Assembly (NCBI GenBank): GCA_013214355.1
Contig: JABSSL010000093.1
Span: forward strand, 1-64,000
DNA: 64,000 nucleotides
Reading direction: 5' to 3'
From: Saprospiraceae bacterium
GTDB taxonomy: Bacteria; Bacteroidota; Bacteroidia; Chitinophagales; Saprospiraceae
Position numbers and translations under genes: made by a program. How positions within the stretch are numbered: position 1 is the stretch's first letter; each line of letters begins with the position of its first letter. Under the pieces are notes generated by a model. That model worked only from the letters and a program-made list of their open reading frames with translations. It did not search any database and was not told the origin of the DNA. Positions 1-64,000 of this stretch are shown one piece after another.

Positions 1-23
1 AAAAACTGGTGCCATAGAACAGG

Positions 24-55
24 AGAGCGGTACCGATCTGTATCGATACCGCTCT
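24..55. other. Stable hairpin downstream of transglycosylase gene
   Basis: A perfect 9-bp inverted repeat (agagcggta at 24-32, taccgctct at 47-55) encloses a second 4-bp stem and a short loop. No T-run follows on either strand, so it is not a textbook intrinsic terminator, but it may mark the 3' end of the minus-strand transglycosylase transcript. Confidence 0.4.
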
Positions 56-155
56 ACAGGCTTAGAATGGCCATCCATCATTGCCTCTTTTTCTTAATGG
101 CTAAAAATTCGGGATGACTCATGTTTCTATTTTCCTTGAAACAGTAGCACTAAGT

Positions 156-1289
156 CTAAGGCTTAGCTGCAGGTTGTTTGGGGAAATAAACTGTGATGGA
201 TTGGTTGACATTAACTTCTGCCATTCTCAAACCGTTCCATGCCATTAAATCTTCGATACTGCAGTTGAAAAGCATCGCAAGCGTTTCAATTCGATCACCC
301 GCTACTACCTTATAGGTACTTTTGAAAGTCCCTTCTGGCATGGCAGCCTTGGTACTTTCGATTCCCTTCTCCTCTAAGAAGCGCTGGAAGGCGCCACTTG
401 CGCTTGCTGGCAATGACAATAGGTTTCCTGCTTTGCTTTTAGGAACGTAGTTATTGACATAACCTGGATTCAACTTCTTCACTTCTGCAAAATTCAATCC
501 ACACTTCTGAGATACATCATACAAACGAATGTAATCATACACTCGATATACCTCTGTATGCTGTAAATCATAAGATGGGTATCTAGGCGTAAGTCCATGA
601 TCTTCGTGATGCTTCATCAGATATGAAGCCGCAACGAAGCGAGGAACATACTTTCTAGATTCTGCAGGCAAGTATGGGATAAGATCCCAGTAATTATTGC
701 AGCGCGCTTGCTTGATCGCCTTTTGTACGCGACCAGCTCCGCAATTGTAAGCAGCCATCACCAATGCCCAATCCTGAAACTCTCTGTACAAGTAAGCCAA
801 TAACTTCACTGCAGCCTCTGTAGCTTCATGTGGATTCAAGCGCTCATCCACCTGGTTATTGATCGAAAGATCGAAGTAACGGGCGGTTACAGGTACGAAT
901 TGCCATAGGCCGGCAGCACCTGCATGCGACTTAATATCCGGGATCAGCCCAGATTCTACAATAGGAAGGTACTTCAACTCTTGAGGAAGTTGATAAAGAC
1001 TTAAATAGTGCTCAAAAATTGGGAAATACATGCTGGATCTACCTAAGATAAGTTCTGCGTCTTTGTATCCAGCGGTGGTGTAGCGCTTAATGTAGTTAAA
1101 AACGTCTACATTGTACTTGACCTCAAAAGGGAAGTTCATTTGGTCAAGTCTTTCTGTGATCACCCCAATCGTTTCGTTATTCCAAGGCTCAACGCCTTCG
1201 TCTAACAAACTGAGGGGTAGTCCGTTAGTTTTAGTAACTGTAAATAACATTAAAGCTATTACAGCTACCTTTGTCCATGGGAATTTCAT
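156..1289 (-). CDS. Membrane-associated/periplasmic lytic transglycosylase with LysM domain (MltD-like)
   Basis: Predicted peptidoglycan-cleaving lytic transglycosylase acting in the periplasm. The N-terminus is a Sec signal peptide (Lys-rich start, hydrophobic stretch to about residue 20). The SLT domain spans about residues 85-220: the catalytic Glu is E112 in LPIVESGL, followed by the family signature AAGLWQF (125-131) and AAYNCGAG near 180. A C-terminal LysM motif (YKVVAGDRIETLAMLF, about 325-370) would bind peptidoglycan. The 377-residue length suits MltD-type enzymes carrying one LysM. The start is the ATG that gives the signal peptide. It is transcribed alone, behind a long leader with its own promoter (described separately), which suggests control at the RNA level. 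Confidence 0.9.
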   Translation of the reverse strand: MKFPWTKVAVIALMLFTVTKTNGLPLSLLDEGVEPWNNETIGVITERLDQMNFPFEVKYNVDVFNYIKRYTTAGYKDAELILGRSSMYFPIFEHYLSLYQLPQELKYLPIVESGLIPDIKSHAGAAGLWQFVPVTARYFDLSINNQVDERLNPHEATEAAVKLLAYLYREFQDWALVMAAYNCGAGRVQKAIKQARCNNYWDLIPYLPAESRKYVPRFVAASYLMKHHEDHGLTPRYPSYDLQHTEVYRVYDYIRLYDVSQKCGLNFAEVKKLNPGYVNNYVPKSKAGNLLSLPASASGAFQRFLEEKGIESTKAAMPEGTFKSTYKVVAGDRIETLAMLFNCSIEDLMAWNGLRMAEVNVNQSITVYFPKQPAAKP

Positions 1290-1309
1290 TATAAACTGGT
1301 TTTAACTCA

Positions 1310-1502
1310 ATGGCCAACAAAAATCCTCGGGATTATTAATGTTTAAACTCTTGGGATATGTTTGAGGATCCCGCGGTCGCACTAGGTGCTTCCGAATTTG
1401 ACCTTGATTCTTAGCGTCTCATAGGGTGACCCGCTATCCGGGGTTTCTTAGCCCTCTCTTACGGCCGTACCTAAATAAAGATTCAGGCCTTTCAGAAAAA
1501 AG
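1310..1502 (-). promoter_or_regulatory. Candidate structured 5' leader (riboswitch-like) of the LysM transglycosylase gene
   Basis: Between the predicted transcription start (~1502) and the start codon at 1289 lies a leader of about 210 nt. Its middle part (about 1360-1480) is clearly GC-richer than its AT-rich surroundings and holds several short hairpins on the minus strand (gggt/accc, gcac/gtgc closed by ggtc/gacc). At its end atcctc (rc of 1367-1372) can pair with gaggat (rc of 1322-1327), followed by a short T-run. A few blocks (gaatc, ggtacgg, cacccta, gacgctaa) loosely recall the c-di-AMP (ydaO/yuaA) class, which elsewhere controls cell-wall hydrolases, but the conserved core is not evident. 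The class is unassigned and function is inference. Confidence 0.35.
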
Positions 1503-1508
1503 CTGACG

Positions 1509-1539
1509 CAAAACTAGGTGCTTTTTCGCTCATTGTCAA
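1509..1539 (-). promoter_or_regulatory. Promoter, Bacteroidota type (TTG-N20-TAnnTTTG)
   Basis: On the minus strand TTGAC (TTG at 1537-1539) is followed after exactly 20 nt by TAGTTTTG (1509-1516), a full match to the -33/-7 pattern of Bacteroidota housekeeping sigma factor. The predicted start near 1502 leads into the structured leader of the LysM transglycosylase. Confidence 0.6.
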
Positions 1540-1846
1540 CGAAAAAGGCAGCAAGTTATCCACATTGAGACTCAACAACCTGTTTACAATAGATGCGTAT
1601 TTATGGTGAAGTCATTAAAAATGAGGGTTTTAGCCTATAAAAAACTGAGCCCCCAGCATTTTTATACCATAAATAGGGTAGAACACAAAATTTTATGCGG
1701 ACTACGAATTGGAGAAAAAAAAGCCGAAAAAAAATGTTAAAATTTTCTTAAATCACCATGGAAAGGACCAAATCCTTTGCTTTTTTGACCTTTCCCTAGC
1801 TAAAAAGTCACATTTCTTAGCCTTTTATTTATATGAAAAATGTATA
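1540..1846. other. AT-rich intergenic stretch, nothing recognised
   Basis: About 300 bases of A/T-rich DNA between the end of recX and the transglycosylase promoter. I see homopolymer A and T runs but no convincing reading frame, strong hairpin or RNA gene. Confidence 0.5.
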
Positions 1847-2317
1847 TTAATGGGTTTTTATTGCCTCCCACACCAATTTTGATTCAAATCCCCTTCGAAT
1901 TAGGTAGTTAGCGATCTTAGCTTTGTTATGGAAGGAAAATGGATCTTCCATTTGAGCGGCCTTCTTTTCAATGAGTAGATGCAATGTCTTTTGATAATCC
2001 TCTTCTTCTATTTCTTCCATGGCCTTACGGATACAATAATCCGTGATCTTTCGTTTTTTTAGCTCCTGTTTGATCCGGGTTCTTCCCCACTTCTTAATAT
2101 TGAATTTCCCACGGGCGTAAGACCTGGCAAAGCGTTCTTCATTCAAGAAATTATCTGTAACCAGTTCAGCCATGATTTCCTCTAGCGTATCTCCATATAC
2201 GCCCAGGTCCAACAATTTGCTTCGCACCTCAGCATGGCAGCGATCTTGATAGGCGCAGTATCGCTGCAATTTCTTCAATGCCTCTACGGCGCTTATGTAC
2301 TTTTTAGGCTTTTGCAC
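1847..2317 (-). CDS. recX: Regulatory protein RecX
   Basis: Small helical protein of the RecX family, which binds RecA and modulates (usually inhibits) its recombinase and co-protease activity in the cytoplasm. The sequence shows the typical three-helix repeats: ALKKLQRYCAYQDRCHAEV near the start, then the conserved NFLNEERFARSYARGKF segment around residues 54-72, followed by KKWGRTRIKQELKKR, and a C-terminal repeat ending in LIRRGFES. Length (156 aa) is normal for the family. The apparent start codon is GTG, and no in-frame ATG lies nearby. recA is not next to it here. The downstream gene on the same strand has its own promoter, so recX is probably monocistronic. Confidence 0.9.
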   Translation of the reverse strand: MQKPKKYISAVEALKKLQRYCAYQDRCHAEVRSKLLDLGVYGDTLEEIMAELVTDNFLNEERFARSYARGKFNIKKWGRTRIKQELKKRKITDYCIRKAMEEIEEEDYQKTLHLLIEKKAAQMEDPFSFHNKAKIANYLIRRGFESKLVWEAIKTH

Positions 2318-2474
2318 AGATGATTTAATATTGAGTTAGTCTAAGGTGTGTCTTTTTCATAAATTACGCGTCTAGATGAAAAAGCAGGTTGGTTTGCTTT
2401 CTCCTAATCGTCAAACCCAAGCTATTTATTCTATTTTCTACATACATCCTCAAAGTTAATTAAAACCACACATT

Positions 2475-3293
2475 ATGAATTTGGACAGTATACTTGAAAC
2501 GATCCAAGGTTTTATTGCACAATATGCCTTAAGTGTAATCGGCGCCATTTTTACGCTAATTATTGGTTTTTGGATTGTTGGTCGCATTACCAGCGTTTTA
2601 AGTAAGACACTCACTAAGCGCGGAGTAGACGAAACCATCCGCCCATTTCTAGTTTCCTTGGTCAGCACTGGCTTAAAAGTGCTTTTGCTACTAAGTGTAG
2701 CCAGTATGTTCGGAATCGAAACCACTTCCTTTGTAGCCATCTTTGGTGCATTAGCCTTTGCGATTGGTATGGCGCTCCAGGGCAGTCTGGGGCATTTCGC
2801 AAGTGGCGTTCTGCTCCTAGTTTTCAAGCCTTACAAAGTAGGCGATTTGGTGACCATTGGTGGTGGCCAGACCGGCACCGTGGAAGGCATCCAAATCTTC
2901 AACACCATCTTAGAAACCTTAGACAACAAAAGAATCATCGTTCCTAATGGAGTAGTAACGAGCAATATCATTACCAATATTTCAGGTCAAGGTATCATTG
3001 GCGTAGAACTGACGTATGGCATTGGCTACAATGATAGTATTGATAAGGCTAGAGAAGTTATCCTTAGAGTGGGTAAGGAATGTCCTTATATTTTGGATGA
3101 TCCTGCTCAAGGTGTAGTAGTTGCTTCACTTGGAGACAGCTCTGTAAACCTAGCCACTCGCCCATTCTGCAATAGTGCGGACTACTGGGATACGTTCTTT
3201 TATATGCAAGAAAACGTGAAAAAGGCCTTTGACGCCGAAGGAATCAGCATTCCATTCCCACAAATGGATGTTCATGTGGATCAAGCCTCCTAG
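2475..3293 (+). CDS. Small-conductance mechanosensitive channel, MscS family
   Basis: Inner-membrane channel expected to open under membrane tension and release solutes during hypo-osmotic shock. Three membrane segments are visible: about residues 18-36, 58-78 and the pore helix about 87-117. The pore helix is rich in Gly/Ala (FGALAFAIGMALQGSLGHFASG) as in MscS TM3 and runs into FKPYKVGDLV, the start of the beta domain. The later NKRIIVPNG motif (about residues 154-162) is also characteristic. At 272 residues it is a minimal family member without extra N-terminal helices. It is divergent from recX and is followed by a strong intrinsic terminator, so it is probably a single-gene transcript. 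Confidence 0.92.
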   Translation: MNLDSILETIQGFIAQYALSVIGAIFTLIIGFWIVGRITSVLSKTLTKRGVDETIRPFLVSLVSTGLKVLLLLSVASMFGIETTSFVAIFGALAFAIGMALQGSLGHFASGVLLLVFKPYKVGDLVTIGGGQTGTVEGIQIFNTILETLDNKRIIVPNGVVTSNIITNISGQGIIGVELTYGIGYNDSIDKAREVILRVGKECPYILDDPAQGVVVASLGDSSVNLATRPFCNSADYWDTFFYMQENVKKAFDAEGISIPFPQMDVHVDQAS

Positions 3294-3370
3294 AACGGAG
3301 TTAAGAGATCCAGCCTAAAAATCACAATCTAGGTTTCCGTCATATGCGCAATAGCGCTATTAAAACCTTT

Positions 3371-3409
3371 GAGCTTTGCATTCTTTTTGAGTGCAAAGCT
3401 CGCCTTTTT
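3371..3409 (+). terminator. Intrinsic terminator after the MscS gene
   Basis: A perfect 10-bp stem (gagctttgca 3371-3380 with tgcaaagctc 3392-3401), 11-nt loop and a following ctttttc tract, placed 78 bp after the MscS stop codon. Confidence 0.85.
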
Positions 3410-3544
3410 CCCCCCTTTCCCTCTCAGCTTGCAGGCTTACAGCGGCTTCCATCGCTAGAGATTTAGCAATAAATTTGCCCTTCCCTATCCTCAAAAGGCT
3501 ACATTTAAGTTGCAAAACATTGGTGATCTCAAAATCAATTGGAC

Positions 3545-4696
3545 ATGAAAAAGGTCTTTCTCTTTTTTCTTTTCGTCACTGCCCTCGTTAGTTCAGGTAC
3601 GACTCAAGTTCCTTTTCTAGACCTGAAAACCAATCTGCAAGCTTGCTTAGATAGTATCGTAGCGGAGCAAAATTTTCCAGGAGCAACCGCAGCAATTGTC
3701 CTAGCTGATGGACAATTGATTAGCTTGGCCTCCGGCTTTGCTGATAAAGAAGAGCGGATGGCTATGCCTTTGGGGGCACAAATGCTGTTAGGTAGTGTAG
3801 GTAAAATTTTTGTCTCGGCCGTAAGCCTCCAATTGGTGGATGAGGGTAAGCTTAACTTGGACGATAAAGTCAGTAAATATTTCCTTGGTGTTGACTGGTT
3901 TAAGGAACTGCCCAATGCTAAAGACCTTACCATAAGATCGCTCCTAAATCATACTAGTGGTCTACCACGCTATGTTTTTGCTCCAGCCTTTATTGAGGTT
4001 ATCGAAAAAGACCCAATGCGTTCCTGGACTCCTGCGGAATGTTTGGCCATTATCGCTTCAGAAGAACCCAAGCATCCCGTTGGAAAGGGCTGGGGCTATT
4101 CTGACACCAATTACATTTTACTAGGTCTCATTATTGAGAAGGTAACCCAATCCACCTACTATTCGCAGCTAGAAGAACGAGTCATTTCTACTTTCCACCT
4201 TCGATCCACTTACCCTTCTACCCAACGAGAACTTCCAGGCTTGACACAAGGGTATATAGGAGAAAATAACTTCTTCAAACTTCCTGAAAAAGTAGTTAAG
4301 AATGGACTTTATGCCATGAATCCTCAATTTGAATGGACGGGAGGGGGCTTGGTAACTAATGTAGAGGATCTGTCCTATTTCATCAAGTGGTTACATACGG
4401 GTAAAGTTCTCAGCTCATCCGCTTATCAGCAGCTGCTTTCCCCCGTAAACTTTCGCAGTGGCCAAGCCGCTGAAACGGGCTATGGCTTAGGTACCTTCGT
4501 TTGGTCCAATCCAACGGGAAAAAGTTTTGGTCATGCCGGAATTATGCCGGGCTATTTTACCCATGTGGAGTATATGCCAGATGGAGGGTATGCGATAGCA
4601 CTACAAGTCAATACAGATCAGAGTGGAGCCCAAGCTAGTCACCAAAACGTTCAGCGACTAAGCTTGAAAGTCGAGCAATTTTTACGAAAGCGATAA
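3545..4696 (+). CDS. Serine hydrolase, beta-lactamase/penicillin-binding (class C-like) family
   Basis: Exported serine hydrolase of the broad beta-lactamase-related family (Pfam Beta-lactamase), whose members include D-aminopeptidases, esterases and PBP-like carboxypeptidases. A signal peptide is evident (KKVFLFFLFVTALVSSG). Catalytic motifs, counted from the ATG at 3545: SxxK as SVGK (S84-K87), the tyrosine motif YSDTNY (from Y185), and a HAG triad (GHAGIMPGY) in place of the KTG box. The length of 383 aa is typical. I chose the ATG over an upstream in-frame TTG (3539) because it gives a clean MKK signal start. The substrate cannot be told from sequence; no resistance role should be assumed. 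It converges on the following GNAT gene with only 8 bp between stops. Confidence 0.85.
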   Translation: MKKVFLFFLFVTALVSSGTTQVPFLDLKTNLQACLDSIVAEQNFPGATAAIVLADGQLISLASGFADKEERMAMPLGAQMLLGSVGKIFVSAVSLQLVDEGKLNLDDKVSKYFLGVDWFKELPNAKDLTIRSLLNHTSGLPRYVFAPAFIEVIEKDPMRSWTPAECLAIIASEEPKHPVGKGWGYSDTNYILLGLIIEKVTQSTYYSQLEERVISTFHLRSTYPSTQRELPGLTQGYIGENNFFKLPEKVVKNGLYAMNPQFEWTGGGLVTNVEDLSYFIKWLHTGKVLSSSAYQQLLSPVNFRSGQAAETGYGLGTFVWSNPTGKSFGHAGIMPGYFTHVEYMPDGGYAIALQVNTDQSGAQASHQNVQRLSLKVEQFLRKR

Positions 4697-4704
4697 CGCG
4701 ATCC

Positions 4705-5169
4705 TTAGTTGTATTTATGGAACATCACCTTTTCCATGTACACCTCTGGTTTCTGAAGCGCTGCAAAGCCAAACTTTGCATAAAGTCCATGTGCATCGCG
4801 AGTAGCCAAAAACCAACGCCGGAACTCTTGGCAAGCAGGATGAGCCAAAATGGAATCAACTAGCCAGGTTCCTAAGCCTTGCCCTTGGTATTCCTCTAAG
4901 ATGAACACATCAGCTAAGTAGCCAAAAGTAGCTGCATCCGTAATTAGTCGAGTATAACCGATCTGTTTTTCTCCATCGTAAACACCAAAACAAATAGCTC
5001 CTTGTGCTGCTTTTTGAACCAACTCCTTAGGGATTCCAGCTGACCAATAGGACTGTTCAGATAAATAAGAATGAATCACCGAAAAGTCTAGCTTAGTGGG
5101 ATTAGTAGAAATGAGGTAGCCATTACGCTCCACCTCATAATGCTCGTGAATATTGGGTAAGGAAGTCAT
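4705..5169 (-). CDS. GNAT family N-acetyltransferase
   Basis: Cytoplasmic acetyltransferase of the GCN5-related fold using acetyl-CoA. The acetyl-CoA-binding motif A is EEYQGQGLGTWLV (about residues 94-106, with the Q/R-x-x-G-x-G pattern as QGQGLG), preceded by the beta4 strand IGYTRLITDAATFGYLADVFI. The C-terminal part (RWFLATRDAHGLYAKFGF) is the usual beta5/alpha4 region with Y and GF. The length of 154 aa is typical of a single-domain GNAT. The acceptor is unknown; sequence style resembles the small uncharacterised acetyltransferases often annotated only as GNAT. It lies just upstream of nothing on its strand except the PLP decarboxylase, 35 bp away, so the two may be co-transcribed. Confidence 0.85.
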   Translation of the reverse strand: MTSLPNIHEHYEVERNGYLISTNPTKLDFSVIHSYLSEQSYWSAGIPKELVQKAAQGAICFGVYDGEKQIGYTRLITDAATFGYLADVFILEEYQGQGLGTWLVDSILAHPACQEFRRWFLATRDAHGLYAKFGFAALQKPEVYMEKVMFHKYN

Positions 5170-5204
5170 GATATTTTATATGAAAAAGAAAACCTAATTG
5201 ATCA

Positions 5205-6611
5205 TTAATTCTGATAGGCAGAAAGAACTTCTTGTAGGGCTTTTTGAATGATGAACAGGTCAGATTCCTGCGTTTGCCAATTGGAAAAGGCCGCCCTAAT
5301 GCAAGGGGTTCCTTTCCAGTCCGAAGGCGTTAAAAACACCCTGCCGTCATGTGTTAAAGCTGCCAGGAACTGGCCGATTTCACCCGCTAACTCCTCCTTG
5401 GGAGCATTCAGTGTAAAGCAAACCACATTGAAATGAACCGGAGAGAGCAGCTTAAAATCAGAAGACCGATCAATCCAATCGCCCAACTGCTTGGCCAAAT
5501 CAACATTCCTTTCCACCAGGTCTCGAAAACCTGCCCGCCCATAAGCCTTCAATGAAAACCAAGTTGGCAAGGCGCGAAAGCGGCGAGAATTCTCTGGTGT
5601 CAGGTGCACAAAGGGAACTTCTGCGGCATTAACTTCCAGGTAGCGGGCTCCACTATTTTGAAATACGGCCTGTTGTAAATCAGGATGACGCGTCAACTGA
5701 ATCGCAGAATCGTAGGGCACATTTAGCATCTTGTGCAGATCAATCGTAATAGAATCTGCTGCGTCGATTCCATCCATGAAATGGGTATATTGTGGAGAAC
5801 AAGCGGCAAAACCACCAAATGCAGCATCTACGTGCAGCCAGAATGGGAATTCCTCTTTGAGCTGACCGATGGCAACCAGGTCATCGAAATCCACACTATT
5901 CACCGTACCGGAATTAGCCACTACTATGCATGGACGGCCATCCTGCTCCTCTAAGGCTTGTCGCAGCGCGGCTAGATCCACCGCTTCACGCCCTTCCTGT
6001 AAAGGTAAGCGCTGCACACAGGACCGCCCCATCCCTAACATGGACAAAGCTTTAAAAACACTGGAATGCGCACAACCGCTCAACACAGGAATCACGCCTA
6101 CCCTAGCCAAGCCCTCGTGGCCAATATCAACACCTAATTGCTGGCCAACCCACTGCCGAGCAATGGCTAAGCCCGTAAAACTCGACATAGTTGCCCCGGA
6201 AACGAAGGTACCTGAGTAAGCCTGATCTATACCAAATAATGCTTTTAGCCAATTGATGGCCTGATACTCTACCTGATTCGCCGAAGAATCTCCGGCACTG
6301 GCCACGTTTTGATCTATCACACTTGTCAACCAATCTCCTGCTATACCTGCAGGAGTACTACCTCCAGTGACGAAACCTAAGTATCGGGGGCCGGGACTAC
6401 CGGACAAACCAGCACTAAATTGCTTCTGGAAAGCAGAGAGGGCCGCTAAGCTTCCCACCCCTTCTTCCTCCAAATTATCATCAATAGATGGGGAAGTACG
6501 AATCCCAGCTGGACGATCAGATAGATTCGCCAGAAAAGCTAAAGACTCCTTCAAGGTCTCTTCTAAGATTACCGGTGTTTGTGTCTTATCTCTCAATAAC
6601 TGTTGTTCCAT
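5205..6611 (-). CDS. PLP-dependent group II (aspartate/glutamate/aromatic-type) amino acid decarboxylase family protein
   Basis: Fold-type I PLP enzyme of Pfam Pyridoxal_deC. Counting from an in-frame TTG at 6665, the internal-aldimine lysine is K312 in IDLHKMLNVPYD, the PLP-stacking histidine is H200 in SGCAHSS, and the cofactor-binding aspartate is D280 in WLHVDAAFGG. The family decarboxylates amino acids such as glutamate, aspartate, DOPA or diaminobutyrate; the exact substrate is not readable here. The first ATG (6611, residue 19 of the longer form) is used for coordinates; the upstream TTG start at 6665 remains possible. The gene diverges from a MocR-type regulator that itself carries a PLP-binding domain, an arrangement that often means that the regulator controls the neighbouring PLP gene (inference). 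Confidence 0.85.
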   Translation of the reverse strand: MEQQLLRDKTQTPVILEETLKESLAFLANLSDRPAGIRTSPSIDDNLEEEGVGSLAALSAFQKQFSAGLSGSPGPRYLGFVTGGSTPAGIAGDWLTSVIDQNVASAGDSSANQVEYQAINWLKALFGIDQAYSGTFVSGATMSSFTGLAIARQWVGQQLGVDIGHEGLARVGVIPVLSGCAHSSVFKALSMLGMGRSCVQRLPLQEGREAVDLAALRQALEEQDGRPCIVVANSGTVNSVDFDDLVAIGQLKEEFPFWLHVDAAFGGFAACSPQYTHFMDGIDAADSITIDLHKMLNVPYDSAIQLTRHPDLQQAVFQNSGARYLEVNAAEVPFVHLTPENSRRFRALPTWFSLKAYGRAGFRDLVERNVDLAKQLGDWIDRSSDFKLLSPVHFNVVCFTLNAPKEELAGEIGQFLAALTHDGRVFLTPSDWKGTPCIRAAFSNWQTQESDLFIIQKALQEVLSAYQN

Positions 6612-6739
6612 TAAGTCGTAGATTTTACGGGTATCCGAATTTCCTGCGGCCAAAATTAGAGACAATGCCCACAGGAAAACAGATTCAGTTTTTTATATTT
6701 AAACCATATCAGATTATCTATAACGATATTCCTCTATTC

Positions 6740-8167
6740 ATGACGGCATTCTTGTACGAACGTATTGCCAAAACCTTAGAACAAAGCATCAGGCAAGGGA
6801 CGCTCAAGGAAGGCGATAAACTTCCTTCTGTCAGAAACTCTAGCAAACAAAGAGGGGTAAGTCCCTCCACTATATTTCAAGCTTATTATCTTCTTGAGGC
6901 CAAAGGCTTAATCGAGGCTAGATCCAAATCCGGTTATTATGTAAAGTTTGCAGTGCAAAAACTATCACGTGCTTCCTCCCCCATTGAACGGCAAGCCCAA
7001 CCCTCACCTAAACAATTGGACAGCGCTTTCATCATTGAGGAAATGGAAGAACTTAGAGACAACTCCACACTAATTCGTCTTTCAAGCGCCTATCCTTCTC
7101 CAGATCTTTTACCTACTGCAAAAATCCAGAAGGCCATTATTGAAGCTACTCGCATGAATAAGGAAAACCTATTGCACTATGAACTACCTCAAGGTAATAA
7201 AGCCCTTCGAAGTATCATCGGAAGGCAGCTATTAGAATGGGGTGATTACTATACGCCGGATGAGATGATCATTACGACGGGTTGTATGGAGGCCCTTAAC
7301 TTATGTCTTCGAGCAGTATCAAAACCTGGTGATATTATAGCTATGGATCAACTCACCTATTTCGGTATTGCTCAAATGGTTGAGAATCTGGGGCTACAGG
7401 TCATTGCTATTCCTGTTCATGAGGAATTCGGTCTAGATATAGACTTCCTCGAAAAGGCGATCCAGTCCTTTCCTGTGAAGGTGTGTCTTTCAGTAACTAA
7501 CTTCAACAACCCCACTGGAGCAGTTATCCCAACCGAACAAAAAAAACGACTGGTGAAACTTCTACGTCAACATGCAATACCATTAATTGAGGATGACATC
7601 TACGGCGACTTATATTTTGACGTAACCCGGCCAAGTACTTGCAAACAGTTTGATGAAGATGGATGGGTTATGTATTGTTCGTCTTTTTCCAAGACTCTAG
7701 CCCCTGGGTTTCGGGTAGGCTACTGTCTTCCGGGAAGGTTTCTTCCGTCCGTACTACAACAAAAGAGGATTCATTCCATCAGTTCAGACAGTCTGGCACA
7801 GTTGGCCGTATTGCATTTTCTTAAAAAGGGTAGATACGGCTTTTATCTGCGTAAACTTCGTACGGCGTTACATAAGCAAGCTTTACAGTATGCTCAGGGC
7901 ATTCGGACCTACTTCCCAGAAGAGGTTAGATTTTTACTGCCTAGCGGTGGGATGGTTCTTTGGTTAAGCCTACCACAGGGCTTTGACGGATATCAGTTGT
8001 TTCGCGAAGCTAGAGAACATGACATTGGAATATCCCCAGGCCAAGTCTTTGCAGTGGAAGGGTCATATAAGAATTATATCAGACTGAGTTTCAGTCATCC
8101 TTTTGACGAGAAGGTTGAAGCTGGACTAAAACAGCTGGGACAATTAGCAAAAAAACTCCTACATTGA
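6740..8167 (+). CDS. MocR-type transcriptional regulator (GntR winged helix fused to aminotransferase-like domain)
   Basis: Two-domain regulator. An N-terminal GntR winged-helix domain (about residues 1-75) shows LYERIAKTLEQSIRQGTL, KLPSVRNSS and SPSTIFQAYYLLEAKGLI. The rest is a fold-type I aminotransferase-like domain with the lysine in YCSSFSKTLAPGFRVGY, the Tyr/Asp region NNPTGAVIP and EDDIYGDLYFD, all needed for PLP binding. In this family PLP or a PLP-amino acid adduct acts as effector, and genes for PLP enzymes or vitamin B6 supply are common targets. The reading frame is open further upstream (ATG at 6665 and beyond), but 6740 gives the family-typical N-terminus and leaves room for a shared promoter with the divergent decarboxylase. 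Confidence 0.88.
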   Translation: MTAFLYERIAKTLEQSIRQGTLKEGDKLPSVRNSSKQRGVSPSTIFQAYYLLEAKGLIEARSKSGYYVKFAVQKLSRASSPIERQAQPSPKQLDSAFIIEEMEELRDNSTLIRLSSAYPSPDLLPTAKIQKAIIEATRMNKENLLHYELPQGNKALRSIIGRQLLEWGDYYTPDEMIITTGCMEALNLCLRAVSKPGDIIAMDQLTYFGIAQMVENLGLQVIAIPVHEEFGLDIDFLEKAIQSFPVKVCLSVTNFNNPTGAVIPTEQKKRLVKLLRQHAIPLIEDDIYGDLYFDVTRPSTCKQFDEDGWVMYCSSFSKTLAPGFRVGYCLPGRFLPSVLQQKRIHSISSDSLAQLAVLHFLKKGRYGFYLRKLRTALHKQALQYAQGIRTYFPEEVRFLLPSGGMVLWLSLPQGFDGYQLFREAREHDIGISPGQVFAVEGSYKNYIRLSFSHPFDEKVEAGLKQLGQLAKKLLH

Positions 8168-8197
8168 CCCTCCAATAGCAATCCTCAAATACCCAGT

Positions 8198-9529
8198 ATG
8201 CAAACAAAAGCTGTAGTTCTACTTCTAGCCATCACAGTGCTAGCTTGCCAACGCAAGATCACCACTACTACTCCCCTGCAACTCCCTCAAACCTTTAAGA
8301 ACATAAAAATAGATGGAGGGAGAATCAGCATCGATGGGGGACCTTGTGAGCCTAGTATTGCCATTAATCCTTCCAATACCGATAATATTGTAGCAGGGGC
8401 TATCCTCAATCGTGCCTATCACTCAATGGACGGGGGAAAAACCTGGACCACTCAGAAGTTAACTTCCTCCTTTGGCGTATTTGGTGATCCAGTGATCACT
8501 CCAGACTTTAAGGGTAACTTCTATTATTCCCACCTGTCTGACCCTACTGGAAAAGGTTGGCAAGACAGTCAAATACTGGACCGTATCGTCATTCAGAAAT
8601 CAGGAGATGGAGGTAAAACCTGGAACGATGGCTCTTTTACTGGCTTACGGCATCCTAAAGATCAGGACAAACAATGGTTGGCCGTACACCCGAAGAACAA
8701 CACGCTATATATTTCTTGGACGGAGTTCGATCAATACGGAAGTAGAGCGGAAAAAGATAAATCTAGAATCCTCTTTTCTCAGTCCGCGGACGAAGGTAAA
8801 ACCTGGGCTGCCCCCATTCAAATCAATGAATTGGAAGGCGATTGTATAGATGATGACCAGACGCCAGAAGGCGCTGTCCCTGCGGTAGGCCTTGATGGTA
8901 CAGTATATATTGCTTGGTCTTACGATGAAAAAATCTATTTGGATAAGTCCACGGATGGGGGAATAAGTTGGTTGGATAAAGACATAGTAGTTAGTGATCA
9001 ACCAGGTGGATGGACATTCGCCATTCCTGGGATTTTCAGGGCCAATGGTCTACCGATTACTGCTATTGACAATAGTAATGGACCACATAGTGGTACGCTC
9101 TACGTAAACTGGTGTGATCAAAGAAATGGCACAACAGATACGGATGTTTGGTTGGCTAAATCTACCGATCAAGGAAAAACCTGGTCTGCCCCTATCCGCG
9201 TCAACAATGATGCACCCGGGAAACAACAGTTTTTCACCTGGATGGATATTGATCAAACCACTGGTGATCTGTACTTCGTTTTTTACGATCGACGTGCCTA
9301 TGACGATAATCAAACGGACGTTTACATTGCCTATAGTAGAGACGGAGGTAAAACTTTCGTCAACCAAAAAGTAAGTGAGACACCCTTCACCCCAAACCCA
9401 AACGCTTTCTTTGGGGACTACAATAATATCAGTGCTCACGCTGGTCGAGTCCGACCGATATGGACGCGAGCAGATGGAATCAGTTTAAGTGTATGGACGG
9501 CCCTGATTGATTTAGAGGAGAAAAAGTAG
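8198..9529 (+). CDS. Asp-box (BNR) repeat lipoprotein, sialidase-like beta-propeller
   Basis: Predicted outer-membrane or periplasmic lipoprotein: the signal peptide ends in a lipobox with Cys17 (VLLLAITVLAC). Six Asp-box repeats of the form S/T-x-D-x-G-x-T-W/F start near residues 76, 135, 196, 251, 322 and 380 (for example SMDGGKTW, STDQGKTW), consistent with a six-bladed beta-propeller of the sialidase/VPS10-like type. Asp-boxes are structural, not catalytic; I do not see the arginine triad laid out clearly enough to call a true sialidase, so the enzymatic activity is uncertain. It follows the MocR gene by 30 bp, so read-through is possible, and it converges on a GNAT gene. Confidence 0.8.
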   Translation: MQTKAVVLLLAITVLACQRKITTTTPLQLPQTFKNIKIDGGRISIDGGPCEPSIAINPSNTDNIVAGAILNRAYHSMDGGKTWTTQKLTSSFGVFGDPVITPDFKGNFYYSHLSDPTGKGWQDSQILDRIVIQKSGDGGKTWNDGSFTGLRHPKDQDKQWLAVHPKNNTLYISWTEFDQYGSRAEKDKSRILFSQSADEGKTWAAPIQINELEGDCIDDDQTPEGAVPAVGLDGTVYIAWSYDEKIYLDKSTDGGISWLDKDIVVSDQPGGWTFAIPGIFRANGLPITAIDNSNGPHSGTLYVNWCDQRNGTTDTDVWLAKSTDQGKTWSAPIRVNNDAPGKQQFFTWMDIDQTTGDLYFVFYDRRAYDDNQTDVYIAYSRDGGKTFVNQKVSETPFTPNPNAFFGDYNNISAHAGRVRPIWTRADGISLSVWTALIDLEEKK

Positions 9530-9565
9530 TCCAATGTCATTGGTGAGTCTAGCCCTTTTGGGTAA

Positions 9566-10090
9566 TTAACCTAGTGGCTTTTTCATAATCCACATTTTAG
9601 CCAATTCTTCAGTCTTCATAGGAAGGATGTCAAAATGAGAGGCACTGATGATTTGAAAGCCCTTCTTTTGATAAAAGGCAATGGAGTCTACACTACTTTG
9701 CATAACCTCCAGCCATAGGTATTTACTCAAGCATTCTCTAGCCAATTGCTCAGCTTTGGCCATTAAAATTGAACCCACCCCTCGTCCCGCAAAATCCGAC
9801 AACATGTAGATGCGATGGACGTAAAAGCCCAATGGCTCTCCACTCCAGTTTTTCTGAGCTTGTACTACGAGATAACCGGTAATTTGCCCTTGTGAACAGG
9901 CCAAATAAACTTGGCGATCCAGGGCATCAAGAAAACCATAGAAAGTATTCAAATCATAGTATTGATCAAGATAAGCTTGCAGCCCCTCTGGTGTCCACAG
10001 GTAGGGAAAGTGTTGATGGTAGGAACGTACAGCCATGTGTTGCAATGCTGGTACATCAGCTCTTTTTGCTAAACGCAATTCGATTTTCAT
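9566..10090 (-). CDS. GNAT family N-acetyltransferase
   Basis: Single-domain acetyltransferase of the GNAT fold, 174 aa. Motif A is visible as YMLSDFAGRGVGSILMAKAEQLA (about residues 100-121) with the acetyl-CoA-binding GRGVG loop, and the C-terminal part SIAFYQKKGFQI is the standard alpha4-beta6 region. The N-terminus (IELRLAKRADVPALQHMA) is the usual beta1-alpha1 start. Acceptor unknown. It faces a divergent M14 peptidase gene across a 55-bp gap and converges with the Asp-box lipoprotein gene, so it is likely transcribed alone. Confidence 0.85.
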   Translation of the reverse strand: MKIELRLAKRADVPALQHMAVRSYHQHFPYLWTPEGLQAYLDQYYDLNTFYGFLDALDRQVYLACSQGQITGYLVVQAQKNWSGEPLGFYVHRIYMLSDFAGRGVGSILMAKAEQLARECLSKYLWLEVMQSSVDSIAFYQKKGFQIISASHFDILPMKTEELAKMWIMKKPLG

Positions 10091-10145
10091 AGATAAAGCC
10101 TATTTTGGCAAGATCAGTTATTGAAGTACCAAAAATAAAAAGTCC

Positions 10146-11888
10146 ATGCGATCCAGTCTGTTATTTTGTTTGCTTATTGGCTGCTTTGCCAATCTAAAAG
10201 GTCAGTCTCCATTGACAGTGTTTGAACGTTCCAATGGTTTGGAAACAGCTACTTACGATGAAGGTATAGCTTTTTATCAGCAGCTCGCTCAAGCTTATTA
10301 TCAAAAGGCCAATTTGCAATCTTTTGGTATGACGGATAGTGGGAAACCCTTGCACCTTTTCACGATTTCTGCAGATGGGGATTTTGACTTTGATAACATC
10401 CATGCCAAGGGCAAGTTGGTGCTCTTTATCAATAATGCCATACACCCAGGAGAGCCAGATGGTGTTGAAGCTTCGATGCTATTAGCTCGAGACTTGCTAA
10501 GCAAACCTGAAGAATATGCTGACTTTCTTGAACAAGTAGTAGTAGCCATCGTACCATTTTACAATATCGGAGGAGTACTCAATCGAAATAGCCACACACG
10601 AGCTAATCAGAATGGTCCAATCTCTTACGGTTTCCGTGGTAATGGTAGACACTTCGATCTCAATCGAGATTTTGTCAAAGCAGATACACGCAATGCACGT
10701 ACCTTCGCAGAAATTTTCCACACCATAGACCCTGAGGTATTTATTGATACGCACACGAGTAATGGAGCGGATTATCAATATACTATGACGATGATCCCTA
10801 CCCAAAAGGATAAATTGGGTGGGCCATTGGGAGCGTATTTAGATGAAAAAATGATGCCCTTCCTTTATGATTACATGGCAAAGGGCCCTTATGAAATGAC
10901 TCCGTATGTCAATAGCCTTGGGCGAACGCCAGACGCCTTGGGTATTGCTGATTTCCTAGAATCACCTCGTTACTCTACCGGCTACGCTGCTTTGTTCCAT
11001 TGTATCGGCTTCATGCCTGAAACACATATGCTTAAGCCCTACAAGGATAGGGTAGAATCCACCTATGTTTTCATGCAGGGGGTCGTGAAGGTTTTGGTTA
11101 GAGATGCCAAAGACATTGTGAATCGGAAAAAAGAAACAAAGGCTATGGTTGCCCAACAGCAGGAATTTCCGTTGCAGTGGACCCGGGATACAGCCAACTT
11201 CAAAACGATCGATTTCAAAGGGTATACAGCTACCTATCCTATCAGTGAGCTTACTGGCTTACCTCGGTTAAAGTACGATCGAGCGCAGCCCTTCACAAAA
11301 CAAATTCCCTACTACAACCAATACCTTCCCACGAAGTCTGTGAAACGCCCTAATGCGTACCTCATTCCACAAACTTGGCATACCGTAATCGATCGCCTTC
11401 GCGAAAATGGGGTGGCCATGCAACGACTTTCGGCAGATACCACAATAGAGGTGACCGTCTATTATTTAGACGATTTCAAAACCAGGACTAGACCCTACGA
11501 AGGCCATTATATGCATTACCAAACCAAAGTAAGAACCGAAAAAAAGGCGGTAGCTTTCCTCGCTGGAGATTGGTTAATCCCTACCACCCAATGGACAAAC
11601 CGCTATATCATTGAAATGCTGGAACCCGAAGGTCCTGATTCTTTCTTTAGTTGGAATTACTTTGATTCTGTTTTGCAGCAAAAAGAATATTTCTCTTCTT
11701 ATGTATTTGAAGACAAAGCATTGGAATGGCTAGAGGAAATGCCAGAAGTAAAAAAAGCTTTGGAAAAACGAAAAGAAGAGGATCCTAAATTTGCCAAGAA
11801 TGGTCGAGCACAACTGGATTTCATCTATAGACGTACTCCACATTACGAAAAAGAACACTTACGCTATCCTGTCTTCAGGATTGAATAA
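10146..11888 (+). CDS. M14 family zinc carboxypeptidase, secreted
   Basis: Metallocarboxypeptidase with a signal peptide (residues 1-19). Zinc ligands follow the M14 pattern HxxE...H: H100 and E103 in NAIHPGEPDG and H203 in FIDTHTSNGADY; the arginine of DLNRDF (R174) corresponds to the substrate-carboxylate-binding region. The catalytic domain covers about residues 40-320; the remaining 260 residues form a C-terminal part without recognisable repeats, common in Bacteroidota M14 proteins annotated only as M14 metallopeptidase. It probably removes C-terminal residues from peptides outside the cytoplasm. No T9SS tail is seen, so a periplasmic location is most likely. The next gene downstream has its own -7 element. 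Confidence 0.85.
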   Translation: MRSSLLFCLLIGCFANLKGQSPLTVFERSNGLETATYDEGIAFYQQLAQAYYQKANLQSFGMTDSGKPLHLFTISADGDFDFDNIHAKGKLVLFINNAIHPGEPDGVEASMLLARDLLSKPEEYADFLEQVVVAIVPFYNIGGVLNRNSHTRANQNGPISYGFRGNGRHFDLNRDFVKADTRNARTFAEIFHTIDPEVFIDTHTSNGADYQYTMTMIPTQKDKLGGPLGAYLDEKMMPFLYDYMAKGPYEMTPYVNSLGRTPDALGIADFLESPRYSTGYAALFHCIGFMPETHMLKPYKDRVESTYVFMQGVVKVLVRDAKDIVNRKKETKAMVAQQQEFPLQWTRDTANFKTIDFKGYTATYPISELTGLPRLKYDRAQPFTKQIPYYNQYLPTKSVKRPNAYLIPQTWHTVIDRLRENGVAMQRLSADTTIEVTVYYLDDFKTRTRPYEGHYMHYQTKVRTEKKAVAFLAGDWLIPTTQWTNRYIIEMLEPEGPDSFFSWNYFDSVLQQKEYFSSYVFEDKALEWLEEMPEVKKALEKRKEEDPKFAKNGRAQLDFIYRRTPHYEKEHLRYPVFRIE

Positions 11889-11959
11889 TACGCATAAAAG
11901 TTTTATTTTTTAATCAAAAAAGTTATATTTGAGTATTGTTGTCATCCTCAATATTCAAT

Positions 11960-12781
11960 ATGGCTAATCACCCAGACTTACACTACCTACTAGATTGGAA
12001 TTATACTCCTGAAAAAATGCAAGCTGCCCTAGAATCTGGGGTAGATCCCAACGAGCGCTATTGGAAATACGAAGAAAATGCCCTACATGTGGCTGTTCGT
12101 CGGCGACGACTAGAAGCCATTGCCCCGCTATTGAAGTATGGAGTAGATATCAACGCCAAAACTAAAGGTGGGAAGACCGCCTATGCCCATGCCATCCGAA
12201 GAGGATTTACTGAAATCAGTGATTATCTAGAAAATAGAGGGGCTGATACCTCACTGAATGCCGCTGATCAGCTGGCGGTGGCTTTAGTAAATGGGAATTT
12301 GGACGCAGCTGCACGTTTAATTGCTGAAAATTCGGAACTCGTCCCACAGATGAATCCGGAGGAGGCTCGTATTTTGCCAGATCTTACCGGCCGGGCGAGA
12401 ACAGATGTAGTTCGCCTTCTCCTAGATGCAGGTGTCGATGTTTCTAGCCGAGGTTTAGATGAGGGAACAGGACTGCATATGGCAGCTTGGTTTGGTCAGC
12501 CTGATAATACCCGATTATTGATCAAATATCAAGCACCGCTAGAAATTCGAGGCGACTTGCACAACATGTCCCCGCTGGGATGGGTAGTTCATGGTTCCGT
12601 CTATTCTGGATCAGCGCAGAGCCATGCTGATGATTATACGGAAATAGCAAGAATTTTGCTAGAAGCTGGAGCTTCTCTTCTTCATCCTGATCTACCTGAG
12701 GATAAAAGTGGGGCTTGGTTACTAAAGGAGGTCTCTACGGGAGTGGAAGCCGTGTTACGAAAATTTGGAGCGAGTAATTAA
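11960..12781 (+). CDS. Ankyrin repeat protein
   Basis: Cytoplasmic protein (no signal peptide) made of ankyrin repeats: ENALHVAVRRRRLEAIAPLL, KTAYAHAIRRGFTEISDYLE, TDVVRLLLDAGVD and TGLHMAAWFGQPDNTRLLI are readily recognised, giving five to seven repeats across residues 15-270. Ankyrin repeats mediate protein binding; the partner is unknown. The ATG at 11960 is preferred over an in-frame TTG at 11936, because a TATATTTG element (11924-11931, a full match to the Bacteroidota -7 box) sits just ahead and would put the transcript start near 11938. A long hairpin repeat follows within 6 bp of the stop codon. Confidence 0.8.
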   Translation: MANHPDLHYLLDWNYTPEKMQAALESGVDPNERYWKYEENALHVAVRRRRLEAIAPLLKYGVDINAKTKGGKTAYAHAIRRGFTEISDYLENRGADTSLNAADQLAVALVNGNLDAAARLIAENSELVPQMNPEEARILPDLTGRARTDVVRLLLDAGVDVSSRGLDEGTGLHMAAWFGQPDNTRLLIKYQAPLEIRGDLHNMSPLGWVVHGSVYSGSAQSHADDYTEIARILLEAGASLLHPDLPEDKSGAWLLKEVSTGVEAVLRKFGASN

Positions 12782-12786
12782 TCTAG

Positions 12787-12958
12787 CTTAGATCATATTT
12801 AAGTTTCGGTCTTTGAGTCGAGAAGGATCATTTTTTTGCTGAAGCAAGGCGGCTGAAGTGGATGATAGCCATAGCTATCAAGCCGCTTTAGCCAAAGCAG
12901 TGTCAGCGAAAAAGGGATGTTCGTAGACCGAGTACTGAAATTTGAACATGATCTTAAG
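12787..12958 (+). repeat. Dispersed ~172-bp hairpin repeat, copy 1
   Basis: First of two copies (the other is at 31244-31414, same orientation, roughly nine bases in ten identical). The element is an imperfect palindrome over almost its whole length: the outer arms (gatcat...ttaagtttcggt with the complement of actgaaatttgaacatgatc) pair with G-U wobbles, the middle arms ttttttgctga and tcagcgaaaaa pair, and the centre gatagc/gctatc closes a 4-nt loop. It carries no reading frame. It is MITE-like or REP-like, or encodes a long hairpin RNA. Between an ankyrin gene and a DUF58 gene. Confidence 0.8.
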
Positions 12959-13060
12959 TCCCTATTTCCAGCCAACTAGTCTTGCGTCCTATCACGGGGC
13001 TTGAGTATTCGGCTGATTATACTTACCTTGTTAAGCGATCAGACGTTGCTCCTATTACTC

Positions 13061-14383
13061 ATGCGCAATATATTTCTCACAGATCGTTTCTTCTGGATGT
13101 TAGGTGGATTAGCTGCACTATTCGCACTAAGTTTTGCCATCCCTATCCTATTTCCTGTAGCCCTAATTAGTTTCGTGATGGGACTTACCATCACCTTGAT
13201 CGATGCATTTATCCTTTTCAATAGACAGATGCAATTACAGGCCAAACGTAGATTGCCTAAAGTTTTTTCGATGGGCGACCCAAATCCTGTCTACATTGAT
13301 TTAAAGAATGGAAGTGCACAGAAGGTTTGGTTAACGATCATTGATGAATTACCCATCCGCTTTCAACTCCGCAACTTCGAGCGGAAGATTGAACTTGAAG
13401 CGGAGACGGAAATGCAACTAAAGTATGAGTTGACTCCCTATGAGCGTGGGGAGTATGATTTTGGCAGTATTAATGTCTACATTGCTACCCGCTTAGGGCT
13501 ACTTGAACGTAGATATCGGCAAGATCATCCCATGAAGATCCCGGTATACCCCTCGATCATGCAGATGAAGCAGTTCGAATTGAGAGCTTTTGACAAGACC
13601 AGCCATAAAAAGGGGATTAAGAAAATGAGGAGGATCGGGCATAGCTATGAATTTGAACAGATCAAAAACTATGTGCGCGGAGATGACTACCGGAGTATCA
13701 ATTGGAAGGCGAGCAGTCGTCAGGGAAAACTCATGGTTAACCAATATGAGGACGAAAGGGCGCAGCAGATCTATTGTATTATTGACAAAAGCCGGTCCAT
13801 GCGGATGCCCTTTGAAGGCTTAAGTTTAATGGATTATGCCATCAATACCAGTTTGGTCCTTTCTAATATAGCTTTGCAAAAACACGATAGAGCTGGTCTT
13901 ATCAGCTTTTCCGATAAGATGGGCACGACCCTGAAGGCGGATAGTAATCCGACTCAACTTAACAAAATACTGTACGCGCTTTATAAGGAAAAGGAAAGAC
14001 CCAAAGAGGCTAATTTTGAATTGCTATATCATGCCGCACGAAAACTAATTACCGGTAGAAGCCTGCTACTTCTATTTACCAACTTCGAAAGCGCTCAAGC
14101 ATTGGAGCGAGTACTACCGATCTTACGTCGTATTAATACTTTCCACTTACTAGTTGTGGTATTTTTTGAGAATACGGAAATCAAAGCCTACGCAGAAAAA
14201 GAAGTGGATACCTTAGAAGATATCTATCACCAGACCGTAGCTCAGAAGTTCCTATCCGAAAAAACACAGATGGTACAGCGGCTACGTCAATACGGTATTC
14301 AAGCCATTTTGACACGCCCTGCTGACCTTTCTATCAATACCGTTAACAAGTATTTAGAATTAAAGGCCAGAGGGTTAATCTGA
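13061..14383 (+). CDS. DUF58 domain-containing membrane protein (VWA-like)
   Basis: Two membrane segments near the N-terminus (FFWMLGGLAALFALSFAIPI and FPVALISFVMGLTITLIDAF, about residues 9-60) anchor a cytoplasmic or periplasmic beta-rich region and the DUF58 core. The family signature is clear: RRIGHSYEFEQIKNYVRGDD then YRSINWKASSR and LMVNQYEDE (about residues 190-235), followed by a von Willebrand A-like fold with the MIDAS-type DKSRSM (about residue 246). DUF58 proteins usually sit beside a MoxR AAA ATPase and act as its partner; no MoxR gene is adjacent here. I use the ATG at 13061; the frame is open to a TTG at 13001. Cellular role unknown. Confidence 0.82.
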   Translation: MRNIFLTDRFFWMLGGLAALFALSFAIPILFPVALISFVMGLTITLIDAFILFNRQMQLQAKRRLPKVFSMGDPNPVYIDLKNGSAQKVWLTIIDELPIRFQLRNFERKIELEAETEMQLKYELTPYERGEYDFGSINVYIATRLGLLERRYRQDHPMKIPVYPSIMQMKQFELRAFDKTSHKKGIKKMRRIGHSYEFEQIKNYVRGDDYRSINWKASSRQGKLMVNQYEDERAQQIYCIIDKSRSMRMPFEGLSLMDYAINTSLVLSNIALQKHDRAGLISFSDKMGTTLKADSNPTQLNKILYALYKEKERPKEANFELLYHAARKLITGRSLLLLFTNFESAQALERVLPILRRINTFHLLVVVFFENTEIKAYAEKEVDTLEDIYHQTVAQKFLSEKTQMVQRLRQYGIQAILTRPADLSINTVNKYLELKARGLI

Positions 14384-14426
14384 TTTCCGTAGCCCAAAGC
14401 ATTAATTTCGGCCTACTCGCTTACCG

Positions 14427-15905
14427 CTAGGCATAGCTCTCTATTAACTCCGTCAAAAGTCTTACCCCAAAAGCAGAGGCACTCCTTTGCATCGAGAATT
14501 CCGAGTCGCCAAAAGCTACACCAGCAATATCGAGATGCGCCCACTTCGGATGCTTTTCGGTAAAGAACTGTAAAAACTTAGCCGCCACGATGGCTCCAGC
14601 CAAAGGCCGGCCGCTATAATTACGGATATCAGCTACATCCGATTTGATATCATCCTGGTAGATATCCCAAATCGGGAGTCGCCAACTCTTTTCTCCATTC
14701 TTATCACCCGTTTCTTGAATCCTGTTGGCCAATTCATCATCGTTAGAGAAAAGGGCAGCCGCATGGTAGCCCAATGTACGTACCGCACTGCCAGTCAAAG
14801 TGGCCAGATCAATTAGTATTTCTGGAGCGTAATGCTTTACCATATAATTAAGACCATCCGCTAGGATAAGTCGCCCCTCCGCATCCGTATCAATTATCTC
14901 AATCGTTTTCCCACTGTAGGAATTGATTACATCACTTGGCTTGACGGCCTTAGCATCGACACTATTCTCGGTAGCAGGGACAATTCCAATGAGATGGACA
15001 GGCAATTTGAGCTTAGCAGCCACCTCCATGGTACCCAAAACCGCCGCAGCTCCTCCCATGTCACTTTTCATATAGTGCATATTGATCGAAGGCTTAATCG
15101 ACAGGCCGCCCGTATCAAAGGTTACCCCCTTCCCCACTAGTCCGACCTTCTTAAACTCCCCTGGCCCTTCAGGTTTGTACTCCATAATGATAAAGGAGGC
15201 AGGATATTCACTTCCTCGATTCACTGCCAAGAGTGCGTCAAGACCTGTTGCTTTTATCTTTTCCTGATCGAAAGCTTCAACATCGTACCCAAATTTCTTT
15301 CCAGATTCTAGGGCCCAATTGGCGAGATCTATGGGTAATTTCTTGTTACTCGGAGCGTTCACCAAATCAAAGATTCTCATCTGCGTATAAGCTATACGCT
15401 TAGCTCGAACTGCGGCAGCTTCACAAAGCTTTACGGCCTTTTCCGATACCACAATATCCAAGCTGGCCTCATCATGGGCAAGTGGATGTAGGTCTCCATT
15501 CTTGGATTTGAACCGACCAATCTGATAGGTCCCTAACAACAAACCATTCGCAGCAGCTTCGACCCACCTCGATAGTTCTTCTTGATCCAAACAATATGCC
15601 CAATCCAATCCCAGTCTCTTATCAAACTTTCCCTTATGCTTGTTAGAAAAACTTCGGAAGACTTTCAGTATTTGAGCGAACTTGGGGCTTTTTCCTAGCC
15701 CCAGGAGATAGATACTTCGTTCAGCTGTGTGTAACACCTGTACCTCTCCTAAGTCTGCCTTGTAGGTAGCTTGTAAACGCTTTGCTGCAATGCCCGCTTG
15801 ATCGGCAATATTTTGCAGTGTTTTATTGAGTTGATCGGTAGATAGGATGGGTAGAATGAGATGTTCAATCTCTGCATTTAGGATATAGGATAGTGTGATG
15901 TGCAT
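14427..15905 (-). CDS. Leucyl aminopeptidase, M17 family
   Basis: Cytosolic dinuclear-metal aminopeptidase that trims N-terminal residues from peptides. The M17 signature is present as IDTDAEGRLILADGL (NTDAEGRL in most members; here the first residue is Asp), and the other metal/catalytic block is KGVTFDTGGLSIKPS (GKGITFDSGG in the family) followed by MKSDMGGAAAVLG. The N-terminal about 150 residues form the macro-like domain, the C-terminal about 300 the catalytic domain; total 492 aa is normal. No signal peptide. Monocistronic by appearance: the neighbours are on the opposite strand (DUF58 gene) or separated by 160 bp (esterase gene). Assignment to PepA-type is firm at family level only. 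Confidence 0.92.
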   Translation of the reverse strand: MHITLSYILNAEIEHLILPILSTDQLNKTLQNIADQAGIAAKRLQATYKADLGEVQVLHTAERSIYLLGLGKSPKFAQILKVFRSFSNKHKGKFDKRLGLDWAYCLDQEELSRWVEAAANGLLLGTYQIGRFKSKNGDLHPLAHDEASLDIVVSEKAVKLCEAAAVRAKRIAYTQMRIFDLVNAPSNKKLPIDLANWALESGKKFGYDVEAFDQEKIKATGLDALLAVNRGSEYPASFIIMEYKPEGPGEFKKVGLVGKGVTFDTGGLSIKPSINMHYMKSDMGGAAAVLGTMEVAAKLKLPVHLIGIVPATENSVDAKAVKPSDVINSYSGKTIEIIDTDAEGRLILADGLNYMVKHYAPEILIDLATLTGSAVRTLGYHAAALFSNDDELANRIQETGDKNGEKSWRLPIWDIYQDDIKSDVADIRNYSGRPLAGAIVAAKFLQFFTEKHPKWAHLDIAGVAFGDSEFSMQRSASAFGVRLLTELIESYA

Positions 15906-16065
15906 TAATCATTTTGCTTTTGGAGTGAAGAGGTATAACTGCATAGGGTCAGTGTTTCTTGTTTTATATAGAAGCTATCACAAAACTTTCGGTTGGGTAG
16001 GAATAACATCAACACCGCAACAATAGTTTTGGGTTAGCTACATTGATCACACGTAAGCGATCTTA

Positions 16066-17205
16066 TTATGCTTTATTTTCTTCACTTGATTGATTAAAAA
16101 ATAACCAAGCTATGGCTTTAGGGAATTCTTTTCCCCATCTGGCTTCATTGTGATGTCCATGAGGATCAATAGAAAGATCAAATTCTACGTTGGCCGCTGA
16201 TCCTTGATTTTGTATGGCCTGTTGAAATTTCTTAATATTCGGAACCATTGTCTTGCTTTCCCCCTCTCCTCCATAGATGTATACTCGCGTATCGTGAGCC
16301 TCTTCTAAATTGATAGCATGAAAGTGAATATTGGGAGCAGCCCACAAAGAAGGAGAAAAAATCAATAGTCGCCCATACACTTCAGGATACATTAAACCAG
16401 CATAGATACTAATCAAGCCCCCCATTGAACTTCCTCCAATCCCTGTATGGGTACGATCTGGCAGGGTTCTAAAATGCTTATCTACATAAGGTTTCAAGGT
16501 ATCTGCCAGGAAGCGTACGTACTTTTTCCCTTGTCCTTTTCCTAGATTCCCACCAACGCTCGGCGTAAACTCCTTGACACGGTCTTCTTCGGCATGATCA
16601 ATCGCAATGATAATCACATCTCCTAGTCCTAACTCTGCCAAGGTAGCCAACTTCTTATCGATGGCCCAGTTGCCAAATGGCGCATAATCATCAAAGAGAT
16701 TTTGACCATCCTGAAGATACAGGACCGGATAGCTTTTACCACTCGTTTCATAATCAAATGGTAACAAAGCTGAGATGCGTCTAGTCTTGATCAATTGAGG
16801 GATCTCGAAAGCTTCATCAAGAATCTCAATCTTCGGAAGGAAATCAGGTGAATACCCCAAACCCTGGGTTCTCCATCGGCCAACTTCTTCTGCTTTGAAT
16901 CCAATATCTGAGAGTAGTTGTCTATTCTCCACTTCTTCTCCGTACTGCGTAAGTTCTCTACCTTCCCAATCTGCCTTAGCATACTTGTATTCCAACAAAG
17001 ACGGCAGTTTAGAAATATCATCAAATTGGAATCGGTAACGTCCTTTCGCTTCTTTCTCAAGTCGATATCTTTCATCCGGCAATTGCCAGCCATTGAAATT
17101 CCCCGCCATATAAACCGGCCTTTCATCATCAAAATTACTACTTACCGATAGCGACAATTTCCCCTCTTTTCCCTTCCTTTGAACTGTAGTTTTATTTTCT
17201 GCCAT
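16066..17205 (-). CDS. Alpha/beta-hydrolase esterase of the esterase D/enterochelin esterase-like family with N-terminal CBM48-like domain
   Basis: The N-terminal ~100 residues resemble the glycogen-binding/early-set domain found with such esterases (VYMAGNFNGWQL at 31-42). The rest is the Fes/esterase D-like hydrolase (Pfam Esterase): the nucleophile is S260 in GGSSMGGLISIY, the oxyanion region lies in LYLQDGQNLFDD, and the catalytic histidine is likely in DPHGHHNEARWG near the C-terminus. No signal peptide, so cytoplasmic. Family members hydrolyse siderophore esters, acyl esters or related substrates; the CBM-like domain hints at glycan-linked substrates (inference). A minus-strand TAATTTTG element (complement at 17266-17273) lies about 60 bp upstream of the start and could be its -7 box. 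Confidence 0.8.
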   Translation of the reverse strand: MAENKTTVQRKGKEGKLSLSVSSNFDDERPVYMAGNFNGWQLPDERYRLEKEAKGRYRFQFDDISKLPSLLEYKYAKADWEGRELTQYGEEVENRQLLSDIGFKAEEVGRWRTQGLGYSPDFLPKIEILDEAFEIPQLIKTRRISALLPFDYETSGKSYPVLYLQDGQNLFDDYAPFGNWAIDKKLATLAELGLGDVIIIAIDHAEEDRVKEFTPSVGGNLGKGQGKKYVRFLADTLKPYVDKHFRTLPDRTHTGIGGSSMGGLISIYAGLMYPEVYGRLLIFSPSLWAAPNIHFHAINLEEAHDTRVYIYGGEGESKTMVPNIKKFQQAIQNQGSAANVEFDLSIDPHGHHNEARWGKEFPKAIAWLFFNQSSEENKA

Positions 17206-17397
17206 GCCTCACTATGGTATTGCACGTTTGTTAGCGGTTTACGGAAGCTATTTCGAAAATTTGTGCAAAATTAAAAAAATAGCAGTGTTTACCCACTGTA
17301 GCCGACCATTTTTGCCTGTGGAGATACGGGTTAAAATAGGTAAAAAGAGTTTAATAGATCCTCTCATCCAGATTCTTGAAATTTCAAAGAACTATTT

Positions 17398-18306
17398 ATG
17401 CAGCCAGTTTGGGGAATAGACCTGGGCGGTACCAAAATTGAAGGAGTCATTTTAAAAGATAGCGAGAGCGTGGAAGTGCTACATCGACTTCGGGAACCCA
17501 CCCAAAGAGAAAAAGGATACGATCACATTATTAATCAGGTTCAGTTGGTTATCAACCGATTGTCAGCGGCCTCAGGAATGAAACCTGAGCGGATCGGCAT
17601 AGGCACGCCCGGTACTATTAGTCCACGAACTGGCTTGATGAAGAACAGCAATACAACCTGTTTAAATGACCGACCATTCAGAGCGGACATCGAACGACAA
17701 TTGGGGATCCCGGTCAAAATGGCCAATGATGCCAACTGCTTTGCTGTTGCGGAAGCCAACCTAGGTGCCGTTCGAGACCATGTTCCTGATGCACAACTGG
17801 TCTTTGGTGTGATCTTGGGGACTGGCGTAGGAGGAGGGCTAGTGATCAATAAAAAGGTGTGGAATGGCGGCCAAGGTATCGGAGGCGAATGGGGGCATAC
17901 CTTCCTCGATGAATCGGGAGGCCCGTGCTATTGTGGAGATGTGGGTTGTACAGAAATGATTATCGCAGGACCCGCATTAGAAAGGTATTATGAAAAAATC
18001 AGTGGCAATCGTCTATCCTTAAAAGAAATAACAGCGCGGCATATGGCTCAAAATGATCCGCATGCCACGGAAACCATGGAACGATTACTACATTTCTTCG
18101 CTAAAGGAATATCTAATGTCATTAACATTCTCGATCCAGATGCGATCGTATTAGGCGGGGGAGTCGGAAATATTGATTTGTTATATACAGAAGGCGTAAA
18201 ACGGATCGAACCCTTTATCTTCAACAAGACCGTAGAGACGCCTTTTCTCAAGCCTAAATTAGGCGATAGTGCAGGGGTTTTTGGGGCGGCATTATTGGTG
18301 GCCTAG
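17398..18306 (+). CDS. ROK family sugar kinase
   Basis: Cytoplasmic ATP-dependent hexose kinase of the ROK family. The phosphate-binding loop GIDLGGTKIEG lies at residues 6-16, the catalytic Asp is in KMANDANCFA (MANDAN), and the ROK zinc-binding cluster is GGPCYCGDVGCTE with one further His upstream in GEWGHTFLDE. The 302-aa length and lack of an N-terminal winged helix make it an enzyme rather than a repressor. Glucose, fructose, GlcNAc or ManNAc are all known ROK substrates; the residue set readable here does not settle which. The start ATG follows the AT-rich gap shared with the divergent esterase. A dnaN promoter lies just after its stop. Confidence 0.88.
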   Translation: MQPVWGIDLGGTKIEGVILKDSESVEVLHRLREPTQREKGYDHIINQVQLVINRLSAASGMKPERIGIGTPGTISPRTGLMKNSNTTCLNDRPFRADIERQLGIPVKMANDANCFAVAEANLGAVRDHVPDAQLVFGVILGTGVGGGLVINKKVWNGGQGIGGEWGHTFLDESGGPCYCGDVGCTEMIIAGPALERYYEKISGNRLSLKEITARHMAQNDPHATETMERLLHFFAKGISNVINILDPDAIVLGGGVGNIDLLYTEGVKRIEPFIFNKTVETPFLKPKLGDSAGVFGAALLVA

Positions 18307-18334
18307 CATTATCCACATGATGTTAATTATTTGC

Positions 18335-18366
18335 TTGAAAAAAGTACGCAAGAAAATGTAGTTTTG
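18335..18366 (+). promoter_or_regulatory. dnaN promoter, Bacteroidota type
   Basis: TTG at 18335-18337 and TAGTTTTG at 18359-18366, separated by 21 nt, fit the Bacteroidota -33/-7 pattern. The predicted transcript start near 18373 gives dnaN a leader of about 66 nt. Confidence 0.55.
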
Positions 18367-18438
18367 CACCCTACAGATTGATCGATAGGCCTTTATTTGG
18401 TATTTTGCTTATAACATTCACGAAAACCAGGCACGAAT

Positions 18439-19554
18439 ATGAAATTCAGCGTTTCTTCTTCCGAATTGCTTAAACAATTACAAATTGTCGGAGGGGCCAT
18501 TGCCTCTAATCCAGTTTTGCCAATTTTGGAAGATTTTCTGTTTTCGATCAGCAATAACAAGCTAAGTATTGCTGCTACCGATTTAGAAACCTCTATCTCG
18601 ACTGAAATCGAGGTGATGTCGGATGCAGATGGATCGGTTGCTGTGCCTGCCAAGATTCTCTTAGAAACGTTGAAGGCATTGCCTCAACAACCCATTACCT
18701 TCTCTATTAATGATGAGAACTTTGGGATCGAGATTACTTCTGCTTATGGTAAATACCGGCTAGCAGGTGAAGACGGCAAAGACTTTCCTAAAATACCAGA
18801 GCCCGATTCTGTAGACACCATTAAGATTCAAGCGCCAGCCTTGACGCAAGGCATTACGAAGACGCTTTTTGCCACTTCGAATGATGAGCTTAGACCAGCC
18901 ATGACTGGGGTCTATTTCCAGATCGACTTCAATAAGCTAACCTTAGTTGCCACCGATGCACACAAACTAGTTAAATATACTTTTGCCGAAGTAACCAGCG
19001 AAGTTTCTACTTCTTTCATCGTTCCTAAAAAGGCATTGACACTACTTCGCTCTGCTTTACCAGCGGGCGATGAAGTGAATATTGCTTTCAATAAGGCCAA
19101 CGCCTTTTTTACTTTTGGGTCGACCAATCTTGTCTGTCGCTTGATCGACGCTAGATACCCTGATTACAATGCGGTAATCCCTGTGGATAACCCGAACACC
19201 TTGACGCTACAGCGTACAGATTTCCAAAACTCCCTCAAGCGTATTGCCATTTATGCCAACAAGACTACCAATCAAGTGATCCTCAATATCATGGATGGAA
19301 GTCTGACTATCTCTGCACAAGATCTGGACTTCTCCAATGAAGCGACAGAGCAATTGGCTTGCACTTTTGAGGGAGATCCATTAAATATCGGCTTTAACGC
19401 TAAATTCTTGATCGAAATGTTAGGCGTACTAGAGGCCGATGAAGTTAAAATCGAGTTGTCTAACCCAACCCGAGCGGGTATCTTACTTCCTACAGAGGAA
19501 CCCGACGGAGAGGAAATTCTTATGCTAGTGATGCCTGTAATGCTCAGTAACTAG
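18439..19554 (+). CDS. dnaN: DNA polymerase III subunit beta (sliding clamp)
   Basis: Replication processivity factor; two copies form the ring that tethers polymerase III to DNA. The three tandem clamp domains of about 120 residues each are recognisable: MKFSVSSSELLKQLQIVGGAIASNPVLPIL is the classic N-terminus, YGKYRLAGEDGKDFP ends domain I, the mid region LRPAMTGVYFQ and LVATDAHKLVKY opens domain II, and the C-terminus ends in a hydrophobic LVMPVMLSN, equivalent to the MPMRL-type tail that forms the peptide-binding cleft. Length 371 aa is typical. dnaA and recF are not next to it, which is common in Bacteroidota. It is preceded by its own promoter. Confidence 0.97.
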   Translation: MKFSVSSSELLKQLQIVGGAIASNPVLPILEDFLFSISNNKLSIAATDLETSISTEIEVMSDADGSVAVPAKILLETLKALPQQPITFSINDENFGIEITSAYGKYRLAGEDGKDFPKIPEPDSVDTIKIQAPALTQGITKTLFATSNDELRPAMTGVYFQIDFNKLTLVATDAHKLVKYTFAEVTSEVSTSFIVPKKALTLLRSALPAGDEVNIAFNKANAFFTFGSTNLVCRLIDARYPDYNAVIPVDNPNTLTLQRTDFQNSLKRIAIYANKTTNQVILNIMDGSLTISAQDLDFSNEATEQLACTFEGDPLNIGFNAKFLIEMLGVLEADEVKIELSNPTRAGILLPTEEPDGEEILMLVMPVMLSN

Positions 19555-19633
19555 TAAGGGACGCTCGGTAGATTGATTGCATTTATTTCGTGTTAGCAGT
19601 GCTCACTAATCACTGCACAGCCAATACTGCTCT

Positions 19634-20095
19634 ATGAGACACTTCCTAACAGTAGGCCTACTAGGTTGGATGCTCTTCTCCTGCCAAGATGATCCTAAAG
19701 GAGCAGATGCTTACTTATCGGAACCCTTACCTAACACGCCGGAGACTGTTATACAACAATATCAGGCTTTCATGGACAGTAACCGTTTTGAAAGGGCTGC
19801 TTTATTAAGTACACCAGAAGGTAGGGACATGCTAGGTATGCTAGCCCAAATCATGGCAGGAGACCCACCAGACTCCACCATTATTCATACTCAGATCCTT
19901 GACATGAACTGTACAACTGTAGCTGATACTGCACGTTGCCAATGTCAACTAAAAGATGAGTATGAAGAGTACCAATCCCTCTTTAAATTGGTCAAAATTG
20001 AAGGGCAATGGCTAGTGGATGTACCTGAAGAAGATGATGTAGAACTATCTGAGGAAGAATGGCAGGAGGAACAGTCCCCCTCAAACAATCAGTAG
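19634..20095 (+). CDS. Hypothetical lipoprotein
   Basis: Not recognised as a named family. The N-terminus is a lipoprotein signal with Cys17 after LLGWMLFS. The mature part (about 135 residues) has a helix-rich start (ETVIQQYQAFMDSNRFERAALLS) and a strand-rich second half with CTTVADTARCQCQLKDEYEEYQSLFKLVKIEGQWLV; this layout resembles the small SnoaL/DUF4878-like lipoproteins with a cone-shaped NTF2-like fold, but that is inference. The tail is very acidic (EEDDVELSEEEWQEEQ). Three cysteines lie close together near residues 97-108. The stop is 6 bp from the nadD start, so the two are almost certainly co-transcribed. Confidence 0.65.
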   Translation: MRHFLTVGLLGWMLFSCQDDPKGADAYLSEPLPNTPETVIQQYQAFMDSNRFERAALLSTPEGRDMLGMLAQIMAGDPPDSTIIHTQILDMNCTTVADTARCQCQLKDEYEEYQSLFKLVKIEGQWLVDVPEEDDVELSEEEWQEEQSPSNNQ

Positions 20096-20101
20096 TAGAC
20101 C

Positions 20102-20677
20102 ATGAAGAAAGTCGGTTTATTCTTTGGTTCCTTTAATCCGGTACATGTCGGACATATGATCATTGCTAACTTCATGGCCACGCAGACGGATTTGAAACAG
20201 GTTTGGATGGTCGTTTCTCCACAAAACCCATTAAAGGTGAAGGCGTCTTTGGCCTCAGATTATGATCGGCTTCATCTTGTACAACTGGCCATTGGCGACA
20301 ATACCAATCTTCTCGCTTCAAACATAGAATTTAAGCTACCGCAACCTTCCTATACCATCGATACCCTCATTTATCTGAAAGAAAAATTTCCGGACAGACA
20401 ATTTGTGCTAATCATGGGAGGGGATAACCTAGCCACCCTACACAAATGGAAGAACTACGAGCTGATATTACGTGATTACGAGATCTATGTCTATAAACGA
20501 CCAGACTATCCGCTAGGTGATTTGGCAGAACACCCAAGCGTAAAGATTTTCGAAGCACCACAAATGCACATTTCAGCCAGCTACATTAGAAACTGTATCA
20601 AAGAGGGGCATTCTATCCAATACTTGGTACCAGAAGCCGTGTATGAAAACCTCGAAAAAAGTAGGTTATACCGCTAA
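20102..20677 (+). CDS. nadD: Nicotinate-nucleotide adenylyltransferase
   Basis: Cytoplasmic enzyme of NAD biosynthesis that adenylates nicotinate mononucleotide. The nucleotidyltransferase signature GLFFGSFNPVHVGHM (residues 5-19, with the HxGH motif H15-H18) and the C-terminal ISASYIRNCI (equivalent to ISSTxIR) are present; the central IMGGDNLATLHKWKNYE block is typical of NadD. Length 191 aa is normal. It sits between a small lipoprotein gene (6 bp upstream) and a LytTR regulator gene (20 bp downstream), indicating a three-gene transcript. Confidence 0.95.
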   Translation: MKKVGLFFGSFNPVHVGHMIIANFMATQTDLKQVWMVVSPQNPLKVKASLASDYDRLHLVQLAIGDNTNLLASNIEFKLPQPSYTIDTLIYLKEKFPDRQFVLIMGGDNLATLHKWKNYELILRDYEIYVYKRPDYPLGDLAEHPSVKIFEAPQMHISASYIRNCIKEGHSIQYLVPEAVYENLEKSRLYR

Positions 20678-20697
20678 GGATTTCCAAATTGCACTAT

Positions 20698-21495
20698 ATG
20701 GCAAAGGTTAAGCCCAATTTTGCTGGTCCTAATAGCTATCTCCCTACGCTCTTGCTTATGGGACCTTGCCTTGGTGTAGCAGGGTATTTTATGGGGTCCG
20801 CTGAAAACATTGGTGAGGCCCTTGTGATTCACTCCGTCATAACGCTCTCTATTGGATATGGACTTCTATTCATCATCTTCAATAAACCCTGGTTACTATC
20901 CACAAGCTGGAGTAAATGGCAACAAACAGCAGGCTTGGCGGTACTATTCATTGTGGTAGGTGTTCTAGGAAGCGAAATTGAACAAGTCGTCAGAAAATTG
21001 CTTTTCGAACAAGGCCCCTATCAGTTTTTTCGACTGGATGGAGGTCATGTTTTCAACGCCATTCTCAGTCCCGTATTGGGGTTTACCTTCGACCGAGTCT
21101 TGGGTGAGATCGACGCCAAGCAAGAGCCTGCAGTAGTGCCTAAACCCAAGACGGTACTTCAGAAGATTCCCGTAAAGAAAGGGGAACACACCATATTTAT
21201 ACAGGTAGAAAATCTAGCATACATTGAGGCATCTGACATGTACGCTTACCTGCACCTCCGGGATGGTCAAAAACATCTATGTGATTATGCTTTGGGGTTT
21301 TTAGAGAATCGCTTACCCTCAACTTTTGCTCGGATTCATAGGAAATACATTGTCAATCAAAATCAGGTAGCTAAGATCGCTCCGCACCTGAAGGGTCGCT
21401 ATGAATTAACCTTAGCTGACAAGCAAAGTACCAAGCTAGTATCCAGCAATAGTTATACTCAGGTGATCAAAGCGATGATTAAAATCGTGGATTGA
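20698..21495 (+). CDS. Membrane-anchored LytTR-type DNA-binding regulator
   Basis: The N-terminal half has about four hydrophobic segments (around LPTLLLMGPCLGVAGYFMG, ALVIHSVITLSIGYGLLFII, TAGLAVLFIVVGVLG and the Phe-rich FNAILSPVLGFTF). The C-terminal ~100 residues are a LytTR domain: IFIQVENLAYIEASDMYAYLHLRDG, FLENRLPSTFARIHRKYIVN and LKGRYELTLADKQSTKLVSS. LytTR domains bind direct-repeat operators; membrane-anchored forms without a receiver domain are common in Bacteroidota and may respond directly to a membrane signal. The ATG at 20698 is chosen over a TTG at 20689. Probably the last gene of the lipoprotein-nadD run. Target genes unknown. Confidence 0.85.
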   Translation: MAKVKPNFAGPNSYLPTLLLMGPCLGVAGYFMGSAENIGEALVIHSVITLSIGYGLLFIIFNKPWLLSTSWSKWQQTAGLAVLFIVVGVLGSEIEQVVRKLLFEQGPYQFFRLDGGHVFNAILSPVLGFTFDRVLGEIDAKQEPAVVPKPKTVLQKIPVKKGEHTIFIQVENLAYIEASDMYAYLHLRDGQKHLCDYALGFLENRLPSTFARIHRKYIVNQNQVAKIAPHLKGRYELTLADKQSTKLVSSNSYTQVIKAMIKIVD

Positions 21496-21624
21496 GCGTA
21501 TATCTGAGCCATTTCTCACCTTTCTGGCTACCCATTTCACCTATTTATAGACCCCGTCCACCTATTTTCGATAGGATTCGGCTATTCCTGCCAATAGATT
21601 TGAAGCAAAAAACAAATCTACATT

Positions 21625-22257
21625 ATGCTTCATCAGATCAACATCTTGGCTCACATCATTGCTGGCAGCTTAGCACTAATCATTGGACTTATCCCCTTCT
21701 TCACCAAAAAAGGAAGTGATATCCACATTAAATACGGCCGCTACTTTTTGTACCTCATGGCGGCAACAATCTTCACCGCTACCCTTGGGGTACTTTTCTT
21801 TCGATCACGCCCTTTCTTGACCATTGTAACGCTACAGAGTGCCTACATGTCCTTTGCGGGTTATCGGGTGCTAAAAAATAAAACAAAGGGGCCTGAATGG
21901 TTAGATCTACTCGCAACCCTTTTCCTAGTGATTATGGCTGGTCGCTTTCTATTTTTAGTAGGTTCAAAGGGAGCTGTCTGGCATCAATCTGTTGTAGTCT
22001 ATCTCTTGGGATTTCTCTTTACCGTGGCTGCCTATGATTTGCTTCGTCATTTTAGACCTCAATTAGCTAAGTACTGGCTCTTGGAACACATATTTAAAAT
22101 GACTTCAGCCTATATCGCACTCTTTTCAGCCTTCGCGGGAACCGTCTTAGCAGCCTGGCAGCCTTACAGTCAGATTATCCCTTCCATCATGGGTACGATT
22201 TGGATCGTGAGTACGATCTGGTACTATTCTCGTCGTAGGGTTGTGTCGCAGGCTTAA
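21625..22257 (+). CDS. Multi-pass membrane protein, DUF2306-like
   Basis: Integral membrane protein with about six or seven helices over 210 residues (for example ILAHIIAGSLALIIGLIPFF, YFLYLMAATIFTATLGVLFF, LLATLFLVIMAGRFLFLVG, SVVVYLLGFLFTVAAYDLL, IALFSAFAGTVLAAW, IIPSIMGTIWIVSTIWYY). Conserved-looking histidines sit near membrane ends (H3, H10, H33), a pattern seen in DUF2306-type and cytochrome-b-like small membrane proteins; I cannot assign a function. The C-terminus is basic (YSRRRVV), predicting a cytoplasmic end. The stop codon abuts an inverted-repeat element. Confidence 0.7.
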   Translation: MLHQINILAHIIAGSLALIIGLIPFFTKKGSDIHIKYGRYFLYLMAATIFTATLGVLFFRSRPFLTIVTLQSAYMSFAGYRVLKNKTKGPEWLDLLATLFLVIMAGRFLFLVGSKGAVWHQSVVVYLLGFLFTVAAYDLLRHFRPQLAKYWLLEHIFKMTSAYIALFSAFAGTVLAAWQPYSQIIPSIMGTIWIVSTIWYYSRRRVVSQA

Positions 22258-22422
22258 TACTTTGTAACATAAATTTCTCTGGTTTCTGGCGGCATCTTTC
22301 TAGTAAGCCCTGCGTTGCTCGTCGGTCATGTAACTAAGGCTATAGGCTATATTCCTTCCTCAAGCCTTGGGCTTATTTAAAATCTGCTCCCCATAATTCC
22401 AAATAACTTATGTTACAAAGTA
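22258..22422. repeat. 165-bp element with terminal inverted repeats
   Basis: The ends are 15-bp perfect inverted repeats (tactttgtaacataa at 22258-22272 and its complement at 22408-22422), and nested inside are taagccc/gggctta and aaggct/agcctt pairs. There is no reading frame. It starts right at the stop codon of the membrane-protein gene. This is the shape of a MITE-like insertion or a large RNA hairpin; no second copy lies in the window. Confidence 0.6.
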
Positions 22423-22440
22423 CTTGATGAGATGATAAAG

Positions 22441-22491
22441 TAAAAAAGGCGTTGATGCGCCTGGATAAAATCCATTGCATCAACGCCTTTT
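22441..22491 (-). terminator. Intrinsic terminator of the thioredoxin lipoprotein gene
   Basis: A perfect 15-bp stem (22444-22458 with 22477-22491, core aaggcgttgatgc) and, on the minus strand, a run of six T residues after the stem. It lies about 30 bp after the stop codon of the minus-strand gene. Confidence 0.85.
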
Positions 22492-22523
22492 GGGGCTTGG
22501 AATAATCTGAGGTGCCAAAGGGC

Positions 22524-23102
22524 TTAGATACCGCCGCCATTTTGTTCGATCGTCTCTAGTTCTTTCAGAAAACGATCAGCCTCTTTAAATCCTTTACTTA
22601 TGGTAATTCGCTGAATACTTTCATTGAAGTAGACATAAGAAGGATAGCTCAATTTTCCATCCAACATTGCATAGGCTAAGGTGTGAATCGGACGGCGTCC
22701 CCCATCTACTAATTCAAAGTTCTTACCTTGGAAAGTAATTGGAGCCTCTTTTTCGGCATTAAACTTCACTGCGTAATAATGCTCGTTCATATAGTCGATT
22801 ACGGTTTGATCCGTAAAGGTTTTCTTATCCATGACTTTACACCAACCGCACCAGTCCGTATATACATCAATAAAAATCTTGCGCTGTTCCTTTTGATTGG
22901 CAGCTAAGGCCTCTTCAAAGGTCATCCACTTAATTCCGCCCTCCACATAGTGAGGATTTGTTTTGTTCACCACTTGCTGCCCAATTGCTGCCGGGGAAGA
23001 TTCATCTTGCGACTCGGCATTGTTGCTCTGAGAGTTACAGCTAGTGACTAACAAAGACATCAAAAGAAGCCAAGTGATGGTGGATGCGTTACGTAAATTC
23101 AT
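22524..23102 (-). CDS. Thioredoxin-fold lipoprotein (DUF255/thioredoxin_7-like)
   Basis: Periplasmic or outer-membrane-anchored thioredoxin-like protein. The signal peptide carries a lipobox with Cys22 (LLVTSC), followed by a Ser/Asn/Gln-rich linker. The redox motif is C85-G-W-C88 in YTDWCGWCKVMDKKTF, with the thioredoxin_7 style start WMTFEEALAANQKEQRKIFIDV just before it and a later cis-Pro-like segment LSYPSYVYF. Such proteins act as disulfide reductases or as chaperones for cysteine-containing exported proteins. It has its own terminator and is separated by 139 bp from the GH20 gene, whose transcription runs the same way. Confidence 0.85.
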   Translation of the reverse strand: MNLRNASTITWLLLMSLLVTSCNSQSNNAESQDESSPAAIGQQVVNKTNPHYVEGGIKWMTFEEALAANQKEQRKIFIDVYTDWCGWCKVMDKKTFTDQTVIDYMNEHYYAVKFNAEKEAPITFQGKNFELVDGGRRPIHTLAYAMLDGKLSYPSYVYFNESIQRITISKGFKEADRFLKELETIEQNGGGI

Positions 23103-23241
23103 GAGAAAAGCTTTTTAATTTGTTTAACAGGTTTGATGATCCAAAGTTGCTCCTTTTTATTTGATATGTCCGATTTATGACGGTTGGATTTATTGGTGGA
23201 AATTGGGTCTACAACCTGTTCTACACCCCATATTCCCCCTT

Positions 23242-25797
23242 TTAATCCAGTATATCACCGGGCTTTTTAACCGTCACTACTCGGCTTTTTCGTTTAGCCG
23301 TACGAGCTTCTATCTGCATATCCTGTGTAATGTCTATTGGCCCTTGGTATAGGGATCCATCAGTCAGATATAGATCTAGACCGGGGAAAGCGATGTTGGC
23401 TTTCAATTGCCCGTCTTCGACAATCGCACCCGGTAAAGGAAGTCGAAAATCAAATCCTCCAAATAGGTAATCTAAGCGCTTCAGTTCTTTTTGGCCCAAA
23501 ACATTAGCAAATTCATTCCAAGCTTGATCTAGTGCCGCAGCCCGCTGCTCATGATCCTCGATATTGCCCCAATCTGGCCTAGGAGACCAAGCCCGCTCCG
23601 CCAATCCCATCAATTTAGGTAGGAGATAATATTCAAGCATCGACGCTCCCTTCACGGTTTCACTCCAAAGCTCTCCTTGTATACCCCGAACATTTTGCGG
23701 TGCCTTTAAGGGAGCCATATCTTTGTAGTCTTCATCAAGATCGAACGGTTCTCCCAACGGATCATGGGTAGTGGATTTCAATACATCATAAGGCAGGATT
23801 TCATAGGCTTTACGTGTATCGATGAAGCCCCCCCAATAAAACCCAGGCTCTTCCGGATCTTTATCATAGGCTAAATCGAAGTACAAGTTAGTGACATTGC
23901 AAATCACAATTGGGTAACCTGCATTGGCAAGGCGATGCCCTAAGTCCTGATTACCCCATAAATTTTGCCATACATAGGGCAGAAAGTTAGCGTCCACAAA
24001 ATCAGGGTGGGCAATATAACTACCATCCTCCTGTTTTAGCATAGCAATTTCTTCCCATCCAGCAGTAACTAAACCTCTTTCTGACAGAATCTTATTAATG
24101 CGGCCAATAAAATAGGTAGATAGATCAGCTGGACTATTCAGGCTAGGGTCTTGCGCTATGAGTTCTTGACAGATAGGAGAATCCGTCCAGACACCCGATG
24201 GTACCTCATCCCCTCCAGTATGTATCGTCTTAAGCGGGACCTCTGCCTCCGAAAACATTTCGATCACATCATCAACGATGGTTTCATAGAATGAATACAC
24301 AGACTCCTTACAGACACAAACCACATTATCCGGATAGAACTGAACACTTTCGTATTTAGATTTATCTTCAAAATCAGTCAATAGATATTGTTCTGCTGCC
24401 TCTTTCTCGCCAGCCTCCATAAGTCTCCGGTAACGAGCCTCCATCGACTTAATAGCAGCTCGGGCATGGCCCGGTACATTCAATTCAGGAATGACCTCAA
24501 TGTGCCGATCGTGGGCCCATTTGATGATGTCTTTAAACTCCTCTCTGGTAATGAAGCCATTTCCGTGTGAATTGCGGTCATCTGGGTCTGGGCCGGATCC
24601 ATAGGCTGGTTGTAGAAACTCTGTCTCTGTAGTGGTATGTCCTCTTCTTGCTCCAACTGCGGTCAGTTCTGGTAACTCCTCAATAGCTAAACGCCATCCT
24701 TCATCATCGGTCAAATGCAAGTGCAACTTGTTGAGCTTATAAAACCCCATCACCTCAATCACCTTTTTCACGGTAGTCGGGCTATTAAAATTCCTAGCTA
24801 AATCTAGGTGCAATCCACGATATTCAAAACCGGGGGCATCCTCAATAGAAATTGCAGGAATCTCCAAGGCAGTACTTTTTTCTTCATAATTCGCCACCGG
24901 AACCAAGCCTAGTAAGGACTGAATGCCATAAAAAACACCTGCAGCATCCTGTCCGACCAAGTCAATTCGTTCTGGATCAACAAGCAACCGATAGCCCTCT
25001 GCTTTTCCTGTCGTTCCTAGATTTAGCTGTACTTGGCCATTTCCGGGGCCTTCCGCTAGCTGTATTTTTTTGTTGAAGTGCTGCTGCATGTAGTCCGAAA
25101 GGTAGTTAGCCTCCTTTTCAAGCTCCTTGGTATAGTTGACCAACACCTCTTCAGTCCAGGCAAAACCGCCAGGCTTACGTTGATAAGACTGGGGAGCAGG
25201 AATGATAGGGGCTATCTCTTCGGCAGCTAGTAAGCTTAGTCGCTGATTTTGTTCAAAGCGATTCCCAGCAGTAGGGATTGGCGTTTTATCACTAGTGAAT
25301 CGGTTTATCTGATCTGCTTTCGTGAACGGAAGAACTTCATAATTGGATACTTTGACAATTTCGGTCTCCCCTCCGACTTCCTCATAAGCAAAATATAGTC
25401 CCATTGGCGCGTCGACTTCCTTAATGGCCCAAGCATCAAGATCCCAAGTAATCTCGAGGCTTTCACCAGCGGGGATATTGAATTCAGTTGAGGGACTCAG
25501 CCGATAGAAGTCCCCTTTTAATAACTCCACCACCGCAGGGCCCTGGGTAGTACCTGCTCTCACCTTTCGATTGGTTTGATTGTAATAAAGCCCCCAATTG
25601 GTAGCTGCAAAGGCCTTGTAGCTATTATTGGTAAGGGTGAATTTTGATCTATAAACAGCTTCTTCTCCAATTTGATTACTGACTAATTGCCACTGGATGG
25701 AAAGCTCCTCAAGTTGTTGTCCTACATTCATCTCTTTTTCTGAAGTACAGGCAAAGCTGCAGGAAAGTATTAACAAGACAAAAAATAGTCTTTGCAT
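23242..25797 (-). CDS. Beta-N-acetylhexosaminidase, GH20 family lipoprotein
   Basis: Exo-enzyme releasing terminal GlcNAc/GalNAc from chitin fragments, glycoproteins or peptidoglycan pieces. Lipoprotein signal with Cys17 (LILSCSFAC). Domain order: N-terminal chitobiase-like carbohydrate-binding region (about 30-190), GH20b domain (about 195-330), then the catalytic TIM barrel starting at FEYRGLHLDLARNF. The catalytic Asp-Glu pair is in HTGGDEVPSGVW, about residues 529-530, and the barrel ends with LMGLAERAWSP near 720. A short C-terminal beta domain follows (LYLTDGSLYQGP), as in chitobiases. At 851 aa it is a full-length chitobiase-type enzyme. Surface exposure as a lipoprotein would suit scavenging of amino sugars, which could feed the GlmS/MurA branch encoded elsewhere in the window (inference). 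Confidence 0.93.
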   Translation of the reverse strand: MQRLFFVLLILSCSFACTSEKEMNVGQQLEELSIQWQLVSNQIGEEAVYRSKFTLTNNSYKAFAATNWGLYYNQTNRKVRAGTTQGPAVVELLKGDFYRLSPSTEFNIPAGESLEITWDLDAWAIKEVDAPMGLYFAYEEVGGETEIVKVSNYEVLPFTKADQINRFTSDKTPIPTAGNRFEQNQRLSLLAAEEIAPIIPAPQSYQRKPGGFAWTEEVLVNYTKELEKEANYLSDYMQQHFNKKIQLAEGPGNGQVQLNLGTTGKAEGYRLLVDPERIDLVGQDAAGVFYGIQSLLGLVPVANYEEKSTALEIPAISIEDAPGFEYRGLHLDLARNFNSPTTVKKVIEVMGFYKLNKLHLHLTDDEGWRLAIEELPELTAVGARRGHTTTETEFLQPAYGSGPDPDDRNSHGNGFITREEFKDIIKWAHDRHIEVIPELNVPGHARAAIKSMEARYRRLMEAGEKEAAEQYLLTDFEDKSKYESVQFYPDNVVCVCKESVYSFYETIVDDVIEMFSEAEVPLKTIHTGGDEVPSGVWTDSPICQELIAQDPSLNSPADLSTYFIGRINKILSERGLVTAGWEEIAMLKQEDGSYIAHPDFVDANFLPYVWQNLWGNQDLGHRLANAGYPIVICNVTNLYFDLAYDKDPEEPGFYWGGFIDTRKAYEILPYDVLKSTTHDPLGEPFDLDEDYKDMAPLKAPQNVRGIQGELWSETVKGASMLEYYLLPKLMGLAERAWSPRPDWGNIEDHEQRAAALDQAWNEFANVLGQKELKRLDYLFGGFDFRLPLPGAIVEDGQLKANIAFPGLDLYLTDGSLYQGPIDITQDMQIEARTAKRKSRVVTVKKPGDILD

Positions 25798-25880
25798 GGA
25801 ATGATATGTTATTGGTTCTTCTAACGGAGGAAATTAGTAAAAATTTGGATCTTAAAAGGAGAAGTACGGAAAGGGCAATA

Positions 25881-25910
25881 GAAAACCCCTGCCTTACCAG
25901 AAGACAGGGG
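25881..25910 (-). terminator. Terminator left by the decayed SulP gene
   Basis: A 10-bp stem with one mismatch (cccctgcctt 25886-25895, aagacagggg 25901-25910) around a 5-nt loop; on the minus strand a ttttctatt tract follows. It sits just downstream of the SulP remnant and was presumably its terminator. Confidence 0.65.
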
Positions 25911-25926
25911 CGATATATGATCATTA

Positions 25927-26486
25927 TTAAACCAAAATAGTATCCAAAATAATGGTGGAGACTAGACTAAGCGTCTTAAGGATATTAGCCTTATGCAAGA
26001 AGGTTACATCTTCTGCTAATTCAAGACGAATAGCTTCTCCAGCTTTGTATTCAGATTCTTTGAACAAATATGGACGCTTATAGTTGTTGTATAACACAAA
26101 GAAAATTGCCACCATCAGTCCTAAACCGATACCAACCAAAAGATCCGTGAGAACGATACCAACAATTTACCTTAAAGGAATACTGCCAAAAGGAATATTT
26201 CGAAAGCACCTAAATCTTGGATTGCAGTTAGAACGATGACTGCCAAACCCGCAGCAGGCCCACTTACACCCAATTGAGAACCACTAAATACTCCAACAAC
26301 GATACCTGCAATAATACCTGAAAATAAAGGTGCTCCGGAAGCTAATGCAATTCCCAAACATAGAGGAACAGCTACCAGAAACACCACTATACTAGCGGGA
26401 ATATCCGATTTTAGGTGACTAAATAGTCCGTTTGTGTTTTGTGAACTCACCGGCGATACTGATTTTTTTGGAATAATAAATCCCAA
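25927..26486 (-). pseudogene. Decayed SulP-family permease (internally deleted and frameshifted)
   Basis: Two remnants align with the two ends of the intact permease encoded at 26897-28516. The upstream piece (26172-26486) matches its N-terminus ([40 protein letters not shown]) but lacks four residues of the IIGG segment and stops after LLAVFL. The downstream piece (25927-26139, homology extending to about 26165) matches the last membrane helix and start of the STAS domain (DLLVGIGLGLMV, LAEDVTFLHKANILK) in another frame, then ends early. Some 300 residues of the core are missing, so it cannot be functional. It lies head to head with the intact copy, suggesting an old inverted duplication or replacement. 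Confidence 0.88.
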
Positions 26487-26896
26487 ACCTTAAGTCATCT
26501 TCAAGGTGGGTTAGTAAATGAATGGTAAGATGAAAATTGTGTATTCAGATAATTATCGAGAAGGGACAAGCCCAAAAGATGTATACTTCTGGAGGTAAGA
26601 GAGGAAAGCACAGAAATAAAAGACCTTCAAATGGAGAAAGGTTTGGGGGTTTGCATACCAACTAAAGGAAGTAATTCTCCACGCTTGGTAAACTGAGAGT
26701 TGCATGGTAGCCCTTCACGTTTGACAAGATTTATAGCGCTCTACCGGCCTTGCATGTCTATGCAATAAGGTCAGTCCGAATTATTTGGTAAAACTTTTAC
26801 TTTTACTTCAAATACTATTGTATATGCAAGTGTTACTTGCATCTGTGAATTAAACACTTATCTTTATCATCCAATTAAGATTTAACGGAAATTAAG
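26487..26896. promoter_or_regulatory. Intergenic region between SulP remnant and intact SulP, with two inverted repeats
   Basis: About 410 bases without a credible gene (a 22-codon frame near 26530 has no support). Two inverted repeats share the core ATGCAA: TTGCAT-N4-ATGCAA at 26750-26765 and ATGCAAGT-N3-ACTTGCAT at 26824-26842. The second ends 54 bp before the intact permease start, a position suitable for an operator or an RNA hairpin. I could not settle a promoter. Confidence 0.45.
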
Positions 26897-28516
26897 ATGA
26901 AAAGTAATCTCTCTTATTTGAAGGATGATATACCCGCTAGTATAGTGGTATTTTTTGTAGCAATACCCTTGTGTTTAGGTATTGCCTTAGCTAGTGGTGC
27001 TCCTTTGTTCTCGGGCTTGATAGCCGGTATTATTGGAGGCATTGTGGTAGGTGCCATTAGTGGCTCAGAGGTGGGGGTTAGTGGTCCTGCTGCAGGACTA
27101 GCGGCCATCGTATTGGCCGCAATCTCTAGCCTAGGAGGATATCAGAACTTCCTTGTTGCCGTCGTACTGGGAGGAGTTATCCAAATTATATTTGGTGTTC
27201 TAAGGGCTGGAATTATTGGTTACTACTTCCCCTCATCTGTTATCAAAGGCATGTTGACAGGTATTGGTATTATTATTATTCTGAAGCAGATCCCACATTT
27301 TTTTGGATGGGATGCGGATCCAGAAGGTGATTTTGCTTTCCTTCAATTAGATGGAGAAAATACTTTTTCCGAAATTCTCAGTTCTTTGAATCATATCAGC
27401 TTGGGGCCAACAGTTATAGCTTTGGTTGCATTGGGGATTCTGATTTTATGGAATACCGTTCTTTCTAAGAAAGCCAAGATATTTCAGCTAGTGCAAGGAC
27501 CACTGGTAGCAGTAGTGGTAGGTATTATTTTCTATGCTGCGACTAAGGGGAGTTCCGCCATGAGCTTTAATGCCAATCAACTGGTGAGTGTACCTGTGCC
27601 TGAAGATACCGCTTCATTTTTAGCCCAATTTAGTTTCCCCAATTTTTCGGCAATTACAAATCCACAAATTTGGGTGGTAGCATTCACTATTGCCTTAGTA
27701 GCGAGTCTGGAAACGCTCTTATGTGTGGAAGCTACAGACAAGTTAGATCCAGAGAAAAGGGTCACTCCCACCAATAGAGAATTATTGGCTCAAGGTACAG
27801 GAAATGTATTATCTGGTCTAATCGGTGGGTTACCAATTACCCAGGTTATTGTACGTAGCTCCGCTAATATCCAGTCCGGTAATAAAACAAAGATGTCTGC
27901 CATTATTCATGGGTTTTTATTACTTATTTCAGTAATCTTGATACCAAAATTACTGAATATGATTCCCCTTTCAGTATTGGCAGCTATTCTGTTTATTGTG
28001 GGCTATAAGTTGGCAAAGCCCGCTCTTTTTAAAACTATGTATAATTTGGGCTGGAAGCAGTTTGTTCCATTTATAGTGACAGTTTTGGGCATAATATTCA
28101 TAGACTTGCTCATTGGTTTAGCATTAGGTCTGCTAGTAGGTATAGTTGTGGTGCTAATAAAAAGCTATCAGAATTCGCATTTTCTTCACATTGAAGGAGA
28201 AGATGTTGATGATAATAAAATAAAAATGACGCTTGCCGAGCAAGTAACATTTTTTCATAAAGGAGCCATCCTCAAAGAGTTGGACAATCTGCCTGAAAAC
28301 TCCTATCTAGAATTAGATGTGAGAAAAACCCGATACTTGGATAACGATATAATAGAGATATTAGATGATTTTTCGTACAAGGCTAAAATCAGAAATATCA
28401 CTATAAAACTCATTTCAGAGAGAGGCACTGTGGTAAATCCACCAAGTTATCTTGAATTTTTCCGGCTTACGCCTAAAAAGGAGCTATACAAAACGCTTGG
28501 GGACGTTTCGCGTTGA
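26897..28516 (+). CDS. SulP family anion permease with C-terminal STAS domain
   Basis: Inner-membrane transporter of the SulP/SLC26 family (sulfate, bicarbonate or related anions). The transmembrane core (about residues 1-420) shows the family features: [26 protein letters not shown] at the start, the [10 protein letters not shown] block, and the LIGGLPITQVIVRSSANIQSG region. A STAS domain follows from about residue 435 (MTLAEQVTFFHKGAIL, ELDVRKTRYLDNDIIEILDDF). Many Bacteroidota relatives sit beside a carbonic anhydrase and are thought to move bicarbonate; no carbonic anhydrase is adjacent here, so the substrate is open. Length 539 aa is normal. A decayed relative lies immediately upstream, on the other strand. 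Confidence 0.9.
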   Translation: MKSNLSYLKDDIPASIVVFFVAIPLCLGIALASGAPLFSGLIAGIIGGIVVGAISGSEVGVSGPAAGLAAIVLAAISSLGGYQNFLVAVVLGGVIQIIFGVLRAGIIGYYFPSSVIKGMLTGIGIIIILKQIPHFFGWDADPEGDFAFLQLDGENTFSEILSSLNHISLGPTVIALVALGILILWNTVLSKKAKIFQLVQGPLVAVVVGIIFYAATKGSSAMSFNANQLVSVPVPEDTASFLAQFSFPNFSAITNPQIWVVAFTIALVASLETLLCVEATDKLDPEKRVTPTNRELLAQGTGNVLSGLIGGLPITQVIVRSSANIQSGNKTKMSAIIHGFLLLISVILIPKLLNMIPLSVLAAILFIVGYKLAKPALFKTMYNLGWKQFVPFIVTVLGIIFIDLLIGLALGLLVGIVVVLIKSYQNSHFLHIEGEDVDDNKIKMTLAEQVTFFHKGAILKELDNLPENSYLELDVRKTRYLDNDIIEILDDFSYKAKIRNITIKLISERGTVVNPPSYLEFFRLTPKKELYKTLGDVSR

Positions 28517-28922
28517 GAATAGATGGCTATTCTTCTGAGAACATGTTAGTTCGGGTTTTACCAATCGGACAGCAGCCCAAACTAACATGTTCTATGCGCT
28601 ATGCTCTCCAATCCGAGATCATAGCAATCTCTCATGTGAAGTGGGAATAGCGAAACAGGAAACCTACCTAGCCTTCTCTCTTATTTTACTCAGATTTCAA
28701 GCCAATCATTTTTAACAAGTTCGAAATCTATTTTTCGTCCTGTACATAATTTTGCCTATTTCTTAGATTTTCCCCAATAGTTCTACACCAAAAAGTATTC
28801 CTCCTTCATCTTTATCAATAATCGTCGAAACCAGATCGAGAAGCTGCCAGTCCATTCAATCACCAAGGCAGGTATACAGGATACTATTTCGTCCTACCTC
28901 GCCTTCAAATGCTTCAAAATCT
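28517..28922. other. Intergenic region with an 18-bp hairpin
   Basis: About 400 bases without a gene. It holds a strong inverted repeat (28538-28555 with 28576-28593, core agaacatgttagtt, one mismatch in 18 bp, 20-nt loop) shortly after the permease stop; there is no T-run, so it may be a processing or stabilising hairpin. A TAATTTTG box at 28747-28754 could be a -7 element for the ExbD gene, but no TTG lies at the right distance. Confidence 0.45.
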
Positions 28923-29480
28923 ATGTTATCACGACGAAAACCTCGCCGAGAGGCTCCAGCAGTCAATGCAGGTTCGATGGCTGACATTGCTTTTCTCTTA
29001 CTTATTTTCTTCTTAGTTACGACTGAAATTCTGGAAGATCAAGGCATCCTGGTAAGGTTACCGATCTGGGAAGCTGATCCTCCAGCAGAAACACTAGCAG
29101 ACCGAAATGTGCTTAGCGTAAAAATAAACGCTGACAACCAACTCTTAGTGGAAGGAGAGTTAGCCAGTGCCTCCAGTTTGCGCGAAACCACCAAACGCTT
29201 TATCATTAACCCAAGTAATAGTCCATTGTGGGCTTCCAGTCCGACCAAAGCAGTAGTCTCTCTTCAGAATGATCGAGGAACGCAATACGAGACCTACTTG
29301 AGTGTTTATAATGAAATCGTTGCCGCCTATAATGAGTTGTGGAATGAATTGGCAGAAGCAAATTTTGGGGAAGCTTATGAGGAACTAAATAAAGCCCAAC
29401 GAAAATCAATCAGAAATGAGATTCCAATGATCATTTCTGAAGCTGACCCTACCTCTCATGGGGATGTGGTTGGAACCTAG
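28923..29480 (+). CDS. ExbD/TolR-family biopolymer transport protein
   Basis: Single-pass inner-membrane protein of the ExbD/TolR family, which with ExbB/TolQ converts proton flow into force for TonB-type transport or envelope work. The N-terminal cytoplasmic stretch is basic (LSRRKPRRE), followed by the signature MADIAFLLLIFFLVTTEI with the proton-carrying Asp at D21. The periplasmic part (about 140 residues) has the ExbD-like strand pattern LSVKINADNQLLVEGE and is longer than the minimal family. Bacteroidota often have two ExbD paralogues next to ExbB; here neither ExbB nor a second ExbD is adjacent, so it is an orphan in this window. Followed by a bidirectional hairpin shared with the converging rfaE2-like gene. 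Confidence 0.85.
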   Translation: MLSRRKPRREAPAVNAGSMADIAFLLLIFFLVTTEILEDQGILVRLPIWEADPPAETLADRNVLSVKINADNQLLVEGELASASSLRETTKRFIINPSNSPLWASSPTKAVVSLQNDRGTQYETYLSVYNEIVAAYNELWNELAEANFGEAYEELNKAQRKSIRNEIPMIISEADPTSHGDVVGT

Positions 29481-29507
29481 AAATAATATATTAAATCTAA
29501 TGCTACA

Positions 29508-29538
29508 GCTACAGAGAGGTTACTGGCCTCTTTGTAGC
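29508..29538. terminator. Bidirectional terminator-like hairpin
   Basis: gctacagagagg (29508-29519) pairs with cctctttgtagc (29527-29538) with one mismatch in 12 around a 7-nt loop. It lies between the converging ExbD and rfaE2-like genes; T-runs are weak on both sides. Confidence 0.55.
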
Positions 29539-29557
29539 CTAGCTCTTTGTAAAGCCC

Positions 29558-30055
29558 TTAGTTAGCTTGTCTTCTAATCTTCTCTTCGATAGACGAGGTA
29601 GAGTAGCCAGGAATAAATGACAGCACTTTAACCTCTCCGCCGGCAGCGACTACCTCCTTGGCTCCTACAATGGTTTCCGGTGAATAATCTCCCCCTTTCA
29701 CTAATACATCAGGTAGGATGGCTTTGATCAGATTCAAGGGAGTGTCCTCCTCAAACAGCACCACCGCATCAACAAAGGCTAAGGAGGCCAGCATCATCTG
29801 TCGAGTATGCAGATCTTGAATGGGCCTATGTACTCCTTTCAGCCGACTTACGGAGGCATCGGAGTTGAGCCCCACGATCAAGCGATCTCCTAGGTCTCTA
29901 GCTTGTGCCAAATAATGGAGATGCCCATAATGTAGAATATCGAAGCATCCATTAGTGAAGACCACTTTCTCTCCTTGGTCTGCCCAGTTGCTTCTGACTT
30001 CCTGGATGGCAGAAAGCGTTAATATCTTGGTTTCTATCTTGGTGAGGTAAGACAT
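29558..30055 (-). CDS. rfaE2: D-glycero-beta-D-manno-heptose 1-phosphate adenylyltransferase-like protein (RfaE2/HldE C-terminal type)
   Basis: Cytoplasmic nucleotidyltransferase of the cytidylyltransferase-like superfamily; in the RfaE2 branch it activates heptose-1-phosphate with ATP for LPS core or S-layer glycan synthesis. The active-site region is [22 protein letters not shown] (about residues 31-52) with the HYGH motif, followed by [38 protein letters not shown] and the C-terminal [10 protein letters not shown]-like [10 protein letters not shown]. Length 165 aa fits a stand-alone RfaE2, as commonly found in Bacteroidota. It lies 56 bp downstream of a lipid-flippase-like membrane protein gene on the same strand, so both may be one transcript. 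The exact substrate is inferred from family. Confidence 0.88.
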
Positions 30056-30111
30056 AAATGGCGATTGAGGGGAAAAAGTAGCTGAATAGGTATTAGTTAA
30101 TAGTTTGCCTA

Positions 30112-31185
30112 TTAGGCAGGATCTGCAACGGGAAGAACGGGTTGGTAGTTACGATTTACAATCGGCAAAGCAATCAAAGCTATTAAGCCAATCAATACAT
30201 TGCAACCCAAGTTAATAGAGAAGAAAGCAATATTAGCCCAAGAAAAACCATCGTCTCCACTAACCCCATACATCATTAGGCCTGTCTGTGCTAAGAAGTG
30301 ATAGGTTCCCATTCCGCCTGGTGACGGGATAACTACTCCCCATCCACCTAGAACGAACACAACCAGGCCGGCTACGGCGGAAAGATGGGCCGTGGGCGCA
30401 AAAGCAAAAAAGCACAGATAGGTCATCATGAAATACATGAACCAAATGTTGACGCTATGGAAGAGAAATAGCCAAGGGCGATCCAGTTGGCGAACAGTCT
30501 GAATACCTTGCCAAAAACCCTTTGCTAGATCAACAATCTTTGCATAGATCTTGGTAGCCATAATTTGCTTACGCAGTAAATAGAAAATGATACCTAAAGC
30601 AAACAAGCCTCCAAGTCCCAACAAGGCAAGATTCCATAAACCCCCAAATTTTTCATTGAGGTCAACATATTCATTCAGAAAATCCCAAATTGTGTCGAAA
30701 GCCAATAAAAAAGCCAATCCACTAACGATCAAGATGCTAATCACATCAATGATTCTATCGACCACAACGGTGCCTATCAGCTTTTCAAGTGGAATTTTTT
30801 CATACTGTGCCATTGTCGCTGGTCGGAGTACCTCTCCCAATCTTGGGAACCCAAGATTGGCAAAGTACCCGATTACCGTCGCAAAAAAGGAATTGATGAA
30901 TCTGGGCTGATACCCAAGCGGGCGGATCAACATATTCCAACGAATGGCTCTGCTAACATTACTGATAGTAAAGCTCAGCAAAACCAAAATAATCCAGAAA
31001 TAGTTGACCGACCGGAAATCCGAAATAACCTTCTTGATTAAACTACAATCCTCCGTCGCAACCTGATTTAACTCACATTCAGCCTGATAGGCAGCATTCT
31101 GATTGCTGTAAACAAAATACAGGATAACCAGCCCCACTCCGAGAAATAGGCTAAACTTCAGAAGATTGATCAGAAAGCTTTTCAA
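30112..31185 (-). CDS. Lysylphosphatidylglycerol synthase transmembrane/flippase-like protein (UPF0104)
   Basis: Integral membrane protein of the LPG_synthase_TM family (relatives: AglD, the flippase half of MprF). About eight hydrophobic helices are visible over 357 residues, with the family motifs [37 protein letters not shown] (conserved GEVLR) and [13 protein letters not shown] (conserved P-GG-G-F). There is no soluble synthase domain, so it is not a full MprF; such stand-alone proteins are thought to move lipid-linked sugars or lipids across the membrane. The apparent start is TTG at 31185; no in-frame ATG lies close. Its operon partner is the rfaE2-like gene. A 172-bp hairpin repeat lies just upstream. 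Confidence 0.83.
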
Positions 31186-31243
31186 GGTACTACGCTTTGA
31201 ATGACAATGGAAGAATTATTAGCTGAGAGACCCAAACCATGAT

Positions 31244-31414
31244 CTTAGATCATGTTTAAGTTTCGGTCTTTGAGTTGAGAAGGATTAATTTTTTGCTGAA
31301 ACAAGGCGGCTGAAGTGGATGATAGCCATAGTTATCAAGCCGATTTAGCCAAGGCAGTGTCAGCGAAAAAGAGACATTCGTAGACCGATTACTGAAATTT
31401 AAACATGGTCTTAG
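31244..31414 (+). repeat. Dispersed ~172-bp hairpin repeat, copy 2
   Basis: Second copy of the element at 12787-12958, same orientation. Differences from copy 1 mostly keep the stem: the A-C mismatch at 12797 becomes a G-C pair, one U-G becomes U-A, and near the centre a G-C becomes G-U (gatagc/gttatc). It occupies most of the gap between panD and the flippase-like gene; the remaining ~100 bases to 31516 hold nothing recognised. Confidence 0.8.
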
Positions 31415-31516
31415 TCCTCAAGCAGTGGCAAGAATCCTGCTCAACAGGTTTCCTGTAATTACGCCAATCGATCATACTTTGTTTCAATAGCGCAAGCATC
31501 GCCCAAAGGAAGCACC

Positions 31517-31873
31517 TTAGGGCATTTCTATTTGCTTGTTGTTTTCGTCCACCAAAACTACTTTAGGCTTAACCGTTTTAGATTCCTCGATATCCATGTA
31601 CACGTAAGACATAATTATAGAGATGTCTCCAGGATGGAACAATCTTGCTGACGCTCCATTCAGACAAATAATACCAGATCCTCTCTCTCCTTTAATAACA
31701 TAAGTTTCCATTCTGGCACCATTGTTATTGTTGGCGATTTGTACGCGCTCCCCCTCTTGCAGGTCAGCTGCATCCATCAGATCCTCATCAATCGTGATAC
31801 TCCCTACATAATTCAATCGGGCTTGTGTAATTGTTCCGCGGTGGATTTTAGACTTTAATCTTTGAATCAACAT
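31517..31873 (-). CDS. panD: Aspartate 1-decarboxylase
   Basis: Pyruvoyl-dependent enzyme making beta-alanine from aspartate for pantothenate. The proenzyme cleaves itself between G24 and S25 in NYVGSITID, and the new N-terminal Ser becomes the pyruvoyl group. Other conserved segments: [16 protein letters not shown] at the start, Y22, the [13 protein letters not shown] loop (with the R54-type Arg), and [20 protein letters not shown]. Length 118 aa is normal. It lies 164 bp downstream of panC on the same strand; together they supply pantothenate from aspartate and pantoate. panB is not in the window. Confidence 0.96.
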
Positions 31874-32037
31874 ATGGCAAAACTTTTGTTTCTGTTTAAA
31901 TTAAATGATGTTGTTGTGAGCTAGAGCTAGCTAGCGTCGCGCGAAGATAATGAAGTGGTTAATTTTATTGAAACTAAATATTCGGTTTCCATCTGGGGCT
32001 TTATTGACAAGGTATCCATTGATTGACCCGGAAAGGG

Positions 32038-32892
32038 CTAGGAATTTTGCTGGAGTATCATATTATCAATCAATCGCACTTCGCCAGCCCACACAGCCGT
32101 GCAAGCCACCACAAAGTCAGTGGGCGTAATATCTTGTAGCGGCTGCAAGCTGACGCCATCCACAATATCAAAATACTCCGGCCGGAAATCCTTCTGAGAT
32201 AGATTCGCAATGGCCCAAGCCTGCAGGTCCTCCAAGGATTCCTGATTGAGTCTCTCCTTCACAGCAGAAAGCGTTTGGTAGAGTAAGGTAGCTCGGGAGC
32301 GAATATCAGGATCCAATCTTACATTTCGAGAGCTCATGGCTAGACCATCTTCTTCCCGCATGATAGGACATACAACTAATTCTACTGGAAGTTCAAAAGA
32401 TTGGAGCATCCAGCCAATAATAGCTGCCTGTTGATAATCTTTTTGCCCCATGTAAAGTCGAGCAGGTTGTACAATACCCAACAAGCGTTTTACCACCTGA
32501 ACTACTCCCTCGAAATGCCCAGGTCTAAACTGACCTTCCATATTGGCTACTAAACCTTTTGGAGGTATGGGAGAATCTAGATCTACACCCGGGGGATAAA
32601 TCTCATCAGCAGATGGCATGAAAATAATATCACATCCTGCCGCTGCTAACATTTCTATATCCTGTGCTGGCGTCCTTGGGTACTTTTTTAGGTCGGTACT
32701 TTCGTTGAATTGGGTAGGATTAACAAAGATACTACATAGGGTTAAAGCATTTTGTTCCCTTGACGCTTCTATCAAGGAAAGATGCCCATCATGCAGCGCG
32801 CCCATGGTAGGTACGAAGCCAATAGAAGCCGCATCGCCATCTAGGTGCTGTAAAAAGTTGCTATAATCCTGTACAGTTTTAAACAGATACAT
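32038..32892 (-). CDS. panC: Pantoate--beta-alanine ligase
   Basis: ATP-dependent cytosolic ligase joining pantoate and beta-alanine to pantothenate. The nucleotidyltransferase signature is FVPTMGALHDGHLSLI with the HxGH motif, followed by IFVNPTQFNESTDLKKYPR, the QKDYQQAAII block (GEKDxQQ in the family; here MGQKDYQQ), and the C-terminal KMSKS-like MSSRNVRL. I use the ATG at 32892, which gives the family-typical short N-terminus; an in-frame ATG at 32964 would add 24 unconserved residues. A TATCTTTG box on the minus strand (complement 32975-32982) could be its -7 element. It is divergent from the glycogen-synthase-like gene, a Bacteroidota-wide arrangement. Confidence 0.95.
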   Translation of the reverse strand: MYLFKTVQDYSNFLQHLDGDAASIGFVPTMGALHDGHLSLIEASREQNALTLCSIFVNPTQFNESTDLKKYPRTPAQDIEMLAAAGCDIIFMPSADEIYPPGVDLDSPIPPKGLVANMEGQFRPGHFEGVVQVVKRLLGIVQPARLYMGQKDYQQAAIIGWMLQSFELPVELVVCPIMREEDGLAMSSRNVRLDPDIRSRATLLYQTLSAVKERLNQESLEDLQAWAIANLSQKDFRPEYFDIVDGVSLQPLQDITPTDFVVACTAVWAGEVRLIDNMILQQNS

Positions 32893-33201
32893 ATTTATTG
32901 CTGAAGTCAGGTAAAGAAACAGGCCGCATAGCATTTCACTGAAGCTTTGCGATTGTGTCTGCATAAAATCGGCGCAAAGATAGTCCTTTTGTCATTTGTG
33001 TGTACAGGAATTTCGTCAAATGGAAGGAAGTGGATAGATCCGCTTATTTGGCGGTATTAAAGACAGGGACTATATGAGTCTGGCTAAGCTATCAAAACTA
33101 AACATTATTAGCAAAATTTCCTCGAATTTTACTAACTTTGCAGCCTTGTTCATTGATATTCAGTGACCTGTTAATTTGAATAACAATATTTTATTGGCTT
33201 T

Positions 33202-34023
33202 ATGAGTAAAAAGAAAGTGCTGATCGTGACGCAGGAAATGCAGCCATATACTGCACTCTCCGAAATCTCTGAGATTGCCCGAAAGCTTCCCCAATTTGTC
33301 CAAGAAAACGGTATGGAAATTCGTGTCTTGATGCCTCGCTTCGGCACGATAAATGAGAGACGCCATCGCTTACACGAGGTTGTCCGGCTTTCTGGTATGA
33401 ATATCATTGTAGATGATGATGATTTCCCTTTGATCATTAAGGTAGCTTCTCTTCCTGAAGCTAGGATGCAAGTGTACTTTTTAGATAACGAAGACTTCTT
33501 TCAGCGCAAAGCGATCTTCCATGATGAGGATGAAAAACTTTTCGAGGACAATGCGGATCGAATGATCTTCTTCTGTAAAGGCGTGATTGAAACGGTGAAG
33601 AAATTTGGGTGGCCACCTGACATCATCCACTGCCATGGCTGGATGACTAGTTTGATTCCTTTGTATTTGAAGACGGCTTACCGCAACGAACCTTTATTCC
33701 ACGGCTCTAAGGTGGTTTATTCTGTCTATAATAGCGAAGCAGAAAAGGAATTCCACGATTCATTTATCAGCAAGGCTTCTATAAACAACCTGACTGAAGA
33801 TGACCTGAAAGCCTATCAGAATGGCGAAGGGGTAAGCCTTCACAAAGGAGCCACTACTTTCGCTGATGGTTATGTATTAGGCAGCGAAAATCTAAATGAA
33901 TCCGTTCAAGCAGAACTATCGGACAGTGAAACTCCTTCCACTGAATACATTGGCAAGGAAGACTTACCTGCTTATCTGGACTTCTACAATACCTTATTGG
34001 CTGAAGAAGAAGTAAACCAGTAG
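33202..34023 (+). CDS. Glycogen/starch synthase-like protein, N-terminal GT5 domain only
   Basis: Resembles only the first Rossmann domain of GT5 glycogen synthases: KVLIVTQEMQPYTALSEISEIARKLPQFV at the start, the ADP-Glc-side region MEIRVLMPRFGTINER, DIIHCHGWMTSLIPLYL with the conserved HGW and the late STEYIGKEDL. At 273 residues it lacks the whole C-terminal nucleotide-binding domain of ~480-aa enzymes. The normal KxGG motif near the N-terminus is replaced (YTALSE). Bacteroidota keep this short gene divergent from panC, so it is conserved, not a local truncation; catalytic activity is doubtful. A TAACTTTG element (33133-33140) lies 62 bp upstream of the start. Confidence 0.82.
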   Translation: MSKKKVLIVTQEMQPYTALSEISEIARKLPQFVQENGMEIRVLMPRFGTINERRHRLHEVVRLSGMNIIVDDDDFPLIIKVASLPEARMQVYFLDNEDFFQRKAIFHDEDEKLFEDNADRMIFFCKGVIETVKKFGWPPDIIHCHGWMTSLIPLYLKTAYRNEPLFHGSKVVYSVYNSEAEKEFHDSFISKASINNLTEDDLKAYQNGEGVSLHKGATTFADGYVLGSENLNESVQAELSDSETPSTEYIGKEDLPAYLDFYNTLLAEEEVNQ

Positions 34024-34061
34024 ATAAGCGGAAATCTCACTGTTGCTGGAAAGCGAAAAAC

Positions 34062-34150
34062 GAACCAACAATATCTATCAGGATAATCCATTCGAAATGC
34101 AGTAAGTGCAAATGTGGATACAACCAATAGAGATTGTTGGTTCTCTTTTG
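34062..34150 (+). terminator. Long-stem terminator after the glycogen-synthase-like gene
   Basis: A 17-bp stem with one mismatch (34062-34078 and 34127-34143, core gaaccaacaat) closes a 48-nt loop that itself can form a small hairpin; a tctttttg-like T-rich tract follows on the plus strand. Confidence 0.6.
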
Positions 34151-34301
34151 TATGATAAGGATTATCAGGAGCCCTCAGTAGCTATGTATAGGTGCCTCCA
34201 AAAAACTTCTTTTCTCCCCATCCTTTCTGTCAAATAAGCTGTCTATACTATAGAACGAGGGGATGTATTCACTGAGGAGAAGGAAAAAACAATCTAATTC
34301 G

Positions 34302-35675
34302 ATGAATCGTATTTTGCGAGGCTTATTTGTAGCCGTTTGTTGCTTAGGATTATTAGTGGGGTGTACAGATCCAACTATTGTCGGTGAAGAGCTTTTAGAG
34401 GGGGATAAAGTTCAACCAGGTTTTACGGATACAATTAGCATTACTTCATATACCTCACGCCTTGATAGCTTTCGTACCTTTTCTTCTTCCCTGGCCGGTC
34501 AGTTGGGCCGCTATGCGGTCAGTGACTTTAAAGACCCCATCTTTGGGTCTATGAAGGCAAGTACGGTAATCCAAGCTAGGATGCAGAGAGATCCGATTTT
34601 CTTCACCTTAAACCCACCAACTTTTGCCAGTGGCACTACCGTCGACTCTATTGTACTGGTTTTGCCGTACGACCCTGGGAGCTTTTATGGTAACCTCAAT
34701 CAAATCTATTCTTTTGAGGTCATCCAGTTGGCAGAAGGTTTTGCTCGTGAAGATGATTACTACTCAAATTCTCCTCTTCCAGCCTTGGGGAATCAATTGG
34801 CGAGTCACTCCTTCCGCCCGTCGCCAAATGATAGCACAGTAACGATCAACTATTCTTTTGATATTGCCGATACTACTAGTTTCCCTCACATTCGGGTTCC
34901 TCTCCCGGTAAGTTTAGGGGAACAGCTTGTGCTGTTAGATTCAACTTTTTTTGAAAGTGACAGTGCCTTCTTAAATTTCCTTCCTGGGGTGGCACTTAGA
35001 CCAACTAGTGAAAATGGAGGTTTAACTAGTTTCAATCTTTCGCCTTCCACTCCTAATGGTTCACAGGCCGGTATATATGTATACTATCGCACAAGTACTG
35101 ATCTAAGAAACCAATATCAATTTCCTTTCAATGAATTTTCAGGGCGCTATGTCAACTATGAAACCGACTTTGTGGGAAGTGAAGCACAACCTTTCTTAGG
35201 AGAAGGGAGAGGGGATACCCTATTGTTTCTCAAAGGAGGTCTAGGTACCCAGATAAAAATTAAGTTTCCGCATATCACCGAGCTAAAAGGAGTGATTGTC
35301 AACGAAGCCCTACTGGATGTAGCCTATATCGACTATCCGGGAGCGCAAGAAGAAATCTACGATCCCGTTCAGCAGCTGACCTTGTCCAGAGAGACCCCTG
35401 ATGGTGTCTTACTAATTGATGATTTTGTCTTGGCCCCTTCCGATCTAGTTGGTTTCTCATTTGGGGGAGACTTGGAGGATGGGCCAAATGGTGAAGCTGG
35501 ATTATATACCATGAATATTTCGACTCATTTGCAGAGAGTGATAGACGGGGAAGAGCCTGATGAATTGATCCTTTCTGTATTCCGCCGAGGAGACAACCAT
35601 AACCGAGGAGTCATGGCTGGGTCGAAACATCCAGAATTCCCTATCAAGCTCAAAGTTACCTTTACAAAACCATAG
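34302..35675 (+). CDS. DUF4270 family lipoprotein
   Basis: Bacteroidota-specific family of unknown function. Counting from the ATG at 34302, the signal peptide RILRGLFVAVCCLGLLVGC ends in a lipobox Cys; the mature protein begins TDPTIVGEELLEGD, matching the usual DUF4270 opening in which a Cys is followed by acidic and Gly residues. The body is beta-rich with many Ser/Thr/Asp-flanked strands (TVDSIVLVLPYDPGSFYGN, LILSVFRRGDNHNRGVMAGS). An upstream in-frame ATG at 34263 would add a Lys/Arg-rich 13-residue extension and cannot be ruled out. The gene follows the short glycogen-synthase-like gene, as is usual in the phylum, and ends at a strong terminator. Likely outer-membrane or periplasmic. 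Confidence 0.85.
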   Translation: MNRILRGLFVAVCCLGLLVGCTDPTIVGEELLEGDKVQPGFTDTISITSYTSRLDSFRTFSSSLAGQLGRYAVSDFKDPIFGSMKASTVIQARMQRDPIFFTLNPPTFASGTTVDSIVLVLPYDPGSFYGNLNQIYSFEVIQLAEGFAREDDYYSNSPLPALGNQLASHSFRPSPNDSTVTINYSFDIADTTSFPHIRVPLPVSLGEQLVLLDSTFFESDSAFLNFLPGVALRPTSENGGLTSFNLSPSTPNGSQAGIYVYYRTSTDLRNQYQFPFNEFSGRYVNYETDFVGSEAQPFLGEGRGDTLLFLKGGLGTQIKIKFPHITELKGVIVNEALLDVAYIDYPGAQEEIYDPVQQLTLSRETPDGVLLIDDFVLAPSDLVGFSFGGDLEDGPNGEAGLYTMNISTHLQRVIDGEEPDELILSVFRRGDNHNRGVMAGSKHPEFPIKLKVTFTKP

Positions 35676-35729
35676 ACAACTTAGCTACTCTTTAGCGGAA
35701 GGCAACTTTATTTGCAAGAGATAGATTAC

Positions 35730-35767
35730 AAAAAGCTCGTAATGGCAAGGAACATTACGAGCTTTTT
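35730..35767 (+). terminator. Intrinsic terminator after the DUF4270 gene
   Basis: A perfect 15-bp stem (35730-35744 and 35753-35767, core agctcgtaatg) with an 8-nt loop; the 3' arm ends in a T-run of six. Lies 55 bp after the DUF4270 stop codon. Confidence 0.88.
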
Positions 35768-35839
35768 TGCGTAAGAAAAACAATGTGCGCCTGCACAGCT
35801 AAACACTTCCTTTTTATACTCGTTACTTTATTGTTAAAG

Positions 35840-35871
35840 TTGACTATTCAATAGAAAAATAAATATATTTG
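35840..35871 (+). promoter_or_regulatory. glmS promoter, Bacteroidota type
   Basis: TTGAC at 35840-35844 and TATATTTG at 35864-35871, with 21 nt after the TTG, fit the -33/-7 pattern. It lies downstream of the DUF4270 terminator, so it is the natural promoter for glmS, with a start near 35878 and a leader of about 215 nt. Confidence 0.6.
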
Positions 35872-35877
35872 TCTGGT

Positions 35878-36092
35878 CTTTAAATATCCACAAACGCATC
35901 TTCCAAACGAATTACTGACGTTAAAGGCTAATAGCGTCACCCGCTTACATTTTATTCATCACAGGTCCGCCCTTGTACCAATTGGCACACGCTATAAGGA
36001 GCTATATTAGACTACATTTTTTTACAGCAAATGCGTACCCCCCTTTTGCTGAAGGGGTATTTTTTATTTCACCTAGATAAATCGAAAGAACG
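35878..36092 (+). promoter_or_regulatory. glmS 5' leader: candidate riboswitch/attenuator
   Basis: The leader ends with an intrinsic terminator (36036-36070) only 22 bp before the start codon. Upstream, acgcat (35894-35899) pairs with atgcgt (36031-36036) to close a ~143-nt domain directly abutting and overlapping the terminator by one base, the layout of an aptamer plus expression platform. Inside are tgacg/cgtca (35916-35920, 35935-35939), ccaattgg (a self-complementary block near 35978) and ctaatagc (35928-35935), which can alternatively pair with gctatattag (36001-36010). I see no glmS ribozyme core. The ligand is unknown; an amino-sugar signal would be logical (inference). A separately terminated small RNA is the alternative. 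Confidence 0.5.
36036..36070 (+). terminator. Intrinsic terminator inside the glmS leader
   Basis: taccccc pairs with ggggta (stem between 36036-36045 and 36052-36059, two registers possible) and is followed at once by ttttttattt. It stands between the glmS promoter and the glmS start codon, so it must be bypassed for expression. Confidence 0.75.
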
Positions 36093-37931
36093 ATGTGTGG
36101 TATAGTAGCATACATAGGCCATAAAGAGGCCTATCCTCTCTTGATCAAAGGACTACAACGCTTAGAATACAGAGGTTACGACAGCGCAGGCGTAGCATTA
36201 TTGAATGGAGGCTTAACTGTTTATAAAAAGCAGGGAAAAGTCCAAGAACTACTAGATTTCAGCCAGGACCTACCGAAAGAAGGTACTATTGGGATTGGAC
36301 ATACTCGTTGGGCCACCCATGGGGTTCCTAATGATGTGAATGCTCACCCTCATTGTTCTGGTAATTCCCGATTAAGCTTAGTACACAATGGTATTATCGA
36401 GAATTATGCGCCACTAAAAACCGCTCTAGAAAAAGAAGGCCATACTTTCAATTCGGACACAGATACGGAAGTACTTGTCCATTTGATCGAAGAAATCCAA
36501 AACAGACACCAACTCCCCCTAGAAGAAGCAGTAAGAATTGCATTGACGCGGGTGGTTGGCGCGTACGCCATCGTAGTAATCGATCGGGAAGACACCAACA
36601 AACTAGTAGCAGCTCGTAAAGGTAGTCCCCTAGTTATTGGAGTTGGGGAAGGAGAATTCTTTATGGCATCCGATGCGACTCCCATCATCGAACATACAAA
36701 AAAGGTGGTATACCTTAATGATGAAGAAATTGCCGTCGTAACTCGGGATGGCGAACTGGAAGTCAAAACTATCGCAAACGAAGTGCAAAGTCCTTTCATC
36801 CAAGAACTGGACATGAAGATCGAGATGCTGGAAAAAGGTGGATATGATTACTTCATGTTGAAGGAAATTCACGAGCAACCTAAAACGATCTCTGACGCAA
36901 TGAGAGGTCGCCTTAATGCTACAAATTGCTGGATCAAATTGGGGGGCTTAGACGAAATGGCAGAACGAATCATGGCTGCACAGCGTTTCATTATAGCAGC
37001 TTGTGGTACTTCCTGGCACTCCGGCTTAATTGCGGAATACCTTTTCGAAGATCTCGCCAGAATACCCGTTGAGGTAGAATATGCTTCAGAGTTTAGATAT
37101 CGCAACCCGATCATCACTCCAGAAGACGTGGTAATTGCCATTTCGCAATCAGGAGAGACGGCAGATACCTTGGCCGCTTTGGAATTAGCAAAGGACAAGG
37201 GGGCCTTGCTCTACGGAATCGTCAATTCCGTTGGATCTTCTATAGCTAGGATCACTAATGCTGGCTCTTATATCCACGCTGGACCAGAAATTGGGGTAGC
37301 TTCTACTAAAGCTTTCACCGGTCAAGTTACGCTTTTGACGATGTTAGCGCTTAGCATTGCCCATAAGAAAGGGACAATTACAGACGCTTATTTCCGTCAA
37401 TTAGTGATTGAATTGGCCAATATTCCGAGCAAGGTAAGTAAGGTGCTAGAAAGTGATGAACAAATAAAATATATCGCTGGGGAAATCAAAGATCGAACTA
37501 ATGCGTTATATTTAGGAAGGGGTTACAATTTCCCTGTTGCGCTTGAAGGTGCCTTAAAACTCAAAGAAATTTCCTATATTCACGCCGAAGGATATCCGGC
37601 AGCTGAAATGAAACATGGGCCAATTGCCCTAATCGATGAGGAAATGCCGGTGATAGTAATAGCTACCAACAAGAGCGCTTACGAAAAAATTGTTTCTAAT
37701 ATTCAAGAAGTAAAAGCGCGTAAAGGATTTGTAATTGCAGTAGTGACCGAAGGAGATGTTGAAATCAGCAAAATCGCTGATCATACCATTGAAATTCCAG
37801 ATACAGAAGAACCGCTCACTCCCTTGTTATCTGTAATCCCACTGCAGCTGCTTTCTTACCACATTGCCGTTATGCGAGGTTGTAATGTAGACCAGCCGCG
37901 TAATCTTGCCAAGTCCGTTACTGTAGAATAA
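36093..37931 (+). CDS. glmS: Glutamine--fructose-6-phosphate aminotransferase (isomerizing)
   Basis: First step of UDP-GlcNAc synthesis: fructose-6-phosphate plus glutamine gives glucosamine-6-phosphate. The N-terminal class II glutaminase domain begins MCGIVAYIG with nucleophile Cys2 after Met removal, and shows GIGHTRWATHG and HNGIIENY. Two SIS domains follow (about residues 285-420 and 455-600) with SQSGETADTLAAL, EIGVASTKAFTGQ and YPAAEMKHGPIALID; the C-terminus ends DQPRNLAKSVTVE, the standard tail. Length 612 aa is canonical. It heads the group glmS-DUF4290-murA, all on the cell-wall precursor path, though murA is separated by a terminator. A structured leader suggests regulation before the start codon. 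Confidence 0.97.
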   Translation: MCGIVAYIGHKEAYPLLIKGLQRLEYRGYDSAGVALLNGGLTVYKKQGKVQELLDFSQDLPKEGTIGIGHTRWATHGVPNDVNAHPHCSGNSRLSLVHNGIIENYAPLKTALEKEGHTFNSDTDTEVLVHLIEEIQNRHQLPLEEAVRIALTRVVGAYAIVVIDREDTNKLVAARKGSPLVIGVGEGEFFMASDATPIIEHTKKVVYLNDEEIAVVTRDGELEVKTIANEVQSPFIQELDMKIEMLEKGGYDYFMLKEIHEQPKTISDAMRGRLNATNCWIKLGGLDEMAERIMAAQRFIIAACGTSWHSGLIAEYLFEDLARIPVEVEYASEFRYRNPIITPEDVVIAISQSGETADTLAALELAKDKGALLYGIVNSVGSSIARITNAGSYIHAGPEIGVASTKAFTGQVTLLTMLALSIAHKKGTITDAYFRQLVIELANIPSKVSKVLESDEQIKYIAGEIKDRTNALYLGRGYNFPVALEGALKLKEISYIHAEGYPAAEMKHGPIALIDEEMPVIVIATNKSAYEKIVSNIQEVKARKGFVIAVVTEGDVEISKIADHTIEIPDTEEPLTPLLSVIPLQLLSYHIAVMRGCNVDQPRNLAKSVTVE

Positions 37932-37990
37932 AAGAGTAGCCCTAGGTCAGACGGTTTTGAAGCGTGCATTAATAATGAAATCAAGTTGAA

Positions 37991-38683
37991 ATGAACGAGC
38001 ATAATATGGAGTATAATTCATCCAGAGAGAATCTGATCATCCCAGAGTATGGGAGACATATTCAGAATCTGGTGAATCATGCTAAATCGATAGAGAATCC
38101 GGAATTGCGGCAAGAGTTTGCTCATAGAATCATCGGTTTGATGATGCAAATGCACCCTCAAAACCGTAGCATTGATGATTATCGGGAAAAAATGTGGAAG
38201 CATCTATTTCGCATTGCCAATTACGAATTGGAGGTAGTCGTCCCTGAAGGTATTCACCCTAGCCCTGATGATGCTAAAAAGCATCCAGAAAAGGTGCCTT
38301 ACCCTAAGATCGAAACCAAGTTTCGCCATTATGGCAATAATGTACAGAAACTGATCAACAAAGCCCTAGCCATGGATGAAGGTCCTGTTAGAGATGGTTT
38401 TGTAGCCGTGATTGGTTCTTACATGAAGCTGGCCTACCGTACTTGGAACAAGGAGCATTACGTGTCTGATGAGGTCATCAAGAATGACCTAAAAAGCTTG
38501 TCTGGTGGAAAACTAGAGTTGGACGAGGAAGTATCTTTGGACAACCTAGGATCTAGCAATAGACGACGCAAGCGACCAGGTGGCGATCGCAATGATCGCA
38601 ATGGTAGAGACAAAGATCACCGCGGCGATAGAGGTCATAAGCCAAGAGTGCGTATACCACCTAGTCGTAGAAGACGTAATTAA
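37991..38683 (+). CDS. DUF4290 domain-containing protein with basic Arg/Gly/Asp-rich tail
   Basis: Bacteroidota-specific family of unknown function, normally found right beside murA, as here. The helical DUF4290 domain covers about residues 1-175 (YGRHIQNLVNHAKSIENPEL, EFAHRIIGLMMQMHPQNRS, MWKHLFRIANYEL, KFRHYGNNVQKLINKALAM). The last ~45 residues are low-complexity and strongly charged (RRRKRPGGDRNDRNGRDKD, then HRGDRG and a final SRRRRN), typical of disordered nucleic-acid-binding tails. No signal peptide. It follows glmS by 59 bp, so the two are probably co-transcribed, and ends before a terminator-like hairpin ahead of murA. Its role is unknown; RNA binding is only a guess from composition. 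Confidence 0.85.
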   Translation: MNEHNMEYNSSRENLIIPEYGRHIQNLVNHAKSIENPELRQEFAHRIIGLMMQMHPQNRSIDDYREKMWKHLFRIANYELEVVVPEGIHPSPDDAKKHPEKVPYPKIETKFRHYGNNVQKLINKALAMDEGPVRDGFVAVIGSYMKLAYRTWNKEHYVSDEVIKNDLKSLSGGKLELDEEVSLDNLGSSNRRRKRPGGDRNDRNGRDKDHRGDRGHKPRVRIPPSRRRRN

Positions 38684-38736
38684 TACTTTATTGAGTTCCA
38701 TTTTTGTGGAGCAATAAAGGGTTAAAATAAATCAGG

Positions 38737-38779
38737 AAATATGGGGCAACTTTTAATAAAGGTTGTCCCATATTTTATT
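38737..38779 (+). terminator. Terminator between DUF4290 gene and murA
   Basis: An 18-bp stem with two mismatches (38737-38754 and 38758-38775, core aaatatggg/cccatattt) with a 3-nt apical gap, followed by tttattt on the plus strand. Confidence 0.75.
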
Positions 38780-38834
38780 TATCCCCCTCTTCTTTCTTTT
38801 CTTTGTGGACAACAACTAAATAGCAAATTACAAT

Positions 38835-40145
38835 ATGCCAACAGATGCTTTTGAGGTCGTCGGAGGCCATCAACTTCAAGGAGACATCACCCCCCAAGGA
38901 GCTAAAAACGAGGCACTTCAAATACTCTGCGCCGTCCTACTGACGGAGGAAAGAATGGTCATTTCTAATATCCCCAGAATCAGAGATGTAGAGCACCTCA
39001 TTCAACTATTAAAGGGACTTGGAGTTGAGGTAGAAGAAATATCCAAAGATACTATTGCCTTTACGGCCGCTAATATAGATCTCGCCTATATCCAAAGTAC
39101 AGACTTTCGTCAAAAAGCTAGTCGTATCCGTGGTTCAGTAATGCTCATCGGGGCCCTATTGGCTCGTTTTGGCAAGGCTTTTCTTCCTAAACCTGGTGGA
39201 GATAAAATAGGCCGTCGCCGCTTAGACACGCATTTTCACGGATTTGAAAAGCTCGGGGCTAAGTTTGTCTATGATCCGGAAACTGACCTTTACAGTGTAG
39301 AAGGAAAGGAATTGAAGGGAGCCTATTTGCTAATGGACGAAATATCCGTCACTGGAACTGCCAACGTGGTAATGGCCGCCTCCATGGCAAAAGGAACTAC
39401 CCAAATCTACAATGCCGCCTGCGAGCCCTATCTTCAGCAGCTTTGCAAAATGTTGCAACGGATGGGAGCAAAGATAGAAGGTGTAGGATCCAACCTCCTA
39501 AGCATTACAGGCGTAGAGCGACTCAGTGGTACGGAGCACAGAATTCTACCTGACATGATCGAAATTGGCAGCTTCATTGGTCTAGCTGCGATGACTCAAT
39601 CTGATATCACGATCAAGGATGTAGCTTTCCAGGAGCTAGGAATTATCCCCAGTATGTTTGAGAAAATGGGGATCCAATTAAATGTTGTAGGAGATGACAT
39701 TCACATTCCTGCTCAGGAGAACTACGAAATCCAGACCTTCATCGATGGCTCCATCATGACCATCTATGATGCGCCATGGCCGGGATTCACTCCTGACCTA
39801 ATGAGTATCATGCTGGTCGTAGCTACTCAAGCAAAAGGAAGTGTTTTAATACATCAAAAGATGTTTGAAAGTCGGCTCTTTTTCGTAGATAAACTCATTG
39901 ATATGGGGGCACAGATTATTCTCTGTGATCCACACCGGGCAACCGTCATTGGGCTTGATCGCAGGAATCAATTACGAGGTATCGAAATGACCTCTCCAGA
40001 TATCCGTGCTGGTGTTGCACTATTGATTGCCGCACTATCAGCGAAAGGAACCAGTCTAATCAAGAATATTCATCAGATTGATCGCGGGTATCAAGAAATT
40101 GACACTCGTTTGCAAGCCCTAGGAGCCAAGATCACTCGCTATTAA
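38835..40145 (+). CDS. murA: UDP-N-acetylglucosamine 1-carboxyvinyltransferase
   Basis: First committed step of peptidoglycan synthesis, adding enolpyruvate to UDP-GlcNAc in the cytoplasm. Active-site Lys-Asn is K24-N25 in QGAKNEAL, and the EPSP-synthase-like fold is evident over 436 aa with RIRGSVMLIGALLARFG and GGDKIGRRRLDTHFHGFEKLGA. The residue equivalent to E. coli Cys115, the target of fosfomycin, is Asp (D123, PGGDKIGRR); the same change is known in Mycobacterium and Chlamydia and gives intrinsic fosfomycin insensitivity while keeping activity. Its position behind DUF4290 is the phylum norm, although a terminator-like hairpin separates them. Confidence 0.95.
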   Translation: MPTDAFEVVGGHQLQGDITPQGAKNEALQILCAVLLTEERMVISNIPRIRDVEHLIQLLKGLGVEVEEISKDTIAFTAANIDLAYIQSTDFRQKASRIRGSVMLIGALLARFGKAFLPKPGGDKIGRRRLDTHFHGFEKLGAKFVYDPETDLYSVEGKELKGAYLLMDEISVTGTANVVMAASMAKGTTQIYNAACEPYLQQLCKMLQRMGAKIEGVGSNLLSITGVERLSGTEHRILPDMIEIGSFIGLAAMTQSDITIKDVAFQELGIIPSMFEKMGIQLNVVGDDIHIPAQENYEIQTFIDGSIMTIYDAPWPGFTPDLMSIMLVVATQAKGSVLIHQKMFESRLFFVDKLIDMGAQIILCDPHRATVIGLDRRNQLRGIEMTSPDIRAGVALLIAALSAKGTSLIKNIHQIDRGYQEIDTRLQALGAKITRY

Positions 40146-40154
40146 ACAACGATA

Positions 40155-42398
40155 TCAATCATAGATCACAATTCGATGTGTAAGCGGTTGCAGGCCGCTT
40201 TGAAACTTTAGAAAATATATTCCTGACATCAGGTCTTCTTCCGTGAAGGTTATATTTGTTGGACTAGAGGAGGTCAGTTTCATGTGCCAGACCTCCCGTC
40301 CTTGACTATCTATTAGCTGGAGAAGCGCTCCTGCTGAAAATTGCTCTGGTAGTTGCACTTGGAAACTTCCATGCGAAGGATTCGGATAGACCGAGAGTTC
40401 AGCACTATTTCTAGAAATCCATACGCTCTTCATATCAGAGTATTCGTACTGCCCATCAAAATCCACTTGTCGTAAACGGTAGTAATTAATTCCGGGCTTA
40501 GCCTGTCGGTCATGATAGGAATAAGACTGCGGCGTGAAAGTAGTTCCCTCTCCTTTAACTTGTGCTATAGATCTAAAGCTTTTAGCATCCGTAGAATGTT
40601 CGATGCTGAAATAATCGTTATTGCTTTCCGTTAGTGTTTCCCATTCCAAATAGGCTGTTAGGCCTTGGGGAATAGCCGTAAAAGTAGAGAACTCTACTGG
40701 TAAAGGTGCTGTAACGGTGAGTTTATAATCCTCGGTCTCCCCAAAGGCCGATAGTCCACATGAAGCAGGCGTCTCATTGTACACAATACGCACGCGCATC
40801 CTCGTATCTCCCAAAAGAGCATTATTCGGAACGGTAATAGAACTTGTCCAGAAAAAAGGCGCATTGGCTGTATTCATCGTGATACTCTCATCTACATCAT
40901 TGAAGTCTCCATCTTGGTTCCAATCCACCCAAACACCACAACGGTCCTCGGTAAAACCAAATAATTCAGTAGGTACTCCACCCACAACCACTCCATTATT
41001 TATCTGCACACTATAAGCAGTTCCCCTGCTCACTGTTGCTGATAAGTTAGTATATTTTGCATACCCTCCCGATACGCAATCTGTCGCATTGTTAAACTGA
41101 TCATCGAAGATTACCCGAGCCACATATTCATCATCATCACAGAGCTGGGCAGCGCTAGCAACGCTGGTACAATATATCGTCCCAACATTCACTGAAGCTA
41201 CAGTACTATACGTGTTACAATCACCATTAGAGGGCTTAATTCGGTACCAATACTGTTGATTTGCTTGGATATCACTATCGGTGAAGCTTGTGCCGTTTGG
41301 GCCAGTAAACCCATATAGTAAAGGTTCAAAGCCTGTAGATGCTGATACGGTAGAACGCTCAATCAAGTATCCGAATTCGTCATTCGCTGCATCTGTCCAG
41401 GTCAAATCTATCCCGTTCTCATTGTCATTTAAGGCAGCCATCAAATTCGTAGGAATAGCAATATTTGAAGCGGTACAACTAAAGTCATAGGAGGTATGAG
41501 CTAAACGAATTCCAAGTCCTCCACCTATGTATCCATATTGTCCTGCACTTAAGAATCTAGGAGGGCAGAAGGTTGGATAATAGGACATGATATTACCGAT
41601 TGGTGGGGTATAAGTCATATCGTACACATCCTTTTCATCTCCTTCGTAACTGCAATTCAATGATGAAAATGTGGCCGCGGAATAGCCGGGATCTGCCTCC
41701 GTATCACACAGTTGATCACCTGCGGTACCGCAATTCGATTGCCCCCCACTACGTGCTACGTGTTCAGCATTCGGATCTGTATTACCATTCTGTGTCCCTT
41801 GAAAAGTGTGTAAGAGTGAAAAGTAATGTCCAAATTCATGTACAAAAGTCCCCCCCGGATGATCATTGATGCCCGCTTCTGTCATGACGATCCGGTTGAA
41901 ATCACTATTATCAAAATAGGGTAAGTACGCATAGCCAGAAGCTTCAAAACCAGTGCTGGTCGTTATTTCATCTACGATGTAAACATTCACCGCATTAGTA
42001 ACTTCACCTGCAGCATTCACTAATTCTGTTTCGGTATCGCCATCCGCGACGCCCAGGTCATAATCGTATAAGTCTGAATTGTTGATGTAGGTAACACCAC
42101 CACAGTAGTAGAATTCAATGTCAGCGGTGAGATAGTAATAGTTCAGGAAATTAAGCCCTTCCGTGAGTTCTGCTTGAGTAATTCCTCCTGTTCCTCCATC
42201 TTGTCGAAAAGAGTAGATCTTTATTGGGATACAAGTTGTGCCAGAATTCCTGGCGGGCCGGTGTTGCATTCGAGCACGTGCTAAGTGCTCTTTCTGGGCT
42301 TGATTGGGTGGTAAAGTTCCACAACGCATCACCTGCGCATAAAGACTCGACAATGGGAATAGCCATACCAATAGGTACAGGTACAGTGTTTTGTTCAT
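40155..42398 (-). CDS. Secreted M43-family zinc metalloprotease with FN3, GEVED and T9SS sorting domains
   Basis: A 747-aa exported protease. Signal peptide at residues 1-21. The metzincin motif is H187-E-F-G-H191-Y-F-S-L-L-H197 (HExxHxxGxxH in the family, with Ser in place of the usual Gly), and the Met-turn is NIMSYYP. Next comes a fibronectin III-like domain (about 320-400), a GEVED-type domain (CGVWVDWNQDGDFNDVDESI, about 420-565), a second beta domain (EFSTFTAIPQGLTAYLEWET) and the T9SS type A sorting domain starting VYPNPSHGSFQV. It should be exported by Sec then T9SS to the surface or medium. A promoter with perfect spacing lies about 200 bp upstream. Confidence 0.9.
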   Translation of the reverse strand: MNKTLYLYLLVWLFPLSSLYAQVMRCGTLPPNQAQKEHLARARMQHRPARNSGTTCIPIKIYSFRQDGGTGGITQAELTEGLNFLNYYYLTADIEFYYCGGVTYINNSDLYDYDLGVADGDTETELVNAAGEVTNAVNVYIVDEITTSTGFEASGYAYLPYFDNSDFNRIVMTEAGINDHPGGTFVHEFGHYFSLLHTFQGTQNGNTDPNAEHVARSGGQSNCGTAGDQLCDTEADPGYSAATFSSLNCSYEGDEKDVYDMTYTPPIGNIMSYYPTFCPPRFLSAGQYGYIGGGLGIRLAHTSYDFSCTASNIAIPTNLMAALNDNENGIDLTWTDAANDEFGYLIERSTVSASTGFEPLLYGFTGPNGTSFTDSDIQANQQYWYRIKPSNGDCNTYSTVASVNVGTIYCTSVASAAQLCDDDEYVARVIFDDQFNNATDCVSGGYAKYTNLSATVSRGTAYSVQINNGVVVGGVPTELFGFTEDRCGVWVDWNQDGDFNDVDESITMNTANAPFFWTSSITVPNNALLGDTRMRVRIVYNETPASCGLSAFGETEDYKLTVTAPLPVEFSTFTAIPQGLTAYLEWETLTESNNDYFSIEHSTDAKSFRSIAQVKGEGTTFTPQSYSYHDRQAKPGINYYRLRQVDFDGQYEYSDMKSVWISRNSAELSVYPNPSHGSFQVQLPEQFSAGALLQLIDSQGREVWHMKLTSSSPTNITFTEEDLMSGIYFLKFQSGLQPLTHRIVIYD

Positions 42399-42798
42399 AG
42401 TGCTGCTATTAAACCGGTTTGCTGTATAGAGCCAATTGAGTCTTCTGATATTTCAGATTGACCTACAGCTTGGCCCTCTGTAAAGTGTTAGATGGAGGGA
42501 AGACCACTTTACCTGACAGGTACATGGGAAAACGAATTGAAAATAGGTTGGGGAGGTTTACATTCTATGAACTGGAGTTAGTCTCTTGATAGGTTTGAAA
42601 CAAAAATATAATAAAAACAGCTATGTGTCAAGTTTAGGAAAAAGCCTCAAATAAAAAATCCAACTAAGCTTTGTTTTTTCCGCCATCTTGTGCTGACAAA
42701 AGCCCTCCAAAAGAAAGATCGGGACAAGCTATAGAGCTAAACTCAGCTTTTACAAAGAATATTTGGACTACCTGTGCAGCGTATTTATCCCTCATTCC
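42399..42798. other. Intergenic region upstream of the M43 protease gene
   Basis: About 400 bases. The first ~200 form the predicted leader of the minus-strand protease gene; the remainder, beyond its promoter, contains no recognisable gene or strong hairpin. Confidence 0.5.
42601..42631 (-). promoter_or_regulatory. Promoter of the M43 protease gene, Bacteroidota type
   Basis: On the minus strand TTGAC (TTG at 42629-42631) and TATTTTTG (42601-42608) are separated by exactly 20 nt. Predicted start near 42594, leader about 195 nt. Confidence 0.6.
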
Positions 42799-43830
42799 TC
42801 AGAAATTATTCTGATGCACATCCTGTATAAACTGTATTACACCTTCCATAAACACCTCTTGGTCATCCCACATAGCCATATGGCTCCCGTTAGGACAATA
42901 TAAGTAGCGGCCATTCTCCACCAATTGGCTCATCTCCTCCATTTCTTCCGGCTTCATCGTATCATATTTTGCGCCAACGGTTAGCGTAGGTACGTTGATT
43001 TCACCTAGTCGATCCCAGACAGACCATCCTTTCAGTATTCCTCCTGGCACAAACTCACTTGGTCCTTGCATATACTCATAAACATGTTGATTGATATTGC
43101 CGAAGCTACGCAGAATTGCCTCTGGCCAATCCGGCAACCGGCAGATATGCTTCCGATAATATTCTTCAAACACCAGTTCTTGATAAACAGGATGCTGAAA
43201 TTCCTTGCGCTCCTCATAATATTCCAAGGTATCGATAAGAGAAGGGCGTAACTGACTTCTTAAGAATGAATTATAGGCTTCATATTTACCAAAATCTGCC
43301 GTCATATTGCAGATGATTAAGCCTTTTAGATTTTCCTGATACTTTAAGGCATATTCCATCCCTAGTAGTCCTCCCCAAGAGTTGCCTAGCAGGAAAAAAT
43401 TATCCTTATTCAATCCGAGCGCTTGTCGAACTTGTTCCACCTCCTCTACAAATCGTGCAATGGTCCATAAACTATCGTTCTCTGGTTGATCTGAACGCTT
43501 AGACCCCAATTGATCATAATGATAAAACTCTATATTGGCTTGTGGAAAAAAGCTTTCAAAGGCCTCTAGATATTCATGCGTAGCTGCTGGTCCACCATGC
43601 AGCAAAAGGACTTTCATTGGACTATTACCAAAACGCTTCGTCCAAACCTTATAGCCTTCCTTAAGGGCAACCATCTGTACACCAGCTGCTTGGACTGTAC
43701 CCGGTGTAGAAAAGTCATTGTAAGTGCAATCAGCTGCTCCAGCAGTAGGGTTTTCAATACTTTCAGGAGCTTGGCAAGCCGCCAAGAGGAGACAAAAGAA
43801 TAAACCGGAGATAAGGGTAGCGTTTTTCAT
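42799..43830 (-). CDS. Proline iminopeptidase-like alpha/beta hydrolase (S33 family) lipoprotein
   Basis: Serine peptidase-like hydrolase attached as a lipoprotein: signal peptide ends LLLAAC with Cys19. The oxyanion motif HGGPA lies at residues 78-82, the nucleophile is S151 in GNSWGGLLG, and QLGSKRSDQP matches the proline iminopeptidase DQRGxGxS region. The catalytic Asp and His probably lie in VGAKYDTMKPEEM and PNGSHMAMWDD near the C-terminus. The family (tricorn-factor-like proline iminopeptidases) releases N-terminal residues, often proline, from short peptides; a periplasmic or surface location is expected. Total length 343 aa is normal. It sits alone between genes on the same strand. 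Confidence 0.87.
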   Translation of the reverse strand: MKNATLISGLFFCLLLAACQAPESIENPTAGAADCTYNDFSTPGTVQAAGVQMVALKEGYKVWTKRFGNSPMKVLLLHGGPAATHEYLEAFESFFPQANIEFYHYDQLGSKRSDQPENDSLWTIARFVEEVEQVRQALGLNKDNFFLLGNSWGGLLGMEYALKYQENLKGLIICNMTADFGKYEAYNSFLRSQLRPSLIDTLEYYEERKEFQHPVYQELVFEEYYRKHICRLPDWPEAILRSFGNINQHVYEYMQGPSEFVPGGILKGWSVWDRLGEINVPTLTVGAKYDTMKPEEMEEMSQLVENGRYLYCPNGSHMAMWDDQEVFMEGVIQFIQDVHQNNF

Positions 43831-43895
43831 ACATATCCATTTAAATGATCAAGAAATCACAGGAATGTAACACGCCGGGGCATCTTTTGTTCCTA

Positions 43896-45587
43896 CTAAA
43901 ATGCTGCATTCACCCCTAGGCGAACACCACTGAAGGCAGGTTCTAATCGACAAATACCTCCAGAACAGACTACCCCTTCTACCTGCTTGATAAAACTTAA
44001 TGAAAACCGATTAGCCTTACGGGAATAGAAGATATCGAAACGGGGATAGTGAATGGCCTTCTTCCCTCCATTTCCATCATCTGGTGCATTTTTACCAGGC
44101 GTCATATTGTACATGTCGGAAACCGTAAACGTCCAGTGTGGTGCCATAGTATATTCAACTAGACCAAATACCCAATCTCCATAATCCTGTTTAAAGCCAG
44201 CCTTCGTGTCTTGTCCCACGAACATCGTTTGTGCTTCAAAACGAATGGCTTTTTTGCGGTCGATCTTATACAAGAAGTCGACGTAAGGAATGATGGTCTG
44301 TACATTGGGCACCCCGGGTTTCTCCTCGAACACATCTTGGTTATAATTCTGAACTTGCACCCCTCCCAATAAAGTCCATTTGCGCTTATACTTATAGGCT
44401 ATTTCTGTATATAGCTCTTGATATAGAAGCTCGTTGTTTAAGTTCGTAATGTTAGAAAGGTTTGCATTTAGACTTACCGATTTACTCGGAGAATAGCGAA
44501 CATCAGCTTGCAATGCCATTTCGCCGATCTCTTGAGTCGCAGGTACATACCGAGTAGTCAGTCGATAGGTATTTTCCCTACTCATAGGAGGGAGAAAGTT
44601 GATCATTCCTTGATTTAGGGCTACAAAGGGATTGGTTCGGAAGGAAAAGTTGGCGGTACGCTTTGCCTCAAAGCTGATGCCAAGGCCGTTAGCCGCATAC
44701 GAAAGACTAGAATACAGTACTGAGCCTGCACGCCGGACAAACTTCCCTTGAGCAATTTGTCCATCCCAATTTAACTTATCCGCGAAAGGGTCAAAAAACA
44801 CTTCATTGGTTTTGTAGGCCCCTTCTACGTACCAACTCCATGGCCCAGCACTCAATGTATTGAAAGCGGTTAAGGCATAAGAATTATAATCTACACTTAC
44901 GGTATCTTGCGGAGTATAGGTTGCAATCGTAGCTAAAAGCTGATCTATAGTTTCTTCAGAATGGGTTCGACCTACGACCCCAATTCCAGGAGCTAAAGAC
45001 CAGTTGCTTCCCTCCTTGCCAGTGATGAACCCTTCTACTCCAAGGCCCCTAACCACTGACCCGTAAGTGTCAAAACGAAATTTCTGGCGACCAGAAAACA
45101 CCTTTATCTCCCAGTCTGGGGCGATATCATAAGCCAAGCGCAATCCTAATAAGGCATTGTCAATAAACAGGGCTCTAGCCTCATAAGAACGGAAAATAAT
45201 GCCGCTCCCTAATTGATCATAGATGTAGCCAGCAGTGATATCCAATTTGTCTAGCTCTTTCCGAATATACCAGCGGCCAATGCCCTCATCTGTATAGGAA
45301 TCCAATGGATTGGGCAATTGGGAGTGTTGAAAGGCATCAAATCGCAAACCAAAATCGAAGCCCCAATTGTTATAGGTTAGATTTATCCAGGTATTCGCAC
45401 CATACAATTGGTTGTCATATTGCGGGATATTCGCTGCCCCAATCTCAGCATCTCGAATGTAGAAATTACCTTGTGTTTCCAAGTTTCCGGAGAGCGTCCC
45501 GCCATTTCCTTGCTGCCCAAAAACATCAATGGGAAGTAGGTTGCATAACAGAATAATGTATAAAAATAGTGTAGCTTTGTTCATCAT
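43896..45587 (-). CDS. Outer-membrane beta-barrel-like protein of unknown function (DUF6029-like)
   Basis: The signal peptide is at residues 2-24 (LFLYIILLCNLLPIDVFG). The mature protein is rich in alternating aromatic/polar strands (YDNQLYGANTWINLTYNNWG, DWEIKVFSGRQKFRFDTYG) and ends in a Phe (GVRLGVNAAF), typical of an outer-membrane beta-barrel. From overall layout I think it belongs to the Bacteroidota DUF6029 family, but that is memory-based and not certain. It is divergent from a TlpA-like thioredoxin gene; DUF6029-type genes are often near such redox lipoproteins. Four cysteines are few and two (CSGGIC) lie near the C-terminus. Function unknown, porin-like role possible. Confidence 0.7.
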   Translation of the reverse strand: MMNKATLFLYIILLCNLLPIDVFGQQGNGGTLSGNLETQGNFYIRDAEIGAANIPQYDNQLYGANTWINLTYNNWGFDFGLRFDAFQHSQLPNPLDSYTDEGIGRWYIRKELDKLDITAGYIYDQLGSGIIFRSYEARALFIDNALLGLRLAYDIAPDWEIKVFSGRQKFRFDTYGSVVRGLGVEGFITGKEGSNWSLAPGIGVVGRTHSEETIDQLLATIATYTPQDTVSVDYNSYALTAFNTLSAGPWSWYVEGAYKTNEVFFDPFADKLNWDGQIAQGKFVRRAGSVLYSSLSYAANGLGISFEAKRTANFSFRTNPFVALNQGMINFLPPMSRENTYRLTTRYVPATQEIGEMALQADVRYSPSKSVSLNANLSNITNLNNELLYQELYTEIAYKYKRKWTLLGGVQVQNYNQDVFEEKPGVPNVQTIIPYVDFLYKIDRKKAIRFEAQTMFVGQDTKAGFKQDYGDWVFGLVEYTMAPHWTFTVSDMYNMTPGKNAPDDGNGGKKAIHYPRFDIFYSRKANRFSLSFIKQVEGVVCSGGICRLEPAFSGVRLGVNAAF

Positions 45588-45826
45588 GAAATTGACGGCA
45601 TTAAGAAATATTAGCCTAGTTTTTGGGTTACTTATTTGGGTGTTTGCAGTCTAAAAGTTAGCGGTTCAAATTAGATTTTTATCCGCGCAATCTTGTAAAC
45701 CTTTGGTGTTTCTTGTTGTCTTTTAATTAGCATCAAAGCGTCTAATAAAAGCTAAATTAGCTGGATGCCCTAGCAGCTTGTATCTTTAACCTTCTCTAAG
45801 AAACCGATTTATCAAAAATTTAATCC

Positions 45827-46330
45827 ATGAAGATTTTCTCCAAAGTAAGTTGTCTCGTAGCACTATTGACTTTCATCAGTGCTATGTCTTATGGACAGAC
45901 TCAACTCCCCTCCGCTGAGATAAAAACCTTGGATGGAGCGACTATAAACTTACAAGACTTTGCTCAAAATGGTAAACCTACGATAATCAGTCTTTGGGCT
46001 ACCTGGTGCGCGCCCTGTAAAAAAGAGCTGGACGCTATAGCCGAGGTATACGAAGACTGGCAGGAGGATTATAATGTAGAATTAGTTGCCATTAGTATCG
46101 ATACTCGTCGTCAGTTGGCTAAGGTGAAGCCTATGGTTGAGACTAAAGGATGGCCGTTTCAGATTCTATCAGACGCCAACAATACCTTGACCAATGTTCT
46201 AAACTACCAAACTATTCCGCAAACCTATTTGGTAGATGAGAATGGTCAGATAGTCTACAGTCATAATGGATATCTTCCTGGAGACGAATATGAATTAGAA
46301 GATAAACTCAAAGCTTTGAAGGAAGACTAG
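45827..46330 (+). CDS. TlpA-like thioredoxin-fold protein
   Basis: Exported disulfide oxidoreductase of the TlpA/ResA group. Signal peptide at residues 1-23 (LVALLTFISAMSYG). The active site is C61-A-P-C64 in SLWATWCAPCKKELD, the cis-Pro is in NYQTIPQTYLVDENG, and the AhpC/TSA-like fold covers the remaining residues to 167. In Bacteroidota such proteins keep cysteines of envelope proteins or cytochromes reduced. It is transcribed alone and is divergent from the outer-membrane protein gene, which has two cysteines close to its C-terminus that could be a client (inference). Confidence 0.9.
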   Translation: MKIFSKVSCLVALLTFISAMSYGQTQLPSAEIKTLDGATINLQDFAQNGKPTIISLWATWCAPCKKELDAIAEVYEDWQEDYNVELVAISIDTRRQLAKVKPMVETKGWPFQILSDANNTLTNVLNYQTIPQTYLVDENGQIVYSHNGYLPGDEYELEDKLKALKED

Positions 46331-46364
46331 TTCTTCTATATATCAACAGTGTATGGGCAAGTCT

Positions 46365-47336
46365 TTAGCTGGTCTTGGCCATATACTGATCCTTATACCA
46401 TTCGAAAGCGATTTTCAATCCTTCCTTGATCGTAAATTGCGGATCATATCCCAGGTAGTTCTTAGCCTTTGAGATGTCCGCCAAGCTATGCTTTACATCC
46501 CCTTGTCTCGTTGGACCAAAAGTGGGTTCCAGCTCACTTCCCGACACTTCCTTCAACATTTCAAACAATTCCAAGATAGTGGTCCGTTCTCCTACCGCCA
46601 CATTGTACACCTCATTCCACGCATCCTCACGAGTAGCAAACAAAGATTTTATGTTGGCCTCAACAGCATTCCCTACAAATGTAAAATCACGACTCTGTAA
46701 GCCGTCGCCATGTATCAGAGGTGGCTTATTGTCCATAATCGCCTTCACAAACAAAGGAATAACCGCAGCATAAGGTCCATTTGGATCCTGTTTAGGACCA
46801 AATACATTGAAATATCGTAAACCTATATAATTGAAGTCATAGAGGTTGGAAAAAACATCTGCATAGAGCTCACAAACCAACTTCGTAACGGCATATGGTG
46901 ATATTGGCTTCCCAATTACCCCTTCTCGCTTAGGCAAAGCGAGACTATCTCCATAGGTAGACGAAGAAGCAGCAAAAACCACCTTATTAATACTAGATTC
47001 CTCTGCAGCTTTGAAGATATTTAAGGTCCCTCCTATATTCACAGCATTCGAAGTATGCGGGTCCTTAATAGAGCGTGGCACGGATCCAAGTGCTGCCTGA
47101 TGTGAGACTAAATCCATCCCCGCACAGGCCTTCAGGCAGGTATCCATATCGCGGATATCTCCTTCCACAAACTCAAAATCAGCACGCTCCAGAAATGGAG
47201 TAATATTCTTTAAATGCCCATTGGATAAGTTATCTAAAACCCTCACTGTATCTACTCTATCATCGGCCAACAAGGCCTCTGCTAAATTGGAGCCAATAAA
47301 TCCGGCACCTCCTGTAATTAGTACGTTTTTTTGCAT
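46365..47336 (-). CDS. NAD-dependent epimerase, WbpP-like UDP-N-acetylhexosamine 4-epimerase
   Basis: Extended short-chain dehydrogenase/reductase interconverting nucleotide sugars. The Rossmann motif GGAGFIGSNLAEALL is at residues 8-22, the catalytic Ser/Tyr-x3-Lys is in SSSTYGD and SPYAVTKLV, and the stretch LGSVPRSIKDP with GLRYFNVFGPKQDPNGPYAAVIP matches the WbpP/TviC/Gne branch that epimerises UDP-GlcNAc to UDP-GalNAc (or the uronic acids). It is the last gene of the minus-strand glycan operon, 22 bp after a GT2 gene, so it likely supplies the HexNAc used by those transferases. Length 323 aa is normal. Confidence 0.88.
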   Translation of the reverse strand: MQKNVLITGGAGFIGSNLAEALLADDRVDTVRVLDNLSNGHLKNITPFLERADFEFVEGDIRDMDTCLKACAGMDLVSHQAALGSVPRSIKDPHTSNAVNIGGTLNIFKAAEESSINKVVFAASSSTYGDSLALPKREGVIGKPISPYAVTKLVCELYADVFSNLYDFNYIGLRYFNVFGPKQDPNGPYAAVIPLFVKAIMDNKPPLIHGDGLQSRDFTFVGNAVEANIKSLFATREDAWNEVYNVAVGERTTILELFEMLKEVSGSELEPTFGPTRQGDVKHSLADISKAKNYLGYDPQFTIKEGLKIAFEWYKDQYMAKTS

Positions 47337-47358
47337 TATCTGCGATATTTATTGCTAC

Positions 47359-48258
47359 TTATTTTGCTGACAATAATCCCAATAGGGCATTCCATCGATA
47401 GAGCATAGTGTACTTACCTTTTATCCACTCTCCTTTAACTGCAAACATCACAGTCAAAACCACACTAGCACCGAGTTTAAACAAAAATTCAAAGACCTTT
47501 TTGAAAAAGGACCAAGGCCCAACATCTTTTACTCTAATGCGTTCTTCACTGCCAAACTTCCGGCTCAATCGTAGAAAGTTTTCATCCGTAGTTCGGTAGG
47601 CATCGATGTTGTGTTGAACTACCGCTTCTGGATAATGAAAAACCTGGTTTGACACCTCCTTAATCGCGAAGAATATATATTTATCGTCTGCTCTCCATTT
47701 TAAGTTTTCATTAAAACCTCCTACCTGCTCTAATAGATCTTTTCGATAGGTCATGTTACATCCTGCTGGATAATTTTTTCCAGTGTAAGTAAAGACCTGA
47801 TCTCCAAAATCCACCTTTGTCACAAAACCGTATAAGTATTTATTCATCCATGGAGGGGGGCTGCCTTCGTATTTTGGTAGTATCCTACCGCCGATTCCTG
47901 CCGTCTGTGGCCGTTTCTCGAAGTAGGAGAGCACCTTCTCAAGGAAGTCTGCCTCGGCTTCAGCATCGTCATCAATATAGGTGATGATCGGTGCCATGGC
48001 TTCCTTGATTCCCCGGTTTCGGGCATAAGAAAGACCTTGGTTCGATTCTACGAAGTAGCGAACATTAAGTTTCGGATTTGCCGCAATGAAGTCCTGGCTG
48101 ATCTCCGGTGTACTGTCTGTAGAATTATTATTGATAATTAGTATTTCAAACGCTTCTGGCGCTAGGGTTTGCGTCGTTAGACTCTGCAGGGCGTGACCGA
48201 GAAATTTTTCTCGGTTGTAGGTGCATATAATGAGCGAAATACGGGGTTTTGATGACAT
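47359..48258 (-). CDS. Glycosyltransferase family 2
   Basis: Inverting GT-A transferase. The N-terminus has ISLIICTYNREKFLGHAL and INNNSTDSTPEI, the metal site YIDDDAEAEADF, and a substrate region with CNMTYRKDLLEQVGGFNENL and WRADDKYIFFA. A C-terminal hydrophobic segment (LGASVVLTVMFAVKG, about residues 262-278) anchors it to the membrane. It overlaps nothing but is only 4 bp from the preceding GT42/DUF115-like gene, so translation may be coupled. Donor and acceptor are unknown; within this cluster a role in O-antigen or capsule assembly is likely. Confidence 0.9.
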   Translation of the reverse strand: MSSKPRISLIICTYNREKFLGHALQSLTTQTLAPEAFEILIINNNSTDSTPEISQDFIAANPKLNVRYFVESNQGLSYARNRGIKEAMAPIITYIDDDAEAEADFLEKVLSYFEKRPQTAGIGGRILPKYEGSPPPWMNKYLYGFVTKVDFGDQVFTYTGKNYPAGCNMTYRKDLLEQVGGFNENLKWRADDKYIFFAIKEVSNQVFHYPEAVVQHNIDAYRTTDENFLRLSRKFGSEERIRVKDVGPWSFFKKVFEFLFKLGASVVLTVMFAVKGEWIKGKYTMLYRWNALLGLLSAK

Positions 48259-48262
48259 TCCG

Positions 48263-49141
48263 TTACGATTCTAGTACTTCTGAGATAGGCTTCCGATCAA
48301 AGGCATCGATGAAAGAACCTTCTGTACAATTGTAAATGTTTACGCCTTTTGACTCAGCAAGATCTTTAAGGTCGAAATAGGCTCGAAAAGAAAACATGAA
48401 CTTCTCGAGGATCTCATACAATTTTCTCGGTTTTTTCCCAGATCGGTACATGCGTTGACTTTTAGAGCTTTCGGCATCATAGAAATGCTGCTGATTTACT
48501 AAGGCATTGTTGTTTTCATCCACACTGATCATGGGTATCCAGGAGTGGTCCGCTCCGACAAGAGCAATGGTTTCAAATCCGCTATTTATCATATTCAAGA
48601 TGGAAGGAATCAACACATTGTGGGGTCTAGGGCTTCCCAATCTATTGCGCAACAGCCAATTGGACACACCTGGTAAGCCTTCTACTGGCGTTGTATTATA
48701 GAAAACGATCGTAATATTGGTGTTTTCACGAATCTCTTGTAAGAAAACGGGATTAGATTTGCTACTTTCCGGAATATAGAAGAATAGCGGCCATGTAGTT
48801 CGTTCAACCGCAGCCTTTATCATATTCAACCGCCCTTGATGATGTGGATCAATAGTATCTGTGGCCCAGAATTCTTCCGAGCATATCACATAATATCGCG
48901 GTTTCAATCGTACATAGTGCTCCGTATCAGGGAATTTATTGACACATACCAAGGTATGATTCTCCAAAACCTCGGCATAATCAGACAATACCTTCTTCAA
49001 GGAGGGTCCATTGCCCAAAATGATACAACTCCCTTCACTGATATGTTTCTGCGGTCTCAAATTCGACCGCAGGATAACCTTCATTACAGTAAAAAGGCTT
49101 TGAGTAGCTTTTTGTAGAAATTGATAGAACCTTTCTAGCAC
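48263..49141 (-). CDS. GT42 sialyltransferase-like / DUF115-like glycan protein
   Basis: The nucleotide-binding motif GNGPSLK is at residues 43-49 in CIILGNGPSLKKVLSDY, followed by LVCVNKFPDTEHY, VLKP-like RLKPRYYVICSEEF, and later IALVGADHSWIPMI. GNGPSL near the N-terminus with a following small residue patch is shared by GT42 (Cst-type) sialyltransferases and by DUF115/MptE-like proteins; the fold is related. Position next to CMP-sialate-synthetase-like and NeuB-type genes favours transfer of a nonulosonic acid (inference). Start: GTG at 49141, or ATG at 49084, which would still keep the motif. Only 18 bp lie after the fusion gene and 4 bp before the GT2 gene. Confidence 0.6.
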   Translation of the reverse strand: MLERFYQFLQKATQSLFTVMKVILRSNLRPQKHISEGSCIILGNGPSLKKVLSDYAEVLENHTLVCVNKFPDTEHYVRLKPRYYVICSEEFWATDTIDPHHQGRLNMIKAAVERTTWPLFFYIPESSKSNPVFLQEIRENTNITIVFYNTTPVEGLPGVSNWLLRNRLGSPRPHNVLIPSILNMINSGFETIALVGADHSWIPMISVDENNNALVNQQHFYDAESSKSQRMYRSGKKPRKLYEILEKFMFSFRAYFDLKDLAESKGVNIYNCTEGSFIDAFDRKPISEVLES

Positions 49142-49159
49142 TAGACGCTGATTTATTAA

Positions 49160-50560
49160 TTATTGGGGTTTACTGATTGCTGTCCGTTTATTTTGATGTA
49201 GCAACTCGGCTAGTTTGAGATCAAAATCTGAGAAAATTCCGAAGGCAGATTCCTCATCGATGGTAATATGTCCAACTTTCCCACCAACAATTTTTCCGTT
49301 AGCTTCAAAAGCCGAAACCCTGCACAACGTAATCCCACCAATTGCCTTAAATAGAGCCTCCCTCTCTAGTCTGGTAAACTTTTCTTGATTCAAAATTGGC
49401 ACCATCCCTTCTCCATGGTGCTGATAAAATGTAGACCTTTCGATGCGAACACTAATCAAAGAATCTGCATTAAAGATAGAGAGACTATTGATCGCATCAT
49501 CTATCACTTCAGATTTTAGGAAAGGGTATTCAATCGGTAGCAGCATGAAAGCTTCAGGCTTCCTGCTCGAGATGGTTGGATGATTCAACACTAAATCCAC
49601 AGTACCTGCCAATGACACATTGTAACGCGCTAAATCGCTAGTTCTAGCAATAAAAACAACTTTTTCATTATTAGCATATCTTTCCTCCACATAGTTTTCG
49701 ATGGTCTCATCCTCAGAGGTAATCACTATCCTATCCAACAATTCAGTTTCTAGAAGGCTCTTAATCTTTAGCTCTAGTAAGCTTTCCCCTCCTACTTTGA
49801 CAAATGCCAATTGGTTGGCATAGAATTTCGTATTCCGAACAGGAATGATGCCTATAGTTTTCGGTGTGAATATATCATGCTTCGAAATGAAGTTGTCATT
49901 TATTTTCCTTCTGGTATCTAAGATGCGGTTTTCATTGGTCGTCAGATTCTGGCCATGCTGTCGATAATAAAATAGGGATTGGGAGTTATTAGCGACTCTA
50001 AACCTGGAAATAAATTTTATCCATAATTCATATCCGTCTTGACAAGAATATTGCTCATCATAACCACCTACCGCTCTTAAGAACTCCAGCCTAATCATAG
50101 TACAAGCCCCATGTGCTGGTTGATCCAGCAGGGTTACCTCCTTATCAAAATTATGCCGCTTCACCTCCGCAATCCTTTCTTCATTCGCATCAACTAAGAA
50201 ATAATTTGGAAAAACTAAGCCCAAGTCAGGATCTGCTTCAAGTTGAGCGTACATCTCTTGCAAGGCATTTGGTGCCAAGTAATCATCCGCATCAAGGCGC
50301 ATGATATACTTACCACTTGCTAGCCTCATGGCTATATTATTGGTGATATTTAAGCCCTTATTTTGCTGATAAATGATTTTAACCTTATCGTAAGTAGAGT
50401 AGGATTCGATTATGCTCCGAGAATTATCCGTGGATCCATCATCAATTATTAGCAATTCAAAATCTTGCATCGTTTGATGCAAAACACTCTCCACTGCTTT
50501 TCGGATATACTTCCCATAATTGTAGTTCGTGATATAAACGGTTATTCCAACTTCACTCAT
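49160..50560 (-). CDS. Bifunctional GT2 glycosyltransferase fused to a divergent CMP-nonulosonate cytidylyltransferase-like domain
   Basis: The 466-aa protein has two parts. Residues 1-225 are a GT2 transferase: YITNYNYGKYIRKAVESV, LLIIDDGSTDNS (D40-S43), the DxD-type metal site RLDADDY (D90-D93) and GGYDEQYSCQDGYELWI. From about residue 233 (near base 49865) a second domain begins KTIGIIPVRNTKFY, resembling the IIPARxGSK start of CMP-sialate/CMP-KDO-type synthetases but with a changed loop; then LDRIVITSEDETIENY, LLPIEYPFLKSEVIDDAI, ADSLISV and near the end VGHITIDEESAFGIFSDFD follow the NeuA layout (ID...D in the last block). Such a fusion would couple activation and transfer. Activity of the altered loop is uncertain. 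Confidence 0.75.
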   Translation of the reverse strand: MSEVGITVYITNYNYGKYIRKAVESVLHQTMQDFELLIIDDGSTDNSRSIIESYSTYDKVKIIYQQNKGLNITNNIAMRLASGKYIMRLDADDYLAPNALQEMYAQLEADPDLGLVFPNYFLVDANEERIAEVKRHNFDKEVTLLDQPAHGACTMIRLEFLRAVGGYDEQYSCQDGYELWIKFISRFRVANNSQSLFYYRQHGQNLTTNENRILDTRRKINDNFISKHDIFTPKTIGIIPVRNTKFYANQLAFVKVGGESLLELKIKSLLETELLDRIVITSEDETIENYVEERYANNEKVVFIARTSDLARYNVSLAGTVDLVLNHPTISSRKPEAFMLLPIEYPFLKSEVIDDAINSLSIFNADSLISVRIERSTFYQHHGEGMVPILNQEKFTRLEREALFKAIGGITLCRVSAFEANGKIVGGKVGHITIDEESAFGIFSDFDLKLAELLHQNKRTAISKPQ

Positions 50561-50619
50561 TATATAATAGTTTAAGTTAGCTCTTAGGGATTACAAAATC
50601 TCTAAGAGCTAATACAGCA

Positions 50620-51741
50620 CTAGGGCCTTGCTCCTAGCTTAATGAACTTAACGCTACTCACCCAATTCTTATTCTTAACCTGAATTAAGTACGGAGCAGG
50701 CAACAGAAAACCCAAGTCCAAATAACGATCGCTAGGATTCAATTGCATTTGGGCTACTCGCTGACCGGCCATAGAATATATTTCCACTGAATAAGCATCT
50801 CCGAGTTCTGGCAATCCATCAACAAATACTCGTCCAAGTGAGGGATTAGGATAAAGAAAAACCTTACTTGTTACTGGCTCCTGCGTAGAAGAAACCAATG
50901 GCTTATAAATAGCTAAACCAGCGGGACCGCTTAATCCGTCTTCTTCATCAAGAATCACCTCGGCATTACTCCCATTCAAATTGGCCTGCGTAATCGTCTT
51001 TAATGTAAAATCAGTCCAGTAGATCTTTCCAGCATCAGCATCTATCCTAATGCGGAAAGGGGTATCTAGATTTTCTGTAATGATAATTTCCTGGTTAGAT
51101 CCATTAAGGTTGGAACGGCCAATGTTGTCATTGACACTATCTGTCCAATACAGCTTTCCATTCTGAAAATCAAGATCTAGCCCCCCTGGATTGGCAAGTC
51201 CAGTGACAAGATCTATGATGTTAGTTCCTTCAAAGGTCGATCGTTGAATTTTACCTGTCTTTCTATCTGTCCAATAAATATGTTCGTTGGCAATATCCAA
51301 TGCTATGCCATGAGGCTCTTGAATGCCACTTTCTACGATCGTAGTCCTATTACTTCCGTCTAAATCTGATCTTTCAATTTTGCTGGTTCCAAAGTCTACC
51401 CAATATATCTTCATGTTTATCAAATCCAGCGCTATGCCTCTCGGGTTTTCTAAACTAGCAAAGACTACGTCTTCAATATTAGTCCCATCTAATTTAGCAC
51501 GTTGGATCTTCTTCTGCCCTTCATCCGTCCAGTACATCATCTGATGGACCGTGTCTAGAGCCAGGCTGTACGGGCTCACTAATCCTTCTGATACCACTGG
51601 AGTAATTCCTCCACCTTCGATCGTAGATTTTTCAATTAATTCATCGACACCATCCGTCCAGAATAAATTTTTTTGAGCATGTAGTGCATCGGACCAGCCC
51701 ATGACTAACACACAGACCAAAAGTAAAGCGCTTGCTTTCAT
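50620..51741 (-). CDS. Secreted YWTD-type beta-propeller with T9SS sorting domain
   Basis: Signal peptide at 1-22 (LLLVCVLVMGWSDALHA). At least five YWTD-like repeats follow: MMYWTDEGQKKIQRAKLDGT, KIYWVDFGTSKIERSDLDGS, HIYWTDRKTGKIQRSTFEG, KLYWTDSVNDNIGRSNLNG, KIYWTDFTLKTITQANLNG; with the N-terminal LFWTDG repeat they make a six-bladed propeller as in LDL-receptor class B modules. The last ~85 residues carry VFLYPNPSLGRVFVDGLPE, a T9SS type A sorting domain. It sits inside the glycan operon, 21 bp after the methyltransferase gene and 59 bp before the fused transferase gene. T9SS cargo is attached to surface polysaccharide, so co-location may be functional (inference). Confidence 0.87.
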   Translation of the reverse strand: MKASALLLVCVLVMGWSDALHAQKNLFWTDGVDELIEKSTIEGGGITPVVSEGLVSPYSLALDTVHQMMYWTDEGQKKIQRAKLDGTNIEDVVFASLENPRGIALDLINMKIYWVDFGTSKIERSDLDGSNRTTIVESGIQEPHGIALDIANEHIYWTDRKTGKIQRSTFEGTNIIDLVTGLANPGGLDLDFQNGKLYWTDSVNDNIGRSNLNGSNQEIIITENLDTPFRIRIDADAGKIYWTDFTLKTITQANLNGSNAEVILDEEDGLSGPAGLAIYKPLVSSTQEPVTSKVFLYPNPSLGRVFVDGLPELGDAYSVEIYSMAGQRVAQMQLNPSDRYLDLGFLLPAPYLIQVKNKNWVSSVKFIKLGARP

Positions 51742-51762
51742 GATTCAATATTTTAGAGATAA

Positions 51763-52581
51763 TTAGAGATTTGACGCAAATCCATAAATTGTGTACTTTC
51801 CGCTTGGGTCTTGAATCTGTTTACTTTCCAAAAGGTTAAATCCGCTTTTCTCAATTAGATACTTGAAAGATTGTAAGTTGAAGGTTGTATAGTGATCTAA
51901 AAAAAATTCGCTATGATCTACCAGCTCATCGTTTTCCGCTGGGACTGAACCATCCGGCAATTCTACATATAGTATTCCCCCTGGCCGAAGATTTCTTTTG
52001 ACGTTGGTCAAAACTTGAACAGGGTTAGTTACATGTTCTAACACTTTATTAAAGGTAATGAGGTCAAACTGCGTTCCCAAGGTATAGTCCTCGACTGATC
52101 CTGTAAATGCATCCTTCACCCCTATATTCTTCAAGGCATGTGCGGTTGATGCTTGATCAGGATCAATACTATGTACTTCTACACCAAATTTCATTAGTTC
52201 ATGCAAAAACACGCCCGTTCCGCTTCCTACATCTAGTGCAATCATATCAGCAGGTGACCGATCCTTTTTGTATAGGTATTCAATGATTCTAAGAACGCGA
52301 TTTTTGTTATCAGACTGGTGAAAGGGAAATTGAATGATCTTATTAAATCGCCGTTCCAGGTTACCTTCTACGATTGATGCATTATAGTGTCCTTCATAAA
52401 AATCTGAAGAGATCAAATTGTTGTGTCGATTGAAGTATACACCACAATTCGAACATTCACAGATTTCTCGATAATACTTCTCAGCAGGAATTCCATAATC
52501 TGTTTCCCCAGCAGGCTTCTTCTTCAGCACTTTTAACACCTTCCAATCTCTTTGTCCGCATAAATAGCAATTTGAAGTCAT
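51763..52581 (-). CDS. Class I SAM-dependent methyltransferase with N-terminal zinc-ribbon-like segment
   Basis: The N-terminus has a probable zinc ribbon: CYLCG and, some 30 residues on, ECSNCGVYF (CxxC pairs). The Rossmann core follows: MIALDVGSGTGVFLHEL is motif I, VHSIDPDQASTA motif II, DLITFNKVLEHVTNP and PGGILYVELPDGS later motifs. Similar proteins methylate sugars in O-antigen and antibiotic clusters, although the acceptor here is unknown. The ATG at 52581 is chosen over a TTG at 52602. It follows neuB after a 163-bp gap occupied by an inverted-repeat element and is part of the operon. Confidence 0.85.
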   Translation of the reverse strand: MTSNCYLCGQRDWKVLKVLKKKPAGETDYGIPAEKYYREICECSNCGVYFNRHNNLISSDFYEGHYNASIVEGNLERRFNKIIQFPFHQSDNKNRVLRIIEYLYKKDRSPADMIALDVGSGTGVFLHELMKFGVEVHSIDPDQASTAHALKNIGVKDAFTGSVEDYTLGTQFDLITFNKVLEHVTNPVQVLTNVKRNLRPGGILYVELPDGSVPAENDELVDHSEFFLDHYTTFNLQSFKYLIEKSGFNLLESKQIQDPSGKYTIYGFASNL

Positions 52582-52616
52582 GATCTGTTCTACTTTTATC
52601 AAATACCTCAGGCTTC

Positions 52617-52751
52617 TAATTAACCCAAGTTGCGATGAATGAGCGCAAAAAAGGAAGATTTTGCAAAAAACAGAGCCGAGAACTTAGTTTTGCAGCAAAT
52701 ATCTGACGCATTGGGGCTCTTGAGGATGAATCGCAACTTTGCATTAATTAA
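52617..52751. repeat. Nested inverted-repeat element between neuB and methyltransferase genes
   Basis: Outer arms taattaa (52617-52623) and its complement near 52745-52751, then aagttgcgat (52627-52636) with atcgcaactt (52730-52739), and an inner agagcc/ggctct pair form a ~135-bp hairpin-like structure. The neuB stop codon lies within the right-hand arm. It could be an inserted MITE-like element or an operon-internal RNA structure that tunes downstream expression. Confidence 0.6.
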
Positions 52752-53757
52752 AATACGCCCACTCCAATTTCTGATGCTCCTTCACATCTACCAAAAGTTT
52801 TTTCCCAATTAGCTGGTCAAATTCACGCGCATCAATCCCGGTATTGGGACGTAAACAGATTAAATCTTCGGCACGAATGATGGTATTCTTGGGTAAATCC
52901 GTTTTGGGGTAAACGCTGCGGCGAAAGGTGACCACATGATCTCCTTCCACCGTAAGAGGACGCTTAATCGAATCCCCTCTTAGTTGATAAATAGTCTTGA
53001 TATCTGCTATCAAGCTTAAGACCTCCGATTGTGTCAAAGATACTTTATGATCTCTGAAGCTCTTCCCTTCTCGACTATCTGTGAAGTGAAATTCCAGGAT
53101 CTCAGCTCCCATAGCAACGGCAATCTCCAATGCTTTGCTGCCTTCCGTATGATCGGAGTAGCCAATGGGCAAACCCGTTATACTACGATAGGACTGCATC
53201 ACCGCAAGGTGGGCAGCATCCGCTGGGATAGGGTACATGGAAGTACATTGCAGAATCGATAGATAATCTGGATCCTTGTAGCACTCATCTTGCTCCTGAA
53301 TATAGCGTACCGCCTCTAATACTTCTTGAAAAGTAGATAATCCAGTAGATAATATGATCGGCTTCTGCAAAGCAGCCGTGGCTTTTAATACGGGATAGGC
53401 CGTCATATCCCCTGATCCAATTTTGTAGATGGGCAGGTAGGGATCGATCCATTCAAAATAGGCTGGATCCCAGACAGAAGCCATAAAACCAACTCCCGCA
53501 GCTTCGCACATTTGGGCTAACGCTATATACTGCTCCTGACTCAATTCAAACTTCTTGAAGTGTTTGTTTCGGACAGGATTTTCAAGCTTACTAACCAAAG
53601 TATCTCCGGAGTACAACTGAAATTTAACAAAGTCCACTTCCGCCCCAATCGCCAATTCAGTAAGTGCTTTCGCATATTCGAAGTCTCCCTCGTGGTTTCC
53701 TCCGATCTCTGCAATCAATAATGGGCCATGTTTGCCCTGCCAAGTATTTCTTTTCAT
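52744..53757 (-). CDS. neuB: NeuB-family nonulosonic acid (sialic-acid-like) synthase
   Basis: Condenses phosphoenolpyruvate with an N-acyl hexosamine to make a nonulosonic acid. The NeuB TIM barrel is clear: LLIAEIGGNHEGDFEYAKAL, VDFVKFQLYSGDTLV, SVWDPAYFEWIDPYLPIYKI-GSGD, IILSTGLSTFQEV, QCTSMYPIPAD, IGYSDHTEGSKALEIAVAMGAEI and LEFHFTD near 225 (EKHFT/ERHFT in characterised enzymes), then the FRDHKVSL block. A C-terminal SAF/antifreeze-like domain (VYPKTDLPKNTII, LICLRPNTGI, about 270-335) completes it. Whether the product is neuraminic, legionaminic, pseudaminic or another acid cannot be read. A neuC-type epimerase is not visible. 337 aa is the normal size. Confidence 0.88.
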   Translation of the reverse strand: MKRNTWQGKHGPLLIAEIGGNHEGDFEYAKALTELAIGAEVDFVKFQLYSGDTLVSKLENPVRNKHFKKFELSQEQYIALAQMCEAAGVGFMASVWDPAYFEWIDPYLPIYKIGSGDMTAYPVLKATAALQKPIILSTGLSTFQEVLEAVRYIQEQDECYKDPDYLSILQCTSMYPIPADAAHLAVMQSYRSITGLPIGYSDHTEGSKALEIAVAMGAEILEFHFTDSREGKSFRDHKVSLTQSEVLSLIADIKTIYQLRGDSIKRPLTVEGDHVVTFRRSVYPKTDLPKNTIIRAEDLICLRPNTGIDAREFDQLIGKKLLVDVKEHQKLEWAYFN

Positions 53758-53794
53758 ATGGTTTTCTTAAGCTTTTAGGCTTTCTCCAACTATA

Positions 53795-54346
53795 TTACAT
53801 GCGTTCGCTAATCTTCCTCGCTGGTATCCCGCCTACAATCTCATAGGGAGCAACATCATCTTTCACCAAAGCGCCAGCCGCAATCACAGCTCCCGTTCCA
53901 ATACGGACTCCTTTCAAGATCTTAGCCCCAGTCCCAATCCAAACATCATCGCCAATTTTAATCGGAGCGGTTTGATTTGGTTGACGGTTAATTAATTGAT
54001 TTCGAGCTATAGTATGATCACTATCCACTAGATAAACAAAGGGCGCGATCAGACAGTTGCTCCCAATCTCAATTCCTGCCGAAGCAAACAAATAGGAGTG
54101 ATAGCCAAAAGTAGTATTCTCCCCAATGCGAACGGTGGCACTTTCATTACAGGCACAAATGCGCGCACCTGATTTGATTACCATATTCGCACCTAAAAAA
54201 ATATTCTTTGGATATCGCATTAAGTGCACATCTTTCTCGAAATGGACTCCCTCTCCACATGCCCCTAACCTCCTTTTCTCTCGCCAATATCGATATCGAC
54301 TAGCCAAAGTGGGTTTAAGGTGTTTTCTAAGTTGCTGGTTACCCAT
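53795..54346 (-). CDS. Hexapeptide-repeat (LbetaH) acyltransferase
   Basis: Left-handed beta-helix transferase of the CysE/LacA/NodL/NeuO-like group, usually O- or N-acetylating sugars with acetyl-CoA. Imperfect hexapeptides run from about residue 50 ([67 protein letters not shown]) and the loop [12 protein letters not shown] holds the likely catalytic His. The ATG at 54346 is preferred over an upstream GTG at 54385. First gene of the minus-strand glycan operon, 37 bp ahead of neuB, so an acetyl group on the nonulosonic acid or its precursor is the likely use. It diverges from wzx. Confidence 0.85.
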
Positions 54347-54496
54347 TCTATGCTGAATTGAAGAACAATAGACTGCCTGCCTCACCTGAAGAATGAAACA
54401 AGTAGATGCTTTCCTGCGTTTTTCGGCTAAAGCATCTCAAAAGTATTAATAAATGGTGATATTGCATTTGCTAGATACCAGTAATGTATAGGCCAA

Positions 54497-56017
54497 ATGG
54501 GGATTATCAAGAGACAAGCCATTAAGCAAAGTATTGTGAACTACCTCGGGGTGGCCATCGGCGCCATTAGTGTGGTTTTCATATATCCCTTGGCGACAGA
54601 AACCGTTGGACTAGCCCGTTTTTTGATAGATACTGGCACGCTCCTAGCTCCATTTCTACTGCTTGGTTTTGGGGGCGTTACCATTAAATTTTTTCCTGAA
54701 TTTAAAACGGAGGACGGTGAGAATAATGGTATGCTTGCCTTTATTTTAAGTGTCCCCACCGTTGCGGCCCTTGTTTTCACACTGCTCATCATCACATTTC
54801 GGCTTCCGATTCAAGATTATTTACAGGAAAGTGGACGGGAGGAAAGCTTTCAAATGTTTTGGATGTACTTCGTTCCCATAGCCATTTGCTTGGCCTTCTT
54901 TCAGCTTCTATATAACTACAGCACTAACTACGGACGCATTGCCGTTCCCGCCATTTTCCAAAATTTCATAAAAATCGTTCTACCTACCACCATACTAATG
55001 TGGTACTTTGAATTAATCAACTTGTCTTTCCTGGTTTGGGCCTTAGTCATCAACTATATAGTCGTATTAATAGCCATCCTTTTATACCTAAGAAACCAAG
55101 GACATCTAAAGCTTGTAACAAAGTGGAATTTTCTGGATGCAGATCGACGTAAACGTATATTCAATTATGCTTTGTTCGGGTTATTTGGCGGTATTGGTAG
55201 TGTGCTAGCTTTTCGGATAGATTCCTTTATGATTTCCACCTTAATAGATCTAGAGAGCAATGGCATCTTTACTATAGCAGCATTTATTGGTAATGCTATA
55301 GCTATCCCAACGAATGCAGTGAACCAAATTAGTTCTCCCATAATTACAAAGGCGATCAAGGAATCAGATTTTGTTGAGGTAAGTAAAATCTATAAAGGAG
55401 CCTCCGTCAACTTATTGGTGGTGGGGCTATTGCTCTATGTACTAGTAGCCTGCTCTGTAGAAAACCTGTTCCACTTGATGCCTTTTGAAGAAGCAAAGTC
55501 TGGTGACCCAGCCTTTATTCGCCAAGGAATAATTATTGTTTTGTTGGTGGGTTTTGCGCGCATCATCGATATGGCTACCAGTGTAAACAACCCCATCATA
55601 AACTTTTCTCCCTATTATCGCTTTGGCTTGTATGCCATTCTCATCCTAGGGGTTTTCAACATTTTCACGAATCTCTTCTTTATCAAAACCCTAGGCTTAG
55701 GAATAGTTGGTGTGGCTTTAGCCACCTTGGTAGCATTAAGTCTTTATAATCTCGTCAAGCTAATCTTTATCTATTGGAAATTTGGGGTTCACCCCTTTAG
55801 CGCAGCAACGGTCAAACTATTTGCCATTGCTAGCCTTGCAACCATAGCGGCCTATTTCATTCCTACCAGTGGAGCAAGTGCATGGCATTCTATTTTAGAT
55901 ATTGCCATCAAATCTGCGGTGGTATTGATGATCTACCTACCATTGGTCTTGCGATCTAAGGTTTCTCCTGATGTCAACGAGTTGGTAGAAGGAGTACTAA
56001 AGCGGTTCCGAAAGTAG
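54497..56017 (+). CDS. Wzx-type oligosaccharide flippase (polysaccharide biosynthesis protein)
   Basis: Multi-pass inner-membrane flippase of the MOP superfamily that moves undecaprenyl-linked repeat units to the periplasm. About 12-14 hydrophobic helices are distributed over 506 residues, with short polar loops; the N-terminal IIKRQAIKQSIVNYLGVAIG and FGLFGGIGSVLAFRIDSFMI regions are typical of the Polysacc_synt family. It is on the opposite strand from the sugar genes, sharing a 150-bp divergent promoter region with the acyltransferase gene. No wzy polymerase or ligase is recognised in the window. Confidence 0.88.
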   Translation: MGIIKRQAIKQSIVNYLGVAIGAISVVFIYPLATETVGLARFLIDTGTLLAPFLLLGFGGVTIKFFPEFKTEDGENNGMLAFILSVPTVAALVFTLLIITFRLPIQDYLQESGREESFQMFWMYFVPIAICLAFFQLLYNYSTNYGRIAVPAIFQNFIKIVLPTTILMWYFELINLSFLVWALVINYIVVLIAILLYLRNQGHLKLVTKWNFLDADRRKRIFNYALFGLFGGIGSVLAFRIDSFMISTLIDLESNGIFTIAAFIGNAIAIPTNAVNQISSPIITKAIKESDFVEVSKIYKGASVNLLVVGLLLYVLVACSVENLFHLMPFEEAKSGDPAFIRQGIIIVLLVGFARIIDMATSVNNPIINFSPYYRFGLYAILILGVFNIFTNLFFIKTLGLGIVGVALATLVALSLYNLVKLIFIYWKFGVHPFSAATVKLFAIASLATIAAYFIPTSGASAWHSILDIAIKSAVVLMIYLPLVLRSKVSPDVNELVEGVLKRFRK

Positions 56018-56024
56018 GTGCCCT

Positions 56025-56729
56025 TTATCCATCAAATGGCTCCCAGAACAGCTGTTGGTTGGTCAAGTCAAAAGCGCATAGATTCCCTAGGCCCAACCGC
56101 CTTCCTGCAAAAACACATCCATTATCAATATTCACTACCGGTAATTGGTCCACTTTTTCCAGCATATTTGCTGTTTCCTTATGAGAAATGGGCGTATGGC
56201 CATGCACAATGATTCTATCGTCTAACCACTGTTCCGCCCGATTATCTTCAAATTCACTGTACCAATTTCGAATCCACATCAAACTTTTTAAATCCATTAA
56301 CGGAAAGTGGCGCCGCAAATTAAGGCCAGCATGTACTAGAACGTAGTCTTCTAACTCAAAAAAATACGGGAGCTCGGCCATAAAGGACCGATAAGGGTCT
56401 GGAATCTGAGCTGGGCGCATTACACCAAAGCTACGCATGGTCTCTGTCCCACCATTTACCTCCCAAATACCGGGCGCCGCTTCTGCATTCCTAGTAGCAT
56501 CCAAATACAATTGTTCATGATTTCCTCTTAGACAATGAATCTGGTAGCCTTCTTCTTGCATTTGAAAAATTCGATCAAAAACGCCCTTACTATCTGGTCC
56601 TCGATCAATTAGGTCCCCCAGGATATACAGTTCATCGTCCGTACCTAATTGGATCTGCTCTAGCAGCTTACCGAAGGTTTTATTGCAGCCATGAATGTCA
56701 GAGATTGCGAATTGCCGAGAGAGAGCCAT
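56025..56729 (-). CDS. Metallophosphoesterase, PPP-type serine/threonine phosphatase-like
   Basis: Calcineurin-like phosphoesterase with the complete metal-binding set: SDIHG (D-x-H, residues 9-13), GDLIDRGPDS (GDxxDRG), LRGNHE (GNHE) and later VHAGLN and VHGHTP. Size (234 aa) and the FDRIFQMQEEGYQIHCL region match the bacterial PPP-like/ApaH-like single-domain phosphatases. Substrate may be a phosphoprotein or dinucleoside polyphosphate. It converges on wzx with only 7 bp between stops and is probably not part of the glycan pathway. Confidence 0.9.
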   Translation of the reverse strand: MALSRQFAISDIHGCNKTFGKLLEQIQLGTDDELYILGDLIDRGPDSKGVFDRIFQMQEEGYQIHCLRGNHEQLYLDATRNAEAAPGIWEVNGGTETMRSFGVMRPAQIPDPYRSFMAELPYFFELEDYVLVHAGLNLRRHFPLMDLKSLMWIRNWYSEFEDNRAEQWLDDRIIVHGHTPISHKETANMLEKVDQLPVVNIDNGCVFAGRRLGLGNLCAFDLTNQQLFWEPFDG

Positions 56730-56836
56730 GGATTTCTTTTTATAAAAAATAAAAACAAAGGTAGGGTAAAAATAAGGTAGCTCGTTAATAACAACAAAAC
56801 CTCAAAGGACCAATTAAGTTGTTCTTACTTCACTAA

Positions 56837-58282
56837 ATGCTATTAACTATGCCGGTTACAAACTGCGCCAACGGTACACTTGCCCCATACGTTGGCAACC
56901 TCACACAGGACCAGGTGCTTCACCTTTACCGTCGAATGGGCTTTGGTGCTACGCCCCAGCAAGTGGCGGATGGTATAACCAAAAGCGCCAATGACCTAGT
57001 GGACCAAATATTAGACGAAGCACTAAATATGCCGCTCCCCGCAGCACCAGAATGGGCGGACTGGTTGATCAGTGATTACGATGACTTTAATGAGCAACGA
57101 CAAGAACAGTTTATCAGTTGGGTCTTGCAATGGGTCAGGGACATGCTCTCCAATGGTTTCCGTGAAAAGATGGCGCTCTTCTGGCATAGTCACTTTGTGA
57201 CTCGCTTCGAGAGCTATCAATGCCCTTCCCAACTATATCAATATCATAAGTTATTACAACAGCATGCACTAGGAAACTTTAAGACTTTCACTCATGAGAT
57301 GGGTAGAAATCCCGCCATGCTTGTATTCTTGAACGGCGTGCAAAACACCAACATTGAACCAAATGAAAACTATGCTCGGGAGCTATTCGAACTGTTCACC
57401 TTAGGGCGAGACAATGGATACACCCAGGGAGACATTCAAGAAGCGGCTAGAGCGCTAACTGGATGGGTTGGCTACTTCTCTCCCTGTGGCCCTATCGGTT
57501 TTGTGGATGTCTACCACGATACTGGAGAGAAGACCGTTTTTGGTAGAACAGGAAATTGGGGATACGACGAATTACATGATATCCTTTTTGAAGAGCGAGC
57601 AGATCTAATTGCTAAGTACATCTGTGGCAAACTTTATCAACACTTCGTACATCCGGAAATTGACAATGCGATAGTAGCAGAATTGGCTACTACATTTCAA
57701 GAAAATGACTTTGCATTAGCACCTGTTATTCGACAGCTGTTTAAGAGCGAGCACTTTTTTGACTCCTTTGTCCTAGGCACCATCGTCAAAAGTCCATTCG
57801 ATTGTCTGATCAGCTTTACTCGTGAATCGGGTGTGCCCCTAAATGATCAAGTCATTGAAGGAATCGGATATTTAGGATTTAGTCTCGGGCACACGCTATT
57901 TAGCCCTATAGATGTAGCAGGCTGGCCAGGAGATCGGAGTTGGATTGATACGGATTCCCTAACTGGACGTTGGCAGGGCCTAGACTTCATCATCTTCTAT
58001 ATCTACGAAAACCAGCCAGAATTCTTCCGCGAACTGGCTAAAAGGCTAGCAGGAGACTCCAATGACCCGGACTTTGTCGCTCAAGTATTGGCTGATTATT
58101 TTATTTCTAATGGACTGTATAAGTCGGACATGTATGATCGGACTACCACCGTACTAAAATGGGAGATTCCGCAAAATTACTTTGAGAGCGGAGATTGGAA
58201 TCTAGAATGGGATACTGTTCCTATTCAAATCGCACTCACATTAAGGCATTTAGCTCGCCTTCCTGAATTTCAAATGCAATAA
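56837..58282 (+). CDS. DUF1800 domain-containing protein
   Basis: Family of unknown function nearly always paired with a DUF1501 gene, as here (48 bp gap). The sequence shows the helical signature: LYRRMGFGATPQQVADGI near residues 30-48, FREKMALFWHSHFVT, HEMGRNPAMLVFLNGVQN and NENYARELFELFTLG (about 185-200), the most conserved DUF1800 stretch. No signal peptide is evident (the first ~40 residues are polar), which is unusual given the exported partner. Length 481 aa is standard. ATG at 56837 is used; another ATG 12 bp on is equally placed. Biochemical role unknown. Confidence 0.88.
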   Translation: MLLTMPVTNCANGTLAPYVGNLTQDQVLHLYRRMGFGATPQQVADGITKSANDLVDQILDEALNMPLPAAPEWADWLISDYDDFNEQRQEQFISWVLQWVRDMLSNGFREKMALFWHSHFVTRFESYQCPSQLYQYHKLLQQHALGNFKTFTHEMGRNPAMLVFLNGVQNTNIEPNENYARELFELFTLGRDNGYTQGDIQEAARALTGWVGYFSPCGPIGFVDVYHDTGEKTVFGRTGNWGYDELHDILFEERADLIAKYICGKLYQHFVHPEIDNAIVAELATTFQENDFALAPVIRQLFKSEHFFDSFVLGTIVKSPFDCLISFTRESGVPLNDQVIEGIGYLGFSLGHTLFSPIDVAGWPGDRSWIDTDSLTGRWQGLDFIIFYIYENQPEFFRELAKRLAGDSNDPDFVAQVLADYFISNGLYKSDMYDRTTTVLKWEIPQNYFESGDWNLEWDTVPIQIALTLRHLARLPEFQMQ

Positions 58283-58330
58283 GCCAAGGCTTATTGGAAT
58301 CGCTCATTTTAAACTCAAAATAATCTTACC

Positions 58331-59965
58331 ATGTGTAATCATCATAAAGATCAAAAACCCAAAGGCCGATACGGCAGTGCCCTGGAACACGGGGCTGCAC
58401 ATACGCATGATCATCAAAGCTGGAGTCGCAGAACTTTCATGAAAAATCTCGGGATTGCTGGCAGTGTGTCGATGCTCCTGGGAAGAACTCCTTTAACTGC
58501 CTTATCCTCCTCACCGCTAAGTATGGCGCTGAACACCACCGAATCAGACAACATACTAGTCTTGATTCGTTTTAAAGGGGGAAATGATGGTCTCAATATG
58601 ATTGTTCCTGTTTTTGATTATGGTACTTATAAAAACTATCGCCCAACCATTGCCATTCCAGAAGATCAATTAATCAGTCTAAGTGATAGTTTTGGAATGC
58701 CTAATACTATGGCTAGCGTACAAGGAATGTGGGAAGACGGAGCAATGAAGGTTGTCAATAGTGTTGGCTATGATGACCAAAACCTTTCTCATTTCCGGTC
58801 TACAGATATTTGGTCCTCCGCTAGTGATGCCAACGAATTGGATTCAAGTGGCTGGCTGGGGAGACTGCTAGACAAGCAATTTCCCGATTATATCACAGAT
58901 CCTCCTACTTCTCCGCAGGCCATCCAAATTGGAGGATCGGGGACTTCAATCTTCTACAATCGTGATTCCGTGAATCTGGGCGTGACGGTGAATGATCCTG
59001 AAGAATTGTTTCAAATTGCCCAAAATGGTGAGTTATATGATGCCTTAGATGTTCCAGAATGTCGTTATGGAGAGCAATTAAGTTTCGTACGTACGGTAGC
59101 CAATAGTACGTCTCGTTATGCGGAGATCATTGCCTCTGCCTATGAGGCGAGTACCAATGCGATCGAATATGGTCCTAATTTAGGAGAGCAGTTGGCACTC
59201 GTAGCAAGGTTGATCAAAGGAGGGCTGGAAACAAAACTATACATGGTCACCTTGGACGGCTTTGACACCCACGCCAATCAGAATGGTAGTCATCCTAATC
59301 TAATGTATAATCTCACTACTTCTGTGAAAGCTTTCTATGAAGATCTCGCCGCCTCTGGCGTAGCCCATAGAGTGCTAAGCATGACCTTTTCCGAGTTTGG
59401 AAGAAGAATTGAGCAAAATGCTTCAGGAGGTACTGATCACGGAGCAGCAGCACCGATGATCTTATTTGGCGAAGGTTTAAATGGCAATGGCTTCTTAGGG
59501 GCTGCCCCAGATCTTCAGAACCTGGACCAGGTTGGCAACCTCCAATATGACCTGGACTTCCGACAAATCTATAGTACTGTTCTTGAGAACTGGTTGTGTA
59601 TTGATCCCAACTTGGTTGACGAAGTTTTAGGTCGAAGCTTCGAGCGCTTGCCCGATCTAGGATTAACCTGCCAAACTCCGACTTCAACGATCGAGCAACA
59701 AGCTGCCTTGCTAAACCATCGAGCCCTGTACGACCAAGGTCGAATAGTAGTTGAATATACCCTACCAGAGTCTATGCCAGTGAAGGTGCAAATCTTCGAC
59801 ATCCTCGGTCGGCCAGTAGAAACACTTTTTGAAGGCTATCAGATGCCAGGGACGCATCGTCACAACTTCCAAACCTGGGGAAATCGGATTTCCTCTGGAA
59901 TTTACATCTACCATATTATGGCCGGAAGGCGTGCATACAGTAATAAAATTCGCATAGCCAGATAA
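58331..59965 (+). CDS. DUF1501 protein with twin-arginine signal and C-terminal T9SS sorting domain
   Basis: Partner of the preceding DUF1800 gene; sulfatase/phosphatase-superfamily-like DUF1501 fold, function unknown. The N-terminus holds a long His-rich n-region, then WSRRTFMKNLGIAGSVSMLLG, a Tat signal with R33-R34. The DUF1501 domain covers about 55-450 with RFKGGNDGLNMIVP at its start, SEFGRRIEQNASGGTDHGAA near 357-376 and the VTLDGFDTHANQ block. The final ~75 residues are a T9SS type A sorting domain (VQIFDILGRPVETLF, ISSGIYIYHIMAG). The combination implies Tat export across the inner membrane followed by T9SS crossing of the outer membrane. It probably works with the DUF1800 protein. 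Confidence 0.87.
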   Translation: MCNHHKDQKPKGRYGSALEHGAAHTHDHQSWSRRTFMKNLGIAGSVSMLLGRTPLTALSSSPLSMALNTTESDNILVLIRFKGGNDGLNMIVPVFDYGTYKNYRPTIAIPEDQLISLSDSFGMPNTMASVQGMWEDGAMKVVNSVGYDDQNLSHFRSTDIWSSASDANELDSSGWLGRLLDKQFPDYITDPPTSPQAIQIGGSGTSIFYNRDSVNLGVTVNDPEELFQIAQNGELYDALDVPECRYGEQLSFVRTVANSTSRYAEIIASAYEASTNAIEYGPNLGEQLALVARLIKGGLETKLYMVTLDGFDTHANQNGSHPNLMYNLTTSVKAFYEDLAASGVAHRVLSMTFSEFGRRIEQNASGGTDHGAAAPMILFGEGLNGNGFLGAAPDLQNLDQVGNLQYDLDFRQIYSTVLENWLCIDPNLVDEVLGRSFERLPDLGLTCQTPTSTIEQQAALLNHRALYDQGRIVVEYTLPESMPVKVQIFDILGRPVETLFEGYQMPGTHRHNFQTWGNRISSGIYIYHIMAGRRAYSNKIRIAR

Positions 59966-60283
59966 CCGCATCAGTAATTTTTTGCAACAAGAAGTCGCCA
60001 GTCCCAAAGATGCCTCCTCTCTTAAGTTTTTGGAGGGACTTATTAGTCAACTCCAAAATCTTAATATCGGGCTGGCGGCCCTTTCTACCCTGCGCTAGCA
60101 CTCTCCCGCAACAAGCATTTCGATCTGTTTCTCCTCAAGACAGGATGGAATCACTACAGCTCTAGAAGACCCAGCATGAAGTAGATGTCTCTTTGTTTGT
60201 CTCGATTTCGATTGAGACAAACTTTTGTATTTTGAAGCCCCACCTCACAATATTCGACACTCGAAAAATGTTGTTTTTTTATC
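59966..60283. other. Intergenic region with terminator
   Basis: About 318 bases with no gene. It holds the terminator at 60195-60230 and, near 60000-60070, a partial inverted repeat (tccctcc-type stretch around tttttggaggga) that is not strong enough to call. Confidence 0.5.
60195..60230 (+). terminator. Intrinsic terminator
   Basis: A 9-bp perfect stem (gtttgtctc 60195-60203 with gagacaaac 60214-60222), 10-nt loop and a ttttgtatttt tract. It lies about 230 bp after the DUF1501 gene and 50 bp before the cyclase-family gene. Confidence 0.65.
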
Positions 60284-61033
60284 ATGATCGTGCATATCGA
60301 ACATCTTGAACATTCTTACAAGGCTGATCTGCATCAGCCGCTCGACATTTCCATTCCCTTACGAGATGGGATGAATAATCCGAATTGCTTTTATGCTCCT
60401 TACCCGGAAATGAACCCAGTGAAGTCAGGGGATTTTATTGGTTCCACAGCGCAGGGAGGGCTAGTGAACTTTTTTAACGTGAAGATGAATCCACATGGAA
60501 ATGGAACTCATACAGAGTGTGTCGGACACATCGCTCACGAACGCCATTCCATCCTGGAACATCTTCAACAATTTCATTTCATTGCCAAGTTAGTAAGCCT
60601 GTACCCTATCCGTTTAGATAATGGGGACCGGATCTTAAGCTTAGAACAAGTTAAAGAGGTAGTAAGCCCTGGTGGAGCAGAAGCATTAGTAATCAGAACG
60701 CTTCCCAATGAAGATTGGAAACTTAGACATACCTATTCTGGCACCAATCCCCCTTATGTACAAGAGGATGCGATACACTATCTAGTAGATTGCGGAATTC
60801 AACATCTATTGATTGATCTCCCATCTGTAGACCGAGAGGAGGATGAAGGGAAATTGTTAGCACATCGAGCCTTTTGGAAATATCCCGACAATGTTCGCAA
60901 AAAGTGCACCATTAGTGAATTAATTTACGTACATAATGACATCAAAGACGGACTTTATTTGTTAAACCTCCAAATCATGAGTCTTGACTTGGATGCTAGT
61001 CCAAGCAAGCCAATATTATACACCCTTTTTTGA
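60284..61033 (+). CDS. Cyclase-family metal-dependent hydrolase (kynurenine formamidase-like)
   Basis: Cytoplasmic member of Pfam Cyclase (kynurenine formamidase KynB, isatin hydrolase). The metal site HxGTHxDxxxH appears as HGNGTHTECVGHI, with Glu in place of the usual Asp, and GSTAQGGLVNF with VKMNPHGNG precedes it; later HLLIDLPSVDREEDEG matches the family catalytic part. Family members hydrolyse amides or lactam-like rings; the Asp-to-Glu change makes the substrate uncertain. The following gene starts 7 bp after its stop, so they are co-transcribed. Length 249 aa is typical. Confidence 0.83.
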   Translation: MIVHIEHLEHSYKADLHQPLDISIPLRDGMNNPNCFYAPYPEMNPVKSGDFIGSTAQGGLVNFFNVKMNPHGNGTHTECVGHIAHERHSILEHLQQFHFIAKLVSLYPIRLDNGDRILSLEQVKEVVSPGGAEALVIRTLPNEDWKLRHTYSGTNPPYVQEDAIHYLVDCGIQHLLIDLPSVDREEDEGKLLAHRAFWKYPDNVRKKCTISELIYVHNDIKDGLYLLNLQIMSLDLDASPSKPILYTLF

Positions 61034-61040
61034 TTGAGTA

Positions 61041-61733
61041 ATGTCAACATTTAAATCCACATATCACTCCAAAACGTACCGGGACTTCAAGGCATTGGAT
61101 GAAAGGGCCTACCGTGATATGGTTCGCTTCTATGAGGACCGCGAGGATGACATTAAGGGACTGGAGTTTCAAGAATTTTTCGAACTATTATTTACCTACC
61201 TTGATGCCTTGTTCGAAATAGGTTCTTATCGAAAACACCTTTTGCTCGTTGACTATGTCATTGAGTGTAGCATCAATAATAACATCAAGTTTCTGGAAGG
61301 GAAGGACGTATTTTATCATCTCCTATTTAGAAAAGCTGCATCTCTTTACAATACCCTTTCTTACAATAAAGCCGATTATATTCTTAGAGAACTCATTCGA
61401 ATTAACCCAGAAAAGGAAGAAGTAAGCCAATTCCTTAAGAAGTGCCTAAGAAAAATGAACCCGGCCATCATTCGTCACTCACGGGCAGCGAGTATTCTTA
61501 TGTTTTTCGCAGCAGCCATCATTATTTGCTTGGAAGTACTATTTGTCCGTCCTTTCATGGCAGATTGGATTACGCCAGTTGAGCTTAGCCGAAATCTAAT
61601 CTTCGGATTAGGCTGTTTCATCCTTCTATTCGGTTCACTGGTCCACCGTTGGCAAATAGATAGAGAAGTAAACGCTTTTGTAAAAGCTACGATGGAAAGA
61701 AAGGAAGCCCACCATCCCCACCAATCGAACTAA
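61041..61733 (+). CDS. Hypothetical protein with two C-terminal membrane helices
   Basis: Not recognised. The first ~145 residues look helical and soluble (TYRDFKALDERAYRDMVRFY, FFELLFTYLDALFEIGSY, FYHLLFRKAASLYNTLSYNK), spaced in a TPR-like manner. Then two hydrophobic segments follow, ASILMFFAAAIIICLEVLFV and LIFGLGCFILLFGSLVH (about 150-170 and 183-201), leaving short tails. It is likely anchored in the inner membrane with its helical domain in the cytoplasm. It starts 7 bp after the cyclase-family gene stop, so the two form an operon; a functional link is unknown. Confidence 0.7.
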   Translation: MSTFKSTYHSKTYRDFKALDERAYRDMVRFYEDREDDIKGLEFQEFFELLFTYLDALFEIGSYRKHLLLVDYVIECSINNNIKFLEGKDVFYHLLFRKAASLYNTLSYNKADYILRELIRINPEKEEVSQFLKKCLRKMNPAIIRHSRAASILMFFAAAIIICLEVLFVRPFMADWITPVELSRNLIFGLGCFILLFGSLVHRWQIDREVNAFVKATMERKEAHHPHQSN

Positions 61734-62109
61734 GAAAAACTTTCCTTACTGCACGAACATATCGCAACAACAGCTAGGAAAAACCGTTAAGTCTCCTATA
61801 ATTTAGGGCTAAACGTTAGTGCTTATGGGGTCAAAATGGTAAAATTGCAGCTGTTAATGCAAGGGTAATAATATTCCTTACCATATCAAGAGACCACATG
61901 CTGTCTGTCCAAGGAGCATTATTCCCGCGCAAATCCTCAGTAGTTAGGCTAGGGCAAAAAACAGACCATACTATCCACTGGGACCCTTTCTATGTCAACC
62001 CTTTATTTTCTAAAAACCAGATAAGGCTTTGACTGATCTGACCACGAAGAATTATGGTCAACTAAGTTCAAGAGAAGTCATTCTTTCATCACTTAAAAAC
62101 CACGAGCCA
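61734..62109. other. Intergenic region before the NDP-sugar nucleotidyltransferase gene
   Basis: About 376 bases if translation starts at the GTG at 62110. No hairpin with T-run, RNA gene or clear TAnnTTTG box is seen. The last ~80 bases stay open in the gene's frame, up to a TTG at 62029. Confidence 0.4.
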
Positions 62110-63027
62110 GTGAAACCTACGCTTTTGATTTTAGCTGCTGGAATGGGAAGTCGCTATGGCGGGCTTAAACAGGTAGATGCCGTTGGGCCTACCGGCGAAA
62201 CAATTATTGAGTACTCTATTTACGATGCGATTAATGCGGGATTTGGCAAAGTTGTTTTCGTTATTCGAAAAGAGATTGAAGAAGCATTTAAAGAAAAGAT
62301 AGGTAATCAGTTTGAAGGGAAAATAGCTATTGAATATGCTTTTCAGGAATTTGATAGCCCAGTAGAGGGCATTACCGAATTCCCGGAACGCTTAAAGCCA
62401 TGGGGTACTGGACATGCAGTCTTAGTAGCCCAAGACTTAATCAAAGAGCCTTTTGCTGTAATTAATGCAGACGACTATTATGGCATTGATGGATTCAAGA
62501 CCATGGCTAACTTCCTAATCAATGATTGCACCCCCAAAACACAGTCCATGCTCGGCTATGTGATCAGCAATACGCTTTCTGATCATGGTACGGTGAATAG
62601 GGGCGTTGCAGCTATGGATGAAAATCATATGCTTACGGAGGTCAATGAAAGACACAAAGTTCGCAGAGTGGATGGCGTGATCCACTACCTAGGAGAAGAT
62701 GAGCAGCTGCATCCTTTGAAAGATGATGATTTGGTTTCTATGAATTTCTGGGGCTTTCATCCCAGCTTGTTTGAAGAAATCAGAAAAAGCTTTGTACAAT
62801 TTGTACAGGATCATGAAGACCAGCCTAAAGCGGAATTCTACATTCCCTTATTTGTTGACGACTATATCAACGCTGGCAAGATTGAGGTAAAGGTTCTTGT
62901 TAGTGAAGATCGCTGGTATGGAGTGACGTACAAAGATGACAAACCTATCGTACAAAAGGCTTTTTCCAAGCTTGTGGAGGAGGGTAGATATCCATCACCA
63001 CTTTGGGAAGCTACGGTAGGGGCTTAA
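62110..63027 (+). CDS. NDP-sugar pyrophosphorylase / nucleotidyltransferase family protein
   Basis: Sugar-phosphate nucleotidyltransferase fold. The signature is LILAAGMGSRYGGLKQVDAVGPTGETII, with AAGxGxR and the Lys of GGLKQ; the second sugar/metal part is VINADDYYGIDGF. The usual family start is MKPTLLILAAG, and in this reading frame GTG at 62110 gives exactly that, so I choose it over a TTG 81 bp upstream (62029). The product may be a CDP/UDP/GDP-sugar, not determinable here. At 306 aa it fits the stand-alone members of Bacteroidota. It converges on the aldehyde dehydrogenase gene across a hairpin. Confidence 0.87.
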   Translation: MKPTLLILAAGMGSRYGGLKQVDAVGPTGETIIEYSIYDAINAGFGKVVFVIRKEIEEAFKEKIGNQFEGKIAIEYAFQEFDSPVEGITEFPERLKPWGTGHAVLVAQDLIKEPFAVINADDYYGIDGFKTMANFLINDCTPKTQSMLGYVISNTLSDHGTVNRGVAAMDENHMLTEVNERHKVRRVDGVIHYLGEDEQLHPLKDDDLVSMNFWGFHPSLFEEIRKSFVQFVQDHEDQPKAEFYIPLFVDDYINAGKIEVKVLVSEDRWYGVTYKDDKPIVQKAFSKLVEEGRYPSPLWEATVGA

Positions 63028-63034
63028 AATATCA

Positions 63035-63060
63035 AGGGGGAACGAATACTCATTCCCCCT
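63035..63060. terminator. Bidirectional hairpin between converging genes
   Basis: aggggggaa-like arm (agggggaa, 63035-63042) pairs perfectly with ttccccct (63053-63060) around a 10-nt loop, between the nucleotidyltransferase and aldehyde dehydrogenase genes. Flanking T-runs are weak. Confidence 0.6.
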
Positions 63061-63068
63061 AACTCTTC

Positions 63069-64000
63069 CTACAGGTCAAATTTAATTCCTTGTGCCAATG
63101 GCACTTCTTTACTGTAATTAATCGTATTGGTTTGGCGGCGCATATAAGCCTTCCAAGCATCCGAGCCACTTTCGCGACCTCCTCCGGTCTCCTTCTCCCC
63201 ACCAAATGCTCCTCCAATTTCTGCTCCACTCGTTCCGATATTGACATTCGCAATACCACAATCCGAGCCTGCACTAGACAGAAATGCTTCAGCTTCTCGT
63301 ACACTATCCGTCATGATGGCTGAAGAGAGTCCCTGTGGGACACCGTTTTGAAGTGCAATCGCCTCATCCAGATCCTTATACTTAATCAGATATAGGATGG
63401 GAGCAAAAGTCTCATGCTGCACGATCTCAAAGTGGTTCTCCACCTCTGCAATACAGGGCTTCACATAGCAACCGCTGCCGTAAGCCTCGCCTTCCAACAC
63501 GCCTCCTTCGACCACGAAACTTCCTCCTTCTGTCTTCACTCGATCAATGGCCTTTAGATAGTTATCCACTGACTGTGTATCGATAAGAGGTCCCACGTGC
63601 ATATTTTGATCCAACGGATTTCCGATACGAAGTTGACCATAAGCTTTACTCAACTTGGCCTTCACTTCATCATATACGCTTTCGTGAATGATCAGTCTTC
63701 GAGTTGTAGTACAGCGTTGACCAGCTGTACCTACTGCACCAAATAGAGCACCCGTCAACACCACATTCAAGTCAGCACTAGGCGTGACGATGATCGCATT
63801 ATTGCCTCCTAGCTCTAGCAAGCTTTTCCCTAAGCGTGCCCCTACGGCTGCAGCTACAATTTTACCCATTCTAGTACTTCCGGTAGCGGAGACCAAAGGA
63901 ACTCTGCCATCATGAGTCATGAACTCTCCCACTTTGTAGTCACCATTGATTAAGCAACTTACTCCTTCCGGTACATCGTTAGCTTGTAGAACTTCCTGGA
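63069..64000 (-). CDS. Aldehyde dehydrogenase, ALDH7-like (C-terminal part; gene continues past the window)
   Basis: NAD(P)-dependent aldehyde dehydrogenase; the visible ~310 residues hold the C-terminal part with the catalytic Cys in [13 protein letters not shown] and the preceding [11 protein letters not shown], which contains the general-base Glu. [10 protein letters not shown] at the visible N-terminal side is the NAD-binding loop of the Rossmann domain. The wording [11 protein letters not shown] with [10 protein letters not shown] resembles the ALDH7/alpha-aminoadipic semialdehyde (piperideine-6-carboxylate) branch. The reading frame stays open to the window edge (it includes the ENDVPEG-like ANDVPEG stretch), so the N-terminus lies outside. 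Confidence 0.9.

Follow-up and report, generated by a model that had tools for sequence, protein, structure and literature searches.

A probable surface-glycan locus in a Lewinella-like Saprospiraceae bacterium (GenBank assembly GCA_013214355.1, contig JABSSL010000093.1, of which positions 1 to 64,000 form the window analyzed here) encodes a 466-residue protein that joins a family 2 glycosyltransferase (GT2) to a remodeled NeuA-type cytidylyltransferase domain. Our preferred reading, to which we assign a probability of about 0.6 from comparative sequence data, is that this protein is a glycosyltransferase whose exapted pseudo-cytidylyltransferase half recognizes a nonulosonate or CMP-nonulosonate, and that the locus makes and attaches a surface-glycan nonulosonate whose activating enzyme is encoded separately.

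Organization of the locus

Eight minus-strand genes, separated by gaps of 4 to 141 bases, occupy positions 46365-54385. In coordinate order they encode a TviC/WbpP-like NAD-dependent sugar epimerase (46365-47336; PF01370, 179 bits; best NCBIfam match TviC, 324 bits against a cut-off of 760), a GT2 glycosyltransferase termed GT2b (47359-48258; PF00535, 108 bits), a 292-residue MptE/DUF115-like protein that is a candidate nonulosonate transferase (48263-49141), the fusion (49160-50560; PF00535, 111 bits), a YWTD/LDLR-B β-propeller with a type IX-like sorting tail (50620-51741; PF00058, 177 bits; PF18962, 26.1 against a cut-off of 27), a SAM methyltransferase (51763-52602; PF13489, 78.8 bits), a NeuB-family synthase of a divergent clade (52744-53757; PF03102, 203 bits against a cut-off of 22.1), which also has a SAF domain (33.5 bits), and an LbetaH hexapeptide acyltransferase (53795-54385; PF00132, 62 bits). 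A Wzx-type polysaccharide flippase gene lies divergently on the plus strand (54497-56017; PF01943, 32.5 against a cut-off of 28.2). This layout agrees with what a prior, sequence-only reading of the stretch had described, namely eight co-directional genes and a divergent wzx that include NeuB, the acyltransferase, the methyltransferase, two GT2 domains and the epimerase; the propeller gene was left unnamed in its list.

The epimerase probably supplies a different sugar of the glycan; a role in nonulosonate synthesis was considered and judged unlikely, and its orthologues in two relatives (G382 and G425) adjoin a TviB-like nucleotide-sugar dehydrogenase. Propeller-like proteins are present at the locus in relatives too, and may be a cargo or decorated protein inside the operon, while the order of GT2b is unchanged in several relatives. 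The methyltransferase is a probable tailoring enzyme and is swapped in relatives for an acyltransferase or a different methyltransferase. The hexapeptide acyltransferase gene lies directly before the cytidylyltransferase/NeuB pair of relatives, and the Wzx homologue is divergent to it in six genomes (G001, G002, G003, G072, G222 and G281) and at the opposite end of the locus in two (G057 and G210).

Ancestry of the C-terminal half of the fusion

The GT2 half of the fusion (approximately residues 1-225; PF00535, E = 8.1e-32) carries the DADD and QDG motifs in all 16 fusions, and its best match among solved structures is chondroitin synthase. For the remainder (approximately residues 230-466), profile-profile comparison establishes that it descends from a CMP-nonulosonate synthetase of the NeuA type. 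When 15 fused domains were compared with seven NeuA-type enzymes, hhalign returned 99.7% (E = 1.9e-26) over 219 columns, corresponding to full-length homology. Controls that paired the GT2 half with the same NeuA-type set gave 0.3%, and 20 column-shuffled controls gave at most 1.2%; a less clean control, the GT2 half against an SpsF-type set, gave 9.2%. The seven enzymes are the distinct members found at 11 loci, with L085 and three duplicates left out, and the 15-row profile omits L117, the inclusion of which (16 rows) raises the value to 99.8%. In the window's protein the Pfam CTP_transf_3 model (PF02348) falls below its cut-off (14.2 against 22.6 bits), which the fusions of G076 (25.2), G002 (23.0) and G001 (22.9) narrowly pass.

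AlphaFold models of the full fusion and of the C-terminal half (three sequences) were poor, with mean pLDDT values of 44.8 and 50.5; Foldseek with a weak model of the fused domain placed a CMP-NeuAc synthetase first, and the best PDB profile match was PpNeuA (E = 6.4e-4), which its entry title identifies as a CMP-Kdn synthetase. The sequence-only reading had hinged on a cytidylyltransferase-like fold in this half, and this is borne out by profile methods only; the outcome named as its refutation, the lack of such a fold, did not arise, and the proposed role fails on other grounds. NeuA/LegF-type CMP-N-acylneuraminate and legionaminate synthetases (PF02348; 1EYR, 6IFD, 9T4Z), which occur among both the Foldseek and the PDB profile matches, thus share full-length profile homology with the fused domain; unlike them, this domain sits behind a GT2 domain, has conserved residues of its own, and is devoid of catalytic elements that they possess. 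Campylobacter jejuni CgtA-NeuA (Cj1143) likewise couples a glycosyltransferase to a NeuA-type domain, but there the glycosyltransferase belongs to another family and the NeuA half is active, whereas in the present fusion the NeuA half has lost its catalytic residues and a separate enzyme is encoded. In the literature searched, at the level of titles and abstract openings, no GT2-cytidylyltransferase fusion is described.

Loss of catalytic motifs and retention of others

Inspection of the active-site positions reveals that the fused domain has been stripped of most of its catalytic apparatus. Compared with 12 stand-alone controls, which are not independent, with five PseF proteins among them and four of those coming from the window's genus, none of the 16 fusions retains the GGSK...KN CTP loop (12/12 in controls, one as AGSK) or a Gln/Tyr at the position of Gln104 (12/12 in controls). 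At the metal-binding Asp pair (D209/D211 of the Neisseria meningitidis enzyme), 15 of the 16 fusions have no Asp, the window's protein having Gly and Phe, such that at least one metal Asp is found in 12/12 controls and in 1/16 fusions. PMC2901514 attributes the greatest losses in the N. meningitidis enzyme to mutations of D209, D211 and Q104 and to K142A. Not every element is gone: the second metal position is acidic in 5/16 fusions (four Glu, one Asp), which leaves room for a subclade that may still bind metal, and the Arg of the PxR motif is retained in 15/16.

What remains is conserved. The motifs H.G.GM, ER, GG and GKVGH are invariant in a nine-row alignment of fused domains, although the distant fusion of G630 is without most of this block, and most of the conservation falls towards the C-terminal end of the domain, in its later half, where, as placed by alignment, NeuA enzymes have their sugar-side motifs. 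The dN/dS of the fused domain is 0.02-0.04, a value computable for one of five pairs with dS near saturation, most pairs being saturated. Together, these sequence comparisons indicate a domain that is not decaying. Its identity to the window's protein within the family (32-68%) is lower than that of the GT2 half (61-83%). The fused half has probably lost its activating role, and annotation as a sugar activator would then be wrong.

A separate cytidylyltransferase

A stand-alone CTP_transf_3 cytidylyltransferase is encoded on a different contig of the window's own genome (G000:C124:78964-79716). This protein, which we take to be of SpsF type, scores above the PF02348 cut-off (70.5 bits), has an intact R..S(S/T)R..GK loop, and finds its best NCBIfam matches, below cut-off, in KDO cytidylyltransferase models. 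It is orthologous to copies in relatives that lie directly before NeuB in nine genomes (G034, G057, G072, G076, G222, G281, G382, G425 and G429), the fusion being present in seven of these as well, and to one that is fused to NeuB in the distant relative G630. An orthologue is present in eight of the nine fusion genomes searched, and the loop is intact in 14/14 copies, one with His for Pro. The earlier statement that no stand-alone neuA is seen is therefore correct for the locus and incorrect for the genome.

The pairing resembles the Bacillus subtilis sps spore-crust legionaminate pathway, in which, according to PMC7439481, the NeuB-family SpsE is accompanied by a putative cytidylyltransferase, SpsF, acting after the free sugar. 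The sps system as described there has SpsM, SpsC, SpsD and SpsG for the precursor; the present locus lacks an equivalent set and has the GT2 fusion in addition.

Distribution among relatives

The fusion occurs in 15 of 398 Saprospiraceae genomes and the NeuB clade likewise in 15, with both in 13 (Fisher p = 1.3e-20, n = 398, relatedness ignored); in these counts, only part of the first-look candidates was scored in many genomes, and L016 and L017 were taken to be the same as G003:C684 and G336:C106 and counted once. Eight further matches in the fusion search were weak, and seven of them (L085 aside) have an intact NeuA loop. The fusion is the only one of three glycosyltransferase candidates never missing where the contig extends that far. 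One 91%-complete genome (G012) has the fusion on a 3.1 kb contig; searches of it found no member of the NeuB clade and no separate cytidylyltransferase. Across the phylum, a search at 1e-20 recovered the fusion in the window's genome only (1/395) and missed that of G630, which was recovered via NeuB; further distant fusions may thus have been missed. Coverage beyond the phylum consisted of a plasmid search with the fused domain, which gave no match, and one short-peptide contig scan with the whole protein, the fused domain included.

In relatives, the NeuB clade, the CTP_transf_3 cytidylyltransferase, the tailoring enzymes, the glycosyltransferases and the flippase travel together. Within the window's genus (g1), comparison of its genome with G001 and G002 shows flanking genes that are 86-93% identical, a fused half that is 50-52% identical and an MptE-like protein that is 51-53% identical, alongside replacement of the methyltransferase by an acyltransferase. 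This swap fits covariation of the fused half with the tailoring enzyme; by eye, the identity matrices show no general, family-wide correlation between the two.

Which enzyme transfers the nonulosonate

Proteins of the Maf/PseD type (PF01973) are flagellin nonulosonate transferases, the core of which falls within the MptE-like family. The protein encoded at 48263-49141 shares with them a GNGPS...VN signature and a weak MptE-like match: PF01973 was matched (E up to 0.1) in 8/8 orthologues scanned, with a best E-value of 2.8e-9, and the window's protein misses the gathering score (21.4 against 34.6 bits). It differs from them in its length of only 292 residues and in its exopolysaccharide-type setting with a flippase, and the link to PseD is weak (E = 0.0034, far under cut-off). 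Of the label GT42/DUF115-like given previously, the DUF115 part survives as this sub-threshold match; GT42 was rejected, as Pfam gave no GT42/CST match even at an E-value limit of 1 and no sialyltransferase was among the four weak matches of a PDB profile search.

One alternative we rate as a serious contender, albeit short of even odds: the GT2 half could be an ordinary UDP-sugar transferase working on a nonulosonate-terminated acceptor, bound by the pseudo-cytidylyltransferase half, with the MptE-like protein, where present, transferring the CMP-nonulosonate. The chondroitin synthase match of the GT2 half, the family ties of the MptE-like protein, and the placement of its gene after that of the fusion in 12 of the 15 carriers within the family all favor such a division of labor. 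This scheme is opposed by four fusion genomes (G057, G076, G210 and G630) in which no MptE-like homologue was found, and where another enzyme must transfer the nonulosonate; the fusion is left as the glycosyltransferase at those loci, with the caveat that another GT2-like gene lies nearby in G057 (L029:5272-6015), where the fusion need not be the sole transferase. We regard the MptE-like protein as accessory.

Identity of the NeuB product

The NeuB-family synthase falls below the equivalog cut-offs of both NeuB_NnaB (TIGR03569; 257.7 against 399.65) and PseI (TIGR03586; 177 against 340.25). Among 12 fusion genomes, NeuC exceeds its cut-off in two and PseG in four (all of the window's genus, whose representative here has PseG in a separate pseudaminate locus), neither in six; GlcNAc-2-epimerase was found in six. 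None of the three is over cut-off in G012, G072, G076, G336 and G382, and G012 and G072 have no match whatever to them. A hydrolase of the NeuC/LegG or PseG type is consequently not a route common to these 12 carriers, so that the term nonulosonate rests on the homology of NeuB and the cytidylyltransferase.

These observations would also suit a neutral, KDN-like nonulosonate, or another 3-deoxy-ulosonate, made from a sugar of general metabolism, a proposal that we advance tentatively. It gains from the PpNeuA match noted above and from the precedent of a Kdn-9-P synthetase that uses Man-6-P (PMC6200933). Against it, genes for PseB and PseC that pass their cut-offs adjoin the locus in G630, and the five genomes without the three precursor genes are drafts of 75-94% completeness. 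Literature searches found nothing on nonulosonic acid in Saprospiraceae, and for Lewinella and sialic acid gave only work unrelated by title.

Role of the fused domain

Two further explanations concern the fused domain itself. It is unlikely that it serves as a scaffold or allosteric element that binds no sugar and is retained because it helps the protein fold or dock to NeuB or the separate cytidylyltransferase. Its faster divergence relative to the GT2 half would fit this role, as would the dimeric N. meningitidis CMP-Neu5Ac synthetase, whose active sites are shared between subunits (PMC2901514), but clustering of the conserved motifs at the sugar-side positions argues otherwise. Less likely still is an active cytidylyltransferase domain that forms the CMP-sugar and hands it to its own GT2 half: the full-length homology, the want of a neuA inside the locus, the G012 genome and the residual acidic and PxR residues speak for it, yet the CTP loop and catalytic Gln/Tyr are gone from all 16 fusions and an intact separate enzyme is present in eight of the nine fusion genomes searched; it lies beside NeuB in seven carriers and is joined to it in an eighth. 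On the same motif losses and separate enzyme we reject the fused domain as sole activator, and the data do not support the new route formerly proposed, in which the fusion itself would take over activation for want of a neuA.

Under our preferred reading, the divergent NeuB would condense an aldose with PEP, the separate cytidylyltransferase, judging by family and linkage, would activate the product as a CMP-sugar, and the hexapeptide acyltransferase and methyltransferase would tailor it. The GT2 half would then transfer or extend the nonulosonate, which (or the CMP-form of which) the pseudo-cytidylyltransferase half would recognize on its behalf, and Wzx would export the product. From this gene set we infer a nonulosonic-acid-type surface glycan; the earlier proposal that the locus makes, modifies, activates and transfers such a sugar thus holds as a family-based interpretation of genes that co-travel, and fails in assigning activation to the fused domain.

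A stronger form of this reading, which we consider doubtful, makes the fusion the first transferase of GT2 fold (GT-A) with a CMP-nonulosonate donor and holds that its C-terminal half is a substrate-recognition pseudoenzyme derived from the step just upstream, and that the nonulosonate is made without any known precursor pathway. We know of no earlier GT2-fold transferase with a CMP-nonulosonate donor among known families. If the preferred reading is right, an activating enzyme would have been turned into the part of a transferase that recognizes the activating enzyme's own product, which the transferase uses, an exaptation between pathway neighbors; the substrate of the NeuB clade would, in several carriers, apparently lie beyond the textbook NeuC/LegG/PseG routes, and the fusion would serve as a marker gene for nonulosonate-type polysaccharide in Saprospiraceae.

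The locus and its genomic setting

The window holds a real surface-glycan locus, which family evidence assigns to the nonulosonic-acid type. Within the 11.2-Mb draft genome, eight genes separated by short gaps occupy the minus strand (46365-54385), with a Wzx-type flippase gene (54497-56017) divergent from them. An earlier, sequence-only reading had the gene list and the count of eight right, apart from one label and one gene left unnamed: the protein it called GT42 (48263-49141) instead bears weak similarity to MptE/DUF115, and the unnamed gene (50620-51741) encodes, within the glycan operon, a beta-propeller of the YWTD/LDLR-B type that bears a type IX-like sorting tail. This propeller protein is possibly the carrier of the glycan. 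Similar propellers occur at the locus of three other genomes (G076, G362 and G429), and LamG proteins with type IX-like tails at that of two more (G336 and G425). Two further large ORFs at 56837-59965 (481 and 544 aa), may resemble a DUF1800/DUF1501 pair; ORFs of 477 and 544 aa occupy the matching position next to the locus in G001 and G002, genomes of close species.

Ancestry and active site of the fused half

The 466-aa fusion (49160-50560, minus strand), whose named relatives belong to MAGs of an uncultured Lewinella sp. (78% identical) and of a member of the Saprospiraceae (64%), has a clear N-terminal GT2 domain; the DADD and QDG motifs of this half are present in 16 of 16 fusions. Its C-terminal 237 residues match CTP_transf_3 at 14.2 bits only. 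A profile of the fused half, built from 15 family members, matched seven stand-alone NeuA-type enzymes at 99.7% probability (E 1.9e-26, 219 columns), as against 95.5% for PseF, 93.6% for KdsB and 1.2% for SpsF-type sequences. As controls, the GT2 half scored 0.2-0.3% against the same enzyme sets, except for 9.2% against the SpsF-type set, and 20 column shuffles reached at most 1.2% against NeuA. An hmmsearch of the PDB returned PpNeuA (E 6.4e-4) and the CMP-NeuAc synthetase 6ifd (E 0.0018), and Foldseek, queried with a low-confidence model (mean pLDDT 50.5, TM about 0.37), placed a CMP-NeuAc synthetase at the top (E 2e-4), other cytidylyltransferases ranking close behind. On the strength of the profile, PDB and Foldseek matches, the fused half is derived from CMP-nonulosonate synthetases.

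When 12 stand-alone enzymes and 16 fusions are aligned, the two groups differ at several catalytic positions; the stand-alone controls are mutually related (five are PseF, four of these from the window's genus). The CTP loop is intact in all 12 stand-alone enzymes (11 with GGSK, one with AGSK, all with KN) versus none of the fusions. The position of Gln104 holds Gln in seven stand-alone enzymes and Tyr in the five PseF enzymes, and Pro, Ala, Asp or Ser in every fusion. All 12 stand-alone enzymes, but one of the 16 fusions, keep one or both Asp residues of the metal pair, and four further fusions have Glu at the second metal position; the PxR arginine is retained in 15 of the 16. For the Neisseria meningitidis enzyme, one study reports that D209A leaves activity too low to measure, that D211A lowers kcat 15,000-fold, and that several Q104 mutants are strongly impaired, Q104A chiefly in Km for the sugar (PMC2901514). 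Judged by these residues, the active site of the fused half has been lost or rebuilt. The fused half nevertheless is not decaying, because dN/dS between G001 and G002 is 0.02-0.04 (the one computable pair of five, with dS near saturation) and the motifs H.G.GM, ER, GG and GKVGH are invariant across nine fusions; the same motifs show small exceptions among the 15 family members and are mostly missing from the fusion of G630, a genome from another family of the phylum.

A stand-alone enzyme as candidate partner of NeuB

With no stand-alone neuA seen at the locus, the sequence-only reading had proposed the fused protein as a possible new activation route. In three relatives that have the fusion (G057, G076 and G034), a CTP_transf_3 gene that stands alone (84-87 bits) is flanked by those of the acyltransferase and NeuB. 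Its product, labelled SpsF-type for what we take to be a resemblance to such sequences, matches only KDO cytidylyltransferase models in NCBIfam, below cut-off, with one copy also weakly matching GlmU. Among 10 genomes searched, an orthologue is found in 8 of the 9 that have the fusion. The window genome's copy lies outside the locus, on contig C124 (ORF 78964-79716, 48% identical to that of G057) and next to a symporter gene, a displacement common to all four members of the genus. There (L066:6354-9716) the gene is divergent from that of an 850-aa sodium:solute symporter with a long N-terminal extension, conserved in the four genomes. Elsewhere the stand-alone gene directly precedes NeuB in nine genomes (G034, G057, G072, G076, G222, G281, G382, G425 and G429), seven of which have the fusion; the contigs of G210 and G336 end within NeuB, and the short fusion contigs of G012 and G362 show neither gene. 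The substrate loop is kept in all 14 copies examined, one with Pro replaced by His.

In G630, a CTP_transf_3 cytidylyltransferase and NeuB are joined in one 571-aa protein (L117:9767-11482), whose gene neighbours that of the acyltransferase and a distantly related GT2-cytidylyltransferase-like fusion (29% identity to that of the window). This joining of the two in one gene is strong evidence that NeuB's partner in activating the sugar is the stand-alone-type enzyme rather than the GT2 fusion; the proposed new route is unlikely.

The nature of the sugar

The window NeuB (52744-53757) scores under the equivalog cut-offs of both neuraminate and pseudaminate synthases. Among 12 fusion genomes, NeuC exceeds its cut-off in two, and PseG in four (the window's genus only), and GlcNAc-2-epimerase is found in six, with none of the three over cut-off in G012, G072, G076, G336 and G382 (75-94% complete). 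The window genome's PseG belongs to a separate pseudaminate locus on contig C79 (L034:9560-15013), where PseB, PseC, PseF, PseG and PseI all exceed NCBIfam cut-offs; PseB and PseC genes adjoin the locus in G630. The NeuB product could be a neutral, KDN-like sugar.

Distribution and apparent exchange of the fusion

Full fusions occur in 15 of 398 Saprospiraceae genomes, and seven of eight further, weak matches have an intact NeuA loop; a phylum search at E 1e-20 matched the window genome alone among 395. The NeuB clade (E 1e-60) is likewise found in 15 of the 398, 13 of them with the fusion (Fisher p 1.3e-20, relatedness ignored), and the four genomes in which one was found without the other have 62-91% completeness, each with a contig end beside the locus. 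The most frequent gene order, with losses, is epimerase, acyltransferase, cytidylyltransferase, NeuB, a tailoring gene (either of two methyltransferases or a second acyltransferase), fusion, MptE-like gene and GT2; in the window's genus the epimerase stands at the opposite end. Where the contig extends far enough, the fusion is the one of three candidate glycosyltransferases that always accompanies NeuB, since searches of G057, G076, G210 and G630 found no MptE-like homologue and no counterpart of the second GT2 (47359-48258) adjoining the fusion; the G057 stretch has another GT2-like gene nearby. Among the open-licence papers listed by literature searches, no title or abstract opening mentions a GT2-cytidylyltransferase fusion.

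Between the window and G001/G002, identity is 86-93% for flanking genes but 50-52% for the fused half and 51-53% for the MptE-like protein, and an acyltransferase takes the place of the methyltransferase (51763-52602). Tailoring gene, fusion and MptE-like gene (48263-52602, compared with L026 and L028) seem to have been swapped together, as one cassette, between closely related species. Such joint change of the fusion, the MptE-like gene and the tailoring gene would be expected if the first two recognize the tailored sugar; the swap is one event, and across the family the similarity matrices, judged by eye, show no general correlation with the tailoring gene. The unusual feature of the locus is a conserved GT2-pseudo-cytidylyltransferase that seems dedicated to partnering a divergent clade of NeuB.
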